DNA of 64,000 bases from Erwinia psidii (GTDB lineage Bacteria; Pseudomonadota; Gammaproteobacteria; Enterobacterales; Enterobacteriaceae): assembly GCF_003846135.1 (NCBI RefSeq), contig NZ_RHHM01000006.1:62001-126000 (forward strand), written 5' to 3'. Shown in pieces: positions 1-64,000 of the stretch; within the stretch, counting starts at the first letter, position 1, and each line of letters opens with the position of its first letter. The notes under the pieces are model-generated. The model saw nothing but the letters and a program-made list of their open reading frames with translations. It did no database searches and was not told where the DNA came from. The translations under genes were made by a program, and so were the position numbers.

Positions 1-879
1 CGTGACTATGTTGGTGGCCTCAACGACCTGCAACAGGGCATTATTCGTCTGATTGGCGACCCGGAAACCCGCTACCGCGAAGATCCGGTCAGAATGCTGC
101 GCGTCATTCGTTTCGCCGCCAAACTGAATATGTCCATCGCCGCCGGGACGGCAGAGCCGATCCCGCGTCTGGCCACCCTGTTGAATGATATTCCCCCGGC
201 GCGGCTGTTTGAGGAGGCGCTGAAGCTGTTGCAGGCTGGCTTTGGCTACAATACCTATCTGCAACTGCGTGAATATAAGCTGTTCCAGCCTCTGTTCCCC
301 ATCCTCACCCGCTATTTTACTGAGACGGATGACAGTAATATGGAGCGGATGATTGCTCAGGTGCTGAAAAATACCGATAACCGCATTCATAATCAGATGC
401 GCGTGAACCCGGCGTTTCTCTTCTCCGCGCTGTTCTGGTATCCCCAGCTGGAAGCGGCACAGAAAATTGCTCAGGAGAGCGGCCTCGCTTATTACGACGC
501 CTTCGCGCTGGCGATGAATGATCTGCTGGATGAAGCCTGCCGCTCACTGGCGATCCCCAAACGCATCACCACGCTGGTGCGCGATATCTGGCAATTGCAG
601 CTGCGTCTGTCACGCCGCCAGGGCAGGCGCGCATGGAAACTGATGGAGCATCCCAAATTTCGTGCGGCTTATGATTTGCTGGCGCTGCGTGCTGAAGTGG
701 AAAACAACGCTGAGCTACTGCGTCTCTCCGCCTGGTGGAGTGAATTCCAGGTAGCCGCGCCGCCACAGCAGAAAGCCCTGCTGAGCAATCTCGATAACGA
801 GCCGGCACCGCGACGTCGCACGCGTCGTCCGCGCAAACGTGTTCCCGGCGCGCGCCGGGATGGCAATAATAACGCATGA
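1..879 (+). CDS. pcnB: Poly(A) polymerase I, C-terminal 292 residues (5' end outside window)
   Basis: The reading frame is open from base 1, so the gene enters from the left. PcnB adds poly(A) tails to RNA 3' ends and so promotes decay. The visible part includes the [15 protein letters not shown] segment, which in tRNA-nucleotidyltransferase-type enzymes follows the catalytic palm, then the helical RNA-binding body. It ends in the Arg-rich basic tail ([10 protein letters not shown]) typical of PcnB rather than Cca. The family is about 465 residues long, so roughly 170 N-terminal residues with the catalytic Asp pair are missing. The stop codon overlaps the folK start (ATGA), the arrangement known from E. 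coli. Identity is secure. Confidence 0.95.
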
Positions 880-1355
880 ACCGCGTCTGGCTGGCAGTCG
901 GCAGTAATCTTGCCGCTCCGCTACTTCAGGTGCAGGCCGCCCTTGATGCGCTGGCGAAACTGCCACAGACCCGGCTGGTTGCTACTTCCTCTTTCTGGCG
1001 TACTCCGCCATACGGCCCTGCGGATCAGCCAGATTACCTCAACGCGGCGGTGGCGCTGGACAGCGAGCTGACGCCAGAAGCCCTGCTGAATCACACCCAG
1101 CGCATTGAACTGGAGCAGGGGCGAGTTCGTAAAGACCATCGCTGGGGGCCACGCACACTGGACCTGGATATTATGCTGTTCGGCAATCAGACGCTGAACA
1201 CACCGCGTCTGATCGTACCGCATTACGATATTCACAATCGTGCCTTTATGCTGGTGCCTTTGCTGGAAATCGCCCCGGATATCACCTTCCCGGATGGCCG
1301 TCGAGCCTCGGATATGCTTGCCAGACTGGATAGTGGTGCCATTCAGCCCTGGTAG
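876..1355 (+). CDS. folK: HPPK, 6-hydroxymethyl-7,8-dihydropterin pyrophosphokinase
   Basis: This enzyme transfers pyrophosphate from ATP to 6-hydroxymethyl-7,8-dihydropterin, the step before dihydropteroate synthase in folate synthesis. The 159-residue protein has the normal family length. It opens with WLAVGSNL, and the signature block [19 protein letters not shown] (about residues 85-105) carries the Arg and the two Asp residues that bind Mg-ATP. It starts four bases inside pcnB, so the two are translationally coupled. About 60 bp separate it from panB. Confidence 0.97.
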
Positions 1356-1415
1356 TGCAAAGCCCCTCCCCATCCATTAAGATACGCCATCCAGACAATA
1401 TCTTGAGAGATTGCG

Positions 1416-2210
1416 ATGAAACCAACGACGGTATCAACCCTTCGCCAGTGGAAAAAGAGCGGACGCAAATTTGCTTCCATCACCGCTTATGACTTCAGCT
1501 TTGCCCGCCTGTTTGCCGATGAAGGCATCCAGGTGATGTTAGTGGGCGACTCGCTGGGTATGGTGGTGCAGGGGCATGATTCCACACTGCCCGTCACCCT
1601 GACGGACATTGTTTATCACACCCAGGCAGTGCGCCGCGGTGCGCCGAAAGCGCTGCTTCTCGCGGATCTGCCGTTTATGACCTACGCCACGCCGGAACAG
1701 ACCTTCGAAAGTGCAGCACAGCTGATGCGGGCCGGCGCAAATATGGTCAAACTTGAAGGGGGGCAGTGGCTGGCCGATACTGTCCGGCTGCTTAGCGAGC
1801 GCGCCGTGCCGGTGTGCGGTCATCTTGGCCTGACGCCCCAGTCGGTGAATATCTTCGGCGGCTACAAAGTGCAGGGACGTGAAAGCGCATCGGCAGAAAC
1901 GCTGCTGAATGATGCGCTGGCGCTGGAAGCCGCCGGGGCACAAATGGTGGTGCTGGAGTGTGTTCCGGTCCCGCTGGCTGAACGCATTACCAGGGCACTC
2001 ACTATTCCGGTGATTGGTATTGGTGCGGGTAACCGAACCGACGGGCAAATTTTGGTGATGCATGACGCTTTTGGTATCACCGGCGGGCATATTCCAAAAT
2101 TCGCCAAAAACTTCCTCAGTGAGACCGGTGAACTGCGCGCCGCAGTCAGACAATATATTGCAGAAGTCGAAGCGGAAAGCTATCCCGCAGAAGAACACAG
2201 CTTCTATTAA
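1416..2210 (+). CDS. panB: Ketopantoate hydroxymethyltransferase
   Basis: PanB transfers a hydroxymethyl group from 5,10-methylene-tetrahydrofolate to 2-oxoisovalerate, giving ketopantoate, the first committed step of pantothenate synthesis. The 264-residue protein has the family length. It shows [20 protein letters not shown] with the Mg-binding Asp, VKLEGG, and [17 protein letters not shown] near the C-terminus. A purine-rich GAGAGA lies just upstream of the ATG. panC follows 15 bp downstream, so the two genes form an operon. Confidence 0.97.
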
Positions 2211-2225
2211 CCCAGGAGAAACATC

Positions 2226-3080
2226 GTGCTGATTATTGAAACGCTGCCGATGCTGCGCCGCGAGATCCGTCGCTGGCGGCAGGATGGTAAACGTATCGCG
2301 CTGGTGCCGACAATGGGTAACCTGCACGACGGACATATGACGCTGATTGACGAGGCACGCGAACAGGCTGACATTGTGATTGTCTCGATTTTTGTCAATC
2401 CGATGCAGTTCGAGCGTCCTGACGATCTTGCCAGCTACCCCCGAACGCTACAGGAAGATTGCGAGAAGCTGAACCGTCGCAAGGTGGACCTGGTGTTTGC
2501 TCCGGCCCCCGACGATATCTATCCGCAAGGGCTGGGCGAACAGACCTTTGTCGAGGTTCCCGGTCTTTCCACGCTGCTGGAAGGGGCCAGCCGTCCCGGC
2601 CATTTCCGTGGTGTTGCCACCATCGTCAGTAAACTGTTCAATCTGGTGCAACCGGATCTGGCCTGCTTTGGCGAGAAAGATTACCAGCAACTGGCGGTGA
2701 TCCGCCGGATGGTCGCAGATATGGGGTACGATATTGAGATTGTGGGTGTACCGACGGTACGGGCCAAAGACGGACTGGCACTCAGCTCCCGCAACGGCTA
2801 CCTCACCACGGAGGAACGAAGGATCGCCCCTGAACTGAGTAAGGTGATGAACAGCCTCGCGCAACAGTTGTCCACAGGAGACCGGCAAATTGGCGAAATG
2901 CTCAGTGCTGCCGAAGCCACGCTGGCAATAAAAGGGCTGCGTGCTGATGGTCTGGCCATTTGCGACGCCGATACGCTGCAACCGCTGACGGTGGACAGCC
3001 AGCGCGCGGTGATCCTGATGGCCGCCTGGCTGGGCAAAGCACGACTGATTGATAACCAGCAGGTTGATCTGCTCGTCTGA
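2226..3080 (+). CDS. panC: Pantothenate synthetase (pantoate-beta-alanine ligase)
   Basis: PanC condenses pantoate with beta-alanine at the cost of ATP. The 284-residue protein has the ATP-binding [15 protein letters not shown] motif (HIGH-like, residues about 28-42), FVNPMQFE, and [13 protein letters not shown] containing the KMSKS-like part. The ATG is preceded by AGGAG at good spacing. Beta-alanine would come from PanD, encoded 88 bp downstream behind a hairpin, so panBC and panD are probably only partly co-transcribed. Confidence 0.97.
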
Positions 3081-3107
3081 CCCCGCTTACGGCAGACGGC
3101 AAGCCAT

Positions 3108-3141
3108 CGGCCTGGGTGCTTTCACGCCCGGTCGTTTTTTT
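3108..3141 (+). terminator. Hairpin with T-run between panC and panD
   Basis: An imperfect stem formed by GGCCTGGGTG and CACGCCCGGTC around a CTTT loop is followed by seven T residues. It could terminate panBC mRNA or attenuate read-through into panD. The stem has a bulge, so strength is uncertain. Confidence 0.5.
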
Positions 3142-3168
3142 CTGATTTTCCGGTAAAGGTAAAAGGTT

Positions 3169-3549
3169 ATGAACCGTACTATGCTGCAGGGCAAGCTGCA
3201 CCGGGTCAAAGTGACCCAGGCAGATCTTAATTATGAAGGCTCCTGTGCTATCGATCAGGATTTTCTTGATGCTTCCGGCATCCTGCAATACGAAGCGATT
3301 GATATTTATAACGTGACCAATGGCCAGCGCTTTTCCACCTACGCTATAGCGGCTGAACGTGGGTCGAAAATTATCTCCGTTAACGGGGCCGCCGCACGTT
3401 GCGCCTGCGAAGAAGATATTCTGATTATCTGTTCTTATGTCGATGTGCCCGATGAACAGGCGCGCCAGTGGCAGCCCAAAGTAGCCTATTTCGAAGGCGA
3501 CAACCTGATGAAGCGCCTGGCGAAAGCCGTTCCTGTTCAGGTTGCCTGA
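3169..3549 (+). CDS. panD: Aspartate 1-decarboxylase proenzyme
   Basis: PanD makes beta-alanine from aspartate for PanC, using a pyruvoyl cofactor formed by self-cleavage. The 126-residue proenzyme contains the cleavage site EGSC, where Gly24-Ser25 is cut and Ser25 becomes the pyruvoyl group. It also has the conserved [12 protein letters not shown]-terminus, YAIAAERGS, and NGAAARCA. An AAAGGT ribosome site lies before the ATG. A strong hairpin terminator follows about 80 bp after the stop. Confidence 0.97.
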
Positions 3550-3627
3550 ACCCTATTTAAAGGCCGGTTATCCGCTAATGCCGAGGGGTAAAAACGATCG
3601 GCGGAAGACTAAAACGGTGCGGCAAAG

Positions 3628-3662
3628 ATCCGTCATCTCTCAGGGATGTCGGATTTTTTTTT
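3628..3662 (+). terminator. Rho-independent terminator after panD
   Basis: ATCCG-T-CATC pairs with GATG-T-CGGAT around a short loop, followed directly by eight or nine T residues. It closes the pan operon at the edge of the accessory patch. Confidence 0.8.
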
Positions 3663-3868
3663 ATGCCTTTCAGCCGGCTCCCACTTAATCCAGATGGCTC
3701 TGGCGTATCATGGGGATGTATAACTTTTTATCGTTCTGCTGAATGTCAGCTACTCAGGAGATCATTGCTAAATCGTCAAAAGGTCCGCGTACCCGGTAGT
3801 AAAGGCCTTATGGCTTATGGTCGGATTGATGTCCGTGGTGTCCCTGACTTTTCTAAATGTGCCGCAAG

Positions 3869-4084
3869 ATGAAAATAATCATTTTCCTTATCGTATTTGT
3901 AGCCTCTATGGCGCTGATTCCCGACAGTCTGATTGGTGGTTTTGTTAACCACAACATAACTATCAGTGGTGATGGTGAAGAAGCGATGAACAATTTTGAG
4001 TTTACCGTCATTCTCATCAAAGGTGCTTTGTCTGCTTCGATCGCCACTATAGCACTCTGGTTTTATCGTAAACGAAGAGAGTGA
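3869..4084 (+). CDS. Small predicted membrane protein, function unknown
   Basis: A 71-residue ORF not recognised as any family. It has two hydrophobic stretches, one at the extreme N-terminus (IIIFLIVFVASMALI) and one near the C-terminus (ILIKGALSASIATIALWF), and it ends in a positively charged KRRE tail. The start was placed at the ATG before KIIIF because that puts a signal-anchor at the N-terminus; an in-frame ATG exists four codons earlier. No convincing ribosome site is visible. It lies between the panD terminator and a decayed IS1-type element. Confidence 0.4.
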   Translation: MKIIIFLIVFVASMALIPDSLIGGFVNHNITISGDGEEAMNNFEFTVILIKGALSASIATIALWFYRKRRE

Positions 4085-4160
4085 TTCAGTGGCCAGGTGA
4101 GACGGTGGTGCATCTAATTGGTTGAATCTGATGTATAATGCGGGCTTTTGAGGTTTTCCC

Positions 4161-4441
4161 ATGGCCAGCGTTAACGTGTTAACGTTCATTGTTCCCGTTG
4201 TCAGTCTGCTCAGGTTTACCGCCATGGTCAGAACCCTAAAGGCCATGACAGATTTCGCTGCCGTGACTGCCACCGCGTGTTTCAGCTCACTTACGTTTAT
4301 GAAGTCCGTAAGCCGGGCGTTAAAGAGCAGATCACTGAAATGGCCTTCAATGGTGCCGGGGTTCGCGATACAGCCAGAACACTGAAAATTGGTATTAACA
4401 CCGTCATCCGGGCTTTAAAAAACTCGCGCCAAAGCGGATAA
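4161..4441 (+). pseudogene. insA: IS1-type insA pseudogene with 8-bp tandem duplication
   Basis: The zinc-finger and HTH region of InsA is readable from 4178 to 4441 (CSRCQSAQVYRHGQ, FRCRDCHRVFQLTY, GVRDTARTLKIG). The original ATG at 4161 is out of frame with it. The cause is visible: GTTAACGT occurs twice in tandem (4170-4177 and 4178-4185), and removing one copy restores the expected MASVNVHC start. The gene is therefore inactivated by an 8-bp duplication. Confidence 0.8.
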
Positions 4442-4538
4442 CGTCTTGAACGTAATAACCTGACGCTCCGCACACACGTTAAGCGGTTGGCTCGTAAAAC
4501 AATCTGCTTCTCGCGTTCAGTGGAGATCCACCCAATCC
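4442..4538 (+). pseudogene. insB: insB C-terminal fragment
   Basis: The frame reads RLERNNLTLRTHVKRLARK and then TICFSRSVEIH, the typical region near the C-terminus of IS1 InsB. It begins directly after the insA stop and then loses homology, so both the catalytic part and the last residues are gone. Confidence 0.75.
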
Positions 4539-4729
4539 TCAGGCTCTTGTGAAGTCAGGCCCGGATCATACAAACAGACGTCAGTTTTTACTGTGTACAT
4601 ATCTTTTACCCTATAAAAAAACCACCAAAGTAAGCCTCAATAACGATTACGCCAGGTTATGCAGCGGCCTGGCGCATTTCCTCAATTTAACCGTACAACT
4701 TATAATGAATCGGCTCCGGGTGATTAAAA

Positions 4730-4760
4730 GCAAAAAACCCCGCCAGATGGCGAGGTTTCA
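4730..4760 (-). terminator. Hairpin with T-run, minus-strand orientation
   Basis: On the minus strand CCTCGCC-ATCT-GGCGGGG is followed by TTTTTTGCTTTT. It is a good intrinsic terminator but has no minus-strand gene directly upstream; it may shield the accessory patch or be a relic. Confidence 0.55.
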
Positions 4761-4959
4761 GGATGAATAGTGGCATATGCATATAAAAATCCCATTTTGG
4801 CTGGACATTACGCCAACGTCAGACAAAAGCAATTTTTAATTGATCTACGCTATGCAATCTGTACTTTCAATTAATTTTAACTGGAAAAAAAATTAAACAA
4901 ACCGCTTAACTGTTTGCGTTAATGAAGTATTAACCTGCTAAACAGCATAAGGATATATG

Positions 4960-5308
4960 ACATGGACTTATAATGTAATAAACAAAGCTTTTACTCATAA
5001 TGGTGAGTATAAATTTAACGCTGAATATGCGGGGGCACCAGGTTATAAGAACACCCCTGATTATGAATGCATTAAAAACAAGGGGCCTTTGCCACGCGGC
5101 AGGTATCGTATAACCGGCCCGATTGCAAATCATCCCACACGTTATTCGGCTTACGCCCGATACTGGAAACAGTATGTGTGGGCGTGACGGCTTTCTTATT
5201 TATGGTGGCAATGGCAGGGGAACTGCATCTAATGGTTGCATTGTTTTGCAGCCAGGATTCAGAGAAACAATAATAACAAGTGGCGACAGGGAACTAATCG
5301 TACAATGA
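4960..5308 (+). pseudogene. Broken Tlde1-like (DUF2778) peptidoglycan-targeting effector gene
   Basis: Two overlapping frames together give one Tlde1-type protein, a family related to L,D-transpeptidases and described as periplasm-acting type VI secretion effectors. The first frame, entered at or near 4957-4960, reads TWTYNV, a FNAEYAGAPG segment and NKGPLPRGRYRI. The second frame from about 5123 continues with RLTPDTGNSMCGRDGF and the catalytic-Cys block TASNGCIVLQPG. The frames switch near 5125-5145, where the usual HPHTGPY segment is missing, so a short deletion is likely. The expected catalytic His (FLIHG in relatives) is Tyr here (FLIYGG). Both lesions suggest an inactive gene. Its stop overlaps the next ATG (ATGA). 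Confidence 0.65.
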
Positions 5309-5802
5309 AAATGGGTATTTTTTTACTTATCGTGACGCTGCTCGCCGGGTGCTCAACAGGCGCTTTAAAAAAACCAGAAGATAAACTTTATGAAAAGGTT
5401 TTGCTGGCAATAAAAACGCATGAAATAAATGAATTGTCAGAATCAGATTTTAATGAAATCTCCGATTATTTTTCAAAGGGTAAAGCGCGCTGGTTAGCAC
5501 TGTATCCCAGCCTGAGTAACGAACCATTTTCAGGAATAACCTACTTTCAGGAAGGGCTGGATATATCTATGGCAAAAGCCCTGTCAAAAAAGGCGTCCGA
5601 AACATTGAAATTTGTAAACAAAGAAAATATTAAAAAAATCTGCGGCATTCCTTTCATTGAACCTGCTGATGAAGAAATAAAATCCTACTATATAAAAACG
5701 CGAACAGCTTTAAAATCACTCTCTTCTGAAAGCAAATGGAAAGATGCCTGCTTAATACAGCTGGAACAATCATTCGCTTACCTGAACAACCATAAAACTT
5801 AA
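5305..5802 (+). CDS. Putative lipoprotein, likely immunity partner of the Tlde1-like gene
   Basis: A 165-residue protein with a textbook lipoprotein signal: a short basic start, a hydrophobic core and the lipobox LLAGC with the acylated Cys near residue 15. The mature part is Lys/Glu-rich with no recognised domain; it contains two further Cys residues (about 113 and 152) that could form a disulphide. Its ATG overlaps the stop of the broken effector gene, the tight coupling usual for effector-immunity pairs, and periplasmic effectors are normally neutralised by exported immunity proteins. The immunity role is therefore inferred from context only. It is intact, as expected if immunity is retained after effector loss. 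Confidence 0.7.
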   Translation: MKMGIFLLIVTLLAGCSTGALKKPEDKLYEKVLLAIKTHEINELSESDFNEISDYFSKGKARWLALYPSLSNEPFSGITYFQEGLDISMAKALSKKASETLKFVNKENIKKICGIPFIEPADEEIKSYYIKTRTALKSLSSESKWKDACLIQLEQSFAYLNNHKT

Positions 5803-6002
5803 TTGCGTTCCCCCCTGAGCCAATCTGCACATGCGGGTTATTCGCATGTTAACGCATCACCTTTCTGAACTCTGCGCCAGCATGGCTGCCTTCAATCTCA
5901 TATGTAGCCACCAGCGTTGCAAAAAACGGCTTCCGGTTTCGGCTCCTTTCCCGTAAGCCTGGCGCTGTCGGACAGCAGAGCACCATATTAGCCCGGAGCG
6001 CT

Positions 6003-6036
6003 AAAAAAAGAGGCCACAACGTTATTCGCTGCGGCC
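6003..6036 (-). terminator. Terminator of the yadGH operon
   Basis: On the minus strand GGCCGCAGCG-AATAA-CGTTGTGGCC forms a 10-bp stem with two G-U pairs and is followed by TCTTTTTTT. It lies about 50 bp after the yadH stop. Confidence 0.7.
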
Positions 6037-6087
6037 TGCGTTCAGAACGTCACCATCAGGGTTACGGTTATCCTGCCTTTTATCTCA

Positions 6088-6858
6088 TCAGGTGCGGAGT
6101 CCTGTGCCGCGCTCAATAAGCCACCAGACCACGACATAGATGACCAGGATAAAAGCCAGCAGCACCCCCAGCGTAAGCACCAGCGGCACATCAGTAATCC
6201 CCAGAAAACCAAAGCGAAAACCGCTGATCATATAAACGACAGGATTGAGTTTTGACACCCCCTGCCAGAAAGGCGGCAACAGCGTCAACGAGTAAAACAC
6301 CCCTCCCAGATAGGTCAGTGGCGTCAGGACAAAGGTGGGGATCAGGCTTATATCATCGAAGGTGCGGGCAAACACCGCATTCAGCAGACCCGCCAGCGAA
6401 AACAAAATGGCGGTCAATAACAGCGTTACCGTAATCATCGTCCAGGAGTGAACCTGGAACGGTACAAAAAACAAAGAAACTGCCGTGACCAGCACGCCAA
6501 CACAAAGGCCCCGCGCCACGCCGCCGCCGACATAGCCAGCGATAATCACATGCGTCGGCACGGGGGCCACCAGTAGTTCTTCGATATTGCGCTGAAACTT
6601 GGCGCTGAAGAACGAGGAGGCCACATTAGCGTAGGCGTTGGTGATCACTGACATCATAATCAGCCCCGGCACAATAAACTGCATATAGCTGAAACCATGC
6701 ATATCACCAATCCGCGAGCCGATCAGATTACCAAAGATGATGAAGTACAGCGTCATGGTAATGACCGGCGGCAACAACGTCTGGATCCAAATGCGGGCGA
6801 AACGGATCACTTCTCTTTCCCACATACTTTTCAGGGCAACCCAGTATAAATGCGTCAT
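6088..6858 (-). CDS. yadH: ABC-2 type transporter permease YadH
   Basis: A 256-residue inner-membrane permease with about six hydrophobic helices and the ABC-2 family pattern (a long first segment, VPGLIMMSVITNAYANVASSFF, then LLVAPVPTHVIIAGYV, where the NBD coupling helix is expected). It has the usual length for YadH. It overlaps the upstream ATPase gene yadG by four bases, so the two form one ABC exporter. The substrate is unknown even for the E. coli proteins. Gene order next to can and hpt matches E. coli. Confidence 0.93.
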   Translation of the reverse strand: MTHLYWVALKSMWEREVIRFARIWIQTLLPPVITMTLYFIIFGNLIGSRIGDMHGFSYMQFIVPGLIMMSVITNAYANVASSFFSAKFQRNIEELLVAPVPTHVIIAGYVGGGVARGLCVGVLVTAVSLFFVPFQVHSWTMITVTLLLTAILFSLAGLLNAVFARTFDDISLIPTFVLTPLTYLGGVFYSLTLLPPFWQGVSKLNPVVYMISGFRFGFLGITDVPLVLTLGVLLAFILVIYVVVWWLIERGTGLRT

Positions 6859-7781
6859 GCTTTCTCTCCTCTGCGACCATTTACCAGGTCAACAAACAGC
6901 TCCTCAAGACGGTTGGCTTTGTTACGCATACTCAGTACCTGCACCCCCTGATGGCTGAGCTGGCTGAATACGCTGTTCAGCCCCTGCTCACGCAGCACTT
7001 GCACCTCCAGCGTGGAGGTATCCACCAGCCGGTACTGAAAACCTTCCAGCTGCGGCAGTGGGCTTTTGGCCGCCAGATCGAGGATAAAGGTTTCAGATTT
7101 CAGCTTCGACAGCAGCCCTTTCATGGTGGTATTTTCCACCAGCTCTCCCCGCTGAATGATGCCGATATGGCGGCACAGCATCTCTGCCTCTTCCAGATAG
7201 TGCGTGGTCAGAATGATCGTGGTGCCTTGTGCATTCAGCTCCTGTAAGAAGCTCCACATTGAGCGCCGCAGTTCAATATCCACGCCTGCCGTCGGTTCGT
7301 CGAGGATCAGCAGTTTAGGTTCATGCATCAGCGCGCGGGCAATCATCAGGCGTCGCTTCATGCCACCGGAGAGCATTCGCGCACGCTCGTCACGCTTGTC
7401 CCAGAGATCGAGCTGCCGCAGATACTTTTCAGCACGTATCCGCGCCTCTTTTTTCTCCACGCCATAATACCCGGCCTGGCTAACCACAATCTGCAATACG
7501 GTTTCAAACTGATTGAAATTAAACTCCTGCGGCACCAGGCCCAGCTGGCGTTTAGCGTTAACGACATCCTGTTGTAAATCATAACCAAACACCCGCACCT
7601 TACCGGCGGTTTTATTCACCAGGGAGCTGATAATGCCGATGGTGGTGGATTTTCCCGCGCCGTTAGGCCCAAGCAATGCATAAAAGTCACCGGCCTCGAC
7701 GTTAAGGTCAATCCCCTTAAGCGCCTGCACGCCGCCGGCGTAGGTTTTGGTCAGTTTTTCAAGTTCCAGTGCATAAGTCAT
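6855..7781 (-). CDS. yadG: ABC transporter ATP-binding protein YadG
   Basis: A 308-residue cytoplasmic ATPase with Walker A GPNGAGKST (about residue 38), the signature LSGGMKRRLMIAR, Walker B LLILDEPTAGVD and a switch His in TTHYLEEAE. The C-terminal extension of about 80 residues is typical of the YadG/DrrA-like exporter group. It is transcribed divergently from can, with about 105 bp between them holding both promoters. Confidence 0.95.
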   Translation of the reverse strand: MTYALELEKLTKTYAGGVQALKGIDLNVEAGDFYALLGPNGAGKSTTIGIISSLVNKTAGKVRVFGYDLQQDVVNAKRQLGLVPQEFNFNQFETVLQIVVSQAGYYGVEKKEARIRAEKYLRQLDLWDKRDERARMLSGGMKRRLMIARALMHEPKLLILDEPTAGVDIELRRSMWSFLQELNAQGTTIILTTHYLEEAEMLCRHIGIIQRGELVENTTMKGLLSKLKSETFILDLAAKSPLPQLEGFQYRLVDTSTLEVQVLREQGLNSVFSQLSHQGVQVLSMRNKANRLEELFVDLVNGRRGEKA

Positions 7782-7886
7782 AGGTTAACGAGCGCCCTGT
7801 TCTGAGTGGTTTTTTATTTACCGTTTAAAATCACGTTTCATTGCCCTATATTACAGCAACGCATATAAAGTCATGGCTAAACAGAA

Positions 7887-8552
7887 ATGAAAGATATTGA
7901 TACCCTGATTAACAATAACCGCGAGTGGTCCAGGCTGCTTAAAGAAGAGGATCCCGGCTTTTTTGAACGCCTCTCTCTTGCACAGAAACCCCGCTTTTTA
8001 TGGATTGGTTGTTCTGACAGCCGCGTTCCCGCCGAGCGCCTGACCGGGCTGGAGCCGGGTGAACTGTTTGTTCACCGTAATGTCGCTAACCTGGTGATCC
8101 ACACCGATCTCAACTGCCTGTCGGTGGTGCAGTACGCGGTTGAAGTACTGGAAGTGGAGCACATCATTATCTGTGGTCACTATAGCTGTGGCGGCGTACA
8201 GGCGGCAGTGGAAAACCCGGAACTGGGTCTGATCAACAACTGGCTGCTGCATATTCGCGACTTATGGTACAAGCACAGCTCATTGTTGGGCGAGCTTCCG
8301 CCACAGAAGCGCTTCGACAAATTATGCGAAATCAATGTGATCGAGCAGGTGTATAACCTGGGTCACTCCACAATTATGCAGTCAGCCTGGAAACGTGGTC
8401 AGAAAGTAACCATTCACGGATGGGTATATGGCGTTCAGGATGGCCATCTGCACGATCTGGAAGTGACTGCCACCAACCGTGAAATCCTCGAACAGCGCTA
8501 CCGCCACGGCATTGCCAACCTGCTGAACAATCTGGAAAAACCCGATTCCTGA
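7887..8552 (+). CDS. can: Beta-class carbonic anhydrase
   Basis: Can interconverts CO2 and bicarbonate in the cytoplasm and is needed for growth in air. The 221-residue protein shows the beta-class zinc ligands: Cys and Asp in [10 protein letters not shown] (about residues 42-44), and His and Cys in HYSCGG (about 98-101). The bicarbonate-loop residues are also present. Length equals E. coli Can (220). It is convergent with hpt, separated by a GC-rich palindrome. Confidence 0.97.
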
Positions 8553-8573
8553 CAGCAAGCGATCGTCAACAAC

Positions 8574-8592
8574 AGGCCGGAAATTCCGGCCT
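8574..8592. terminator. GC-rich palindrome between convergent can and hpt
   Basis: AGGCCGGAA-A-TTCCGGCCT is a perfect inverted repeat without a T-run on either side. It may act as a bidirectional transcript end or 3' stabiliser. Confidence 0.5.
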
Positions 8593-8632
8593 CAGTCGAT
8601 TGGACAGTGACCATATGCGCTGATGCAACGAT

Positions 8633-9169
8633 CTACTCTTCGAGCATCACAACTTTGCCCACGTAGGGCAGATGGCGATAACGCTGCGCATAATCAATCC
8701 CGTAACCCACCACAAACTCGTCCGGGATGGTAAAACCAACATACTCAACGGAGACATCCACCTCGCGGCGATCCGGTTTATCCAGCAGCGTACAAATTGC
8801 CAGCGACTTTGGCTGACGCAGGCTGAGGATCTCACGGACCCTGCTCAGGGTATTACCCGAATCGATGATATCTTCAACGATTAACACATCCTTTCCGCAA
8901 ATATCCTCATCCAGATCTTTGAGAATTTTGACATCCCGCGTACTCGACATGCCGCTGCCGTAGCTGGAAGCGGTCATAAAATCCACTTCGTGCGTCACCT
9001 CAATTTTGCGGCAAAGATCCGCCATAAACATAAAGGAGCCGCGAAGCAGGCCGACCAGCACGATACCACTGTCGCTGTCACGATAGCGTTCGGTGATCTG
9101 TCGGCCCATCTGTGCAATGCGACGGGCGATCTCATCTTCAGAGATCATGATATCTACAGTGTGTTTCAT
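8633..9169 (-). CDS. hpt: Hypoxanthine phosphoribosyltransferase
   Basis: Hpt salvages hypoxanthine to IMP using PRPP. The 178-residue protein has the PRPP-binding motif [14 protein letters not shown] (about residues 100-113), the flexible loop [10 protein letters not shown], and the purine-binding [15 protein letters not shown] near the C-terminus. Its length equals the E. coli enzyme. In E. coli the neighbour on this side is gcd; here an unrelated island follows. Confidence 0.97.
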
Positions 9170-10173
9170 TATTTACATATCTCACTGATTTTATTCAGTT
9201 AATAACCATGTAAAGCCTGTGTGAGAATCAGATATTGATACCCGGTTACGATATGGGGCATCAAACAATCATGTACAACAGCGATAGCATGAGAACCTTT
9301 TGAAACGGATGATTATATCAGGGATGGTAGTGGATGGGGGAAGGATGAGAACAAATCGCCGGGCCGCTGCCAGACCAGGGCGTCCCTCTGATACGCAGAC
9401 CACGGCGGCGTTGCGCGTTCAGGGCTGTCGCAACATCAGGAAGATCAATCATGCTGCGGGCGGCTGATAATTGAGCAGAAGTTACCTGATTCACACCGCA
9501 TTAAGAAATTTTGTATTCGTTCAGAACGATATACTTATTTTATGTCAAAGAAAGAAGGTTAACTGAATGATTTTTAAGATAAAGTCAATCATCCACCGAA
9601 CGCCCGTTAACGGCGCAATCGGACCTGCTGCGAAGGCACTTTGCACCGATCGCGTTGCTGGGAAAAGATCCCCGCCTCGCCCGATAGCGTCCGCCTCTCT
9701 CGTTCCGCGAAGGTTGCGCCTGGCCGGAGTCCCTTTCTTTGGGATGCCGGAAACACTATTCAGCGGGCCTGTAAGGCATATCACACCCAACACTGCGCCT
9801 CCGACGCCAGCCATACCAGTCTGGCGGCGCGGCGCTGATGCGGATTGCCCAACGTTTTGTGTTAGTGATCCTGTCGGATGCAAACACCGGACTTATCGCA
9901 CAGGGTCTCGCCCGTCGGAAAGCAGGCTTCCACGCCGTATACACCACAAACAAATACGCCCCCGAATCGTTGCGTATTTGTTTGACCAACGGCGTTGCGC
10001 TCCTGAAGAGGGAATACACTGCTCGCCCGGCTTACGCCATGACCGGATGACAACTTCCGATGCCGGTTTGATGGCTGAGGCGAACCCTCCACCCGCCGTT
10101 GATGGCGTCCGTTAACGCCCGCGCTGCACGGCCCTGGATTTGTCCACGGGCGCCAGATGATTAAGCGAGGTAA
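9170..10173. other. About 1 kb without a convincing gene, left flank of the catabolic island
   Basis: The first part holds the hpt upstream region. From about 9570 the DNA is GC-rich and gives ORFs in several frames (for example 9567-10115), but none has a recognisable motif, a ribosome site or family-like composition. It may be a decayed gene. A 12-bp inverted repeat (CAAACAAATACG, 9947-9958, with its complement at 9973-9984, 14-nt loop) stands out and could be a regulatory site or a transcript end. No gcd remnant could be recognised by eye. Confidence 0.4.
9947..9984. repeat. 12-bp perfect inverted repeat
   Basis: CAAACAAATACG and CGTATTTGTTTG flank a 14-nt loop. There is no T-run after the right arm. 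It lies about 190 bp before the kinase gene, a possible operator of the adjacent Lrp- or cupin-type regulator. Confidence 0.45.
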
Positions 10174-11223
10174 ATGATGTTGAAGGTAAACCCGACTGAC
10201 GCTGCCGCATTAAGCACTGCGCCTCCCGCGATCCCTCTCTCAGAGATACCGTCTCTGGTGGCCAGGCTCTACGGGATCGAGGGCACGGTGCGGCCGCTGG
10301 CAGGTGAGCGTGATCAGAACTGCTGCATCGAACAACCTGATGGGACTCGCTATGTATTTAAGATCGGTAATCCGTCTGAATCGGCCGCCGTTGTCGATTT
10401 CCAGATTGCCGCGCTGCATCATATCGCTGATAACTCACCAACGCTGCCCATCCCCCGTGTCGTGCCGACACTGACCGGACGAACCTGTGACCACGTCAGG
10501 CTGAATAATGGGACAGATACGATTGTGCGGATGCTGACCTATCTGAACGGGATGCCGATCAAGGAAACGGTGCGAACGCCTGCACAACGTCGCACCATGG
10601 GAACCTGTCTGGCCAGGCTTAACCTCTCCCTGCAGGGATTTTCACATCCTGCTGCAAACCACGATCTGCTGTGGAATGTCTCTGCCGCACACCGTCTTAC
10701 GGATAAGCTGGAAGACCTTATCGATCCTGAACGACGCCGGCTGGCCAGGAAATTTATGGCACGCTTTAAAGAGCAGGTATTACCTGTTCTGCCGATGCTC
10801 AGAGCCCAGGTTATCCACAACGATTACCATTTTTACAATGTGCTGGTCGCACCGGGGGAGCAGGAGCGTATCACAGGTATCATCGACTTTGGCGATATGC
10901 TGTATGCGCCACTGGTAGGCGAAGTGGCCACCGCTGCGGCATTCCATATGACCGGTTGCACCGATCCATTCGTGGGCGCGGCACAGTTCGTCGGCGCTTA
11001 CCACCGGACGCTTGCGCTCACCGAGACAGAGCAGGAGATCGTTGCCGACCTGATGGCAACCCGTCACCTTATCACCGCGCTGATCTCCGAATGGCGTGCC
11101 GTCCGCTACCCTGATAACCGCGCCTATATCATGCGTCATAATCCCGCCGCCTGGGAGGCGCTGTCACAAATGGCCGATATCTCCCGCCACGGTGCGCGAG
11201 ACCGGTTACTGTCCGACATCTGA
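10174..11223 (+). CDS. Hydroxylysine-kinase-like phosphotransferase (APH fold)
   Basis: A 349-residue cytoplasmic kinase of the aminoglycoside-phosphotransferase fold. The N-lobe carries YVFKIGNP, with the ATP-binding Lys. The catalytic loop is VIHNDYHFYNVLV (about residues 212-224) and the metal-binding motif is GIIDFGDM (about 235-242), close to the pattern of hydroxylysine kinase (HYKK/AGPHD1). The next gene, 14 bp downstream, is a class III enzyme resembling the phospho-lyase that acts after HYKK, so the pair probably phosphorylates and then eliminates phosphate from a hydroxy-amino acid or amino alcohol. The exact substrate (5-hydroxylysine, ethanolamine or other) cannot be told from sequence. 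Confidence 0.8.
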   Translation: MMLKVNPTDAAALSTAPPAIPLSEIPSLVARLYGIEGTVRPLAGERDQNCCIEQPDGTRYVFKIGNPSESAAVVDFQIAALHHIADNSPTLPIPRVVPTLTGRTCDHVRLNNGTDTIVRMLTYLNGMPIKETVRTPAQRRTMGTCLARLNLSLQGFSHPAANHDLLWNVSAAHRLTDKLEDLIDPERRRLARKFMARFKEQVLPVLPMLRAQVIHNDYHFYNVLVAPGEQERITGIIDFGDMLYAPLVGEVATAAAFHMTGCTDPFVGAAQFVGAYHRTLALTETEQEIVADLMATRHLITALISEWRAVRYPDNRAYIMRHNPAAWEALSQMADISRHGARDRLLSDI

Positions 11224-11237
11224 AACGGGAGAAATCA

Positions 11238-12608
11238 ATGAAAAGCACCACAGACCTGAATATGGTGAACGCTTACATCCCTGGTCTTGCTGACGTGGGA
11301 GAGAGTACCGCGGCGATGATCCGGCGGCGCGACGCGCTGCTGGGGCCTGCCTATCGCCTTATGTATGAACATCCTTTACATATCGTGCGCGGTGAAGGTG
11401 CCTGGCTGTTTGATGCAGAAGGCCATCGCTATCTGGACGCCTACAATAACGTGACGTCGCTGGGACATTGCCACCCGGCCGTGAGCGAGGCGATTTGCAG
11501 ACAGGTTCAGACCCTGGCGACCAATACCCGCTATCTGCATGACACCATCCTGACGCTGGCCGAACGCCTGCTCTCAACCGTGCCGGAAACCTCACTGGCC
11601 CATCTTATGCTGACCTGCACGGGTAGTGAGGCAAATGATCTTGCCTATCGTATCGCCAGGATACGTACCGGCGGCACCGGGGTGATCGTCACCGAGACGG
11701 CTTATCATGGTATCACCGACGCGGTGTCTCAGTTCTCACCCTCACTGGGCACCACGGTTAATCTCGGCCCTCACGTGCGCCTGGTTCCCGCACCTCGTTC
11801 CTGGCATGCCGGGGATGTCGATACTGGCGAACGCTTTACGCGCGACGTCAACGCCGCCATTGCCGATCTGGAGCGCCACGGGATCGTGCCGGCTGCGCTG
11901 ATCGTCGACTCGCTGTTCACCAGTGATGGTATTCTGCCCGGCACGAAAGGCTTTCTTAAAAGCGCGGTCGATGCAATCAGGCAAGCCGGTGGCTTATTTA
12001 TTGCCGACGAAGTGCAGCCCGGATTTGGACGAACCGGAGAAAATATGTGGGGCTTTCAGCGCCACGGTGTTATCCCGGACATCGTCACGATGGGCAAACC
12101 GATGGGTAACGGTCAACCGATCGCAGGTCTGCTGGCAACTGCCGACGCGTTAGAGGAATTTGGCCAGCGCTCCCGCTACTTTAATACTTTTGCAGGCAAT
12201 ACCGTATCCTGTGCGGCAGCACTGGCCGTTTTGCAGACCATTGAACAGGATAACCTGATCGACAATGCCCGCCACGTTGGCAAAGTTCTGCTCGATGGTA
12301 TTGCCGGGCTAAACAAACGACACGAGGCAATAGGCGATGTGCGGGGGGCCGGCCTTTTTGTTGGCGTGGAGCTGGTTACAGATCGTCAATCGCGTGCCCC
12401 GGATCGTTGGCTCACCAGCCAGGTGGTCAACCGGATGCGCCAGAAGGGCGTATTACTGAGCGCCTGCGCAATGGGGCATAACGTGCTGAAAATCCGCCCA
12501 CCGCTGGTGCTGACCGCGGATCAGGCCGGCAGGATAACGGACGTACTGGATCAGGCGCTGACGGAAGCCACCGCCGCCAGAACCCGGCAATCGGCTTCGA
12601 CGCTATGA
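11238..12608 (+). CDS. PLP-dependent class III enzyme, PHYKPL/ETNPPL-like phospho-lyase
   Basis: A 456-residue class III aminotransferase-fold protein. Visible are GAWLFDAEGHRYLDAYNN, the phosphate-loop region CTGSEANDLA, ADEVQPGFGRTG with the PLP-pairing Asp, the Schiff-base Lys in TMGKPMGNGQP, and FNTFAGNTVSCA. These blocks are closer to 5-phosphohydroxylysine and ethanolamine-phosphate phospho-lyases than to ordinary aminotransferases. The expected reaction releases phosphate and ammonia from the phosphorylated product of the upstream kinase, giving an aldehyde. An Lrp-type regulator follows 12 bp downstream. Confidence 0.8.
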   Translation: MKSTTDLNMVNAYIPGLADVGESTAAMIRRRDALLGPAYRLMYEHPLHIVRGEGAWLFDAEGHRYLDAYNNVTSLGHCHPAVSEAICRQVQTLATNTRYLHDTILTLAERLLSTVPETSLAHLMLTCTGSEANDLAYRIARIRTGGTGVIVTETAYHGITDAVSQFSPSLGTTVNLGPHVRLVPAPRSWHAGDVDTGERFTRDVNAAIADLERHGIVPAALIVDSLFTSDGILPGTKGFLKSAVDAIRQAGGLFIADEVQPGFGRTGENMWGFQRHGVIPDIVTMGKPMGNGQPIAGLLATADALEEFGQRSRYFNTFAGNTVSCAAALAVLQTIEQDNLIDNARHVGKVLLDGIAGLNKRHEAIGDVRGAGLFVGVELVTDRQSRAPDRWLTSQVVNRMRQKGVLLSACAMGHNVLKIRPPLVLTADQAGRITDVLDQALTEATAARTRQSASTL

Positions 12609-12620
12609 TATGATGCAGCG

Positions 12621-13124
12621 ATGACAACATTTAAATCTCCAGACCGCACCGACATCAGGATCCTTGAGCACCTTCAGCGCGAGGGCCGTTGTTCAAACCT
12701 GGAACTGGCCGAGGCGGTTAGCCTCAGTCCCAGTCCCTGTCTGACGCGCACCAAACGTATGGAGCAAAGCGGTATCATCGCCGGGTACGGCGCAAAAATT
12801 GCGCTGAACAAGCTGGGCAGTCATGTCGTGGTATTTTCCGAGATTACCCTTAGCAGTCACTACCCGGATGATTTCCGCACGTTCGAGAGCGGGGCTGCCC
12901 GGTACCGTGAAATCGTTGAATGCTACAACGTCAGCGGCGGTTACGATTATCTGCTGAAAATCATCGCGCCTAACGTCGCCCTGTTTCAGGATCTGATGGA
13001 GCATCTTTTGCAAGACGAAATAGGCATCGCGAAATTCGCAAACCGCATCGTATTACGTGAGCCTTATCAGCGACGCGGAGAACCGCTCACCATGATTGCC
13101 ACCGGGACAGCGAGTTGGGAATAA
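12621..13124 (+). CDS. Lrp/AsnC-family transcriptional regulator
   Basis: A 167-residue protein with the N-terminal AsnC-type winged HTH (DIRILEHLQREGRCSNLELA, then SLSPSPCLTRTKRMEQSGII) and a C-terminal RAM/ligand domain (VSGGYDYLLKIIAPN). These regulators usually sense an amino acid and act on neighbouring genes. Its place at the end of the kinase/lyase operon suggests local control. A hairpin with T-run (13305-13324) ends the transcript. Confidence 0.9.
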   Translation: MTTFKSPDRTDIRILEHLQREGRCSNLELAEAVSLSPSPCLTRTKRMEQSGIIAGYGAKIALNKLGSHVVVFSEITLSSHYPDDFRTFESGAARYREIVECYNVSGGYDYLLKIIAPNVALFQDLMEHLLQDEIGIAKFANRIVLREPYQRRGEPLTMIATGTASWE

Positions 13125-13304
13125 CATCGCACTGACAGCGGGCACGGGTTGCCCTTTTATCCTGCCGGGGCCAGATCGCCCCGGATGCTCCTCTTCCCGC
13201 TGGCCGTCAGAGTTAAGTGACGGTCCTGAACGCATCAAAAACCGTTGACACCGCCGATCACCGGGCGATTTTTCACCTCAGCGTAAACCACCGGATGTGC
13301 TTCC

Positions 13305-13324
13305 CGCCGCACTGCGGCGTTTTT
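13305..13324 (+). terminator. Terminator after the Lrp-type gene
   Basis: CGCCGC-ACT-GCGGCG is followed by TTTTT. It overlaps the stop region of the convergent FAD oxidoreductase gene. Confidence 0.7.
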
Positions 13325-14651
13325 ACATCATTTGCGGTTGGCGAATCGCCTTGCCCGGCGCAAAGCGGCTCAGTCTGTACGGCGACAAATCGGTGTAAGT
13401 CTGCTCATTGAGCACCAACTGTGAACACAACTTACCGGCCCCCGGACCGATGCCAAAGCCATGTCCGCTAAAGCCGGAGGCCACGATCAGACCTGGGATC
13501 TGTGAAACTTCATCAATTACCGGCACCAGATCCGGGGTGGTATCAATCCAGCCAGCCCAGGCATGATCAACGGCTATACCCGCCAGTTGCGGGAATTCAT
13601 AAACCAGTTTGGCAATTGACTCGCGCAGAATTTGCTTATCTGCTGCCGGATCCAGGATGCGCATTTTCTCAAACGGAGAGACCGCATCCATCGACCAGGA
13701 GCCTGCTGCCTCCGGGCCGGAAAAGAATGAACCGTTAATGCGGATTTTCAGCTTCTTGGCAATTTTGCTGCGATACATCGGATAAAAGCGCGTTGCGTAA
13801 CGCAGGTTTTGCGGTGCAAGGTCCAGTTGACCTCGCCCGGTGATCGCCACGGTGTAGCTTCCATCCAGACGACGGCGTATCGCCAGTCCCGGTATGCTCA
13901 GACAGCCTTTGGTGACTTCAGCTGCCACCGTGCTTTTAAATGCCGTGCCAAGAATATTGGCGCTGGGTAGCGCAATGCCGTAGCGCGTACAGAAGCGTGA
14001 GCTCCAGGCACCGCCGCAACAGACTACCCTGCTGGTTTTGACCAGCCCGCGCTCTGTCCATACGCCGGTGACATGCCCGCCGCTGATATCAAGCCCGCGC
14101 ACGGCACAGCGCTGCTGAATATTCACGCCCAGCTGCTGTGCCCCGACAGCCAGCGCGGGCACCGCCTGTGAGGGTTCGGCGCGGCCATCGCCAGGTGACC
14201 AGACGCCCCCCATCCACGCTGTCTGACCGCCAATACGTCCACGGGCTTCACTGGCCGACAACAGCTGGCTATGGAAACCGATATTTTTAGCCTGCTGGCC
14301 CCAGCTTTCCCATTTGGCCAGATCGCTGGCACTGGTAGTACCGTACAGGATCCCGCTGCGCCGGAATCCCACATCTTTACCAATCTCATCGCCCAGCTCA
14401 GACCAGCGTTGCAGGCTGTACATAGCCATCGGCAGCTCGTAAAGGTCGCGGTTTTGTTGCCGCACCCAGCCCCAGTTGCGACCGGACTGCTCACCTGCCA
14501 TCACGCCTTTTTCAAACAGCGCCACCGACACGCCACGCTTCGCCAGCTCATAGGCAACTGAAGTACCGATGATCCCGCCGCCAATCACCACCACATCGGC
14601 CTGTTCGGGAAACGTCGGGCTGTCCGGCACTGCATCAATCTTTATGCGCAT
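13323..14651 (-). CDS. FAD-dependent amino acid/amine oxidoreductase (DadA/PuuB-like)
   Basis: A 442-residue DAO-family flavoprotein. The N-terminal dinucleotide motif VVVIGGGIIGTSVAYELAKRG (with Glu in ALFEKG about 20 residues on) binds the FAD ADP moiety, and the C-terminal GFSGHGFGIGPGAGKL closes the FAD site. Such enzymes deaminate amino acids or oxidise gamma-glutamyl amines. It is followed 23 bp downstream of a cupin-HTH regulator gene in the same orientation, an arrangement like puuR-puuB, and then by a solute-binding protein gene. Its substrate probably matches the island's ABC transporter. Confidence 0.85.
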   Translation of the reverse strand: MRIKIDAVPDSPTFPEQADVVVIGGGIIGTSVAYELAKRGVSVALFEKGVMAGEQSGRNWGWVRQQNRDLYELPMAMYSLQRWSELGDEIGKDVGFRRSGILYGTTSASDLAKWESWGQQAKNIGFHSQLLSASEARGRIGGQTAWMGGVWSPGDGRAEPSQAVPALAVGAQQLGVNIQQRCAVRGLDISGGHVTGVWTERGLVKTSRVVCCGGAWSSRFCTRYGIALPSANILGTAFKSTVAAEVTKGCLSIPGLAIRRRLDGSYTVAITGRGQLDLAPQNLRYATRFYPMYRSKIAKKLKIRINGSFFSGPEAAGSWSMDAVSPFEKMRILDPAADKQILRESIAKLVYEFPQLAGIAVDHAWAGWIDTTPDLVPVIDEVSQIPGLIVASGFSGHGFGIGPGAGKLCSQLVLNEQTYTDLSPYRLSRFAPGKAIRQPQMM

Positions 14652-14674
14652 AAATTGTCCTCAACGTATCGGGT

Positions 14675-15280
14675 TCAAAGATGGTTGTCTGGCTTGATAT
14701 GCATTATCCATAACACCTCCGCCTGCTGGGAAGTATGATTAAAAATGTTATGAATCAATGCACTACTGAACTGAAAGCTGTCACCGGGAGATAAAATGGT
14801 GCGTTCCCCCGCCAGCTCCAGCGTCAGTTCGCCGCTCATCACCAGACCCGCTTTTTCACCCATTCCCATCAACATTTCACCGGAGCGCACTCCCGGCGGG
14901 ATGATGATAAACATAAACTGAATATCGTGATCGCCCGTCGGCGACAGCATCTTTTTGGCAATACCGTTTTTACCTACGTTAAAATGCGGACGTTCCGCAC
15001 TACGCCGGACGTAGTGACCGATGCCTTTCAGCGACGGGTCCGATTCCTCAATAAATGCGGTGAGCGGAACTTTTAACACCAGCCGTAGCTGCTCTAACAC
15101 GCGAATAGTCGGGTTAGTGAGATTACGCTCAATCTGGCTGATGGCCCCCGCCGAGACATTAGCCAGCGCCGCCAGTTCATTGATGGTCATGTTGCGCGCC
15201 TTGCGAAGGCGTTTTAAGCGCGCACCAATATCGGCCTCAAGCGAACCGGGGTCATTCACCCCGGCAATCTGTTTATTCAT
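14675..15280 (-). CDS. XRE-family regulator with C-terminal cupin domain (PuuR-like)
   Basis: A 201-residue protein with an N-terminal HTH of the XRE type (LKRLRKARNMTINELAALANVSAGAISQIE, shown in parts; about residues 20-50) and a C-terminal cupin (MLMGMGEKAGLVMSGELTLEL, about 130-185). This domain pair is typical of PuuR-like repressors of amine and amino-acid degradation. It lies between the FAD oxidoreductase and the binding-protein gene, so it likely controls them. Confidence 0.88.
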   Translation of the reverse strand: MNKQIAGVNDPGSLEADIGARLKRLRKARNMTINELAALANVSAGAISQIERNLTNPTIRVLEQLRLVLKVPLTAFIEESDPSLKGIGHYVRRSAERPHFNVGKNGIAKKMLSPTGDHDIQFMFIIIPPGVRSGEMLMGMGEKAGLVMSGELTLELAGERTILSPGDSFQFSSALIHNIFNHTSQQAEVLWIMHIKPDNHL

Positions 15281-15301
15281 TCCATGTATTCCCTGAAGGG
15301 T

Positions 15302-16069
15302 TTACGGCATACCCCATTTCGCTTTCAGCTTATCCAGCGAACCATCCGCTTTCATGGCGCTCAGCGCCGCATTGATTTTTGCCAGTAATGCTTCATTACC
15401 TTTCTTCACCCCAAACGCCATTGGCGAAACGGACTCTGGCTTGTATCCTTCCACAACATGCATTCCTTTCAGGCCACCCGCCTTTTCCTGCGCCTTGAGG
15501 ATCGGGTAATCATTCAGTGCGCCGGCGATACGACCAAGCGACAGGTCACGCGTCATGTCCGCCGGGCTGTCATACACTTTAACTTCTTTTGCGATACCGC
15601 TTTTCATCAGGCTTTGCGTGTAATCAGTTCCCGCCATGCTACCCACCACCTCTCCCTTCAGGTCCTGCCATGAGCGGTACGTTTTGTGGTTGTCATCGCG
15701 GACAATCAGTCCGGCACCAAAAGCGGTGACCTGCTGCGAAAACGAAATGCGCTTTTCCCGTTCCGGGGTGGGCGTCATACCCGCGACAATCACATCGATT
15801 TTACCGGCAATCACCGACTGGATCAGCGTGGAAAAAGGCACGGCGGTAAAGGCAATATCAAGCTGCGCACGACTGGCCACTTGATGCGCAACATCCGGCA
15901 TAAACCCCTCAATCCTGCCGGTTTTGGTATCAAGAAAGGTGGTGGGGGCGCTGGAAGGTGGCGATCCAGCGGTAAGACTGGCGGCCTGCGAAACCACGCT
16001 GGTCGTCATCAACAGGGCAATGGTCAATCCCCGGCAGAACGCAGTAACGATAAAACGCGATGCAAACAT
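15302..16069 (-). CDS. Periplasmic amino-acid-binding protein of ABC transporter
   Basis: A 255-residue family-3 solute-binding protein (SBP_bac_3). It has a cleavable signal peptide (hydrophobic segment about residues 9-30, with a site after SQAA), GFMPDVAHQVASRA, and the ligand-site pattern VAGMTPTPEREKRISFS. The latter carries the Thr and Arg that bind the alpha-carboxylate in this family. The permease and ATPase genes start on the opposite strand 273 bp away, so the transporter is encoded divergently. The substrate is probably a polar amino acid. Confidence 0.9.
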   Translation of the reverse strand: MFASRFIVTAFCRGLTIALLMTTSVVSQAASLTAGSPPSSAPTTFLDTKTGRIEGFMPDVAHQVASRAQLDIAFTAVPFSTLIQSVIAGKIDVIVAGMTPTPEREKRISFSQQVTAFGAGLIVRDDNHKTYRSWQDLKGEVVGSMAGTDYTQSLMKSGIAKEVKVYDSPADMTRDLSLGRIAGALNDYPILKAQEKAGGLKGMHVVEGYKPESVSPMAFGVKKGNEALLAKINAALSAMKADGSLDKLKAKWGMP

Positions 16070-16342
16070 AGTTCACTCCTGATAGCGGTGAATGAAATGA
16101 CGCAGGTTTTTTCACTATAATGAAAATAAACACTATCTGGCGCGACAGTAAATGAATAAATTTACCTGCCCGGAGAACTGGCTATATTATTCATTGATTT
16201 TAAATAAATTTAATATCCATTCTATCGTTTTATGACGGCAATAAGTAAAGCCTATGTTGATTAAAGATAAAGCCGTTGACACCATCCTGCTCAGTGGCGA
16301 TATTCATTTTAATGAAAACAGGCTACCCCACAGGAGCGCGAG

Positions 16343-16993
16343 ATGGACTGGAACAGCATCCCGAACTATTTACCTTTTCTCCTGAAAGGGACGGAAATGA
16401 CCATCGTCATCACGCTTTTTTCGCTGCTCATCAGCACGCCGTTAGGGTTACTGTTTGCCGCAGGCAAAATGAGCCCGTGGAAAATAATTTCATGGCCGGT
16501 TTCATTGGTCATTAATATTACCCGCGGACTGCCGATGATCGTGGTGTTGTTTTATATCTACTTCGTCTTCCCCGATATTGGCATTACCCTTACCTCATTT
16601 CAGGCCAGTGTCATCGGCATCGCCTTCTGTTTTTCAACCTATATCGCTGAAATCTTTCGATCGGGGATTGAATCTGTCGATCGAGGTCAGTTAGAAGCCG
16701 CCCGTTCGATGGGCATGAGTGTTGGCAAAGCGATGCGGCGGGTGATCCTGCCTCAGGCGTTCCATGTCGCCCTGCCCCCTTACAGCAACACGCTGGTGAT
16801 GATGCTGAAAGATTCAGCACTGGCGTCGACTATCGCCGTCACCGAAATGACGCGCCAGGGGCAGTTAATCGCGGCGTCAACGTTCGATAATACCACCGTC
16901 TACACCCTGGTGGCCGTGCTCTATCTGCTACTTTGTCTGCCGCTACTGGCCGTCAGCAAACGGCTGGAAATACGCCGGATAAACGGAGCCTGA
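16343..16993 (+). CDS. Amino-acid ABC transporter permease (HisM/GlnP-like)
   Basis: A 216-residue inner-membrane permease with about five hydrophobic helices and the EAA loop ([22 protein letters not shown], shown here from residue about 117 onward) that contacts the ATPase. It begins with the usual short polar lead [26 protein letters not shown] precedes the ATG. The ATPase gene starts one base after its stop. Only one permease is present, so it probably works as a homodimer. Confidence 0.92.
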
Positions 16994-16994
16994 A

Positions 16995-17762
16995 ATGATT
17001 GAAATCAATGAGGTTCATAAGCGTTTCGGCCCGGTTGAAGTGCTTAAAGGCGTGACTTTCACCGTCAGCGAGGGTGAAGTGGTATGCCTGATTGGCCCGT
17101 CAGGATCGGGAAAATCGACAATCCTGCGCTGTATCAACGGGCTGGAGAGCTATGAAGAAGGTGAGATCCGCGTGTTAGGTCAGCGCGTTAATCATCGGGA
17201 TAAAAACATCAACGCGCTGCGGCGGCAAATCGGAATGGTGTTTCAGCGCTTCAATCTTTTTCCACACCGCAGCGTGCTGGAAAATGTCATGGAAGGCCCG
17301 ATACATGTCAATGGCGAGCCGCGCGCCATCGCGGAGAAACGGGCAAAGGACCTGCTGGCGATGGTCGGGCTGGCGGAAAAAATACAGGCGTGGCCCATGC
17401 AGCTGTCGGGGGGACAGCAACAGCGCGTCGCCATTGCCCGTACTCTCGCGCTACAGCCACGCGCCATTTTGTTTGACGAGCCGACCTCGGCGCTTGATCC
17501 TGAACTGGTTGGCGATGTGCTGCAAGTGATGCGCAACCTGGCGCGGGATGGCATGACGATGGTGGTGGTTACGCATGAAATGCAATTCGCCCGCGAGGTG
17601 GCGGATCGGGTGTGCTTCCTGCACAGCGGACAGATAGTTGAACAGGGGCCGGCAGAGCAGATCCTGCTACGCCCGCGGGAACCCCGTACTCAGGATTTTC
17701 TCAGAAGGGTGCTGGGTTCGCCGGAGCCTGGCGTGTGCAACCATTGTCAGATGAAAAAGTAA
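16995..17762 (+). CDS. Amino-acid ABC transporter ATP-binding protein (GlnQ-like)
   Basis: A 255-residue ATPase with Walker [11 protein letters not shown]-loop [11 protein letters not shown], signature [13 protein letters not shown], Walker [15 protein letters not shown] and switch TH in VVTHEMQFA. It is the usual length for polar-amino-acid importers. It ends the operon and the island; a 316-bp gap follows before cueO. Confidence 0.95.
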
Positions 17763-18078
17763 ATAACCGGTGTCGCCTGGCGGACGTTTTCACACTTTCA
17801 ATGCGCTTAACGGCCATAACCGCAACGCCCTGGTAAACGAATGCCGGATGTCGTGCCGTCAGCCAGCGTTTCCACTAAAACTGCAAACCAATCATTGCCC
17901 GAAATCTGTTCCGCTGGCACTGGCGGAATGGGCAGAAAAACGCTGCTGTCACATAGCAGTTTATTAAGCCCGGAAACCAACGCAGAGTGCGTTTATCGGG
18001 TGCTTCAACCGGGCTTGCCGGACAGAAACAGTGGATTTTCATCTGTTGAGCACCCGGTCATCAGGTACGGGAAACGAC
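17763..18078. other. 316-bp gap between the ABC ATPase gene and cueO
   Basis: No gene, T-run hairpin or repeat is evident. This is the right boundary of the island relative to the E. coli gene order. Confidence 0.4.
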
Positions 18079-19680
18079 TCATTCACTCACCGTAAATCCC
18101 AGCATCATGCCGGTATCTTCATGCTCCAGCAGATGGCAGTGTGCCATATAAGCCTGCGCTTTACTGGCAGGATGATTAAAACTCACCAGCACTTCACTGC
18201 GCCAGCCTTCCACCCGAACCATATCTTTCCAACCGCTGCGGTGGGGAGCCGGCGGTTTACCATTTTCAGAAAGAATACGAAACTGGGTGCCATGAATATG
18301 AAAAGGATGCAGCATCAGATCGCCCTCGCCGGAAATGGTCCATTTCTCCATGACACCCTGCTTCACATCAAATGATGGCGTGTTCATATCAAAAGCAACA
18401 CCGTTGATTTTATTGGCATTGTGGAAATCAAATGCCGCTGGGGCAGGTTTCTCATGCGCCATGCCTGGCATTGCACCATGATCCATCTCCGCCATTGGTT
18501 GCGCATCGTCAGGGGCATTATCATGCGCATCGCCACTCATACCCGCCATTGCGGCGTGACCATACCTTTCCATCAACGCCAGCATACCGCGCCTGTCCAG
18601 TTCCGGGTCCATCGTCAGTTGCAACAGGCGCGATGGTATCCCTTCCTGCTTTGGCAGGGCTGGCACCGCCACCAGCTTATCCGGCAGGGTACCACTGGCC
18701 AGAATCGCCAACGGCTGAATGGTCAGCAGCGGTAACGGCTGCTCAAAGGGTGCCAGCGTCATCCCCATCTGCTGCACCGGCAACGTTTGCAGATCAAAGG
18801 TCTTGCCATCATGCGTATCAACCAGCACTTCAAAACGCTCACCCGGCATCATCGGCAGTTCATTGAGTTGCACCGGCTCCGCCAGCAATCCACCATCGCT
18901 ACCAATCACATACAGCGGGCGGCTGTCACTGGTCGCCAGCATCAGCGAACGGGCGTTACATCCGTTTAGCAGCCGCAGACGCAGCCAGCCACGCGGTACG
19001 GCATGCAGTGGACAGACAGCGCCATTGGTGAGCATGGTGTCACCGAACCATCCCGTTGCCGCACTCATGATGTCCAGCTGATAATCAATCCTGCTGCCAT
19101 CCGCGCTCAGTCGCTTATCCTGCAAAATGACCGGAATATCATCCACGCCCCAGATTTTGGGCAGCAGCAGTTTTTCACTGTCGTCATCTTTCAGCAACAG
19201 CATTCCGGCCAACCCCTGTGCCACCTGGTAGCCGGTACGACCATGTTGATGTGGGTGATACCAACAGGTTGCGGCAGGCTGATCGGGAGTAAAGCTGACA
19301 CGGCGAAACTGACCGGGCGCAATCAGCCCCTGTGGGCCGCCCTCTGTTTCGCCAGGAATGGCCAGTCCGTGCCAGTGGACCGTCGTCGCTTCCGCCAGCC
19401 TGTTATGCAGATTCATCGTCACCGGCTTCCCGCGCTCCAGGACAATGGCTGGCCCCAACAGTGCGCCATTGTATCCCCAGGTGGTGACGGCTTTCCCCAG
19501 CAGCCGCGTCTGTCCCTGCTGCGCTGCAAGGTTGATAACGCCGCGTGGGTCCGGCGTTAACAGTGGCGGGACAGGCAGGCTGGGACGGGGCTGCTGCGCC
19601 ATCAGTGAACGGCTCCACAATGGCAGCGCACTGGCAGCGGCCATCGCGCTACTCAGCTTAATAAAATCACGACGATGCAT
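18079..19680 (-). CDS. cueO: Multicopper oxidase CueO
   Basis: CueO is a periplasmic cuprous oxidase that protects against copper. The 533-residue protein starts with a twin-arginine signal ([19 protein letters not shown]), so the start was placed at the ATG before HRRDF, which has AAGGA eight bases upstream; an in-frame ATG lies 15 bp earlier. Copper ligands are visible in [20 protein letters not shown] and [13 protein letters not shown] Met/His-rich insert (about residues 375-420, [24 protein letters not shown]) matches the copper-binding segment of CueO. Confidence 0.96.
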
Positions 19681-19866
19681 CCGTTTTTCCTTCACCAGAA
19701 ATGGTTTACAGATAGCAGCATAACCCCTGCCCCTGCACCGGGGTCAAGTTGCCTGCGGCATCACTGAAAGTTATTACAAGAAAATCGCCCACGCTCAGGC
19801 AAAATTGCCTGAAGCCTGTTAATAACTGTGCTAACGTCTGGCTATTCCAATCGGTTGAGAACAATT

Positions 19867-20214
19867 ATGAAGAAAAGCATCCTGGCTCTGCTGTTTCTGG
19901 GGCTATCTGGCTTCTCGTCGGCAAGTTTTGCGCTTAACGAGTCAGAAGCAGAAGATCTGGCGGATCTGACCGCTGTGTTTGTCTACCTTAAAAATGACTG
20001 CGGCTATCGGGATCTGCCGGATGATCAAATCCGCCGGGCGCTGATGTTTCTTGCGCGTCAGAATCGCTGGGATTTGAGTAATTACAGCAGCTATAACATG
20101 AAGTCGCTGGGCGAGGACAGTTATAAAGATCTCAGCGGTATCGCTGTACCCAACGATATGAAATGCAAATCCCTGGCCCGAGATTCCCTGAGCCTGCTCG
20201 CATACGTCAGATAA
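19867..20214 (+). CDS. yacC: YacC family small exported protein
   Basis: A 115-residue protein with a signal peptide (KKSILALLFLGLSGFSSASFA) and two Cys residues in the mature part (DCGYRDLPDDQIRRAL and MKCKSLARD), the pattern of YacC and the PulS/OutS pilotin-like group. The start is the ATG before KKSIL. The function of YacC is not established. It lies directly upstream of speE as in E. coli. Confidence 0.9.
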   Translation: MKKSILALLFLGLSGFSSASFALNESEAEDLADLTAVFVYLKNDCGYRDLPDDQIRRALMFLARQNRWDLSNYSSYNMKSLGEDSYKDLSGIAVPNDMKCKSLARDSLSLLAYVR

Positions 20215-20320
20215 TCCTCATAATGCGCCCTCGCTGATAATTTGACCGTGCAACCACGGTCAGAGTTAGCTATTATACCGCCCCATTTTTCATGGCTATT
20301 TTCACCAGGAGAGCCTCATC

Positions 20321-21178
20321 ATGGCTGAAAAGGACAGGTGGTATGAAACGCTTCATACCGGTTTTGGGCAGTGTTTTTCTGTTGACCAGGTATTGTACCG
20401 TGAGCAAACCGGGCATCAGGACCTGATCATCTTTGAAAATGCCGCACTGGGCCGCGTCATGGCGCTGGATGGTGTGGTACAAACCACCGAGCGTGATGAA
20501 TTTATTTATCACGAGATGATGACCCATGTGCCCTTGCTTGCCCACGGCAACGCGAAGCGCGTACTGATTATCGGCGGCGGCGATGGTGCCATGTTGCGTG
20601 AAATCAGTCGTCATCAAAACATCGAACAGATAACGATGGTGGAAATCGACGCGGGCGTGGTGGAATTCTGCCAGCAGTATCTGCCCAATCACAGCGCCGG
20701 TGCTTATCAGGATCCGCGTCTGAATCTGGTGATTGACGATGGCGTGAATTTTGTCAGTCGCTGCAACGATAAGTTTGACGTAATTATTTCAGACTGCACC
20801 GATCCTATCGGTCCCGGTGAGAGCCTCTTTACTTCCGCCTTTTACGAAGGTTGCCACCGCTGCCTTAATGAAAACGGCATCTTCGTGGCACAAAACGGCG
20901 TGTGCTTCCTGCAACAGGAAGAAGCCGTTAACAGCCATCGCAAACTGAGCCACTACTTTCGTGACGTCACGTTTTACCAGGCGGCGATCCCGACCTATTA
21001 CGGTGGCATCATGACCTTCGCCTGGGCCAGCGATAATCCGGCACTGCGCCAGCCGGATACCACAACATTGCAGGCTCGTCTCGCTGCTACTGGCCTTAAC
21101 TGTCGTTATTACAATCCGGCAATTCATACTGGCAGCTTTGCCCTGCCACAATATCTGTTAAATGTGCTGGCCGAGTGA
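20321..21178 (+). CDS. speE: Spermidine synthase
   Basis: SpeE transfers an aminopropyl group from decarboxylated S-adenosylmethionine to putrescine. The 285-residue protein has [19 protein letters not shown] glycine motif (here [15 protein letters not shown]), the catalytic-Asp stretch [13 protein letters not shown], and [18 protein letters not shown] precedes the ATG. Its co-substrate depends on SpeD, encoded 27 bp downstream but interrupted here. Confidence 0.96.
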
Positions 21179-21205
21179 CCGGACATTTCAAGGGGGTGAA
21201 CAAAA

Positions 21206-22015
21206 TTGCAAAAGCTTAAACTACATGGCTTCAACAATCTGACCAAAAGCCTGAGTTTTTGTATCTACGATATCTGTTATGCCAACTCCGACGCGGAGCG
21301 TGACGGATATATTGCTTATATTGATGAACAGTATAACGCTAACCGGCTGACTGAAATCCTCAGTGAAACCTGCTCAATTATTGGCGCGAATGTGCTGAAT
21401 ATTGCCCGTCAGGACTACGAGCCATAGGGTGCCAGCGTCACCATTCTGGTTAGCGAAGAGCCAATTGACCCGGATGATATCGATACCTCTGAGCATCCAG
21501 GCCCACTGCCTAACTCGGTAGTGGCTCACCTCGATAAGAGTCATATCTGCGTTCACACCTACCCGGAAAGCCACCCTGAAGGCGGCCTTTGTACTTTTCG
21601 TGCCGATATTGAAGTATCGACCTGCGGCGTCATTTCACCGTTGAAAGCGCTGAACTATCTGATCCACCAGCTGGAATCCGATATTGTCACCATCGACTAT
21701 CGCGTGCGCGGCTTTACGCGCGACGTTAACGGCGTGAAGCACTATATCGATCATCAGATCAACTCTATTCAGAACTTTATGTCGGAAGACATGAAGTCGA
21801 TGTACGACATGGTGGATGTGAACGTGTATCAGGAAAACATCTTTCATACCAAGATGTTACTGAAAGAGTTTGATCTTAAACACTACCTGTTTAATACCAA
21901 ACCGGAAGAGTTAAGCCCACTGGAACACAAACGCATCACCGACCTGCTGTGGAAAGAGATGCGTGAAATTTACTATGGACGCAACATTCCCTACGTGGTG
22001 CCCAAAGCGCCCTGA
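21206..22015 (+). pseudogene. speD: S-adenosylmethionine decarboxylase proenzyme, interrupted by an in-frame amber codon
   Basis: SpeD supplies decarboxylated SAM to SpeE. From the TTG start (AAGGGGG upstream; E. coli speD also uses TTG) the frame reads [17 protein letters not shown] and so on. Codon 74 is TAG at 21425-21427, where relatives have CAG (DYEP-Q-GASVTI). Downstream the frame is intact to 22015 and highly conserved, including the autocleavage region [21 protein letters not shown] single C-to-T change therefore explains the stop. Re-initiation at the GTG at 21521 would lose the beta-subunit part. It could be a true null, an amber read-through or a sequencing error. Confidence 0.85.
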
Positions 22016-22026
22016 ATAAGAGCGAA

Positions 22027-22057
22027 AGCGGGCTGCCAGCGCATTGCCCGCTTTTTT
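22027..22057 (+). terminator. Terminator of the speED operon
   Basis: AGCGGGC and GCCCGCT pair around a 12-nt loop, followed by TTTTTT. It lies just after the speD stop. Confidence 0.75.
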
Positions 22058-22066
22058 GCTCCAGGA

Positions 22067-22825
22067 TCAGGTCAACTGCAAACGGAAAGGCTGGTCCCCC
22101 AGTTCACGCTGTATCTCTTCACCCAGATGTTTATCAGTAATGATATCCGTGAGATTTTGCAACGGCGTTGCGCAAAACAGTGACCATGAACTGTACTTAC
22201 TGCTGTCGGCCAGCAACACCCGACGGCGGGCATTCACCAGCAGATCCTCTTTCAGTCCGGCTTTTTCCTCGGTGGGTGCGGTAATACCCTTTTCCAGACT
22301 CCATGAATTACAGCTGACAAAGGCGACGTCAGGGTAGAGATTACGCAACAGCCTGCGGCCATGATCGCCGACACAGGACTGGCTGGAATCATCAATGCGC
22401 CCACCAATAATGGTCACTTCAATCTGTTTGAACTCCGACAGAAACAGCGCAATATGCAGATCGGCGGTGATCACCCGGAGTTGCAGATGCGTCAACTGGC
22501 GCGCCAGCTCCATCATGGTAGTCCCCGCATCCAGCACCACCGCATCGCCCGAACGCACCAGGGTCGCCGCCGCGCGGGCAATCGCCTGTTTTTCTGCCAG
22601 ATTGCGCTGCATTTTCTCAAGCGTGGTCGGCTGGGCGGGAATAAAACGGTTCAGGGTCACGCCACCGTGTGAACGGCTGATCACCCCTTCACGATCGAGT
22701 TTGATTAAATCCCGCCGGATGGTGGCTGGTGACGCCTCAATGGCTGCCACCAGCTGCTCGACGGTGACCAGGTTATGGCTTTTCAGATAGTCCATAATCT
22801 GGTCGAGGCGGCTTTGTCCCTTCAT
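22067..22825 (-). CDS. DeoR/GlpR-family transcriptional regulator
   Basis: A 252-residue sugar-type regulator. The N-terminal DeoR HTH shows [20 protein letters not shown] and [25 protein letters not shown]. The C-terminal sensor domain contains [15 protein letters not shown] and LADSSKYS, typical for binding a sugar phosphate. It ends the minus-strand operon of the acid-sugar genes, six bases after pdxA2, and is the obvious candidate to bind the repeats at 25165-25195. Confidence 0.9.
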
Positions 22826-22831
22826 ATATCC

Positions 22832-23812
22832 TTATGCAAGCTGCATTGCCAGCTGAATGGAAATCGTCATGCTCTCAGACTTCGCTTTACCTGTCCAGGC
22901 AATATCAAATGCCGTGCCGTGGTCAGCAGAGGTGCGGATAAACGGCAGACCGGCAGTAATATTCACCCCGTCGTAGAAACCCAACAGCTTCAGCGGAATG
23001 TGTCCCTGATCGTGATACATCGCCACCACCATATCGTAGTGGCCTTCATGGCATTGCAGAAAAACGGTATCCGGTGGGCACGGCCCGGAAACATTCAGCC
23101 CCTGCGCCTTCATCGCCTCAACCGACGGACCGACGATGTTAATCTCTTCGTCGCCAAACAGGCCATTTTCACCGGCATGTGGGTTGACTCCTGCCACCGC
23201 AATGCGCGGATCCCGGTAGCCCACGCGTCGCAGGAAGGTATCCGCCATGCCAATCACCGTCGCCACGCGTTCACCGTTCAGCGTATCAAGGAATTTACGC
23301 AACGCGATATGGGTGGTCACATGGATCACCTTCAGCCGATCGGTATAAAGCACCATCGCGTAGTCTTTACTGTCGGTCAGTTTCGCCAACAGTTCAGTGT
23401 GGCCAGGGTAGAGATGCCCGGCCGAATGCAACGCCTCTTTGTTCAGCGGGGCGGTGGCGATGGCCTGCACCTCACCCGTCATCGCCAGTTCCGTCGCCCT
23501 TTTCACGCAGCGAAATGCCAGGTCGCCTGCGGCAACCTGCACCACACCCGGCCTGAGCGCCTGAGGATCGGCCAGCGGCTCGTCGATAATATTAATGATC
23601 CCCGGTGCAAAATGGGCCTCCGATACGCGGTTAAGCACCCGCAATTCCGCCTGCGGTGTGACAGCCATACTCATCACCCGTCGCAGCGTACTGGCACACC
23701 CCACCACCACGGCCGACGCCCCCGACAGCGCGCCTTCAGCCAGCGATTTAATAATAATTTCCGGGCCAATGCCCGCCGGATCGCCCATGGTAACCGCAAT
23801 AATTTTACTCAC
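22832..23812 (-). CDS. pdxA2: PdxA2-type 4-phospho-D-threonate/erythronate dehydrogenase
   Basis: A 326-residue member of the PdxA family. It has VTMGDPAGIGPEI at the N-terminus and metal-binding His residues in HTELLAKLT, NPHAGENGLFG and YHDQGHIPLK. Because a DUF1537 kinase gene lies next to it, it most likely belongs to the PdxA2 branch that oxidises 4-phospho-D-threonate or -erythronate to dihydroxyacetone phosphate and CO2, not to vitamin B6 synthesis. The GTG start at 23812 was chosen for the GAGGAG seven bases upstream; a TTG lies 15 bp earlier. It overlaps the kinase gene by 8 bp. Confidence 0.88.
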   Translation of the reverse strand: MSKIIAVTMGDPAGIGPEIIIKSLAEGALSGASAVVVGCASTLRRVMSMAVTPQAELRVLNRVSEAHFAPGIINIIDEPLADPQALRPGVVQVAAGDLAFRCVKRATELAMTGEVQAIATAPLNKEALHSAGHLYPGHTELLAKLTDSKDYAMVLYTDRLKVIHVTTHIALRKFLDTLNGERVATVIGMADTFLRRVGYRDPRIAVAGVNPHAGENGLFGDEEINIVGPSVEAMKAQGLNVSGPCPPDTVFLQCHEGHYDMVVAMYHDQGHIPLKLLGFYDGVNITAGLPFIRTSADHGTAFDIAWTGKAKSESMTISIQLAMQLA

Positions 23813-25118
23813 CTGACTTCTCCTCAATAAAATGAAAAACGTCTACCAGGGTATTTTCATCTCCAAAACCGCCTGCTTTGGTCAGCACCAGCAGATCATT
23901 TTTACTGTTCAGCAGTTGCCCCCACGGGACACAGCCTGCCACCAGCCCACCGAGATGAATCCCCTCAGCACCCAGCCCACTGGCCACGGCGATCGCCACA
24001 TCACCGCCGGAGAGATAAAGTCCTCGCGGCTGTACCTCACCCACAACATCCCGCACCAGCGCGGCCAGAAACTCACAAATATGTTCGCCCATCTGCTGAC
24101 GGCTCAGGCCATAATGCTGGCAGAGGGCGTGAATGTCGTATCGCTGGCTGACCTGCTGGCAGGTGCGCACTACGCAGTGCTGCCCCCGTTGCAGGGCCTC
24201 AGTCGCCTGCTGTCGCCACGGCATATCACCCGCTCCGTCGCATAAAACCTGCCGGATATCGATGTCAATCAGGCACAGCGGATAGTGCTGCTGCAGGCGA
24301 ACAATCTGGCGGCTGGCGATATCACTCATTGAGCCGATGACCGCCAGCATCGCAGCCTGCTGTCCTGGCGTTATGGGCAAGGCAGCAATGGAATTACCGT
24401 TGCCACCCAGAAACTCGCTCAGGGCGTCGCTCAGCCCGGCGGCACCCACCAACAGTGGACGCGGCGAAAGCGCTGCCGCCGTCCGCACGATATGGTGTAA
24501 ATCCTCCTGCCGTTCCGCATCCAGCACAATCAGCCGCTGGCCTTCAGCTATCGCGGCGGCGAGACGGGCGGCCAGGTCCGGCTGGCGCACCGCATCCAGC
24601 GGCAGCAGGCCAGCGTTCAGCGAGCTTTGCTCCTGTAGTCGCGTAATGATGCTGGCGCTGCTGACCGGCGTCTTTGGGTCGCTGGCGTATTCCGTTTCGC
24701 TCAGTAGCTGGCCGTCGATATAACACATCCCCTGCCGCGTGGTTCGGCCCAGCGTCGGCACCGCCGGAACCACCAGCGCCGCCGGGGCGTTACTGGCCAG
24801 CAAAGCCGCTTCTGTCTCAGCGCCGGGATTGCCGCGTAGCGTGGAATCCATTTTTTTGAAGATCCAGCCGTCGCCTGTCAGCACGCGACCCCGGGTCACC
24901 GCCTCGGTGGTTCGCTGTGCAGCCAGCGCCGCATCACATGCCCGGCTGTCGGTATTGATCACCCAGACATCCGCGTCATCTCGGCTCCCCTCTCCGGTCG
25001 GGTTAAACAGGACATTAACGCGAGCGCCGGCCCTCGCCAGTCCGCCACCGGTATCGTTGGCACCGGTCAGATCGTCCGCCACCACCAGCACCGGCGTTTT
25101 CCATTGCACGTAGGCCAT
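23805..25118 (-). CDS. dtnK: Four-carbon acid sugar kinase (DUF1537, DtnK/YgbK-like)
   Basis: A 437-residue kinase with the family's N-terminal VVADDLTGANDTGGGLAR motif and the C-terminal nucleotide-binding elements YLSGGDVAIAVA and KAGGFGDE. DUF1537 enzymes phosphorylate acid sugars such as D-threonate and D-erythronate. It is first in the operon with pdxA2 and the DeoR regulator, giving a two-step route from a C4 sugar acid to dihydroxyacetone phosphate. Whether the substrate is threonate, erythronate or another four-carbon acid is not decidable from sequence. Confidence 0.88.
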   Translation of the reverse strand: MAYVQWKTPVLVVADDLTGANDTGGGLARAGARVNVLFNPTGEGSRDDADVWVINTDSRACDAALAAQRTTEAVTRGRVLTGDGWIFKKMDSTLRGNPGAETEAALLASNAPAALVVPAVPTLGRTTRQGMCYIDGQLLSETEYASDPKTPVSSASIITRLQEQSSLNAGLLPLDAVRQPDLAARLAAAIAEGQRLIVLDAERQEDLHHIVRTAAALSPRPLLVGAAGLSDALSEFLGGNGNSIAALPITPGQQAAMLAVIGSMSDIASRQIVRLQQHYPLCLIDIDIRQVLCDGAGDMPWRQQATEALQRGQHCVVRTCQQVSQRYDIHALCQHYGLSRQQMGEHICEFLAALVRDVVGEVQPRGLYLSGGDVAIAVASGLGAEGIHLGGLVAGCVPWGQLLNSKNDLLVLTKAGGFGDENTLVDVFHFIEEKSGE

Positions 25119-25164
25119 TTCGTCTCCTGCGCCCCTTCGGGAAAAACCTGTCGATTTGCGTAAT

Positions 25165-25195
25165 ATTGATTATATTCAATCATAATTGATTATAT
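25165..25195. promoter_or_regulatory. Putative operator: two 11-bp direct repeats 20 bp apart
   Basis: ATTGATTATAT occurs at 25165-25175 and again at 25185-25195, i.e. on the same DNA face two turns apart. The first copy is also part of the inverted repeat ATTGATTATATTCAAT. The site lies in the AT-rich 200-bp space between the divergent operons, the place expected for binding by the DeoR-type regulator. Confidence 0.5.
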
Positions 25196-25320
25196 GTGAG
25201 CAACTTCAAATTAATATAAATCAATTTACCCTATAAAATTAATCACGAACTGCAGCACACTGCGGAAAATTGAGCGAATACAATCAATTCTCTCCAACAA
25301 GGCAGACAAGGGTAAGGCAA

Positions 25321-26472
25321 ATGAATATCAACAGCACCGTCATCAGTGGTTATCGGGCGCTTCAGGACATCAGCTGGCTGTTACAGGGTGTACAGCGCGC
25401 CCTGCTGGTGACGGATAAAAATATCGTCGGTATCCCGGCAGTGCAGGCGCTGATCGGGGAGATGGGCAATCAGGTTGGCACCCTGATCCTGATTGATAGC
25501 GTCCCGGCGGAACCCAGTCAGCATGATGTGACGACAATTCTCGCCGGGCTGGATTGCCATGAGGTGGATCTGGTGATTGGCGTCGGCGGCGGCAGCGTGC
25601 TGGACGTTGCCAAGCTACTGTCGGTGCTTTGCATTAAAAACGCCCCCACGCTGGATGCGTTGTTGAAGGGTGAAAAACCACAGCATCGTACCGCGTCACT
25701 GCTGATCCCGACCACGGCAGGAACCGGTTCAGAAGCCACCCCTAACGCCATTCTGGCCATTCCTGAAAAAGAAACCAAGGTGGGAATTATTTCGCCGGTG
25801 ATGTTGCCTGATTATGTGGTGCTGGCACCGGAGCTGACCACCACTATGCCCGCCCATATCGCTTCCTCCACCGGTATTGATGCACTGTGCCATCTGATCG
25901 AATGCTTCACCGCCACGGTTGCCAATCCGGTCAGCGATAACTACGCGCTGATGGGGCTGCATAAGCTGTTTGCCAGCCTGGAAAAAGCCGTGGCCGAACC
26001 GGACAATCTCACCGCACGCCTCGATATGCTGTGGGCATCGTATTACGGCGGTGCGGCGATTGCCCATGCCGGGACGCATTTGGTCCACGCCATGTCTTAC
26101 CCACTGGGGGGCAAATACCATCTTCCGCACGGTGTGGCGAATGCCATCCTGCTCGCCCCCTGTATGCGCTTCATTCGCCCGGCGGTAGTCAGCAAATTTG
26201 CACAGGCTTATGACCTGCTGCCGGATGCAGACCCCGCCCTCACTGAAGATCAAAAATCCCATGCGCTGGTTGACTACTTCACCGCGCTGGTGAAACGGCT
26301 GCAACTGCCCGCCAGCCTTGACGAACTGGGTATTGGCGCCGATCGGCTGCCCTCACTGGTTGACGCCGCGCTGGATGTACAGCGCCTGATGAAGAACGTG
26401 CCTGCCCCGGTCAGCGCCAGCGAGGTTCGTGAGGTTTATCTGTCGCTGTTCCCGGCTCGCACCCCTGACTGA
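25321..26472 (+). CDS. Iron-containing alcohol dehydrogenase (group III)
   Basis: A 383-residue oxidoreductase. The NAD-binding GVGGGSVLDVAKL, PTTAGTGSEATPNAI and the metal ligands Asp and His in TGIDALCHLIECFTA plus HAMSYPLGGKYHLPHG define the family. The ATG at 25321 was chosen because AAGGGTAAGG precedes it and it opens with a family-like NSTVISGYRAL; upstream in-frame codons are non-ATG. It would interconvert an aldehyde or ketone and an alcohol in the adjoining pathway. It heads the plus-strand operon, with the next gene 13 bp downstream. Confidence 0.9.
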   Translation: MNINSTVISGYRALQDISWLLQGVQRALLVTDKNIVGIPAVQALIGEMGNQVGTLILIDSVPAEPSQHDVTTILAGLDCHEVDLVIGVGGGSVLDVAKLLSVLCIKNAPTLDALLKGEKPQHRTASLLIPTTAGTGSEATPNAILAIPEKETKVGIISPVMLPDYVVLAPELTTTMPAHIASSTGIDALCHLIECFTATVANPVSDNYALMGLHKLFASLEKAVAEPDNLTARLDMLWASYYGGAAIAHAGTHLVHAMSYPLGGKYHLPHGVANAILLAPCMRFIRPAVVSKFAQAYDLLPDADPALTEDQKSHALVDYFTALVKRLQLPASLDELGIGADRLPSLVDAALDVQRLMKNVPAPVSASEVREVYLSLFPARTPD

Positions 26473-26485
26473 TGACGAGGACATG

Positions 26486-27370
26486 ATGAGTAAAAACATT
26501 TCCGGCGTACTGACCGCTATCGTCACGCCATTCACCCGTGACGGTGACTACCACGACGCCGCCATGCGCATCCAGATCCGGCGTCAGCTGGCCGCCGGTA
26601 ACGGCATTTTCTGCGGCGGCACCAACGGCGAATTCTTTGTGCTCAGCAGTGAAGAGAAGCTGGCTGTCGCCAGAACCTGCGTGGAGGAGGTGGCTGGCAG
26701 GGCACCGGTTATCGCGCACATTGGTGAAATCGCTACCCGTGAAACGGTTCGCCTGGGCAAACAGATTGCGGCGACAGGGGTGGATGCCGTTTCCGCGATC
26801 ACGCCGTGGTTTGTGCCACTCAGCCAGCAGGCACTGATGGCCCATTACCGCCAGATTGCTGACGCACTTGACGTGCCGCTGTTTCTCTACAACATCCCGG
26901 CGCGCACCGGCAACACCCTGGAACCGGAGACGGTGCGCCAGCTGGCTTCCCACCCGAATATCGTCGGCATTAAAGATAGCGCTGGCAGTTATGACAGCCT
27001 GAGCGGTTTCCTGCACGCCGCCGAAGGTATTGATCGCTTTGATGTACTGAACGGCCCGGATTCCCTGATCCATCAGGGGTTCGTTGACGGCTGTTCGGCC
27101 TGTATCTCCGGCCTGGCCAACGTTGCGCCACAAGCGATCAACGCCATCTGGTCACAGTTCCTCGCCGGGAATATTGCAGGTTCACGCCGCGCGCAGGAAA
27201 ACGTCACCGGCCTGCGTACCGATCTCTACAGCATCGGTTTTTCGCCCGCGGTGGTGAAAAAAGCGGTGGCGTTGATGGGCCATGATGTGGGTGAAAGCCG
27301 CTATGCCGTGCGCTTCAGCGCCGAAGAAGAGCAGCGCATTCGCCAGCTGGTCAGGCAATACACACACTGA
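26486..27370 (+). CDS. DapA-family aldolase/lyase (2-keto-3-deoxy acid type)
   Basis: A 294-residue class I lyase of the dihydrodipicolinate synthase/N-acetylneuraminate lyase family. It shows TPFTRDG, GGTNGEFFVLSSEEK (substrate carboxylate loop), the Tyr of FLYNIPARTG and the Schiff-base Lys in IVGIKDSAGSY. The second of two adjacent ATGs was chosen because it lies five bases after GAGG. In this context it probably cleaves a 2-keto-3-deoxy sugar acid rather than making dihydrodipicolinate. Confidence 0.88.
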   Translation: MSKNISGVLTAIVTPFTRDGDYHDAAMRIQIRRQLAAGNGIFCGGTNGEFFVLSSEEKLAVARTCVEEVAGRAPVIAHIGEIATRETVRLGKQIAATGVDAVSAITPWFVPLSQQALMAHYRQIADALDVPLFLYNIPARTGNTLEPETVRQLASHPNIVGIKDSAGSYDSLSGFLHAAEGIDRFDVLNGPDSLIHQGFVDGCSACISGLANVAPQAINAIWSQFLAGNIAGSRRAQENVTGLRTDLYSIGFSPAVVKKAVALMGHDVGESRYAVRFSAEEEQRIRQLVRQYTH

Positions 27371-27594
27371 TGTGCCACAGCGGCAATCGCCGCGACACCG
27401 GGACAGGCAAGATACCCCTGGGCGGCACTGCCTGGCTGGCCCGTCACGTTGCCACCTTCATCAACCGCTGAAACTACCGGCGTGGTGGGCGGGCAGGCCA
27501 CACCTGTGCTCACCGCCTGACGTTACCTTAACCCAGCAAGGCGCGAACAGCCCCCTCAGGTCGGGCGCGCCATGAGAAACTGTGAGGCATTACA

Positions 27595-29010
27595 ATGAAA
27601 GAGTTTTCCTCCTCAGGCACGCTGATCATTATCGGGATGGTGGTAGCCTATATTCTGTTTACCACCTGGCTCACTTACCGCCTGCGTAGTAAAAGTTCCG
27701 GCGATTTTATGGAAGGTTCACGGGCGATGCCGGCTTTTATCGTTGGCATTATGCTGATGTCTGAATATATCGGTGCCAAGTCAACCATTGGCACCGCACA
27801 GGCCGCCTTTGAGGATGGTTTTGCCGCCTCATGGTCCGTGATTGGCGCAGCGATTGGCTTCCCGATTTTCGGGCTGCTACTGGTGAAACGCATCTACAAT
27901 ACCGGCAAAATCACCATTTCAGGTGCGGTGGCCGAAAAGTTCGGTAGCACCACCAAAAACATTATTTCCCTGATTATGATTTACGCTCTGCTACTGGTGA
28001 ACGTAGGCAACTACGTCAGCGGCGCGGCGGCTATCTCCACGGTACTGAAAGTCAATCTGCCGGTGGCCGCCTTTATCACCGCCATTGTCAGTACATTCTA
28101 CTTCGCCTTTGGCGGGATGAAGGGGATGGCGTGGGTCACCCTGTTACACAGCGCGCTGAAGTACGTTGGCATTCTGATTATTCTTGGCGTGGCGCTGAAG
28201 ATGACTGGCGGCATTACGCCGATGGTGCAACAGATGCCGGACTTTTACTGGACGTGGGACGGCCATGTCGGGGCCAGCACCATCGTGGCCTGGCTGATCG
28301 GCACCATTGGTTCAATCTTCTGTACCCAGTTTGTTATCCAGGCGATCTCTTCAACCAAAAGCCCTGCCGCCGCCCGTCGGGCAACCTGGGTCGCCTTTTT
28401 CTTCTGCCTGCCCATCGGTATTGCTATTGCGGTGATTGGCGTGGCGGCAAAATACCTGCATCCCGACATTAAGAGCCTCTATGCCCTGCCGGTTTTTTTA
28501 CAGGATATGAGCCCGTGGCTGGCCGGGATTGTCACCACCTCGCTGGTGGCGTCTATTTTCGTCAGCGTCGGCACGGTGGCGCTGGCTATCGCCTCGCTGA
28601 TTGTCAAAGATTTCTATGTGCCATACCGCCACCCCACGCCGGAGCGGGAGTTCAGAATGACCCGTCTGCTGTCGCTGGCGATCGGTTTTGCACCGCTGAT
28701 TTTCGTGCTGCTGGTACCGGAAGTGCTGAAGCTCTCTTTCTTTACCCGCGCTATTCGCCTGTCGATTTCCGTGGTGGCGATCATCGCATTCTATCTGCCG
28801 ATGTTCAAAAGCGCCCGCGGCGCAAACTGGGGACTGGTGGGTGCCTGCGTGGTGACCTCGGTGTGGTTCCTGCTGGGCGATCCCTTTGGCATTAACAACA
28901 TGTATATCGCCCTGATCACACCGGCGGTGATCATGGTAATTGATCACCTGATCCCACGTCGGGAAAGCGACAAGCACACCAACGACAGTTTACAAAAAAG
29001 TGGAGCGTAA
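27595..29010 (+). CDS. Sodium:solute symporter (SSS family)
   Basis: A 471-residue membrane protein with about 13 hydrophobic helices. The N-terminal helix is followed by FMEGSRAMPAF and MSEYIGAKSTIGTAQAAF, the family pattern of helices 1-2 where Na+ and substrate bind. Relatives carry sugars, sialic acid, pantothenate or organic acids. Genes immediately downstream encode a cytoplasmic BNR-repeat enzyme and a YhcH-like protein, so the cargo is probably an acidic sugar or short oligosaccharide. The stop lies four bases before the next ATG. Confidence 0.92.
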   Translation: MKEFSSSGTLIIIGMVVAYILFTTWLTYRLRSKSSGDFMEGSRAMPAFIVGIMLMSEYIGAKSTIGTAQAAFEDGFAASWSVIGAAIGFPIFGLLLVKRIYNTGKITISGAVAEKFGSTTKNIISLIMIYALLLVNVGNYVSGAAAISTVLKVNLPVAAFITAIVSTFYFAFGGMKGMAWVTLLHSALKYVGILIILGVALKMTGGITPMVQQMPDFYWTWDGHVGASTIVAWLIGTIGSIFCTQFVIQAISSTKSPAAARRATWVAFFFCLPIGIAIAVIGVAAKYLHPDIKSLYALPVFLQDMSPWLAGIVTTSLVASIFVSVGTVALAIASLIVKDFYVPYRHPTPEREFRMTRLLSLAIGFAPLIFVLLVPEVLKLSFFTRAIRLSISVVAIIAFYLPMFKSARGANWGLVGACVVTSVWFLLGDPFGINNMYIALITPAVIMVIDHLIPRRESDKHTNDSLQKSGA

Positions 29011-29014
29011 AATA

Positions 29015-31349
<2,335 letters not shown>

Positions 31350-31642
31350 TCTCCGTCGTCATATGCTCATAACCGGTTACGATGGATACTTTATCCCCTG
31401 CTTATCACGGACGTTAAAATAATACTTTCTCCTGTTATCAGCCGGTGTAAAAAAATCCGCTGTGCGGGTAAACATCGTTTTGCTGTCCATTTTTGAAAAT
31501 GTCACTTTTTAAGCATCTCTTTTCTTCTGATCCATCTTTTTCAATTGAATTCTTATATTACTCTTCAGACTGATAAGCGTTTTCCTGTATCAAAAATCAT
31601 CCGTTTTTTGCTATATAAAAACATGCAAAAAAGGAGAAAAAA

Positions 31643-34600
31643 ATGCCATCTGTTCATACAAAATGCCTTCCCTCATCATTTACCAGAACACCAGAAGTCA
31701 TCGCAAAACCAATAACAAAGGAAAAAAACATATGGCAAGACATTATTGACCAGGGAAAAAATGATATTTGGAAAGACGTTATTAGCCATGAAGAAGATGA
31801 TATCTGGAAAGATATTATCAACTGGGAAGAAAACGATGTCTGGAAAGATATTATAGACTGGCAAGAAGTTAATGAAACCAGTTTTAATGCCAACGATCAA
31901 AGAACCACCGGAGAAAGCGCCGTGTCGGAGAAAGCTGACTCTCATGTCTCCCTGACAGAGGACAGCTACCGCGCGCTCCAGCAATTATTCCAGTTAATGG
32001 CCAGCAACGGAAATAGCAGGATTATATCAACCTGTCTTTCAGCATTACTTCCCGGTATTTCTCCACGGATAGCCGTGGCCGCCATCAGCCTCTATAATGC
32101 CGTTACCAGAAAAAGAAATATTGACTATGCCATATTAAATACTCTTGAGCTGTCATCATGGTTACTCCCTGATAATTTGAATATTATCTCTGAACTGGCA
32201 AATTTTATCAGGAAAAATATCGTCGAATGGATTGGTGAATCGTTTTCACATCCCTTTCCAGAGGGAGAGAATACCGCTCTCTACGAACATATTCTCATTG
32301 CAATGGCCGTTACAGCCATTGCAGTAAAACCCTGGATGAAAAACAATCAGGCACCACAGCGCTGGTGCCTGAGGATACCCACCATTATGGCGGATTTTTT
32401 AATTCGCGCTAACGAGTACTGGAATAAGCTGGGAGATATAGCAGGCACTCCTGCACCAGTCGCGGCCTACCATGAAGAAAATATTCCTCTCCACCGGATA
32501 CCCGCTTTTGAGGTGGATACCTGCATGCAAACATCCATCAGCAGACGTGATGATCGCCTGGGAGCATCCTCTTCTCTTATCGGGGACATGACCGCTTTTT
32601 CATCGAACTCCACGGCACGATATGATGCGGCTATCCGCGCCACGGTACAAAATAACCCCAAATCCCTGGCACTTGAAAATTACTCTGTTGCTGAGAAAGC
32701 ACACTGGCTGGCAACAGACAGACTCCGGCAGGAAAGTGGATTTTCAGGCCTGTCATACTGTGCTACCCGCAAGACAGAAACACGCCATCACACAGATGAA
32801 CAGATAATCACCCACAGCCATTTCAATACCCAGTGCGATGCCACAGCGCATTCGACAACGCTTGCAGAAGAGAAAAACGCGGTAAATACCATTGTGCCGC
32901 AAACGCCAGTTTCTTCAGTACCGAATCAACAGATAGTGAACTTACCCAATCCAGGAATGGTTGCGACGACGTTTGCAATAACGGCGTATCTCTCGTCCAT
33001 AGCGGGAGTAAAAGGTAACACGATTTCGCTGGCTACCATCGGCGTTTTCTCCTGGGGAAGACATCTGTGGAACAGGCTAAGGACACCGCACCAGGAGCAC
33101 ATCCCAGATGGGAGTACAGACGCAAAAAACTCAACAATAAATCTCTCTCCCACCTCACTTTCGCAACCTCATATGCGATCCAAACGAGATGTAGTGCCTG
33201 ACGAATCCCCGCTATACGCTGGTGATGATGTATTCGATGCGGAAATTCACCACTCGCTGATTGATTTTTTACAAAACGAGAAATTACTTCCCGATACAGA
33301 GATCGATAAATTTAAAACGGGTGACGTCGCCGCCGCCATCGCCGGGTATATCATGCCAGCAGATAACCATCGTCAGCAGACTATCTCCAGTGTGAAAATA
33401 CAACTTCTGGCACAACATATTCTGACTGACAGCAACCTTTATGGCGGCAAAAAAGGAGAGGCAATATCTAACAGCTTCGCTGAATCTGTGGTCATGGATA
33501 TGATATTTCGTACCATCATGGGCATGTCACCTGAATGGTATCTGGCTGATAAACTTGCCGTTAATAAAGCTCCTCTAACAATCAACGCGCTGAAGCAAAC
33601 GCTTTCGCTGAAAAAAATACTCGCAGAGAGACAAATAAACATTCCTGAAGAAAAACGAGCCAGTATTGAGCATATCTGGTCTTTATTTATGAAGAAGAGG
33701 TTCCCTCTCTTTTATCATCCCATTGATAATATTGATAACATTTCAACAGACGATCCTGAGTTTAACTGGTATTACAGCGGCTCTCTCTATCTGGCTGATA
33801 AAGGAAAATTGTCTGATTTTACCTCTCAGGAGATCCTGTACCTTGGTAAAGCAATATGGGAAACGGCATTTGCAGAAGACATGAGTATCCACTCTTTTAT
33901 TTTACTTCCCGCCCTTTTACTGATGGCAAAAATCAGGCCGGAAGAAATCCATGCTCAGGAAGATATGTTTTATCACCATGTGATAGCCATTAATCAGTAT
34001 TTTCAATACCAGGATATCAGCCTTAAGTTTGAAGCTTATCGTTCTGCCGTCAAAGAATGGATGAGCAGAGGAAAGTTAGCAGAAAAAATTGTTAATGACT
34101 GCGGTGAGGCTATCCCCCCTACAATGGACGTGGTTATTGAGCAATCCCCGTTATATTTCAATACAGAGATGGACCTTCTCCTCAGAAGAGAGGAAGCAAA
34201 GCAGGACTATATGGATGGTATCTCTAAGCCCTGTGCTCAGGCTCCTGAAGATCTTGATACAGCCTGGAAGAAACTCACAGAAAAGGTTGCCGACAGTTTT
34301 GCCGATATCAATTTTTATATTCTCTGGTCCACGTTCTCCAGTATAGAAAAAAAAGATGCCAATTTTATATTTTCTCCTGATGCCATTATTTATCCAACAT
34401 CGTTTACTATGGAGCCCAGCTACAGTGTAGAGAAAGACCTTCTTTTTTCAGAAAAATTAGGTGAACAGGATTTATACAACCCGGGAACCAAACATTTTTT
34501 TGAAAAAATATCAGCACCTGCCGTAAAAAATATCAACCTGGACAAGGCCGAACTTATTACTGTTCAGGTTGGAGATGAGAAACGTATTTACGCCCTCAAG

Positions 34601-36793
34601 AGTACAGGAAATGGAGATGAGAGCAAATACAGGCTGATACGCGTTGATAATGACATCAGTAATTTTATCCATGCTGACATTCTCGATTACCGTCCTGTGA
34701 ATGGTTTTACGAAATTCTCCGACAATGGCGTTAAAGATGGAACTGGTCAGTTATTTTATTTCTCCACCACAGAAAATAAGAATGAGAATATAAACAGGCA
34801 GAAAAATGAACTGGGATTGATCAATCATTTCAACCAGATATATCGTGAAAAATTATATAAATCTGTTTACGACGCAGGCAACGATAAATCGACAAGGCAG
34901 AAAACATGGGATTTTTTCAAACACTTAATTCCCTTTTATGACTGTGTTGAAGGTATACAAAATAATGACCCTTCTCAGGCAGTTCCTGCCTGTTTGTTAG
35001 ACGCACTGACGTTTTTTGATACATTTATTAAAATCGGCAGTATGAGTGGGAAATTTGGCCAGGGCCTGGCCAGGGGAATGTTAAAAGGAACGCAGGGGGT
35101 CCCCCAATCAGCAGTAAAGGGGCTTGTAAAAAATCTGTATCAGGAAGCGTCATTCCCCACCATCAAAGAACTGGCAAAACTTGGAAAAAACGTACTCAGA
35201 AGCGCCGATCCCGGATTTGAGCTACTGACAGACACGTATCGAATATTGCCAGTTTATGTATTAGACGTGCTGAAAGAAAATCATGCTTCGTTAGGGAAAA
35301 GAATAGAATCAATTAACACTGCGGCAAAAAAAGGTCTGCACTCAGAAAATTACGCTACCGCAAAGTTGCCACACACGGATTTTCGCGTTCCTGTAAAAGG
35401 AATAAAAGATGATAATGGTAAATATTTTTACGTTCAGATGGATCCAAACACCGGAAATGTATTTGGCAGACGCTATCAGTTAGATACGGACATTCTTAAG
35501 CCACTGGGTCAACTGGGTCACCCTGGCCAGGATTATGCTGATGGCTTGTTGGACAAACTCCCCCTTTGTTCCAGCCGTGTCAGGAGAGGAATTGATGGCG
35601 TTAAGGATACACTATTTTGTATAGACAAAAAATGGAAAGTTAATGATGAAAAATTATTAGAAGACATCAATAAGTTACCTGAAGGAATGTTGGGAAGATA
35701 TAAAAACATATATATCAATGAAAAATCTTCACTTCCTGATTATTATATTAAACAGGACGGTGATGTATATAAGGTGAAATGGCACGAGAGAAAACACCAA
35801 TGGCAGGTGGTCAATGTTGCCAATCCAGAGACACATACCATCCCCGTCACATTAAATGAAATTGGAAGATGGGTAGCAAAAAATGAAGCATCCTGGCCTA
35901 AAGGATTACCCTGGGAAACATCAGCCGGGACGGCCAAAATCGTAAAAGAAGAGTTTATTCTGGATAAGCATATGGGGATGATGGAAGTCGCCACGGAAAA
36001 AGGCAATTTTGCCGTCAGCTTCCGTAAAGCAGGAAAAGCAACGCTCAATGCTCTTAAAAATGGCGCAGCGGCAAAGCCCCATTCTATTCTGGAAAAGACC
36101 ATTAAAGAAAGCTCATTGAGTAAGTATTATCCGCAAAACAAAGATGAGATGATGGCAAAAGTTCATAATGCAGGTATTGAAGGACTGGTTGGCCACTGGG
36201 ATGAAAAAAAGGGACTGGTGGGTATTTATCTGACAAATAATATGCAACTGGAAAATGTCATGACAACTAGTGAAGGAATATTTATTTATCCTGTAGATAT
36301 CAATCAGCTTGATACGTCATTGCACGCCTTGAAGCAACATAAAAACTGGATAACAAACTGCTATACTGGCGATTACGATATGCACGACCTCATCGTTTTT
36401 AACCATGCAGGGCGCCCCAGAACACCGTTAATTGGTAAAGAAGAAGAAGACTTAATTAAAAAATTAAATCAGGAGATAAAACGGACAGATGCTCTTCGTA
36501 GCCATGACTCCGCCACGCATCGTGCTGTTCAACATGGCGCTCAGATCAACTATGCCACCTATATGATCAAAAATAATTTTGAAGGCGGTGATGGAATGGT
36601 TCTTGACGTTGCTAACCCCGGGGAGTACCCCATTGCTATGCTGGATCGTGGCGTATGGAGCGTTATCCATAACCTGGCGGAACACGAAAAATATTACCAG
36701 CAGATTGGTGCAAAATTAAAAGAAACCTGGAGTGCCGATGGCAGCGTTGTTCTGACCAAGGGAGGAATTAAACCTCGATCACACCAGGAATGA
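31643..36793 (+). CDS. Very large putative toxin/effector (1716 residues), possible nucleotidyl-cyclase-like C-terminus
   Basis: A single 5.1-kb gene, much more AT-rich than its neighbours, with AAAAAGGAG just before the ATG. No signal peptide is seen. Residues 30-77 hold four 12-residue repeats beginning [IV]W[KQ]D[IV]I. A hydrophobic stretch lies near residue 440-460. Two R-x-(K/R)-R sites, RSKR (512-515) and RVRR (1312-1315), look like furin-type cleavage sites. The C-terminal 140 residues contain TGDYDMHDL (Asp1577, Asp1579) and VQHGAQIN (His1631, Asn1636), resembling the metal-binding DxD and His...Asn pattern of edema-factor/ExoY cyclases. The upstream Lys-rich motif of that family is not clear, so this match is tentative. 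The gene stands alone, without an obvious chaperone gene. Confidence 0.75.
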   Translation: MPSVHTKCLPSSFTRTPEVIAKPITKEKNIWQDIIDQGKNDIWKDVISHEEDDIWKDIINWEENDVWKDIIDWQEVNETSFNANDQRTTGESAVSEKADSHVSLTEDSYRALQQLFQLMASNGNSRIISTCLSALLPGISPRIAVAAISLYNAVTRKRNIDYAILNTLELSSWLLPDNLNIISELANFIRKNIVEWIGESFSHPFPEGENTALYEHILIAMAVTAIAVKPWMKNNQAPQRWCLRIPTIMADFLIRANEYWNKLGDIAGTPAPVAAYHEENIPLHRIPAFEVDTCMQTSISRRDDRLGASSSLIGDMTAFSSNSTARYDAAIRATVQNNPKSLALENYSVAEKAHWLATDRLRQESGFSGLSYCATRKTETRHHTDEQIITHSHFNTQCDATAHSTTLAEEKNAVNTIVPQTPVSSVPNQQIVNLPNPGMVATTFAITAYLSSIAGVKGNTISLATIGVFSWGRHLWNRLRTPHQEHIPDGSTDAKNSTINLSPTSLSQPHMRSKRDVVPDESPLYAGDDVFDAEIHHSLIDFLQNEKLLPDTEIDKFKTGDVAAAIAGYIMPADNHRQQTISSVKIQLLAQHILTDSNLYGGKKGEAISNSFAESVVMDMIFRTIMGMSPEWYLADKLAVNKAPLTINALKQTLSLKKILAERQINIPEEKRASIEHIWSLFMKKRFPLFYHPIDNIDNISTDDPEFNWYYSGSLYLADKGKLSDFTSQEILYLGKAIWETAFAEDMSIHSFILLPALLLMAKIRPEEIHAQEDMFYHHVIAINQYFQYQDISLKFEAYRSAVKEWMSRGKLAEKIVNDCGEAIPPTMDVVIEQSPLYFNTEMDLLLRREEAKQDYMDGISKPCAQAPEDLDTAWKKLTEKVADSFADINFYILWSTFSSIEKKDANFIFSPDAIIYPTSFTMEPSYSVEKDLLFSEKLGEQDLYNPGTKHFFEKISAPAVKNINLDKAELITVQVGDEKRIYALKSTGNGDESKYRLIRVDNDISNFIHADILDYRPVNGFTKFSDNGVKDGTGQLFYFSTTENKNENINRQKNELGLINHFNQIYREKLYKSVYDAGNDKSTRQKTWDFFKHLIPFYDCVEGIQNNDPSQAVPACLLDALTFFDTFIKIGSMSGKFGQGLARGMLKGTQGVPQSAVKGLVKNLYQEASFPTIKELAKLGKNVLRSADPGFELLTDTYRILPVYVLDVLKENHASLGKRIESINTAAKKGLHSENYATAKLPHTDFRVPVKGIKDDNGKYFYVQMDPNTGNVFGRRYQLDTDILKPLGQLGHPGQDYADGLLDKLPLCSSRVRRGIDGVKDTLFCIDKKWKVNDEKLLEDINKLPEGMLGRYKNIYINEKSSLPDYYIKQDGDVYKVKWHERKHQWQVVNVANPETHTIPVTLNEIGRWVAKNEASWPKGLPWETSAGTAKIVKEEFILDKHMGMMEVATEKGNFAVSFRKAGKATLNALKNGAAAKPHSILEKTIKESSLSKYYPQNKDEMMAKVHNAGIEGLVGHWDEKKGLVGIYLTNNMQLENVMTTSEGIFIYPVDINQLDTSLHALKQHKNWITNCYTGDYDMHDLIVFNHAGRPRTPLIGKEEEDLIKKLNQEIKRTDALRSHDSATHRAVQHGAQINYATYMIKNNFEGGDGMVLDVANPGEYPIAMLDRGVWSVIHNLAEHEKYYQQIGAKLKETWSADGSVVLTKGGIKPRSHQE
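31730..31873 (+). repeat. Four in-frame 36-bp repeats in the giant gene
   Basis: Four consecutive units encode IWQDIIDQGKND, IWKDVISHEEDD, IWKDIINWEEND and VWKDIIDWQEVN. The Trp-Lys-Asp-Ile-Ile core is conserved while the second half of each unit varies, which suggests a binding motif array rather than a recent slippage product. Confidence 0.85.
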
Positions 36794-37028
36794 CACGACC
36801 TTTTCGGGGAGCCTGTCTGTAATTCTGTGTCACTGTCATCGTATTAAAGGCGATCGCTCAGGCGAGCACCTTTAATACGATAATCAAGCGACTTATCGCC
36901 CACCGTCAGCTTTGGATCAACATACTCCATTTTTTCGATGCGAACTGAACGACAGGGGCAATAAACTGACGAACTGAGTCTGGCAGAAACGCTTTTCGTC
37001 AATAAATTTGCGTCCCGGCGCTTTCCCC

Positions 37029-37391
37029 TTAGCCCTCCCGACAAAAGGCCCGGTAGGCGGCAATCACCGCCAGGAAATCCTCAACGCCGCAAAAACACAG
37101 GCTCTCTTCATCATAGTAACGCATTCCTTCCTCCAGCCCGTCGTCTTCCAGACTGAGAAGGTTGGCACGAATAATCACCTCTTCTTCATCCATCCACAGC
37201 GTATATTCACGGCCCACGCGCTGCCACTGGCGCTCACTGCCTTTTACCCCTGCGATGGCGTTTTCCACCTCGTCAAGCAGGGCGAGGTTATTTTCCACTT
37301 CTTCGTTAAACCAGTGCCCCACGGCTTCATGTCCCATCGACATGCGCACCCTCACCTTACCGGTGCTATCCCGTAAAAATTCGTATTCCAT
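37029..37391 (-). CDS. yacL: UPF0231 family protein YacL
   Basis: A 120-residue acidic protein of the YacL family, recognised by [27 protein letters not shown] (given here in part) and the C-terminal [15 protein letters not shown]. Its function is unknown. In E. coli it lies between acnB and speD; here the toxin island separates it from speD and the CRISPR region separates it from acnB. Confidence 0.93.
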
Positions 37392-37556
37392 GGTGCTGTC
37401 CTCTGTCAGTTGACTTCACTGCTGGGTGTGATTACGGGCCTTTGTATTGTCCACACGGCCGACCATAACGGCGATATGGCACACATTATCGCAGTCCGGC
37501 CCCAAAAAAACAGTGTCTGTCGCCCGATGAGACGCAGATTGCCACCCGGTATTTTG

Positions 37557-37630
37557 CCGGCCAGCTGTACGGCAGTGAACTCACGCCAACGGCGCGCAAA
37601 CGTTGCTGAGTCGCCTGTACGGCAGTCAAA
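37557..37630 (+). repeat. Relic of type I-F CRISPR repeats
   Basis: Two fragments match the array repeat in array orientation. TGTACGGCAGTGAAC at 37566-37580 matches 15 nt, and GCCTGTACGGCAGT at 37613-37626 matches 14 nt. Their spacing is 50 bp rather than 60, and the 5' part of each repeat is eroded. They look like remains of an older array about 2.8 kb from CRISPR1. Confidence 0.5.
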
Positions 37631-37776
37631 GGCGGCCAATGAGATGGCGGCGACGTCAACACGGTAAGACAGTGAAAATAACACGACGGTGATCTTAACG
37701 ACGCGGCTACGGGGACGTTCATGTCCCCTGCCCCAGGGCAGCGGCAGCTCACCGAAGTAACGCTATCAGGTGCGGG

Positions 37777-37942
37777 CATGGCGAACTGAAACGAATAATT
37801 GGATTGAAATCAATGCAGGCCGCTTACGCCACGATGAAGGGAATTAAAGTGATGCGTGTGCTGCGTAAAGACCAGACTGAGTTATTTTACTTTGGCCCCA
37901 CTGGGCGCGATGCGTCCGGTGAGCGGCGTTTTTGAAATGTAA
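37777..37942 (+). pseudogene. IS6-family (IS26-like) transposase C-terminal fragment
   Basis: The frame reads HGELKRIIGLKSM, then AAYATMKGIKVMRVLRKDQ, and after one frameshift MRPVSGVFEM and stop, the typical C-terminus of IS26-type transposases. A degraded right terminus (TTTGCAACACTACC, 37979-37992) follows. The 5' part of the element is missing. Confidence 0.75.
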
Positions 37943-38097
37943 GGCATGGTAAACAGGCAAAGAGTTATTTGTCCTCATTTTTGCAACACTACCGTATAAA
38001 GCATGAGAGCTACCTTGTGTTTATATAAGGATCCGACACCCCTGTTAAAACCAATAACTCTCAACCTTTCAGGACCCAGGATCGGATCACGTCGCGA

Positions 38098-38787
38098 CTA
38101 TATATCCTGTAATTCCACAGACTGAATCTCGGTTGAAATATCTGTTATCCTGTTTTTCTCATTATTATGAAGTACAGGATCTGCCTGACCAGAAAGTATG
38201 CCACCATGCTTTATGCTCAGAGTATGGTAGGTAATTTTCCCGGACACTTTGCCATTTTCTGTTATTTCCATATTTTCGCTAAAGCAATCTCCCCTCAATT
38301 CCCCGTCAATGATAACCTTTTTGCATTTTATATCCCCCTCAACCATGCCGTTGCTAACAATTTTAATTAAACCTGCCTCTGTATTTATATTTCCCTTTAA
38401 AACCCCATAAATATACACATGACCGATTGATGTAATATTCCCTTCGAAGCATACATTTTTGGCAATCACAGTTGATTCATCTGTCTTGAACTCGGTCTGT
38501 TTTTTTTCATCTGATAAAGAGTTTCCTTTATTGGCAAGAATGAGGGAAGTGGTATCTACAGGTTTTTTTTTAAACATAATTACATCCTGATTTGTCAGAA
38601 TATGGATAATGAATGCTGCGACAGATAGCATTCCAGCTACCATTGTCAGGGCATATCTGTGGCCGGAATGCCAACCAGCCAGTGCGAGGATCCAGAAAAA
38701 AATAGCACAATTTATGGCAAAGTGGTCTGGTTTTTCTTTGTGAGCAATAGAGTTAACTTTCTTTTTCTTCAGAGATGATATTTTCAA
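38098..38787 (-). CDS. Bactofilin with N-terminal membrane segments
   Basis: A 229-residue protein. The C-terminal half is a bactofilin domain, a right-handed beta-helix that polymerises without nucleotide, recognised by VIAKNVCFEGNITSIGHVYIYGVLKGNI (given here only in part), KCKKVIIDGELRGD and HTLSIKHGGILSG. Residues about 25-65 contain two hydrophobic helices, so the polymer would be membrane-bound. An internal ATG before FKKKPVD could give a soluble form. Such proteins organise envelope sites or cell shape. It overlaps the small gene upstream by 35 bp. The region is AT-rich and flanked by IS6 remains, suggesting acquisition. Confidence 0.85.
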   Translation of the reverse strand: MKISSLKKKKVNSIAHKEKPDHFAINCAIFFWILALAGWHSGHRYALTMVAGMLSVAAFIIHILTNQDVIMFKKKPVDTTSLILANKGNSLSDEKKQTEFKTDESTVIAKNVCFEGNITSIGHVYIYGVLKGNINTEAGLIKIVSNGMVEGDIKCKKVIIDGELRGDCFSENMEITENGKVSGKITYHTLSIKHGGILSGQADPVLHNNEKNRITDISTEIQSVELQDI

Positions 38788-38947
38788 AATAGATCTCCAT
38801 ATCTGAAACCCCCTCTATGACTATCGACAACACACGATTATTTTTCTCAAGTTTAAAATTTGTTTCTATTTTTTTATTGGATGTATATTTCTCAATAAGT
38901 TCCCTTATTTCCTTTAACATACAAGCTAACATTTCCTCATCATCCAT
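38753..38947 (-). CDS. Small acidic protein upstream of bactofilin, unknown function
   Basis: A 64-residue acidic ORF (DDEEMLACMLKEIRELIEKY) with no recognised family. The N-terminal half is predicted helical and the second half has alternating hydrophobics suggesting strands. It overlaps the bactofilin start by 35 bp in another frame, as translationally coupled genes do. The ribosome site is weak. Confidence 0.45.
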   Translation of the reverse strand: MDDEEMLACMLKEIRELIEKYTSNKKIETNFKLEKNNRVLSIVIEGVSDMEIYFENIISEEKES

Positions 38948-39125
38948 AATTATAACCTAATAATATTATATAATTTTCAAAATTTATGATATTAATTCCG
39001 TTATCACAGATGCGTTATAAATATCATAATAGTTTACCTAATTAATAGTTAATATTTCAGGATATGTGCATTTTGATTATTCTTTCGTGATTTTCGGCAA
39101 AATGAAGGTGACGTATCGCCATGCC

Positions 39126-39887
39126 GGCACTGTTGCAAACATCTGACGGGGATATGTCGGCCGAGGGCGCTGCATATGACCCCATTCCAGGACTGTCATT
39201 TTCAGTACAGCATTATCCCGTGGAGGGTATGCCGGTACTGCAAATACGGTGGCAATAACAGAAAATACTTACTGAAAGCGGCACCAGTGTTAATCATTGT
39301 ACGATTTACCATTGGCCACAGTGCTGTACGCCGGAAATGGAAAAGCAAGTCGGCTGGTACTGGCACCCTCCGATCTCAGCATCCTGACATATTGACGGGA
39401 CATACATCAATATTAATGACCACTGGGCTTATCGGTACCGTGCCGTCGAGAACAGAGGTTGTACCGTCGTTTTTACCTCTCCTCCTGCCGGAACAATACC
39501 GCTGCGTTCCGGTTTCCGCGAAACATTTTAGCAGCGTTATATAGTGGCAGCTCCTGCGCTTTATCAATAAGGATAAAGCGACAACACTGCGCCAGGCGTA
39601 TGCCCTGCTCAGGCGCGAAGGCCGATACCCGACAGACGTTGAGCACTGGCAGATAAAGTACCGGAACAAGCTTATCGAATGTGCTTATGACAAACTGAAA
39701 AGAATAATCAGCGCCATGCCTGGGTTCGACGCCATGATAAAAGGGGTTGAGGTAATGCGGGTGCTGCATAAAGGTCAGACGATTGACTGCCCCTGAACAA
39801 AATGCGTCTGGTGAGCAGCATCTCTGAAATATAACGCTTTATTTTTACCACGTGAGAAGCCCCCCTTCTGATATTTGCAACAGTGCC
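39126..39887 (+). mobile_element. Decayed but full-span IS6-family (IS26-like) element
   Basis: The left end GGCACTGTTGCAAA (39126-39139) and the right end TTTGCAACAGTGCC (39874-39887) are perfect inverted copies of the IS26-type terminus. They enclose 762 bp, near the usual 820. The transposase inside is broken. No 8-bp target duplication is evident at the ends. Confidence 0.85.
39176..39834 (+). pseudogene. IS6-family transposase pseudogene
   Basis: The frame starts MTPFQDCHFQYSIIPWRVCRYCKYG, shown in parts as the IS26-like N-terminus, and then shifts repeatedly. Later blocks such as AAYRFLGKIL-like and ALLKREGR-like codons, FDAMIKGVEVMRVLHKGQT and a final MRLVS are recognisable in different frames. 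Several indels and a missing part of the catalytic core make it inactive. Confidence 0.7.
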
Positions 39888-40390
39888 GAAAACATTCCGC
39901 ATGTGCCTTTTCTCTTTTTCCGCATATTCTCAGAAAAATCGCATCGCTATTATCAGCAGCGACCGGACTTATGCCTGACAGGATAAATCATCCTCAGGCC
40001 TGAAAAGGGGCTATTGGTTTATATTAAAAATCACGTTTCAGACAGGAATTGACTGAATAGATTCTATTTACCACAGTGACAATTATATATAAATAAAACC
40101 TGTAAAATCCTTTTTTCCAGACAGAGGAGGAAAGCAGATCATATGCACAGGTAGTTAAGAATTATGTTTCAGGTATATCAGAAAAAAAAGATCAAATAGT
40201 AAAGCTGACCGATAATTTTCAGATACCCGCCAGCGGAGGGCTGATTACGATATCCGGTAATAGTACAGTTGCATTTTGCAGGGGGCGCATCTGTCCTGCC
40301 AGCATCGTTTTTATTGGGCGGTACTGAGCATGGATACTATCCCCGCCTGTACGGGACCATACTAATTTACCGGTTCTTTGCCTGATAAGT
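39888..40390. other. Gene-free 0.5 kb between IS remnant and CRISPR1
   Basis: Mostly AT-rich sequence. No ORF with a credible start or family match was found. It is the trailer side of CRISPR1. Confidence 0.4.
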
Positions 40391-41197
40391 TTTCTGAGCT
40401 GCCTGTACGGCAGTGAACACCACGTGCGGGACTTTTGGTCTTGATGTGTGTTTCTAAGCTGCCTGTACGGCAGTGAACGATAAAAAAACAATATTTTGAC
40501 GATGCGCTGTTTTCTAAGCTGCCTGTACGGCAGTGAACGTTCAGCAGCTGAAAAAACCTGAAACGCCGGATTTCTAAGCTGCCTGTACGGCAGTGAACCA
40601 TGGCTTCTGCAGTTGATCTGAAAATCTGTTTTTCTAAGCTGCCTGTACGGCAGTGAACGGTATGAGGCCGTATCAGCCACAGATGAAGAATTTCTAAGCT
40701 GCCTGTACGGCAGTGAACGTTTAATGTTTAAGGAGATTCTTCTGCTAATCTTTCTAAGCTGCCTGTACGGCAGTGAACTATTTTTTCACCTTCTGTTTGC
40801 GAGGCGCAATTTCTAAGCTGCCTGTACGGCAGTGAACTTAAAACAACTGTTCTCACTATGGTTTATCCATTTCTAAGCTGCCTGTACGGCAGTGAACAGT
40901 ATCAGCAGCCTTATAATCTGTTTCGAGCTTTTCTAAGCTGCCTGTACGGCAGTGAACGTCAGGGTATTCCGACAGCCTGGCCGCATGATTTTCTAAGCTG
41001 CCTGTACGGCAGTGAACACCAGCGTTATTGGTCGCCTGATGGTTCGTAATTTCTAAGCTGCCTGTACGGCAGTGAACATGGTGTTTCTGGCAATCTCCGT
41101 TTCTTTGATTTTCTAAGCTGCCTGTACGGCAGTGAACGCCTTCCTCCTTTTACTGAGCAGCCTTGCTCTTTTCTAAGCTGCCTGTACGGCAGTGAAC
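40391..41197 (-). CRISPR. CRISPR1, type I-F array, 14 repeats and 13 spacers
   Basis: The 28-bp repeat (plus-strand core CTAAGCTGCCTGTACGGCAG, in full TTTC before it and TGAAC after it) recurs every 60 bp; one unit is 59 bp because the spacer at 40779-40809 has 31 nt. Read on the minus strand this is the I-F crRNA repeat with the CTGCC/GGCAG hairpin cleaved by Cas6f. The leftmost repeat (40391-40418) has an A-to-G change, marking the trailer end. Leader and cas6f lie to the right, so transcription is leftward. Confidence 0.98.
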
Positions 41198-41325
41198 CGT
41201 TAGCTTTTAAGCCTAACGCTTTACGAATAAAAGAAAAAAAGGGAATTCCGTTAAAAAACCCTTTTTTCCTTTATCCAATTCTGGCACTACATATCAACAG
41301 GTTAGGAACAGACCTGAAAAAAGGG
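41198..41325 (-). promoter_or_regulatory. CRISPR1 leader
   Basis: AT-rich sequence between the newest repeat and the cas6f stop. It shares an aligned pattern with the CRISPR2 leader: TTAGC-TTTTAAG-CTAAC next to the first repeat, then A-rich tracts and ACCCTTTTTT. The stretch AAAAAAAGGG...CCCTTTTTT also forms a hairpin that could terminate the cas operon transcript. Confidence 0.75.
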
Positions 41326-41886
41326 TCAGAACCAGGGAACCGTTGCCTGCGAACTCAAACCATAGGCGCTGAAGCGTCCGGGAACCGGCTCAGCAACCAG
41401 CGGCCCCTGTTCAATAAACAACAGAAAGGTTTGGCTGCTGGAAAGGCTTTTCAGCCGGAGATACGGCAAAGATAAGAGCCGCTCTTTGGCGTAAGGTATA
41501 CGCACCTTGGCTTCCTCTTCGCTTAACCAGCCTTTCCTTACCGAACGCCGACGCAGCCGTTCCGCGCTGCTTTGGCACTGTACCCGGCGAACAATACGGT
41601 ACTGTGCCGTCTCAGGCACCGGCAAAATACCACTGTAATCCGTATAATCAGTTAACCCCTTGCGCCAGGAGAGCGCTTCCAGACGGGAAAGTGCCGCCCG
41701 TGAGCCATGCAGCCGTATTCTGTCTCCCGGTGTGGTTGCCGCGCCCGGAAAGCTCACCCCAATGCCCCCTTCCCCGGCGCTGACCAGTGCCCGGTGCAGT
41801 TTGCTAAACAATGCTGCCATCAGCCTCGCTTCGCTTAACTCCAGGTCAGGATCGGGCAGGATGCGGATTTCAATGTAATGATCCAT
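41326..41886 (-). CDS. cas6f: Type I-F crRNA endonuclease Cas6f (Csy4)
   Basis: Cas6f cuts the pre-crRNA at the base of each repeat hairpin and stays bound to the crRNA 3' end in the Csy complex. The 186-residue protein has the family length, the N-terminal DHYIEIRILPDPDLE strand and a His in KLHRALV (about residue 30) at the place of the catalytic His. The C-terminal part contains the Arg-rich helix (SSAERLRRRSVRKGW) that reads the hairpin groove. It is last in the cas operon, eight bp after csy3. Confidence 0.97.
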   Translation of the reverse strand: MDHYIEIRILPDPDLELSEARLMAALFSKLHRALVSAGEGGIGVSFPGAATTPGDRIRLHGSRAALSRLEALSWRKGLTDYTDYSGILPVPETAQYRIVRRVQCQSSAERLRRRSVRKGWLSEEEAKVRIPYAKERLLSLPYLRLKSLSSSQTFLLFIEQGPLVAEPVPGRFSAYGLSSQATVPWF

Positions 41887-41894
41887 ACCCGCCC

Positions 41895-42899
41895 CTATTC
41901 ACCTTTTTCACCAAACACGCCACCGCGGATCAGCACGGCCATCACGTAATGCTGTTGCTCCGTCTCAGGTTTGATCCCTTTGGTCACCCAGTTATCCAGC
42001 AGCGTGTAGAAGTCCATTTTATCTTTCGGTTGGCGATATGCTTTACCGCGGCTGGTCACCGAGCCATACGGCTCAACCGCGATCGGCCCCAGTTCCAGCG
42101 TCGCCGCCGACGGATACCAGCTGTCAATGGTGCGCAGTGCATTACCCACTTTCTGTGAGTGCAATGCCGCACAGCCATCCACCTGATACAGCACTTTGCT
42201 TTTTTTACTGTTGCTGTCCAGCACCAGCTCCTGGGAAGGGAATATCTCCTGCCCTTTCCCCAGGCGCACGAAAGCATCAATACTGAAAAAAGCGAAGCTG
42301 TCCCCCGTCAGCCCCTGTTCAATTTCCCGCGCCAGTTGCGCCAGATCTCCCGCAGGCTGGCTGAATTCACGCAGGCTCAGCCGGGTACTGTCAAACTCAA
42401 AAGGTTGGCTTTTACCAGTGACACACACGCGGATTTCGTCCGCACCAACGCGGTTGCGCCACAGAAAACGGGCATTCGCCAGATTTTCCGCATAGCGGGC
42501 GGCCAGCACGCCCATCCCCTGCTCCGCGATATAGCGGTTAATCACCTCCGACAGCGCGGCCTGATATTCCTGATCGTTACAGACGGAGGGCACCGCCAGA
42601 TTACCCAGTACGCGCAGGGTGAAACTGACGTTAAGCGTGTCGGCATCAAAAGGCAGGGCGGCAATATCCACCCGCTGCAGATTGGCCTTCTGAATTTCTG
42701 CGTCCAGTTTTGCCGGATCGCTGACCAGCGCATTTTTGAGGCGATTGGAAATCGTACCGCGCACCGCCTTTTCTTTAATCTCAATCGCCTGACGCTGTTC
42801 GGGTTGTTGCCAGTTGCAGGCATACATCATCGCGTCTGAATTGGATAATTTGCGTTCGAAAGCCAGCACGGAAGCGGTTTTAATCGTTGATTTAGCCAT
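41895..42899 (-). CDS. csy3: Type I-F Cascade backbone protein Cas7f (Csy3)
   Basis: Csy3 forms the six-subunit backbone that coats the spacer part of the crRNA. The 334-residue protein has the expected length and the family opening [17 protein letters not shown], plus [10 protein letters not shown] and the [11 protein letters not shown] region. It lies 17 bp after csy2. Confidence 0.97.
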
Positions 42900-42916
42900 T
42901 CGGTTATTCCTTTACG

Positions 42917-43876
42917 TTATTCTTCGTCAATGAATTCATATGTGTCAGTGGGTGCAGACAATACAGAACAGCAACGGTACAGCCCATCCTGATAGTCATG
43001 GCACCACAGCAGTGTGTTCAGATCGGTAATCCGGTGCAGGCTTCGCCACTCACCGATGCCGTATATCGCCTCAACAAAGCGAAAAGGCGTGGCAGGATCG
43101 CGGGATTTCTCCACTTCTCCGGCGGGAAACAGCGGGGAGACGGATTGCCAGCCGGTCTGGATCGGCACCAGATAGCCCGGCTGAGGTTTGGCAACATAAC
43201 GCCACTCTGCCGGGGTTTTCGTGGAGGTGCTGGCATCGCCGTCCACCGCCAGCGCCGACATTTTGACCACGGCAAAATCCAGCCAGGCGTCGATCATTTC
43301 TGCCTGCGGATTTTGCTGCTTTAACGTCTGATAATGTTCGGAAAGACAGGCAGAGCGATCCAGTAAAGCAAACCCTGGTAGCAGACGATACAATACGCGC
43401 CGCAGTGACTTCTGCTCATGCGGATAACCGATGACTCTGGCTTCCGCCATGCTGATGACTGTGCCACCCGCCAGACGTTGCCTGACGCACAGTGTCTGAA
43501 GATGTGCCTCCAGCGCTTTTGCACCTTCCCGGCCATTCGCTATCGCCCCCTGACACTCAATTAATAAAGAGACCGTCATATGCATACGCCCCTCTTCATT
43601 GAAGGCAGCGGTTTTTGCCTCTCTGGTCAGCGGATTTCGTGTCAGCGAGAAAACCGCATCACGGCCACCGGAAGCATGGGCGTGATGCTGTTGCTGATGG
43701 CAAATCACCGCGCATTTATCCAGCGTCAGACCGTGGCTTTGCTGCAACCTGCGTGAAAGTGCGTGGGTGTACCCCAGAAAATGGGTGATGGCGGGAAACC
43801 CCCAGGTCAGCCCGGCAACGGTATTGGCGTTTTCCACACGAAGATGCCGCAACAGGATTAAACTGCTCATTGCCAT
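42917..43876 (-). CDS. csy2: Type I-F Cascade subunit Cas5f (Csy2)
   Basis: Csy2 pairs with Csy1 to hold the 5' handle of the crRNA. The 319-residue protein shows LILLRHLRVENANTVAGL followed by TWGFPAITHFLG, the typical Csy2 start, and the later LVPIQTGWQSVSPLFPAG segment. It overlaps csy1 by 10 bp. Confidence 0.97.
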   Translation of the reverse strand: MAMSSLILLRHLRVENANTVAGLTWGFPAITHFLGYTHALSRRLQQSHGLTLDKCAVICHQQQHHAHASGGRDAVFSLTRNPLTREAKTAAFNEEGRMHMTVSLLIECQGAIANGREGAKALEAHLQTLCVRQRLAGGTVISMAEARVIGYPHEQKSLRRVLYRLLPGFALLDRSACLSEHYQTLKQQNPQAEMIDAWLDFAVVKMSALAVDGDASTSTKTPAEWRYVAKPQPGYLVPIQTGWQSVSPLFPAGEVEKSRDPATPFRFVEAIYGIGEWRSLHRITDLNTLLWCHDYQDGLYRCCSVLSAPTDTYEFIDEE

Positions 43877-45219
43877 TCCTCCTTCACCGCCTGTTCAAAC
43901 TCCCGCAGCCGCTGCTTAAACAGCGATGCCGTCGACCATTCCCGCCGTTCCGTCTCGCTCATGTTCAGATCTTTATGTTTTAGCTGCCGGTTAAGCCAGA
44001 GACCAAAATCCACAGCAAGCTCTTTCTGCCATTCACCGCGTTCACGTTCGGCACAAAATTGCTCATCGCCTTTTGCCCTTCCTGGATCAAGCCACAGCTG
44101 CTGCGATCGCTTTAGCTGACAGGCGTCCTGCGCACTCCAGCCTTGCTGCATATCGTCATGCTGAACGCCAGCCGCATAGTTAAACAGCATGTCGATTATT
44201 TCATCGGTATACGCCAGCCGGCGCTGACGTATCTCCATGTTATTTGGCTGCCCTTTCACCCTGAGTAAAAATTCACGAAGTTGCCAGACAGCAGAACGGG
44301 CCATCTGGCTGAATGCGCTGTAGCGGTTAAATACCGAGGTGTGCTTTACCGGTGGTACGGGCTGGCTGTGCCAGACGGGTGCCGCACAGGAAAGCAACCA
44401 GCTCCGCCCACCCCGTACGCTGTTAAGGTAAGAGATGTTTTGTGGCCTGGAGCCGCCCGGATTTTGCGAAGCCATATTGAGGTAGCCGATCCGTGGTGCT
44501 GAATGCCAGCGTTTTTCCCTGAAAGCCGCGTTAATTTCTTTCGCGTTATCGCTGAAACGCGCCTCAACGATGCGCTGATGTAAAGCATGGGCCAGTGAAG
44601 AGGAGAACAGCGGCCCCAACAGATGATATTGATTGTCACCCACCGGAAAGTAGAGCTGTTTCGCCAGCTTATGTGAGCTGGCCTGCCTGTCGTGCAGCAC
44701 CTGCTGAAAGCCTTCCACCCACGCGGTGAGCTGCTGCTCAGATTCGGCCAGCGGCGCCAGCGGGGAATAATCGCCCCGGCTGAGCGCGGCAATTAACGAT
44801 TCGCCCTGATATTCGATCTGCAATAGTTTGGCAACATCCAGAGCCGCCGCATTGCCAACGGCATCAATCGACGGTTTGTGCAGGGTGGCGGTGGAAAGAT
44901 AGTGAGCGTCAGTTTGTCCGCTGGATGCCTCAAACCGGCTGCTGCCTTTGGCGTCACTGTGGGTAAATTTCAACGCATGGGTGACCAGGCTGATTTGACC
45001 GGCCCGACTGGCTGCATCACTCAGCCAGCGTTGCACCTCGTAACGCTGTTCAAGCTCGCGCCGCTGGCTGGCCAGGTTCTGGCGTGCCAGAGAGATTTGC
45101 GCACTGTCGCTGAGTTCAACCAGCGTCTTTTCCGCCGCTTTATCAAACGCTTCCAGCTTCGGCTGACCACGCGCCCGGATATAAGCGGTAATCAATAACG
45201 TGAATCCTTCATCCGCCAT
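43867..45219 (-). CDS. csy1: Type I-F Cascade large subunit Cas8f (Csy1)
   Basis: Csy1 recognises the CC PAM and starts target unwinding. The 450-residue protein has the family size and a NPGGSRPQNISYLNSVRGG stretch characteristic of Csy1. The ATG has AAGGAG upstream. Unlike the other cas genes it is not coupled to the preceding one: 415 bp separate it from cas2-3, and this space holds a small ORF and the repeat-like elements described separately. Confidence 0.96.
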   Translation of the reverse strand: MADEGFTLLITAYIRARGQPKLEAFDKAAEKTLVELSDSAQISLARQNLASQRRELEQRYEVQRWLSDAASRAGQISLVTHALKFTHSDAKGSSRFEASSGQTDAHYLSTATLHKPSIDAVGNAAALDVAKLLQIEYQGESLIAALSRGDYSPLAPLAESEQQLTAWVEGFQQVLHDRQASSHKLAKQLYFPVGDNQYHLLGPLFSSSLAHALHQRIVEARFSDNAKEINAAFREKRWHSAPRIGYLNMASQNPGGSRPQNISYLNSVRGGRSWLLSCAAPVWHSQPVPPVKHTSVFNRYSAFSQMARSAVWQLREFLLRVKGQPNNMEIRQRRLAYTDEIIDMLFNYAAGVQHDDMQQGWSAQDACQLKRSQQLWLDPGRAKGDEQFCAERERGEWQKELAVDFGLWLNRQLKHKDLNMSETERREWSTASLFKQRLREFEQAVKEEWQ

Positions 45220-45246
45220 GACTGGCTCCTTAAGCCTTTCCGTTAG

Positions 45247-45414
45247 CTATGATTTGTTATGGTTAAAGATGATTGAAAACATTGAAAAATTTTGCTGTTT
45301 TATCCCCACTGCTGACTCGTCGATTAATCTGAAATTGCTGACATTAGATTTAGCAAACAAGATGCACGTAGCAAGGGCAAACAACAGAAATCCCGAAATC
45401 CAGTACTTGCGCAC
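45247..45414 (-). CDS. Small membrane peptide ORF between cas2-3 and csy1 (candidate CreT-type toxin)
   Basis: An overlooked 55-codon ORF, GTG start at 45414, stop TAG at 45247-45249. AAGGA lies nine bases before the GTG. The peptide begins RKYWISGFLLFALATCILFA, a basic start plus a single transmembrane helix, followed by a polar tail rich in Asn, Ser and Phe that ends NHNKS. No family was recognised. The stop is about 28 bp before csy1. Its leader contains an 11-nt sequence, with CC in front, identical to the pseudo-spacer of the nearby degenerate mini-array. Small size, membrane helix and that target make it a candidate toxin of a CRISPR-guarded toxin-antitoxin module; a simple leader peptide is the alternative. 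Confidence 0.55.
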   Translation of the reverse strand: MRKYWISGFLLFALATCILFAKSNVSNFRLIDESAVGIKQQNFSMFSIIFNHNKS

Positions 45415-45424
45415 AAAAAACCAT

Positions 45425-45437
45425 CCTTAATAACTAC
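45425..45437 (+). promoter_or_regulatory. Putative Cascade target: CC PAM plus 11-nt seed match
   Basis: CC (45425-45426) is followed by TTAATAACTAC (45427-45437), identical to the first 11 nt after the first degenerate repeat (45591-45601). A 5' CC is the I-F PAM. Further downstream the match is lost, so binding without cleavage would be expected. The CC is the complement of the GG in the small ORF's Shine-Dalgarno. Confidence 0.65.
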
Positions 45438-45453
45438 AATCTAAAGATGTGAT

Positions 45454-45481
45454 ATTTTACACAGACAATTTTTCGCTACAA
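45454..45481 (-). promoter_or_regulatory. Candidate promoter of the small ORF and csy genes
   Basis: On the minus strand TTGTAG (45476-45481) and TAAAAT (45454-45459) are 16 bp apart. Transcription would begin near 45447, ten or so bases before the putative Cascade target. The -35 box is weak. Confidence 0.4.
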
Positions 45482-45562
45482 GTATATTTTTTGTTCATAT
45501 CAGTAAGCGTCATCTTTAAGCCCTGGTTTTCTGGAACTTCATTCTTTTTATTTGTAAAATGC

Positions 45563-45633
45563 CTGAACTGTCGTTCAGACAGCTTAGAAGTTAATAACTA
45601 CTGACTTTAACTGCCGTACAGGCAGCGGCGCAC
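45563..45633 (+). ncRNA. Degenerate I-F mini-array (crRNA-like RNA, CreA/CreR candidate)
   Basis: Read on the plus strand, 45563-45590 matches the crRNA-sense I-F repeat at 21 of 28 positions, and 45606-45633 matches at 21 of 28 with the whole 16-nt hairpin core intact. The first repeat changes both sides of the stem together (CTGTC and GACAG instead of CTGCC and GGCAG) and keeps the 5' handle as CTTAGAAG. Between them is a 15-nt pseudo-spacer, far shorter than the 32 nt of the arrays. The orientation is opposite to the cas genes and both arrays. A weak promoter-like TAAAAT lies at 45555-45560. Confidence 0.7.
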
Positions 45634-48600
45634 TCAGTCGGGTGCGCCAAACACCCCCAGCAGCGGATGGTAAAACCACCGCGTATCATCATCCTTTTCC
45701 GCCAGGCTTACCTCACCAAATCGCTGGCCCACCTGCCACAGCGGCATCTGCAACGTCTCCGCCAGGTGTTGGTACACCTGTGGATAATCCACCACTATCC
45801 AGGGACTGATCCCACTGGCAAAACCGATCTGGCATGGCTGAAAACCCGCGCTGTCTTTCCAGCAGCCGGGCAAGACGTCAGGCATTTTAAACACCGGCAG
45901 TGAGCTCTCCTCCTCAAGGCACAGGTAGTGCAGCTCTTCAGGGGCAGAGCGTCGGAACGGGGTGATCCTTTGCTGTTCACCGCTCCAGGTGGCCTGTTCC
46001 CGCCACCACTGCGCCGCGTAATAGTGATGTTGCCGCACGGGTTTGATTAGCATGGCGTAGAGTGCGGCATGTTCCAGCGCGGCTAAATTGCCTGCGGCAT
46101 CGGCCTGCGCAACCGGTTGCACCCTGGGGATGGCATTGACAATCTGATACTGAGACGGCAGCAGGATCTTACTGAGATCGTGGCTGCTCAGGGGAAAACG
46201 CGCCGATTCAAAACCAGGCCGACAGTAAGCCAACTCCATATTTTTCAACGCCCTGCGGTTTTTTTGCAGGATAAGCAGATTGGCGATATGACACGCTTCC
46301 CGGCGATGGCGCTGAATACGTCCGGCCAGCTGGATCAGTGAACGAACCGAACTGGGTTCCGCAATCGCCCAGTCGTAGTCATGATCCCGGCCGACTTCCG
46401 CAACGGAGGTGGCCAGTACCACAAACAGGTGGTGCCGTTCAGGATGGTTAAAAACAGGGCTGATGTCCGGGCGCTGCCAGATAGCCTGCGGGTCATGACG
46501 GGTCAGCGTGGCATCCAGACACTGCTCAAGGTGCGATCGCATCGCCAGCGGATGCTGACTGTGATACACGCAGTAGTGGATGTGCATATCCGCCGGTGCC
46601 GCCGTCTGCATCAGGCGTCTGGCGACCGCGACCAGCGGATCGATATTCGCCATTCGAATCAGCCCAACCGAGAGGGTTTTCCCGGACGCGTGTTGTTGAT
46701 GGTGGCAATTATGCAGCCTCTGCATGGCTGCCAGCATGGTTTCTGCCATGCTGTCCAGCACGTCCTTTTCCCGCGTGCCAGGCGCGTTGATGGCCAGCAG
46801 CTTCCCCCGGCGAAGCACCCCGACATGTTGCAATCCCCGCACCCGACGGCTGACGAAATCGCCATGATGCTGCACAAAAGCGTTAATCGGCGCAATATCG
46901 TGATGCACACAGTGATATTCATCAAACCAGGCACAGCAGATATTTACCGGAATATCCGGCTCCCCGCAGGCACGTTGATATTCTGTCCGGCCCGCCCGGT
47001 AAGCGCTGAACAGAGCCTGTACCAGCGCGGGCGGCAAGGTCGCAGAGGAGAGCAGGACCCGGCAACCCAACATGCCGGCCCAGTTCACCAAACGGCATAA
47101 CGCGGGCAGGTCGTTAATATCGAAGTCGTCAGGTTCATCCAGTACCAGGTCAGCTGTCAGTAAACGCAGCATCGGCGCGATTTGCTGACCGCCATGGGTC
47201 CCTTCCGTTGCGCCAATCAGATGATCGATGGTGCTCACCAGTACCGGCGCACTGAGCAACTGATGTAACCCCGGTGAGCGACCAAGCCAGTGACGTAAAC
47301 GCCCGTCATCAAGCGCACCGTCGTAGCGAACATACTGATGTTCAGCAAATATCGCTTCTGCATCATCCTGGCCGTTATCGGACGGAAGGGTGTTTTTTTT
47401 ATAATGCAGATCATGCAATTGCAATACCGACTGCGAGCCAATCAGGACCGCCAGATCGTCATTCTCCAGCCGCAGTTTTTCCCTCAGCGCCTCACCGGTT
47501 TGCAGCGTCAGGGTGCGAAGACCCAGGGCTACCGAAAAACGGCATCCCTGTTTTTCATCCGCCAGCGCATACATAATGCGTGCATTGGCAAAGGTTTTAC
47601 CGCAGCCGGTTGAGGCCATATTAATGCCGAAAAAACCCTGCGCCCGGCTGCGTTCACGCAACGATAAGGCCAGGTCACAGGCTTTGTCCTGCCAGCGGAA
47701 TTGCGCCAGCTTGCTGCGCTGTTTGAACCCTTTATGCCGGGTTATCGCCGGTAAGGTACTGCGTAACTGCGGCAGGCAGCGGCCAATCAGCAGGGCATTC
47801 TGACTTACACCAATATTATGTTCATCCAGCCGTTGCTTTAATGCCGTCGTCTGCCGACAGGTATTCGCCCAGGTTTTACCTTCCGGGTCCTGCCAGCCTT
47901 TGGTGGCAGGCAGCCCTGAATAATGGTGGTCGGCCAGTATCAGTACCAGCCGCGCCATATGGCTGGTGAAACGCTGCTCCAGGCCACCAGCGTCGCTCAG
48001 TGAGGGTAATTTCAGCGCACGCGCCGCGAACTTTTGCGCCTTTCCGCGCCATGTCGCGCTACGAAAAGGGGTGCCATCCGGGAAACACCAGGCGTCGGAG
48101 CGCTCCTGTTCTGTCCACGGATGCAGGTGATTGGTTGCGTTCCATTCCGCCGTCAGTTGCCCGGTGAGCCAGTCAGACATGCGCGATATATCCGGCGGGT
48201 ATTCTCCGCCAGAAGGGCTGGCAGGCAGGTGATGATGAGAAAGGATCAGCCACGCAACGGTGGTCGCCACAGGCGGTAAATTCATAAAGGGGTTTTGATA
48301 AGGAGGATCGGAGTCCTGATACAGGTTCTGCCATACCTGTTGTTCATCTGCCGCGGTGACCTTGCTGAGTGCGGTTAACCATTCGCGGTCGCTCCTGTTG
48401 CCCACCCAGGCACAGAACAGTCGCAGCGATACCCACTCGTGCCGCCAGGGCTGATAGCGTTTTCCCGTTCCCTTCAGGGTATTCTGAAACAGCGCGTTAG
48501 CCTTACCGAAATCATGAAACAGCCCCGCCAGGGCAGCCAGCAGGCTGATGCTTTCCGCACAGTGCCACCGGTCTTCATCATGCTTTTTCAGAATATCACG

Positions 48601-48882
48601 CTGCGTGCTGTGCGTTGGCACCGCGCCCTGGGTATTAAAGCGCCGCAGGTTACCCACAATCCACACCAGTTCAGTCTGATGACCGGCTTTAATCCAGTGG
48701 CAGGCCACCGCCGTATTGCGTCGCGCCGTTTTCTTCAGCAGTTTACGCAGGGTATTGAGTCCCTCCAGCGTGATCGCGGTATGCCAGGTTCTCTCGCCTT
48801 TGCGCTCAGCAAATTGATCGAGGATGCGCCTTGTCTCTGTCAGCGCCTGTTTAGTGCATTGTGACACCAGCAAAATATTCAT
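45634..48882 (-). CDS. cas3: Type I-F Cas2-Cas3 fusion nuclease-helicase
   Basis: The 1082-residue protein joins an N-terminal Cas2 domain (NILLVSQCTKQALTETRRIL, about residues 1-90) to an HD nuclease (LFHDFGKANALF, about 120) and an SF2 helicase. The helicase shows Walker A STGCGKTFANARI and the DEAH-like box LVLDEPDDFD. The C-terminal Cas3 domain follows. It degrades DNA marked by the Csy complex and joins Cas1 during spacer acquisition. It overlaps cas1 by four bp (ATGA). Its stop lies at the border of the second degenerate repeat. Confidence 0.97.
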   Translation of the reverse strand: MNILLVSQCTKQALTETRRILDQFAERKGERTWHTAITLEGLNTLRKLLKKTARRNTAVACHWIKAGHQTELVWIVGNLRRFNTQGAVPTHSTQRDILKKHDEDRWHCAESISLLAALAGLFHDFGKANALFQNTLKGTGKRYQPWRHEWVSLRLFCAWVGNRSDREWLTALSKVTAADEQQVWQNLYQDSDPPYQNPFMNLPPVATTVAWLILSHHHLPASPSGGEYPPDISRMSDWLTGQLTAEWNATNHLHPWTEQERSDAWCFPDGTPFRSATWRGKAQKFAARALKLPSLSDAGGLEQRFTSHMARLVLILADHHYSGLPATKGWQDPEGKTWANTCRQTTALKQRLDEHNIGVSQNALLIGRCLPQLRSTLPAITRHKGFKQRSKLAQFRWQDKACDLALSLRERSRAQGFFGINMASTGCGKTFANARIMYALADEKQGCRFSVALGLRTLTLQTGEALREKLRLENDDLAVLIGSQSVLQLHDLHYKKNTLPSDNGQDDAEAIFAEHQYVRYDGALDDGRLRHWLGRSPGLHQLLSAPVLVSTIDHLIGATEGTHGGQQIAPMLRLLTADLVLDEPDDFDINDLPALCRLVNWAGMLGCRVLLSSATLPPALVQALFSAYRAGRTEYQRACGEPDIPVNICCAWFDEYHCVHHDIAPINAFVQHHGDFVSRRVRGLQHVGVLRRGKLLAINAPGTREKDVLDSMAETMLAAMQRLHNCHHQQHASGKTLSVGLIRMANIDPLVAVARRLMQTAAPADMHIHYCVYHSQHPLAMRSHLEQCLDATLTRHDPQAIWQRPDISPVFNHPERHHLFVVLATSVAEVGRDHDYDWAIAEPSSVRSLIQLAGRIQRHRREACHIANLLILQKNRRALKNMELAYCRPGFESARFPLSSHDLSKILLPSQYQIVNAIPRVQPVAQADAAGNLAALEHAALYAMLIKPVRQHHYYAAQWWREQATWSGEQQRITPFRRSAPEELHYLCLEEESSLPVFKMPDVLPGCWKDSAGFQPCQIGFASGISPWIVVDYPQVYQHLAETLQMPLWQVGQRFGEVSLAEKDDDTRWFYHPLLGVFGAPD

Positions 48883-49856
48883 TTACTCACCGTGCTGAGC
48901 GAGTTTGCGCTGCGTTGCAATGCATCAATCATCACCTCAAGGGCATCCGCCTTTTGCAGGCTGCGAACGGCGCGCTGCCGGAATTCCTGTTCATCTTCCC
49001 CGGACATAGCAGCAATAAAAGCCTGCGGTAAAATAAGCGCATCCTTAATCAGGTCAGCGACGTCAAAGACCAAACCTCCACGCCGGGTTTTACCATGCAA
49101 CACCGCCAGCCCATGAGGTAAGCCGGTAACCCAACAGGCCACGGCAGCCAGTCCGTAAGCCAGGTAGTTGCCGTGATCAAGAAAACGATTAGCCACATCC
49201 ACGCCACCGCCCCGTTTTGCCCGCCTAAAACCACCATAATTTACCGTCTGCGCCGCCAGTCTGTAGAGGCCTTTGCTCATCACCGCTTCGAGTGATAACA
49301 CCTCCGATGTATGCCGGCTTTGCGATAAACCTTTTTCAAACTGAGTAAGGAGTGTGGCTAACGTTTCCTGATTGCAGGGAAACTTTCCGTCTCTGTTTAA
49401 GGCGTCACTGAGCCAGTGCCGCTCAATTTGAGCCATACGTATGCGTTGAAAAGTTTTAGCCGCCTCCAGGCGGCTGTTATCATCAAACCAGAAACTCACC
49501 CACTGTTGCAGATATTCCGTAGGGCGATATTCGCTTTGCGACGTCAGCCAGGAAACGGTGGTTTCGACCTCGTTTGCTGCATATAAAGGGGTGCCACTAC
49601 CGCCACAAAACCCAACCAGAACGCCTGCCCTGGCAAATTCACGCATCGCCGCCTGCGTGACCGAGGTTCCGGTCCCCAACATAACGACCGTGGTATTGGC
49701 GATGGGTATATTCCAGTAAAGCGATTGCCGCCCTTCTTCAGTGACATATTCAACCTTTCCACCATTCACCAGCACCCGACAATATTGCAGGTAATAAATA
49801 TTACTTCGTTTGGAATGTAGAATTGTTTTCAAATCTGAAGGTTTAACCGATTCCAA
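48879..49856 (-). CDS. cas1: CRISPR integrase Cas1 (type I-F)
   Basis: Cas1 inserts new spacers at the leader end of the arrays. The 325-residue protein has the I-F Cas1 opening DLKTILHSKRSNIYYLQYCRV (in part) and GTGTSVTQAAM. The C-terminal catalytic region shows Glu in SLEAVMSKGLYR, His in LDHGNYLAYGLAA, and Asp in VFDVADLIKDA, matching the metal-binding triad. It is the first gene of the cas operon. Confidence 0.97.
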   Translation of the reverse strand: MESVKPSDLKTILHSKRSNIYYLQYCRVLVNGGKVEYVTEEGRQSLYWNIPIANTTVVMLGTGTSVTQAAMREFARAGVLVGFCGGSGTPLYAANEVETTVSWLTSQSEYRPTEYLQQWVSFWFDDNSRLEAAKTFQRIRMAQIERHWLSDALNRDGKFPCNQETLATLLTQFEKGLSQSRHTSEVLSLEAVMSKGLYRLAAQTVNYGGFRRAKRGGGVDVANRFLDHGNYLAYGLAAVACWVTGLPHGLAVLHGKTRRGGLVFDVADLIKDALILPQAFIAAMSGEDEQEFRQRAVRSLQKADALEVMIDALQRSANSLSTVSK

Positions 49857-50408
49857 AATGCATTTTCCTTATGCTGCTTTCAGGTTCAGCTCATACTGTT
49901 AACTGCATTTATTTTTATCTGCGAAAACCGTCTCAGTTTGAAAGTCAGCATTTTCAGTCCATATCTGAAAAAGCCGCAATAAAACGGGCGAACGGATCAG
50001 GATGAAAACGCCCCGACATCAGGAATATCAGTCATCATCCGGCTTCGCATCGTCTGCTGATAATACGTTTTGCCAACAGTATTCGACGTTCTCCCGAACA
50101 GGCCAGGCGTGGACATAAATATTACCCTTCCTTTAAAACACGCCCTCAGGAGGACATCGCCCGTAGCCGTTCAGGACCAGATTTAGCCAGGATGGACGAA
50201 AGCCCGATAAAAAACAACCGCAAATTACATTTGCATTAATAATATTTTTTTTCAGGAAAGACATTCACCCTGATATTGTTAAAACAATTAAACACAATAA
50301 AAACAACACATTAAAATAAGATATGTGTTTTATCATGTGTTTTTTTTAGATGACATTATAGTTAAATATTATTTTTACTTAACAAAAAACAAATACAGGA
50401 ATTAACTC
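49857..50408. other. 552 bp between cas1 and the exported-protein gene
   Basis: This space must hold the cas operon promoter (leftward) and that of the gene at 50409 (rightward); the last 180 bp are strongly AT-rich. No further gene or repeat was recognised. Confidence 0.4.
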
Positions 50409-50912
50409 ATGTCTAACTTTAAGCGGTCAGTAACATCCAGTGATGCAGATGTCAGCCCGGCCATACCTGTGCACAGACCAACACGGGCGGGAACGCTCAA
50501 ATCCTGCCTGCTCTCCTTGCTGCCTGTGCTGGGCCTTTGCGCATTCTCCGGTCAGTCACTGGCTACCGTGTATGTGTGTAGTGACGACAATTGCAGCAGC
50601 TGGACGCCAATTACCCGGGCGCAGCTTGATACCAAATCCACCGATGGGGAAAATACCACCATTGAGCAGACGCTGAGCCAGTCAGCGGAGCAGAGCATCA
50701 CCAATGGCGTGAGTAATCCTGGCGTTGGCAGCACCAATCTCTATCTGAAAAAAAGTTTGTGGCATATTGGTGGCGTTGAGCCTTTCAAGGGCAAGCAGCA
50801 TGTGACGGCGTACATATACAAAGCTACCGATCTGCATACCCGCCTGAAAACCTGCCACGCTTTCTCCATAAAAAATGCGGGTGGGAAAAAATATCACGCC
50901 ACCTGTAGCTAA
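50409..50912 (+). CDS. Exported Cys-containing protein of unknown function
   Basis: A 167-residue protein not recognised as any family. A 27-residue polar lead (including PAIPVHRPTRAGTLK) precedes a hydrophobic core (SCLLSLLPVLGLCAFSG) and a likely cleavage after QSLA, an unusually long signal peptide. The mature part has Cys residues in VCSDDNCSSW and in KTCHAF...HATCS, probably two disulphides, so it should act in the periplasm or outside. AGGAATTAA lies before the ATG. It stands alone between cas1 and CRISPR2, in the opposite direction to the cas operon. Confidence 0.7.
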   Translation: MSNFKRSVTSSDADVSPAIPVHRPTRAGTLKSCLLSLLPVLGLCAFSGQSLATVYVCSDDNCSSWTPITRAQLDTKSTDGENTTIEQTLSQSAEQSITNGVSNPGVGSTNLYLKKSLWHIGGVEPFKGKQHVTAYIYKATDLHTRLKTCHAFSIKNAGGKKYHATCS

Positions 50913-51089
50913 GTTCAGGAGCCTTGTCTCGCTGGCTAATGCTGTATAGCGCTGTTTAATGATGCCTGATGGCCAGGTGCTTTTCGGCAGACGTCGGGTT
51001 TATGGTCGTGGACAGGCGGTTTTTTCACCGCTATTTTTGCGGCAAAATGACAGTAAACGGGCTGTTGGCAGCAGCAGCCCGTGTATTGG

Positions 51090-51717
51090 TTTCCGTGCTG
51101 CCTGCACGGCAGTGAACGGTGTATTTCTGTACAGGCAACATTGGGTACATTTCTAAGCTGCCTGTACGGCAGTGAACGTGGTCGAATTTATGCCCCGGCC
51201 ATTCGTCCGATTCTAAGCTGCCTGTACGGCAGTGAACTTGTCGCCTCCCTGCTCACCGGAGCGGAGCTGTTTCTAAGCTGCCTGTACGGCAGTGAACTAA
51301 TAGTGCGTAAAATTTTTAGTGTTGCTGCCTTTCTAAGCTGCCTGTACGGCAGTGAACTCTGCGATACTTTTATTAAGACTTGCTTTTGTTTTCTAAGCTG
51401 CCTGTACGGCAGTGAACATGGATCGCCGGAATCACTGGCTAGCCCTACATTTCTAAGCTGCCTGTACGGCAGTGAACCTGATGCGCGACCTTTGCAATGT
51501 TGACCTGTTTTTCTAAGCTGCCTGTACGGCAGTGAACATCTCCAGTCCGTTCATTGTCTGCTTCACCCCTTTCTAAGCTGCCTGTACGGCAGTGAACCCG
51601 ATCACCCCAGCCAGCACACTGGCAATCATTTTCTAAGCTGCCTGTACGGCAGTGAACTCTTAAATTCGTTATACGGTAAATTTGCAGAGTTTCTAAGCTG
51701 CCTGTACGGCAGTGAAC
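51090..51717 (-). CRISPR. CRISPR2, type I-F array, 11 repeats and 10 spacers
   Basis: Repeats are identical to CRISPR1 and spaced exactly 60 bp apart. The leftmost copy (51090-51117) has four substitutions, including one in the hairpin loop, and the third (51210-51237) differs at its first base; the left side is therefore the old, trailer end. The leader is at the right (51718 onward). It is transcribed leftward, i.e. in the same direction as the cas operon. Confidence 0.98.
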
Positions 51718-51860
51718 GGTAGCCTTTTAAGGCTAACTTACCGATAAAAAAAGAAATTTGACCTGAATCGCTAAAATACCCTTTTTTAAATGCATCTGCC
51801 AGCAGCATTAAATATCAAACGGTTACGTTGAGACTAAAAAAAAGGGTTCTGTTATCCTCC
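51718..51860 (-). promoter_or_regulatory. CRISPR2 leader
   Basis: AT-rich region sharing with the CRISPR1 leader the repeat-proximal inverted repeat (here TAGCC-TTTTAA-GGCTA, 51720-51735) and the ACCCTTTTTT block. The shared layout supports use of both arrays by the same Cas1/Cas2-3. Confidence 0.75.
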
Positions 51861-51948
51861 CCTGCCTATAGTGCGCAACTATACCCTGATGGCGAGAAAT
51901 CGTGGGCAACCGGAAGTCAGAGACAGCGGCACCCTCAGAAACCGGGAT

Positions 51949-51978
51949 AAAAAAATCCGGGAACGCAGGTTCCCGGAT
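51949..51978 (-). terminator. Terminator of acnB
   Basis: On the minus strand AATCCGGGAACCTGCGTTCCCGGATT forms a strong hairpin and runs into TTTTTTT. It lies about 65 bp after the acnB stop. Confidence 0.85.
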
Positions 51979-52040
51979 TTTCAACGGTAGGGTGCTGTTT
52001 AAGCTCCTGGTACAGGAACTTTCTGCCAGACCCCGCAGGC

Positions 52041-54656
52041 TTATACCGCCGTCTGGAAAATAACGCCGTCGGCTTTCTCGGTGTACTGCGACAGCTGGTC
52101 AAAGTTCAGATAACGGTAAGTATCCACCGCCGTCTTATCGACCTGGTTCATAAACTGCTGGTATTCGTCCGGCGTGGGCAGTTTGCCCAGCAGAGACGCC
52201 ACCGCGGCCAGTTCGGCAGACGCCAGATAAACGTTAGCGCCGTTGCCCAGACGGTTCGGGAAGTTACGGGTTGAGGTGGACACCACCGTCGCCCCGTCCT
52301 TCACCCGTGCCTGGTTGCCCATGCACAGTGAACAGCCTGGGATCTCAATACGCGCACCGCTCTTACCAAAGACGCTGTAGTAGCCCTCTTCCGTCAGCTG
52401 GGCCGCGTCCATCTTGGTGGGCGGAGCCACCCAAAGACGCGTTGGCAGCTGACCTTTATGGCTGTCCAGCAGCTTACCGGCCGCGCGGAAATGACCGATA
52501 TTGGTCATACAGGAACCGATAAAGACCTCATCGATTTTCTCGCCCTGCACGTCCGACAACAGGCGGGCATCATCGGGGTCGTTCGGCGCACACAGGATAG
52601 GTTCTTTGATCTCCGACAGATCGATGTCGATCACCGCGGCATATTCCGCATCGGCATCCCCTTCCAGCAGTTCAGGTGTGGCCAGCCATTTCTCCATCCC
52701 CTGAATACGGCGCTCCAGCGTGCGACGATCGCCATAACCTTCAGAGATCATCCACTTCAGCAGCACAATGTTCGAATTGAGATATTCGATGATCGGATCT
52801 TTACCCAGCTTGATAGTACAACCCGCGGCAGAGCGTTCAGCCGACGCATCGGAAAGCTCGAATGCCTGCTCAACTTTCAGATCCGGCAATCCTTCAATTT
52901 CCAGGATACGGCCAGAGAAAATGTTTTTCTTGCCTTTCTTCTCAACGGTCAGCAGCCCCTGTTTGATGGCATACAAAGGAATGGCATGAACCAGGTCGCG
53001 CAGGGTGATCCCCGGCTGCATTTTTCCTTTAAAGCGCACCAGCACGGACTCCGGCATATCCAGCGGCATCACGCCGGTCGCCGCGGCAAAGGCCACCAGG
53101 CCAGAACCCGCCGGGAACGAAATACCGATCGGGAAACGGGTGTGTGAATCCCCACCGGTGCCTACGGTATCCGGCAGCAGCATACGGTTCAGCCAGCTGT
53201 GGATAATGCCGTCGCCCGGACGCAGGGAAACACCGCCACGGTTCATAATAAAGTCGGGCAGCGTATGGTGCGTCGAGACGTCAACCGGTTTGGGATAAGC
53301 CGCAGTATGACAGAAGGACTGCATGACCAGATCGGCAGAGAAGCCCAGACACGCCAGATCTTTCAGCTCATCACGGGTCATCGGGCCGGTGGTGTCCTGA
53401 GAACCGACAGAAGTCATCTTCGGTTCGCAATAGGCACCAGGGCGGATCCCCTCGGTACCACAGGCACGCCCCACCATTTTCTGTGCCAGTGAGTAGCCAC
53501 GGGTGCTTTCAGCAACATCTTTCGCCTGGCGGAACACGTCGCTGTGCGGCAGTCCCAGGGATTCACGCGCTTTGCTGGTCAGTCCACGCCCGATGATCAG
53601 CGGAATACGACCACCGGCACGCACTTCGTCCAGCAGCACATCGGTTTTAAGCGCAAAGTTTGCCAGCACTTCACCGGTTTCGTGGTTCAGCACTTCACCT
53701 TTGTATGGGAAGATGTCGATCACATCACCCATATTCAGCTTGTCTACATCCACTTCAATCGGCAGAGCACCCGCATCTTCCATAGTATTGAAGAAGATCG
53801 GCGCGATTTTACCGCCCAGCACCACGCCGCCGCCTTTTTTATTCGGCACAAAAGGAATGTCTTCTCCCATAAACCACAGCACCGAGTTAGTGGCAGATTT
53901 ACGCGAGGAGCCGGTACCCACCACATCGCCCACATAGGCCAGCGGGAATCCCTTTTCCTGTAAGGCTTCGATCTGCTTAATCGGGCCAATATTGCCAGCG
54001 TCATCCGGTTCAATACCCTCGCGGGCATTTTTCAGCATGGCCAGCGAGTGCAGGGGAATATCAGGGCGGGACCAGGCATCAGGTGCAGGCGAGAGATCAT
54101 CGGTATTGGTTTCGCCGGTGACTTTAAAGACGGTAACGGTGATTTTTTCTGCCAGTTCCGGGCAGGAAAGATACCATTCAGCATCGGCCCAGGACTGCAA
54201 AACCTTTTTGGCATGGGGGTTGCCAGCTTTGGCTTTTTCTTCCACATCGTAGAAGCTGTCGAACATCAGCAACGTGTTGCACAATGCTTTAGCGGCGATG
54301 GCGGCCAGTTTTTCATCATCCAGCGCGTCAATCAGCGGGTGAATATTATAACCACCCTGCATGGTACCCAGCAGCTCTACGGCTTTTTCCGGGGTGACCA
54401 GGGGAGAAGTGGCTTCACCTTTCGCAACCGCAGCCAGGAAGCCCGCTTTCACGTAAGCGGCTTCATCAACACCCGGCGGAACACGGTTAATTAACAGATC
54501 GGACAGGCATTCTTCTTCACCCGCTGGCGGGTTCTTCAGCAGTTCAACCAGCGCGGCCATTTGGGAAGCATCTAACGGTTTAGGAACGATCCCTTCGGCT
54601 GCACGCTCGGCAACGTGCTTACGGTATTCTTCTAGCACGACGTTCTCCTCGCTCAC
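52041..54656 (-). CDS. acnB: Aconitate hydratase B
   Basis: AcnB isomerises citrate to isocitrate in the TCA cycle and can also act on 2-methylaconitate. The 871-residue protein has the AcnB-type domain order with the swivel domain before the Fe-S core. Cluster ligands are visible in [12 protein letters not shown] and [11 protein letters not shown], and the active-site segment [20 protein letters not shown] lies between. The family is about 865 residues. It faces away from umuDC, with separate promoters in the 280-bp gap. Confidence 0.97.
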
Positions 54657-54905
54657 ATTGTAATGGCTACCGGACGACCTCAGGTTTAGTGCGAAGTGAT
54701 TTGCTCATTCTGTAGGGTAACGCGCCCGGTCCCGCGTGGGCCAGCATAGCAGGATTTCCCTCCCTTGTTAATCCGTTTACAAAAAAGCAACATTATTTGT
54801 CGCGGTAAGCAGGCTATATCCCGGTGATAACTAAATTTCCCGGTGCATCAACGCGTTCAGATTTTAACATGAGAACGGACTTGCCCGACCATGCCAGTCG
54901 TAATA

Positions 54906-54921
54906 CTGTATATAAATACAG
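54906..54921. promoter_or_regulatory. LexA (SOS) box of umuDC
   Basis: CTGTATATAAATACAG fits the CTG-N10-CAG operator with the usual alternating AT core and is 17 bp before the umuD ATG. It predicts LexA repression and DNA-damage induction. Confidence 0.9.
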
Positions 54922-54938
54922 TTAAAAAGAGACCAGTA

Positions 54939-55373
54939 ATGCAAACCCTATACCGTCCTGCTATCGATGGCGCCCTGTACCTCCCCCTTTACCTTGAGCG
55001 GGTACCCTGTGGTTTTCCCAGCCCGGCGCAGGATTATGTCGAGGATGCGCTCGACCTGAACAAGCTGGTTATAAAACACCCGGGCGCAACGTATTTTGTC
55101 AGGGTCAGTGGTGATTCAATGATCGGTGCCGGTATCAGCGATGGCGACCTGCTGGTAGTGGATCGCTCGTTGTCGGCTGAACATGGCGATATTGTGGTGG
55201 CGTCCGTCGCCGGAGAGTTTACCGTCAAGGAGCTTCGCATCAGACCTTTCGTGCAGCTTATCCCACACAATACTCATTATTCCCCGGTGAATTTCCAGGG
55301 TGAAGAAGAGTTGCAAATATTTGGCGTGGTTACCTTCACCCTGAAGTCGAATAAACATGTACGCGCTGGTTGA
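54939..55373 (+). CDS. umuD: Error-prone repair protein UmuD
   Basis: UmuD is a LexA-like autoprotease; its cleaved form UmuD' joins UmuC in DNA polymerase V. The 144-residue protein has the cleavage bond in PCGFPSP (Cys-Gly), the catalytic Ser in [11 protein letters not shown] and the Lys in EFTVKEL. The ATG before QTLYRP was chosen because it lies just after the LexA box; an upstream in-frame start would place the operator inside the coding region. It overlaps umuC by 17 bp. Confidence 0.96.
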
Positions 55374-56619
55374 TGTAAATAACTTTTATGCCTCCTGTGA
55401 AACGGTTTTTCGCCCGGATCTGCAGGGGAAACCGGTTGTGGTGGTATCAAACAATGATGGCTGCATTATTTCACGCTCGGCAGAAGCAAAGGCTCTGGGC
55501 ATTAAGATGGCAGCACCTTTGTTCAAAATAAAAGAACAACTGCGTCAACAACAGGTTACTGTTTTCAGTTCGAATTATTGCCTGTACGCCGATCTCAGCC
55601 ACCGGGTCATGCTGACGCTCACTGAAATGGCCCCCGCCATAGAAATCTATTCCATTGACGAAGCGTTTATTGATATGAGGGGAGTCTCCAACTGTGTGTC
55701 ACTGAGCGCTTTCGGACATCAGATGCGCAATCAGATCCTGAAAAATACCGGTCTTACCATAGGCGTGGGCATTGCCCCCACCAAAACACTGGCAAAACTT
55801 GCTAATTATGCAGCAAAAAAGTGGCCTGCCACCGGAGGGGTTGTTGACCTGTCTGATAAGCAGCGCCAGCGAAAACTGATGGCCAGAGTACCGGTGGAAG
55901 AAGTCTGGGGCGTGGGTCGCCGGATCGCTAAAAGGCTTCAGGCGATGGGGATTGAAACGGCCTTACAGCTGGCTGACAGTACCAGTTGGGTTATCCGTAA
56001 AAACGTTAATGTCGTTCTTGAACGCACCGCTCGTGAGCTACGCGGTGAGTGCTGTCTGGCATTTGATGAAGTGCCAGCCGCCAGACAACAAATTATCTGT
56101 AGCCGCTCTTTTGGCCATCGAATTACCCGTTATGACGATATGCGTCAGGCAGTGTGTACTTACGCTGAACGCGCTGCGGAAAAACTTCGCGCCGGAAACC
56201 AGTTTTGCTGTGTCATCAGCGTGTTTATACGCACCAGTCCACATGCTGACCAGAGCATATTTTATGCACCGCAGGCCAGTGGCCGCCTGGCAATACCGTC
56301 TGACGATACCCGTGACATTATACGCGTAGCCATCAACTCACTGGAGCGAATTTGGAAAGCGGAGTTTCGCTATGTGAAAGCAGGCATCATGTTGAGTGAC
56401 CTTTACGGCGAGGGCGTCGCGCAACTCAATCTGTTTGATGAACATCCGCCACGCCCGGCCAGCCATCAACTGATGCAGGCGATCGATAAACTTAATCGTT
56501 CCGGCCGCGGGACGGTATGGTTTGCCGGACAGGGCACCCGGAAAAGCTGGGCCATGAAGCGCGACATGCTGTCACCGGGATACACCACACGCTATTCAGA
56601 TCTGCCGGTGGCTAAATAA
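55357..56619 (+). CDS. umuC: DNA polymerase V catalytic subunit UmuC
   Basis: The 420-residue Y-family polymerase carries out translesion synthesis. It shows the N-terminal metal site [24 protein letters not shown], the catalytic SIDEAFID, and the helix-hairpin-helix region [14 protein letters not shown]. The C-terminal little-finger part and tail are complete. It is co-transcribed with umuD under the LexA box. Confidence 0.97.
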
Positions 56620-56747
56620 GACATAACCGTTGACCAGTGCTTTTCACATGAGCGAACGGACGTAAGAAAAAATTCAGCATAACAGTACAGATGAAATTTA
56701 ATCACTCAAAAAGATAAATAAAATCGCCAATCGGAATACGGCTATGA

Positions 56748-57101
56748 ATGATACCTGCTAATAAAGATGAAAATATTTCCGTTAATAAAATTATAAAAAA
56801 TGGAACAAAAACAGAACCGAACACCATTTACCTTAACCAGGATATTTATAATAAAAATACACGTCTGAAAAGAGATGAGAGAAATTTTATTTACCGTAAG
56901 GAACCGCAGGGGTTTAATTGCAATAAAAAACAAGGTAACATATATTCCCCGCACCATGAATTTATTAATAACTTACTTACTGGTATTACTCTGACATTCC
57001 TTTTCAGCCTGCCTGTGGTTATGTATTTTTTTAGCTATTTTAATCCTGAAGAGTATAAAAATGAAATTTACCCTACCAGCGATCGTCACTGGCAGCGATG
57101 A
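56748..57101 (+). CDS. Possible small membrane protein upstream of the ethylene-forming enzyme
   Basis: A 117-codon ORF, Asn/Lys-rich at the start with one hydrophobic segment (TGITLTFLFSLPVVMYFFSYF) near the C-terminus. No family was recognised. It overlaps the next gene by 41 bp in another frame, so translation of the two could be coupled. The AT-rich composition makes chance ORFs likely here. Confidence 0.35.
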   Translation: MIPANKDENISVNKIIKNGTKTEPNTIYLNQDIYNKNTRLKRDERNFIYRKEPQGFNCNKKQGNIYSPHHEFINNLLTGITLTFLFSLPVVMYFFSYFNPEEYKNEIYPTSDRHWQR

Positions 57102-58074
57102 AGATCGCCAATTGGGCCGGGAAATGATTGAGGTATGGCGTCGTGATGGTATTTTCGAAGTGCAGCTCACGCCAGAGCAGGCGACAATAGCCGACGCCGC
57201 CATTGCAAGCAGTAAGCGTTTTTTTAAAGAGCCGGTTGAAAAGAAAAAAACGTTTCTTAATGACACATCATACAGTGGGTATATTGCCAGCAAAGAAGAG
57301 ATTACTGCTGGTGAAGAAGACTATTCAGAAATATTCACCGTATACAAAGATCTACCGTTATCTGATGCGCGAGTGGCAGCAGGCTGGCCCTGCCACGGCC
57401 CCGTGCCATGGCCTGATGATGTTTATCAAAAAACGGTAACCGATCACACGAATGCAATGGGAGACATAGTTGATAGATTATTGCAACTGGCTTCACTGGG
57501 ACTGGGATTAGCACTGAACCAGCTAAAATCCCTGACAGAAGATGGCTGGCACCATATGAGAATTCTGCGTTTTCAGAAAGCTGTACCCGAATCTGACAGA
57601 GGTATTGGATCACATACGGATTATGGCTTCCTGGTTATCGCGGTGCAGAAAGATGCTGAAGGTTTAGATATCCGTCCTCCTCTCGCCGCTGACGGAAACA
57701 GGGAAGTAAGGAAGAAAAACTGGCTGGAAGGGCAAAGTACTGCGGGAGAATATCAGAGCGATCCACACTGGGTCACAATGCCACTTACCCCAGATGTTGT
57801 GACCGTTTTCCCCGGTGATTTACTCCAGTATCTGACAGGCGATCATCTTATTTCAACGCCACATAAGATAGTTTTACATCCTGACAGTGAACGATATGCT
57901 CTGGCTTATTTCCATGAACCTAATTTTAAGCAATCTGTAAGGCCACTGATGGGTCAGAATGAGCCTGAATCAATTACCTATGGTGAACATTTCACTAATG
58001 TGTTTATGCGATGCTATCCTGACAGGCCAACCACCCTGCGTATTACTGAAGAAAATCGCCAGAAGAATTACTGA
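57061..58074 (+). CDS. efe: Ethylene-forming enzyme homologue (2-oxoglutarate/L-arginine dioxygenase)
   Basis: A 337-residue Fe(II)/2-oxoglutarate oxygenase closely resembling the Pseudomonas ethylene-forming enzyme (350 residues). Iron ligands His185, Asp187 (GSHTDYG) and His268 (STPHK) are present, as are the 2-oxoglutarate-binding Arg278 (SERYALAYFHEPNF) and Arg167 (WHHMRILRF). The arginine-site residues Glu80 and Thr82 (KEEITAG), Tyr188 and Arg317 with Tyr319 (FMRCYPDR) are also present. This set separates true EFE from plain IPNS-like oxygenases. The reaction would turn 2-oxoglutarate into ethylene and CO2 while oxidising arginine. The ATG follows GAAGAG. It lies alone in AT-rich DNA beside decayed sequence, which suggests transfer. 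Confidence 0.88.
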   Translation: MKFTLPAIVTGSDEDRQLGREMIEVWRRDGIFEVQLTPEQATIADAAIASSKRFFKEPVEKKKTFLNDTSYSGYIASKEEITAGEEDYSEIFTVYKDLPLSDARVAAGWPCHGPVPWPDDVYQKTVTDHTNAMGDIVDRLLQLASLGLGLALNQLKSLTEDGWHHMRILRFQKAVPESDRGIGSHTDYGFLVIAVQKDAEGLDIRPPLAADGNREVRKKNWLEGQSTAGEYQSDPHWVTMPLTPDVVTVFPGDLLQYLTGDHLISTPHKIVLHPDSERYALAYFHEPNFKQSVRPLMGQNEPESITYGEHFTNVFMRCYPDRPTTLRITEENRQKNY

Positions 58075-59484
58075 TATCGAATATTATATTAATCCGGGAC
58101 CACATAGTAAAAATACCCTGATCACTGCTGCGTAATAAAAACATTACGTTATTCTTTTATGGTCCGGCACCACAAAAAAGCAAAATACAGGACTTTTTTT
58201 CCACCGGAAATATCCGTTTGTATACCAGGTAATTGTCACTGCCGGACGAGGGTGTCTGGCAGTGAATGAAAATTATTAATATGCCGTAATAGAAGGCTAA
58301 TAATAATGTCAGCCAGATAACCCCACGCAAGTGGCTGGTGACACTCAGTCTCACAAACAACACTGTTTATCAAAAAAAACCGGCATCCGGCCAGGTCCCT
58401 GGTAATAAACGCCGTTGCGCTCCACATCCTTCCGGTAGTCGCCTTTCCGTCACCGTCTGGCATTTCAATCGCTTTGCAGCCGCCATCTTTTGTCCCCCGT
58501 CTTCGATCGCAGGGTACTTCTCAATTTCTGAACTGCCCTGACAGAGGCTGCCAGAACCTTGCCGGTAATGGTAAACGCCTGTTCCCGGTTCAGTTAAACA
58601 CGCAAACGGGATACAGAATCGCGGTCCACGCCGGTTTCATACCCGGACAGGCTGCCGGCACAACGGTACGATCCGAAAGCGTATCGGCATATAAGCCACA
58701 CTACCCGGACAATAACAGAACAGTAGTTGCCTGAAAGTCTTCTGTATTGCCACCACGCAACTGACAGATTATTTCTCTGCAAGGTGATGAAATAGCAGTC
58801 AGTATAATCTTAGATTATTATATTTTCATAATTACCCTTCATAGGATATTAACCTAATCCAATTGCGTGGACGTTCAATATTAAAGGGCCAGCGTAAATC
58901 AGGAATATCCGCAAACAGATAAGAAAATGCGGCGGACAGAGTGGAAATCCAGTGAAAAGGACTAATCATTTATGGGTATCCGTCAGAAAAAAACCATACT
59001 TCACCCATGCAAAATATTTAAGACTCAAAGGAGAGATTGGTTATTAAAAATCAATATTTTTAATTAAATAAAATGTCCTGTATTCACCTCCGATAATCTG
59101 TCCAATCCCGGAGAAAGAAACATAACAGCGGCAATAACATTGCAAGTGCATATGAAAAAAAATCAATTATATCAATAACAAATATAAATAATTTTTAAAA
59201 ATCATACGATTATCAATCTCTTTTTTTCTGTACAAAAAATAAGCACCACAAAGACATCGCTATTTCTGAACAGGGGAAAAGTGCCATCTTTTTTACGAAA
59301 AAAAATATAATTTATAAGACACTTTCCCATAAAAGCAGAAAAAATATAAACATATCTAATCAACATGACAGGGGGTTAATCTGTAAAATAATCGCCATCA
59401 AGGTAATGGATTTATAATAACCAACCAACAAAAAACTCACATATCAAACAGCAGTTTGATCTATTAACAATTGGACCATATGAC
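58075..59484. other. 1.4 kb AT-rich and decayed DNA after efe
   Basis: The part from about 58360 to 58740 is GC-richer with broken ORFs in several frames and probably held a gene once; no family could be named. From 58800 to 59480 the DNA is very AT-rich without a credible ORF. No terminator with a clear stem was seen after efe. Confidence 0.4.
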
Positions 59485-59763
59485 ATGCCCGCAGAATACT
59501 ATTATGTTACGCAACACACCGATCAGGCCGGTTTTCACACTCTTCACCGGGCAGGGTGTTTGAAGATGCCTGCGAGGAATATGCTGGTTTTTATTGGCAG
59601 TCTCTACACTTCGTTACAGGCACTCACCATTGGCAAAGTCCGCTTTGGCGACAATGTAAAGGTCTGCTGTTTCTGCTGCCAACGACATCAGATAAAGGGG
59701 GGCAAAATATCCTATCCTCTGGCATCCCCACAGCGACATCCATTAAACAGTGCTGCAGAATAG
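59485..59763 (+). CDS. Small Cys-rich conserved-type hypothetical protein
   Basis: A 92-residue protein starting PAEYYYVTQHTDQAGFHTLH, with a GC pair in HRAGC and a second cluster VCCFCC about 40 residues later. The HxxGC...CCxCC layout resembles small uncharacterised enterobacterial proteins that read a similar YYYVTQ start, and could bind a metal. Function unknown. The ATG was taken because the conserved-looking YYYVTQ block follows directly. Confidence 0.55.
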   Translation: MPAEYYYVTQHTDQAGFHTLHRAGCLKMPARNMLVFIGSLYTSLQALTIGKVRFGDNVKVCCFCCQRHQIKGGKISYPLASPQRHPLNSAAE

Positions 59764-61124
59764 CGAGCAATATGACACGTCATAAAAAGCCGTAATAAAA
59801 TGCACTATTGCAGAGGTCAGATGCGGGATAAAGGCAGTTTCATCACGCAGAACTGACCTCAGGTCATTGATGTTATAACAACAAAAATCCAGCGTCCCTC
59901 TGAGGCATTATGGTGCGCGAAGCAGGATACAGAATGGCCGTTATTCCCGCCGATATAGCAGGTAAAGAAGCCCTGTTGAAAGACAATCAATAAGGTTGCC
60001 AGCCCCAGCCACGTTGATATTCCGTGTTAATGGGCCTGGATTGATCCAGAAATCTTTCTCCGTCTGGATTACTGGCTGGGAAAAAGCCTTTCCGTTACAG
60101 CATCCGATATCGACAGGCCTGGCCATACCCCAATCGGCTGAAGCGGATGGGTGGTGACCATGGCTGCGCATTACGCGACACCGATGTCATTCTGACTGAC
60201 TCAGGCTCTATCGATACCGGCATCTGCCGACCTCAACGCGAGCAGTTTATTTAAGCCGGAGAACATCCCGGTAACGGGTATTGCCGGGAAAGGAAAACTA
60301 ACTGACCGGGCATGAAGCAATGCTGCTGGTTCATACCCGCCCTGGCAAAGCTGTAAACGCGATTATGGCCGGGACTGGAGCAGATAGCAGATAGCAGATA
60401 GCAGATAGCAGATAGCAGATAGCAGATAGCAGATAGCAGATAAAAGGAATTACCCCAATAATTGGTGCGATGAGGCGTATAAAGGAGACGATTAACGCGA
60501 TTGCTTGCGCAATGTTATCTCGCAGTGCCAGTCTGAGCGTCTCATTATTTAAAATTAAATTACTGCATTCTTATTATTTTGCTTTAATATGGGATGATTC
60601 TTATTAAAACAGAATGACAATCATGATTGGGCATCCCATAAAGTTAATTTTCATCACAATTAAGATTACACCTGGCTGAAAACCCCTCTCAAAGTAAATT
60701 TAATTAACATAAATTAAATGGCCATATAATAAGATGATGGTTAACAGATTAAAAATTAACAAAAAAATCCGTTATTGACATATTAACTACGCAAATCTTG
60801 TTTTAACTAAAATTAAACAAATTACAATCAATCCGCTTTTAATTCTGTACGAAACAATAAAAAAGAATATCATTTTGATGATTGTTTTTTTGATTAAAAC
60901 AGGATTTCTATCTAAAAAATCAGCAATTGCAGAGTTAAATAACAATAATATTAATAAAAAATAAGAATATTGTACCAAACTGATTGAAAACAGAACAACT
61001 CTCACTATCCCACAGTGTGGTTGAGCTTATTTAATAAGAGAAGATAATATTTATTTATACATTCACACCACAACCTCTCCTTAATTATAGTTATAGTTAC
61101 AGTGACTAACATAGAGGCAAAAAA
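59764..61124. other. 1.36 kb without a convincing gene
   Basis: From 59880 to 60370 the DNA has normal GC and fragmentary ORFs in several frames, probably a decayed gene of unknown identity. It is followed by the heptamer repeat tract and then by very AT-rich DNA up to the fimbrial regulator. Hydrophobic minus-strand ORFs at 60787-61217 look like products of AT-richness. Confidence 0.4.
60379..60441 (+). repeat. Nine tandem copies of AGCAGAT
   Basis: The heptamer is repeated perfectly nine times (63 bp). A 7-bp unit changes the frame with each gain or loss of a copy, as in phase-variable loci, but no intact ORF crosses it here. Confidence 0.95.
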
Positions 61125-61532
61125 ATGGATCAGCATAGTAGGAAAGTTTTTGGCTATGTGATTGAAAGGGATATTCAGGTCAACATTATACAGAGCAGGG
61201 TTATCAACATTAACCATTTAAATCATGACGATATTACGGCAATAGTAACGTTAAGGAAAACCATGATGAGGCTGTTTATATACCTACTGGAAAATGCTGA
61301 TAGCGGCGTAATTCAACATGAAGATATTTTACTCAACGTCTGGGATAAATATGGCCTCAGCTCATCGAATCAGCGACTGTGGCAGGTAATGCGTTGCTTG
61401 CGAAATAAACTTTCCTCCCTTGGCATACCTGATGACTTTATTACAAGAATAGAATCAGGACCACATCGGGGGTATCAGATAAGTAAAAATAAAGTCACCA
61501 CTGTTTATTATTACGTTCAAGAGAATTTGTAG
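61125..61532 (+). CDS. Winged-helix (OmpR/CadC-type) transcriptional regulator of the fimbrial operon
   Basis: A 135-residue protein consisting of one winged-helix DNA-binding domain: RKTMMRLFIYLLENADSGVI, then HEDILLNVWDKYGLSSSNQRLWQVMRCLRNKL (in parts), and a wing with IESGPHRGYQI. There is no receiver or membrane domain, although CadC-like relatives have one. GAGGCAAA precedes the ATG. It is 100 bp before the pilin gene and co-directional, so it is probably the local regulator. Confidence 0.85.
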   Translation: MDQHSRKVFGYVIERDIQVNIIQSRVININHLNHDDITAIVTLRKTMMRLFIYLLENADSGVIQHEDILLNVWDKYGLSSSNQRLWQVMRCLRNKLSSLGIPDDFITRIESGPHRGYQISKNKVTTVYYYVQENL

Positions 61533-61633
61533 TCAATCTACAAATCCCTCGCGTTTGCGGGAAGGGTACGTAGCTCTATAGAGGAAAAAAGAGCTACTTA
61601 ATTTATATTGGTTATCTAAGGAGTTATTTAAAT

Positions 61634-62170
61634 ATGAAATATGCAACATTAGTAGCAGCGATGCTGGCTACATGTTCATCAGTCAATGTGTATGCAGTCG
61701 CTGAAGGGACCATTACGTTTAATGGCACACTTCAGGCAACAACCTGTAATAGCAACATTAACGGTGGCGATGCCAGTGGTGAAGTAGCACTCCCCATTGT
61801 TGGTGTTAACCAACTGGCTACACAGGGGCAGACAGCAGGTCAGACCGAATTTTCCATTGGCCTTACCGACTGTGCGGGTGTGTTGACCACCGCTGCAGCA
61901 TTCTTTGAAGCAGGTGATAGTGTTGACACTAACGGTCGCCTGATCGATCAGAATGATACCGCTGAACAAAAAGTCGCATTTCAGTTACGCAACGCAGGTA
62001 ACCAGTCCATTATTGTTGTGGGTAATGCAAGCCAGCAAACCAATAATACTTATGGTGAAATGGTTGACGGTAATTTGACTCTGCCGTACATGGTAGAATA
62101 CTACGCTAACTCAGCGGCAGGTGCCGGTGTGGTCACCAGCTACGTGACTTATTCTGTTATGTATAAATAA
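61634..62170 (+). CDS. Major fimbrial subunit (type 1-like pilin)
   Basis: A 178-residue exported pilin. A signal peptide ends at VYAVA; the mature protein starts EGTITFNGTLQATTC and has the two Cys residues (ATTCNSN and LTDCAG) that form the pilin disulphide. The C-terminal YVTYSVMYK supplies the beta-zipper motif with the penultimate aromatic residue used by the chaperone. AAGGAG lies upstream. A strong hairpin follows the stop. Confidence 0.93.
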   Translation: MKYATLVAAMLATCSSVNVYAVAEGTITFNGTLQATTCNSNINGGDASGEVALPIVGVNQLATQGQTAGQTEFSIGLTDCAGVLTTAAAFFEAGDSVDTNGRLIDQNDTAEQKVAFQLRNAGNQSIIVVGNASQQTNNTYGEMVDGNLTLPYMVEYYANSAAGAGVVTSYVTYSVMYK

Positions 62171-62181
62171 CAGAGCTTGCA

Positions 62182-62210
62182 GCAGAGAGATAATATCTCT
62201 CTGCCTTTTT
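62182..62210 (+). terminator. Partial terminator between pilin and chaperone genes
   Basis: GCAGAGAGATA and TATCTCTCTGC form an almost loopless perfect hairpin followed by CTTTTT. Located directly after the pilin gene, it likely reduces read-through so that pilin mRNA exceeds chaperone and usher mRNA. Confidence 0.8.
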
Positions 62211-62248
62211 ACGTTTCAACTACCTTTTGCTCAATTAAAGAAACCAGT

Positions 62249-62947
62249 ATGAAAAGACTGTTTTTTTCTGCTTTATTTATCACTGTTGTTGCGACGCTGT
62301 TCAGTCCTGTACTGTATGCGAGTATTGTAGTTAATGGCACGCGAGTAATTTATCCAGCCAGCGCCCGTGAAATTAGCGTAAAAATGACCAATATGGGTCA
62401 ACGCCCATTACTGGTACAAAGCTGGATTGATGATGGCGATATAAAAGCTAAACCAGAGAATATCCACGTTCCTTTTGTGCTCTCACCTCCTTTTAACCGC
62501 GTCGATGCCGGAAAAGGCCAGACCTTAAGGATCAGTCAAACCGATCCCGACTTACCGGAAGACAGGGAATCCGTGTTCTGGTTAAACGTCCTTGAAATTC
62601 CGGCAAAAAGTGCAAAAACGGAAAACATCAACTCTTTACAGATGGCCTTTCGCACACGCATCAAATTTTTCTATCGTCCTGACAACCTTGGCGGCGAGGC
62701 CGACGATTCAGCCAAAATGCTCAGGTGGCAACAACAGGGAACACAGATCGTTGCCAGTAATCCCACGCCTTATTATGCCTCACTGGTTACTGTCATATTA
62801 AATGGCAAAAAAGTCGAAGGAGAAATGGTGGCCCCATTTCAATCGCAACCATTCAGCCTGTCAGGTAAGGCCGGCGATAAAGTTACCGGGGAGTTTATCA
62901 ATGACTATGGGGCGCTCATCGCATTTCAGGCCACGTTACAGGAGTAA
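62249..62947 (+). CDS. Periplasmic fimbrial chaperone (PapD/FimC family)
   Basis: A 232-residue chaperone with a signal peptide (KRLFFSALFITVVATLFSPV) and the PapD signature ASIVVNGTRVIYPASAREISV (in part), FVLSPPFNRVDAGKGQTLRI and VFWLNVLEIPAK. The ATG before KRLFF was chosen since it starts the signal peptide; upstream in-frame codons are polar and overlap the hairpin. It donates a strand to fold pilins and hands them to the usher encoded next. Confidence 0.93.
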   Translation: MKRLFFSALFITVVATLFSPVLYASIVVNGTRVIYPASAREISVKMTNMGQRPLLVQSWIDDGDIKAKPENIHVPFVLSPPFNRVDAGKGQTLRISQTDPDLPEDRESVFWLNVLEIPAKSAKTENINSLQMAFRTRIKFFYRPDNLGGEADDSAKMLRWQQQGTQIVASNPTPYYASLVTVILNGKKVEGEMVAPFQSQPFSLSGKAGDKVTGEFINDYGALIAFQATLQE

Positions 62948-63008
62948 CGCAGATACCTGACATTAAAAGCGACGGTAGTTAGTAAGGACGTTTCAGAAAA
63001 GGATTTCA

Positions 63009-64000
63009 ATGAAAACATCTCGCAATGGCAAAGGTGTAAGAAAAACACTGCCGCTCTGTTTTCTGGTTCATCTCACTGGATTTGCCTCCACGACAAATGA
63101 AAACGTCCCCGAACAGGCACAGGAGGTGCAATTTGATTCGTCTTTCCTTTATGTCAGTGACAAAAATTCCATTGACCTGAGCCGGTTCGCCAAAAGTGCG
63201 TCCGTGCAGCCCGGTACCTGGCGCACTGAGATATATGTCAATGACATGGCGATGGGAAAAGAAGATGTCCGCTTTATTGCCGGTAAGGATAAGGTAGTTT
63301 ATCCCTGTTTAAACACATCATTGCTGAAAAAGATCCCTTTTGCGCTGGAGAAACTGCCCGCGGATTTTTACAACGGCGAAGATAATCCGACCACCTGTGT
63401 GGATCTCAGGAAAAAACTCCCACAGGCGGAGGTTATTCATGACAGTAACGAACAGCGTCTCAATATCAGCATTCCGCAAATTATGCTGATCAAAAAAGCG
63501 CGGGGAGCCGTTGACATGGAACAGTGGGATAAAGGAATTACCGCTCTGCCTCTTGGCTATACCGTCAGCGCCTGGCGCCGTGAAAGTCAGGGCAGCGTCT
63601 TTCAGTCTGCTTACGGTTCGCTGAATGCCGGACTGAATCTGGGTCCGTGGTATTTGCGGCACAATGGCCACAGCAGCTGGCAGGCGCATCAACCATTCAG
63701 CTACAACACGGTGAACACCTGGCTGCAACGTGACATACCTGTTTTGCAGGGGCGGTTACTGATGGGCCAGACTTCCACGCCTGGGATAATTTTCGATACG
63801 CTGCCTTTTACCGGCATACAGCTCGCCACTGATGACCGTATGCTTCCCTACTCGCAGCGCGGCTATGCACCTGAAATCAGAGGCATAGCCCGCACGTCAG
63901 CGCGTGTCACCGTGCGGCAAAACGATCAGCTACTCTATGAAACCACGGTCCCACCGGGTGAGTTTTTAATTAACGATATTTATCCTGCCGGATACGGCAG
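63009..64000 (+). CDS. Outer-membrane fimbrial usher, N-terminal part (runs off the window)
   Basis: The frame is open from the ATG at 63009 (AAAAGG upstream) to the end, about 330 residues of an expected 800 or more. After a signal segment (LPLCFLVHLTGFAS) come the usher N-terminal domain (VQFDSSFLYVSDKNSIDLSRF), two Cys residues (YPCLN, TTCVDL) that pair in this domain, and the start of the beta-barrel (YGSLNAGLNLGPWYLRHNG). The plug-region motifs RGIARTSARVTVRQND and PPGEFLINDIYP are also seen. It assembles and exports the pilus. Confidence 0.93.
   Translation, partial: MKTSRNGKGVRKTLPLCFLVHLTGFASTTNENVPEQAQEVQFDSSFLYVSDKNSIDLSRFAKSASVQPGTWRTEIYVNDMAMGKEDVRFIAGKDKVVYPCLNTSLLKKIPFALEKLPADFYNGEDNPTTCVDLRKKLPQAEVIHDSNEQRLNISIPQIMLIKKARGAVDMEQWDKGITALPLGYTVSAWRRESQGSVFQSAYGSLNAGLNLGPWYLRHNGHSSWQAHQPFSYNTVNTWLQRDIPVLQGRLLMGQTSTPGIIFDTLPFTGIQLATDDRMLPYSQRGYAPEIRGIARTSARVTVRQNDQLLYETTVPPGEFLINDIYPAGYG

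Follow-up and report, generated by a model that had tools for sequence, protein, structure and literature searches.

The window, a 64,000-nt stretch of Erwinia psidii DNA (contig NZ_RHHM01000006.1, positions 62,001 to 126,000 of the forward strand), holds a complete type I-F cas set (cas1, cas2-3, csy1, csy2, csy3 and csy4) on the minus strand, bordered by two CRISPR arrays, in a host genome of 4.5 Mb. The gap between cas2-3 and csy1 measures 414 nt (45220-45633) and contains a two-repeat mini-array, a partial copy of its guide and a small open reading frame (ORF). The features, with the evidence used for each in brackets, are as follows.

40391-41197, minus: CRISPR array 1 (array search and genome repeat-pattern scan)
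41326-43876, minus: csy2, csy3 and csy4/cas6f (TIGR02565, TIGR02566, TIGR02563)
43867-45219, minus: csy1 (TIGR02564)
45247-45414, minus: 55-codon ORF with GTG start, ending 27 nt ahead of csy1, its product predicted to be a membrane peptide with one span (ORF list, profiles)
45425-45437, plus: CC PAM (45425-45426) and 11-nt target (45427-45437) (genome scan, random replicas)
45454-45459, minus: putative -10 box of a peptide/csy transcript, TAAAAT (by eye)
45476-45481, minus: putative weak -35 box, TTGTAG, 16-nt spacing (by eye)
45555-45560, plus: predicted -10 box of the mini-array, TAAAAT, 8 to 3 nt ahead of psiR1 (by eye, in agreement with the 61-locus peak)
45563-45590, plus: psiR1, a degenerate copy of the I-F repeat that has a 5-bp hairpin and, at 45583-45590, the crRNA handle CTTAGAAG (repeat comparison, CRISPR-DR4, fold)
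45591-45605, plus: guide (psi-spacer), 15 nt, of which the first 11 nt match the target (sequence, random replicas)
45606-45633, plus: psiR2, hairpin retained (45611-45625), handle gone, its end adjoining the cas2-3 stop (repeat comparison, CRISPR-DR4, fold)
45634-48882, minus: cas2-3 (TIGR02562)
48879-49856, minus: cas1 (TIGR03637)
51090-51717, minus: CRISPR array 2 (array search and genome repeat-pattern scan)

The mini-array (psiR1, spacer, psiR2) runs on the plus strand, opposite to the cas genes. Each of its repeats is identical to the array repeat at 21 of 28 positions. In a search of 501 bases with the Rfam model CRISPR-DR4, psiR1 scored 22.3 bits (E 0.023) and psiR2 20.0 bits (E 0.12), both under the gathering score of 35. 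The folding energy was -9.7 kcal/mol for psiR1 and -8.6 kcal/mol for both psiR2 and the array repeat, and the stem of psiR1 differs from that of the array repeat by compensated pair changes (CTGCC/GGCAG to CTGTC/GACAG). Scanning the genome with a repeat-like pattern at up to 3 mismatches gave 26 matches, 25 of them in the two arrays and the last one psiR1 itself. That psiR2 has a hairpin but no handle is in keeping with its place at the close of a unit with a single spacer.

The first 11 nt of the guide, TTAATAACTAC (45591-45601), are repeated exactly at 45427-45437, with CC immediately ahead. A CC-adjacent run of 11 was found in none of 20,000 random replicas built from first-order Markov models of 45220-45562 (the longest run was 10, seen once), and CC followed by 10 of the 11 target bases, position 6 being left free, occurs a single time in the 4.5-Mb genome. 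The ORF lies between the target and csy1, divergent from the mini-array; it has one hydrophobic stretch, and its Shine-Dalgarno sequence AAGGA (45428-45424) overlaps the PAM. A preliminary description of this DNA had placed two degenerate I-F repeats around a 15-nt spacer on the plus strand, an exact 11-nt guide match behind CC, and an unannotated 55-codon ORF just before csy1 with the target in its leader. All these coordinates proved correct, and the ORF is present as stated.

For comparison, we collected cas3-csy1 gaps from overlapping genome sets, in which csy1 was matched in 17/98, 10/37, 60/392, 61/394, 14/25, 8/9 and 5/6 genomes, and added 80 named loci from a Csy1-alignment search (best 80 of 571). 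A search with one Csy1 sequence alone found no relative, and megablast of the cas region against E. coli genomes gave no match. The loci used are a part of these matches, and nine weaker csy1 places from the 392- and 394-genome sets are not among them. After 13 of the 218 gathered loci had been dropped for want of a recognisable cas3 end, the remainder gave 168 distinct gaps, distinct by exact sequence only, so that near relatives are still included. The script detected a mini-array in 65 of these. None was found among the 59 gaps shorter than 60 nt or the 17 gaps of 60-150 nt; the 65 comprise 8 of the 21 gaps of 150-300 nt and 57 of the 71 that are longer. A further mini-array with a 9-nt loop, in L212, was recognized by eye and stands outside this count. 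Across the 65 mini-arrays the psiR1 stem takes 14 forms and is fully Watson-Crick in 56, detection itself having demanded at least 4 stem pairs. The detector also recovered the published CreTA of Acinetobacter LoGeW2-3, with 17 of 20 positions matched (mismatches at 6, 12 and 14) and a 10-aa mini-ORF; for the WCHA45 homologue of that locus, experiments showed repression by CreA that acts by way of the Csy complex (PMC10097628).

A CC-flanked target on the same strand of its own gap was found for 56 of the 65 mini-arrays, as compared with 37 of 3690 when guides were swapped between loci; the threshold in both cases was at least 6 consecutive positions, the sixth bases (6 and 12) being ignored by the script. 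Over the 56 loci the match rate was 0.89-0.96 at positions 8-11 and fell at position 6 (26/56) and position 12 (15/56). In type I effectors every sixth base (6, 12) is flipped out of the guide duplex. The two dips are consistent with Csy-dependent repression by a processed RNA, and a plain duplication of the guide would not be expected to produce them. The matching mini-arrays employ 48 different 11-nt guides, and the co-variation of guide and target across related I-F loci, put forward earlier as a check, was indeed seen. Between loci with similar guides, the two changed jointly at 151 of 161 differing positions, which is not independent evidence because the sites were chosen by match. A same-strand site at threshold was absent in nine mini-arrays. 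Two of them (L076, L150) match on the opposite strand, over 8 and 11 positions; by eye, matches were also seen for L024, where position 5 is mismatched, and for the second of the L164 guides; and for L062, L100, L116, L133 and L191 no target was found. Four Escherichia loci (L049, L082, L087, L185) keep mini-array and target, co-varying at position 5, next to a small ORF of 20-27 codons.

A scan for consensus promoters and terminators found nothing within 45200-45700. Pooling of 61 loci gave a -10-like peak 8 to 3 nt before psiR1. On the other side of the gap, the composition just past the PAM, in csy1 direction, tends to TTGAT (38 targets). For 13 of these 38 targets, the -10 of the best promoter-like pair is about 22-26 nt beyond that point, which would bring a bound complex right up to the -35 box; for 22 the pair is found upstream and overlaps the target, and the remaining 3 have it elsewhere. 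Among the Erwinia loci, the distance from PAM to ORF start is no more than 20 nt; as read from the sequence, the promoter must therefore be upstream, where a bound complex would lie over the transcription start.

A predicted single-span membrane peptide of 37-58 aa is encoded between target and csy1 in 25 loci. Where the target lies 120-400 nt from csy1 (33 loci), a well-initiated ORF of this type was present in 18, against 0.27 expected from shuffles; the window ORF fails this automatic rule because its Shine-Dalgarno sequence spans the PAM. Fifteen of the peptides form one aligned family with a basic start, a membrane span, KP and a tail like FSIFSITINRN. Three more groups (four Photorhabdus, three Brenneria/Pectobacterium and three other Erwinia peptides) have the same layout without clear sequence similarity. 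Among 14 peptide pairs, which share members and were drawn from six groups, dN/dS was 0.19-0.55 in the 12 that gave a finite value; the pair of the window peptide and L029 was one of the two that did not. For the relatives, these values indicate a translated gene and point to a protein rather than an RNA. Conservation of the small ORF, the lack of which in close relatives had been named as a refutation, came out in favour of the module, relatives carrying a family under purifying selection. Against it, the closest relative locus, that of Erwinia mallotivora (L003/L122; 76% Csy1 identity), has a 94-nt gap without ORF, mini-array or target.

Leave-one-out profiles recovered 13 of the 15 family peptides at E 1.2e-7 or better and missed that of L076 (E 23). 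The window peptide, at E 0.014 and rank 17 of 2325, is weakly placed in the family and, judged by its sequence, is a divergent member. A word search of 5.8 billion proteins found no homologue of the 55-aa peptide, which also gave no Pfam family at E 1, no PADLOC family and no NCBIfam match. The 14-row profile found 15 public proteins, five of which equal or contain profile members; they include entries from Yersinia, Pectobacterium, Serratia and Leclercia, are hypothetical, uncharacterised or not named, and have no Pfam domains. When the profile was run over 392 whole genomes (up to 17 candidates scored per genome), all eight strong matches (E <1e-8) adjoined csy1, seven being profile members and the eighth a fragment in genome G181 (L027). 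A further 13 matches at E 0.001-0.01 were taken as noise. AlphaFold, given the single window sequence, returned one helix (pLDDT 80, pTM 0.36), a model not used for any conclusion.

Intact peptides, identified with the four group profiles, occur in 25 gaps, every one of which also has a mini-array, detected by script in 24 and by eye in L212. Two gaps that have no mini-array, those of L027 and L128, retain only a C-terminal peptide fragment. In L012 a C-terminal fragment (profile E 0.089) was seen by eye, with psiR2 adjoining the remnant tail, and L164 combines a mini-array with a short peptide form. The three cases, one of them by eye, are suggestive of truncation of the peptide where the mini-array was lost. 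The numbers are small, and the 25/25 pattern would fit an antitoxin that cannot be lost beside an intact peptide. The four Escherichia loci with a shortened ORF speak against a strict link.

In the light of these data, we consider the locus, with a probability of about two in three, to be a CreTA-type module that both guards the type I-F system and feeds back on it. We infer that the mini-array is transcribed from the plus strand and cut by Csy4 at its hairpins, giving a short crRNA-like RNA. This RNA would bring the Csy complex, by way of its 11-nt seed and the CC PAM, to the predicted peptide/csy1 promoter, and an 11-nt pairing would allow binding without calling Cas2-3. The bound complex would then repress the peptide gene together with csy1; as csy1 starts 27 nt past the peptide stop and both probably share a transcript, csy1-4 would be kept low along with it. 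Any shortage of complex would raise the Csy proteins and the peptide together. In a mild shortage, derepression of csy1-4 would restore the complex. Were the complex lost or blocked beyond recovery, peptide production would continue and the cell would be punished. The repeats, the guide-target match, the flipped-base pattern recurring in relatives and the selection on the relatives' peptides are read directly from the sequences. Guide-directed repression is held to be very probable. Toxicity of the putative toxin to its host is favoured with distinctly more reserve and is the least certain part of this explanation. The CreTA-like or autoregulatory module first suggested for this DNA is supported in that guide and target change together, the peptide family is under selection and its strong profile matches all lie beside csy1.

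Modules of this kind are known. Wang et al. (2023) described one in the cas3-csy1 gap of three Acinetobacter I-F loci and reported 19 further ones identified manually (PMC10097628). CreT acts there as an RNA toxin and has a conserved mini-ORF of 33 bp; CreA depends on the Csy complex for its antitoxic effect, with no need of Cas1 or Cas3, and repression requires Csy4 (PMC10097628). The window locus resembles these modules in its position, in a psiR1-spacer-psiR2 element opposite to the csy1 strand, in the CC PAM, in a partial guide match, position 6 being mismatched in Acinetobacter, and in a small ORF with Shine-Dalgarno sequence downstream of the target; it differs in that the ORF has 55 codons and belongs to a membrane-peptide family whose members in relatives are selected as proteins. 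In the I-E CreTA of Citrobacter rodentium, a small toxin that is translated lies between cas3 and casA, the cas8 gene of that system, with an opposite-strand crRNA-like element upstream and a PAM-flanked target at the promoter (PMC12055562). The likeness is by description only; that system is of type I-E, and no homologues were reported for its 96-bp ORF (PMC12055562). CreR likewise directs a crRNA-like element at cas promoters and is generally uncoupled from a toxin gene (PMC12737573). CrePA shares a protein toxin (putative in the window) repressed by a crRNA-like RNA; it differs in that CreP is typically a KilA-N protein (PMC12737573), the window peptide matching no Pfam family at E 1. Work on a different I-F1 system reported that 14-nt spacers suffice for complex formation and that Cas2/3 is not triggered by shortened R-loops (PMC7296934). 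Given the Acinetobacter modules and the translated CreT of C. rodentium, what is likely new here is the membrane-peptide form, a conserved family under predicted Csy control. No membrane peptide was described for the cas3-csy1 gap in the literature searched, which did not cover the principal survey of these elements (Shmakov et al. 2023). That survey of regulatory mini-arrays is said to include the testing of a type I-F1 mini-array.

Pure autorepression of the CreR type, in which the mini-array would act on the csy1-4 promoter to tune these genes, with the small ORF encoding a harmless leader or accessory peptide, is possible, and we regard it as rather unlikely. The short distance from peptide to csy1 in the window would suit it, as would five loci of the non-peptide group (L017, L050, L051, L055, L114) with the target 59-119 nt before csy1 and no such ORF. 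The Escherichia loci retain the mini-array despite a shortened ORF, so repression can persist without the full peptide. Protein-level selection on the relatives' peptide, recurrence of its ORF far above chance and the confinement of intact copies to gaps with a mini-array speak against a harmless leader. Improbable, in turn, is a toxic RNA in the style of Acinetobacter and haloarchaea, with the ORF merely giving translation-initiation signals. The closest studied I-F module does have an RNA toxin with a 33-bp mini-ORF (PMC10097628), but the ORFs here have 37-58 codons rather than 10, their membrane span and tail motif are conserved, dN/dS in the relatives is well under 1, and the C. rodentium I-E system provides a translated CreT (PMC12055562). 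A decayed CRISPR array with a chance match, suggested by two degenerate repeats and a short spacer, was rejected as very unlikely in view of the random replicas, the paired changes in the psiR1 stem and the dozens of loci of the same layout whose different guides each match their own gap.

If the CreTA-type reading holds, enterobacterial I-F systems commonly carry CRISPR addiction modules, with a conserved membrane peptide in place of the Acinetobacter-type RNA toxin, and loss of cas genes or the action of anti-CRISPR proteins becomes directly testable as a trigger of peptide toxins. The chances appear evenly balanced for the broader proposal that such guarded, translated membrane-peptide toxins are widespread in these systems, a single Csy-repressed peptide/csy1-4 promoter both refilling the complex when it is scarce and, upon gene loss or anti-CRISPR attack, killing or arresting cells unable to refill it. 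The repeat pair, the CC site, the free sixth bases and the KP and FSIFS motifs would provide a signature for genes now held in databases as hypothetical.

Other arrangements were noted in the surveyed gaps. In loci from genomes of 2.2-3.1 Mb, mostly g194 (L061, L062, L064-L070, L096, L100), the mini-array shares the strand of csy1, and in most of them csy1 is preceded by a conserved ORF, about 105 codons long and with an AANDE motif, for which we found no Pfam family and a weak PADLOC match to mad1 (E 0.01). In L094 (Pantoea coffeiphila by coordinates), target and csy1 are about 1.7 kb apart, with two ORFs of 177 and 306 aa between them, which may resemble an AbiE-type toxin-antitoxin pair. 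The gap of L164 (Stenoxybacter acetivorans) has three repeats and two guides, the second of which matches a target by eye with a mismatch at position 12. In L151 and L211 a separate 81-aa ORF corresponds to a C-terminal piece of Cas2-3, so cas3 seems to be interrupted there. Finally, in the window a GC-rich inverted repeat (GGCGCAC...GTGCGCC, 45627-45648) lies directly behind psiR2 and overlaps the cas2-3 stop; comparable inverted repeats were seen at the cas3 end of many mini-array loci and also of L003, which has no mini-array.
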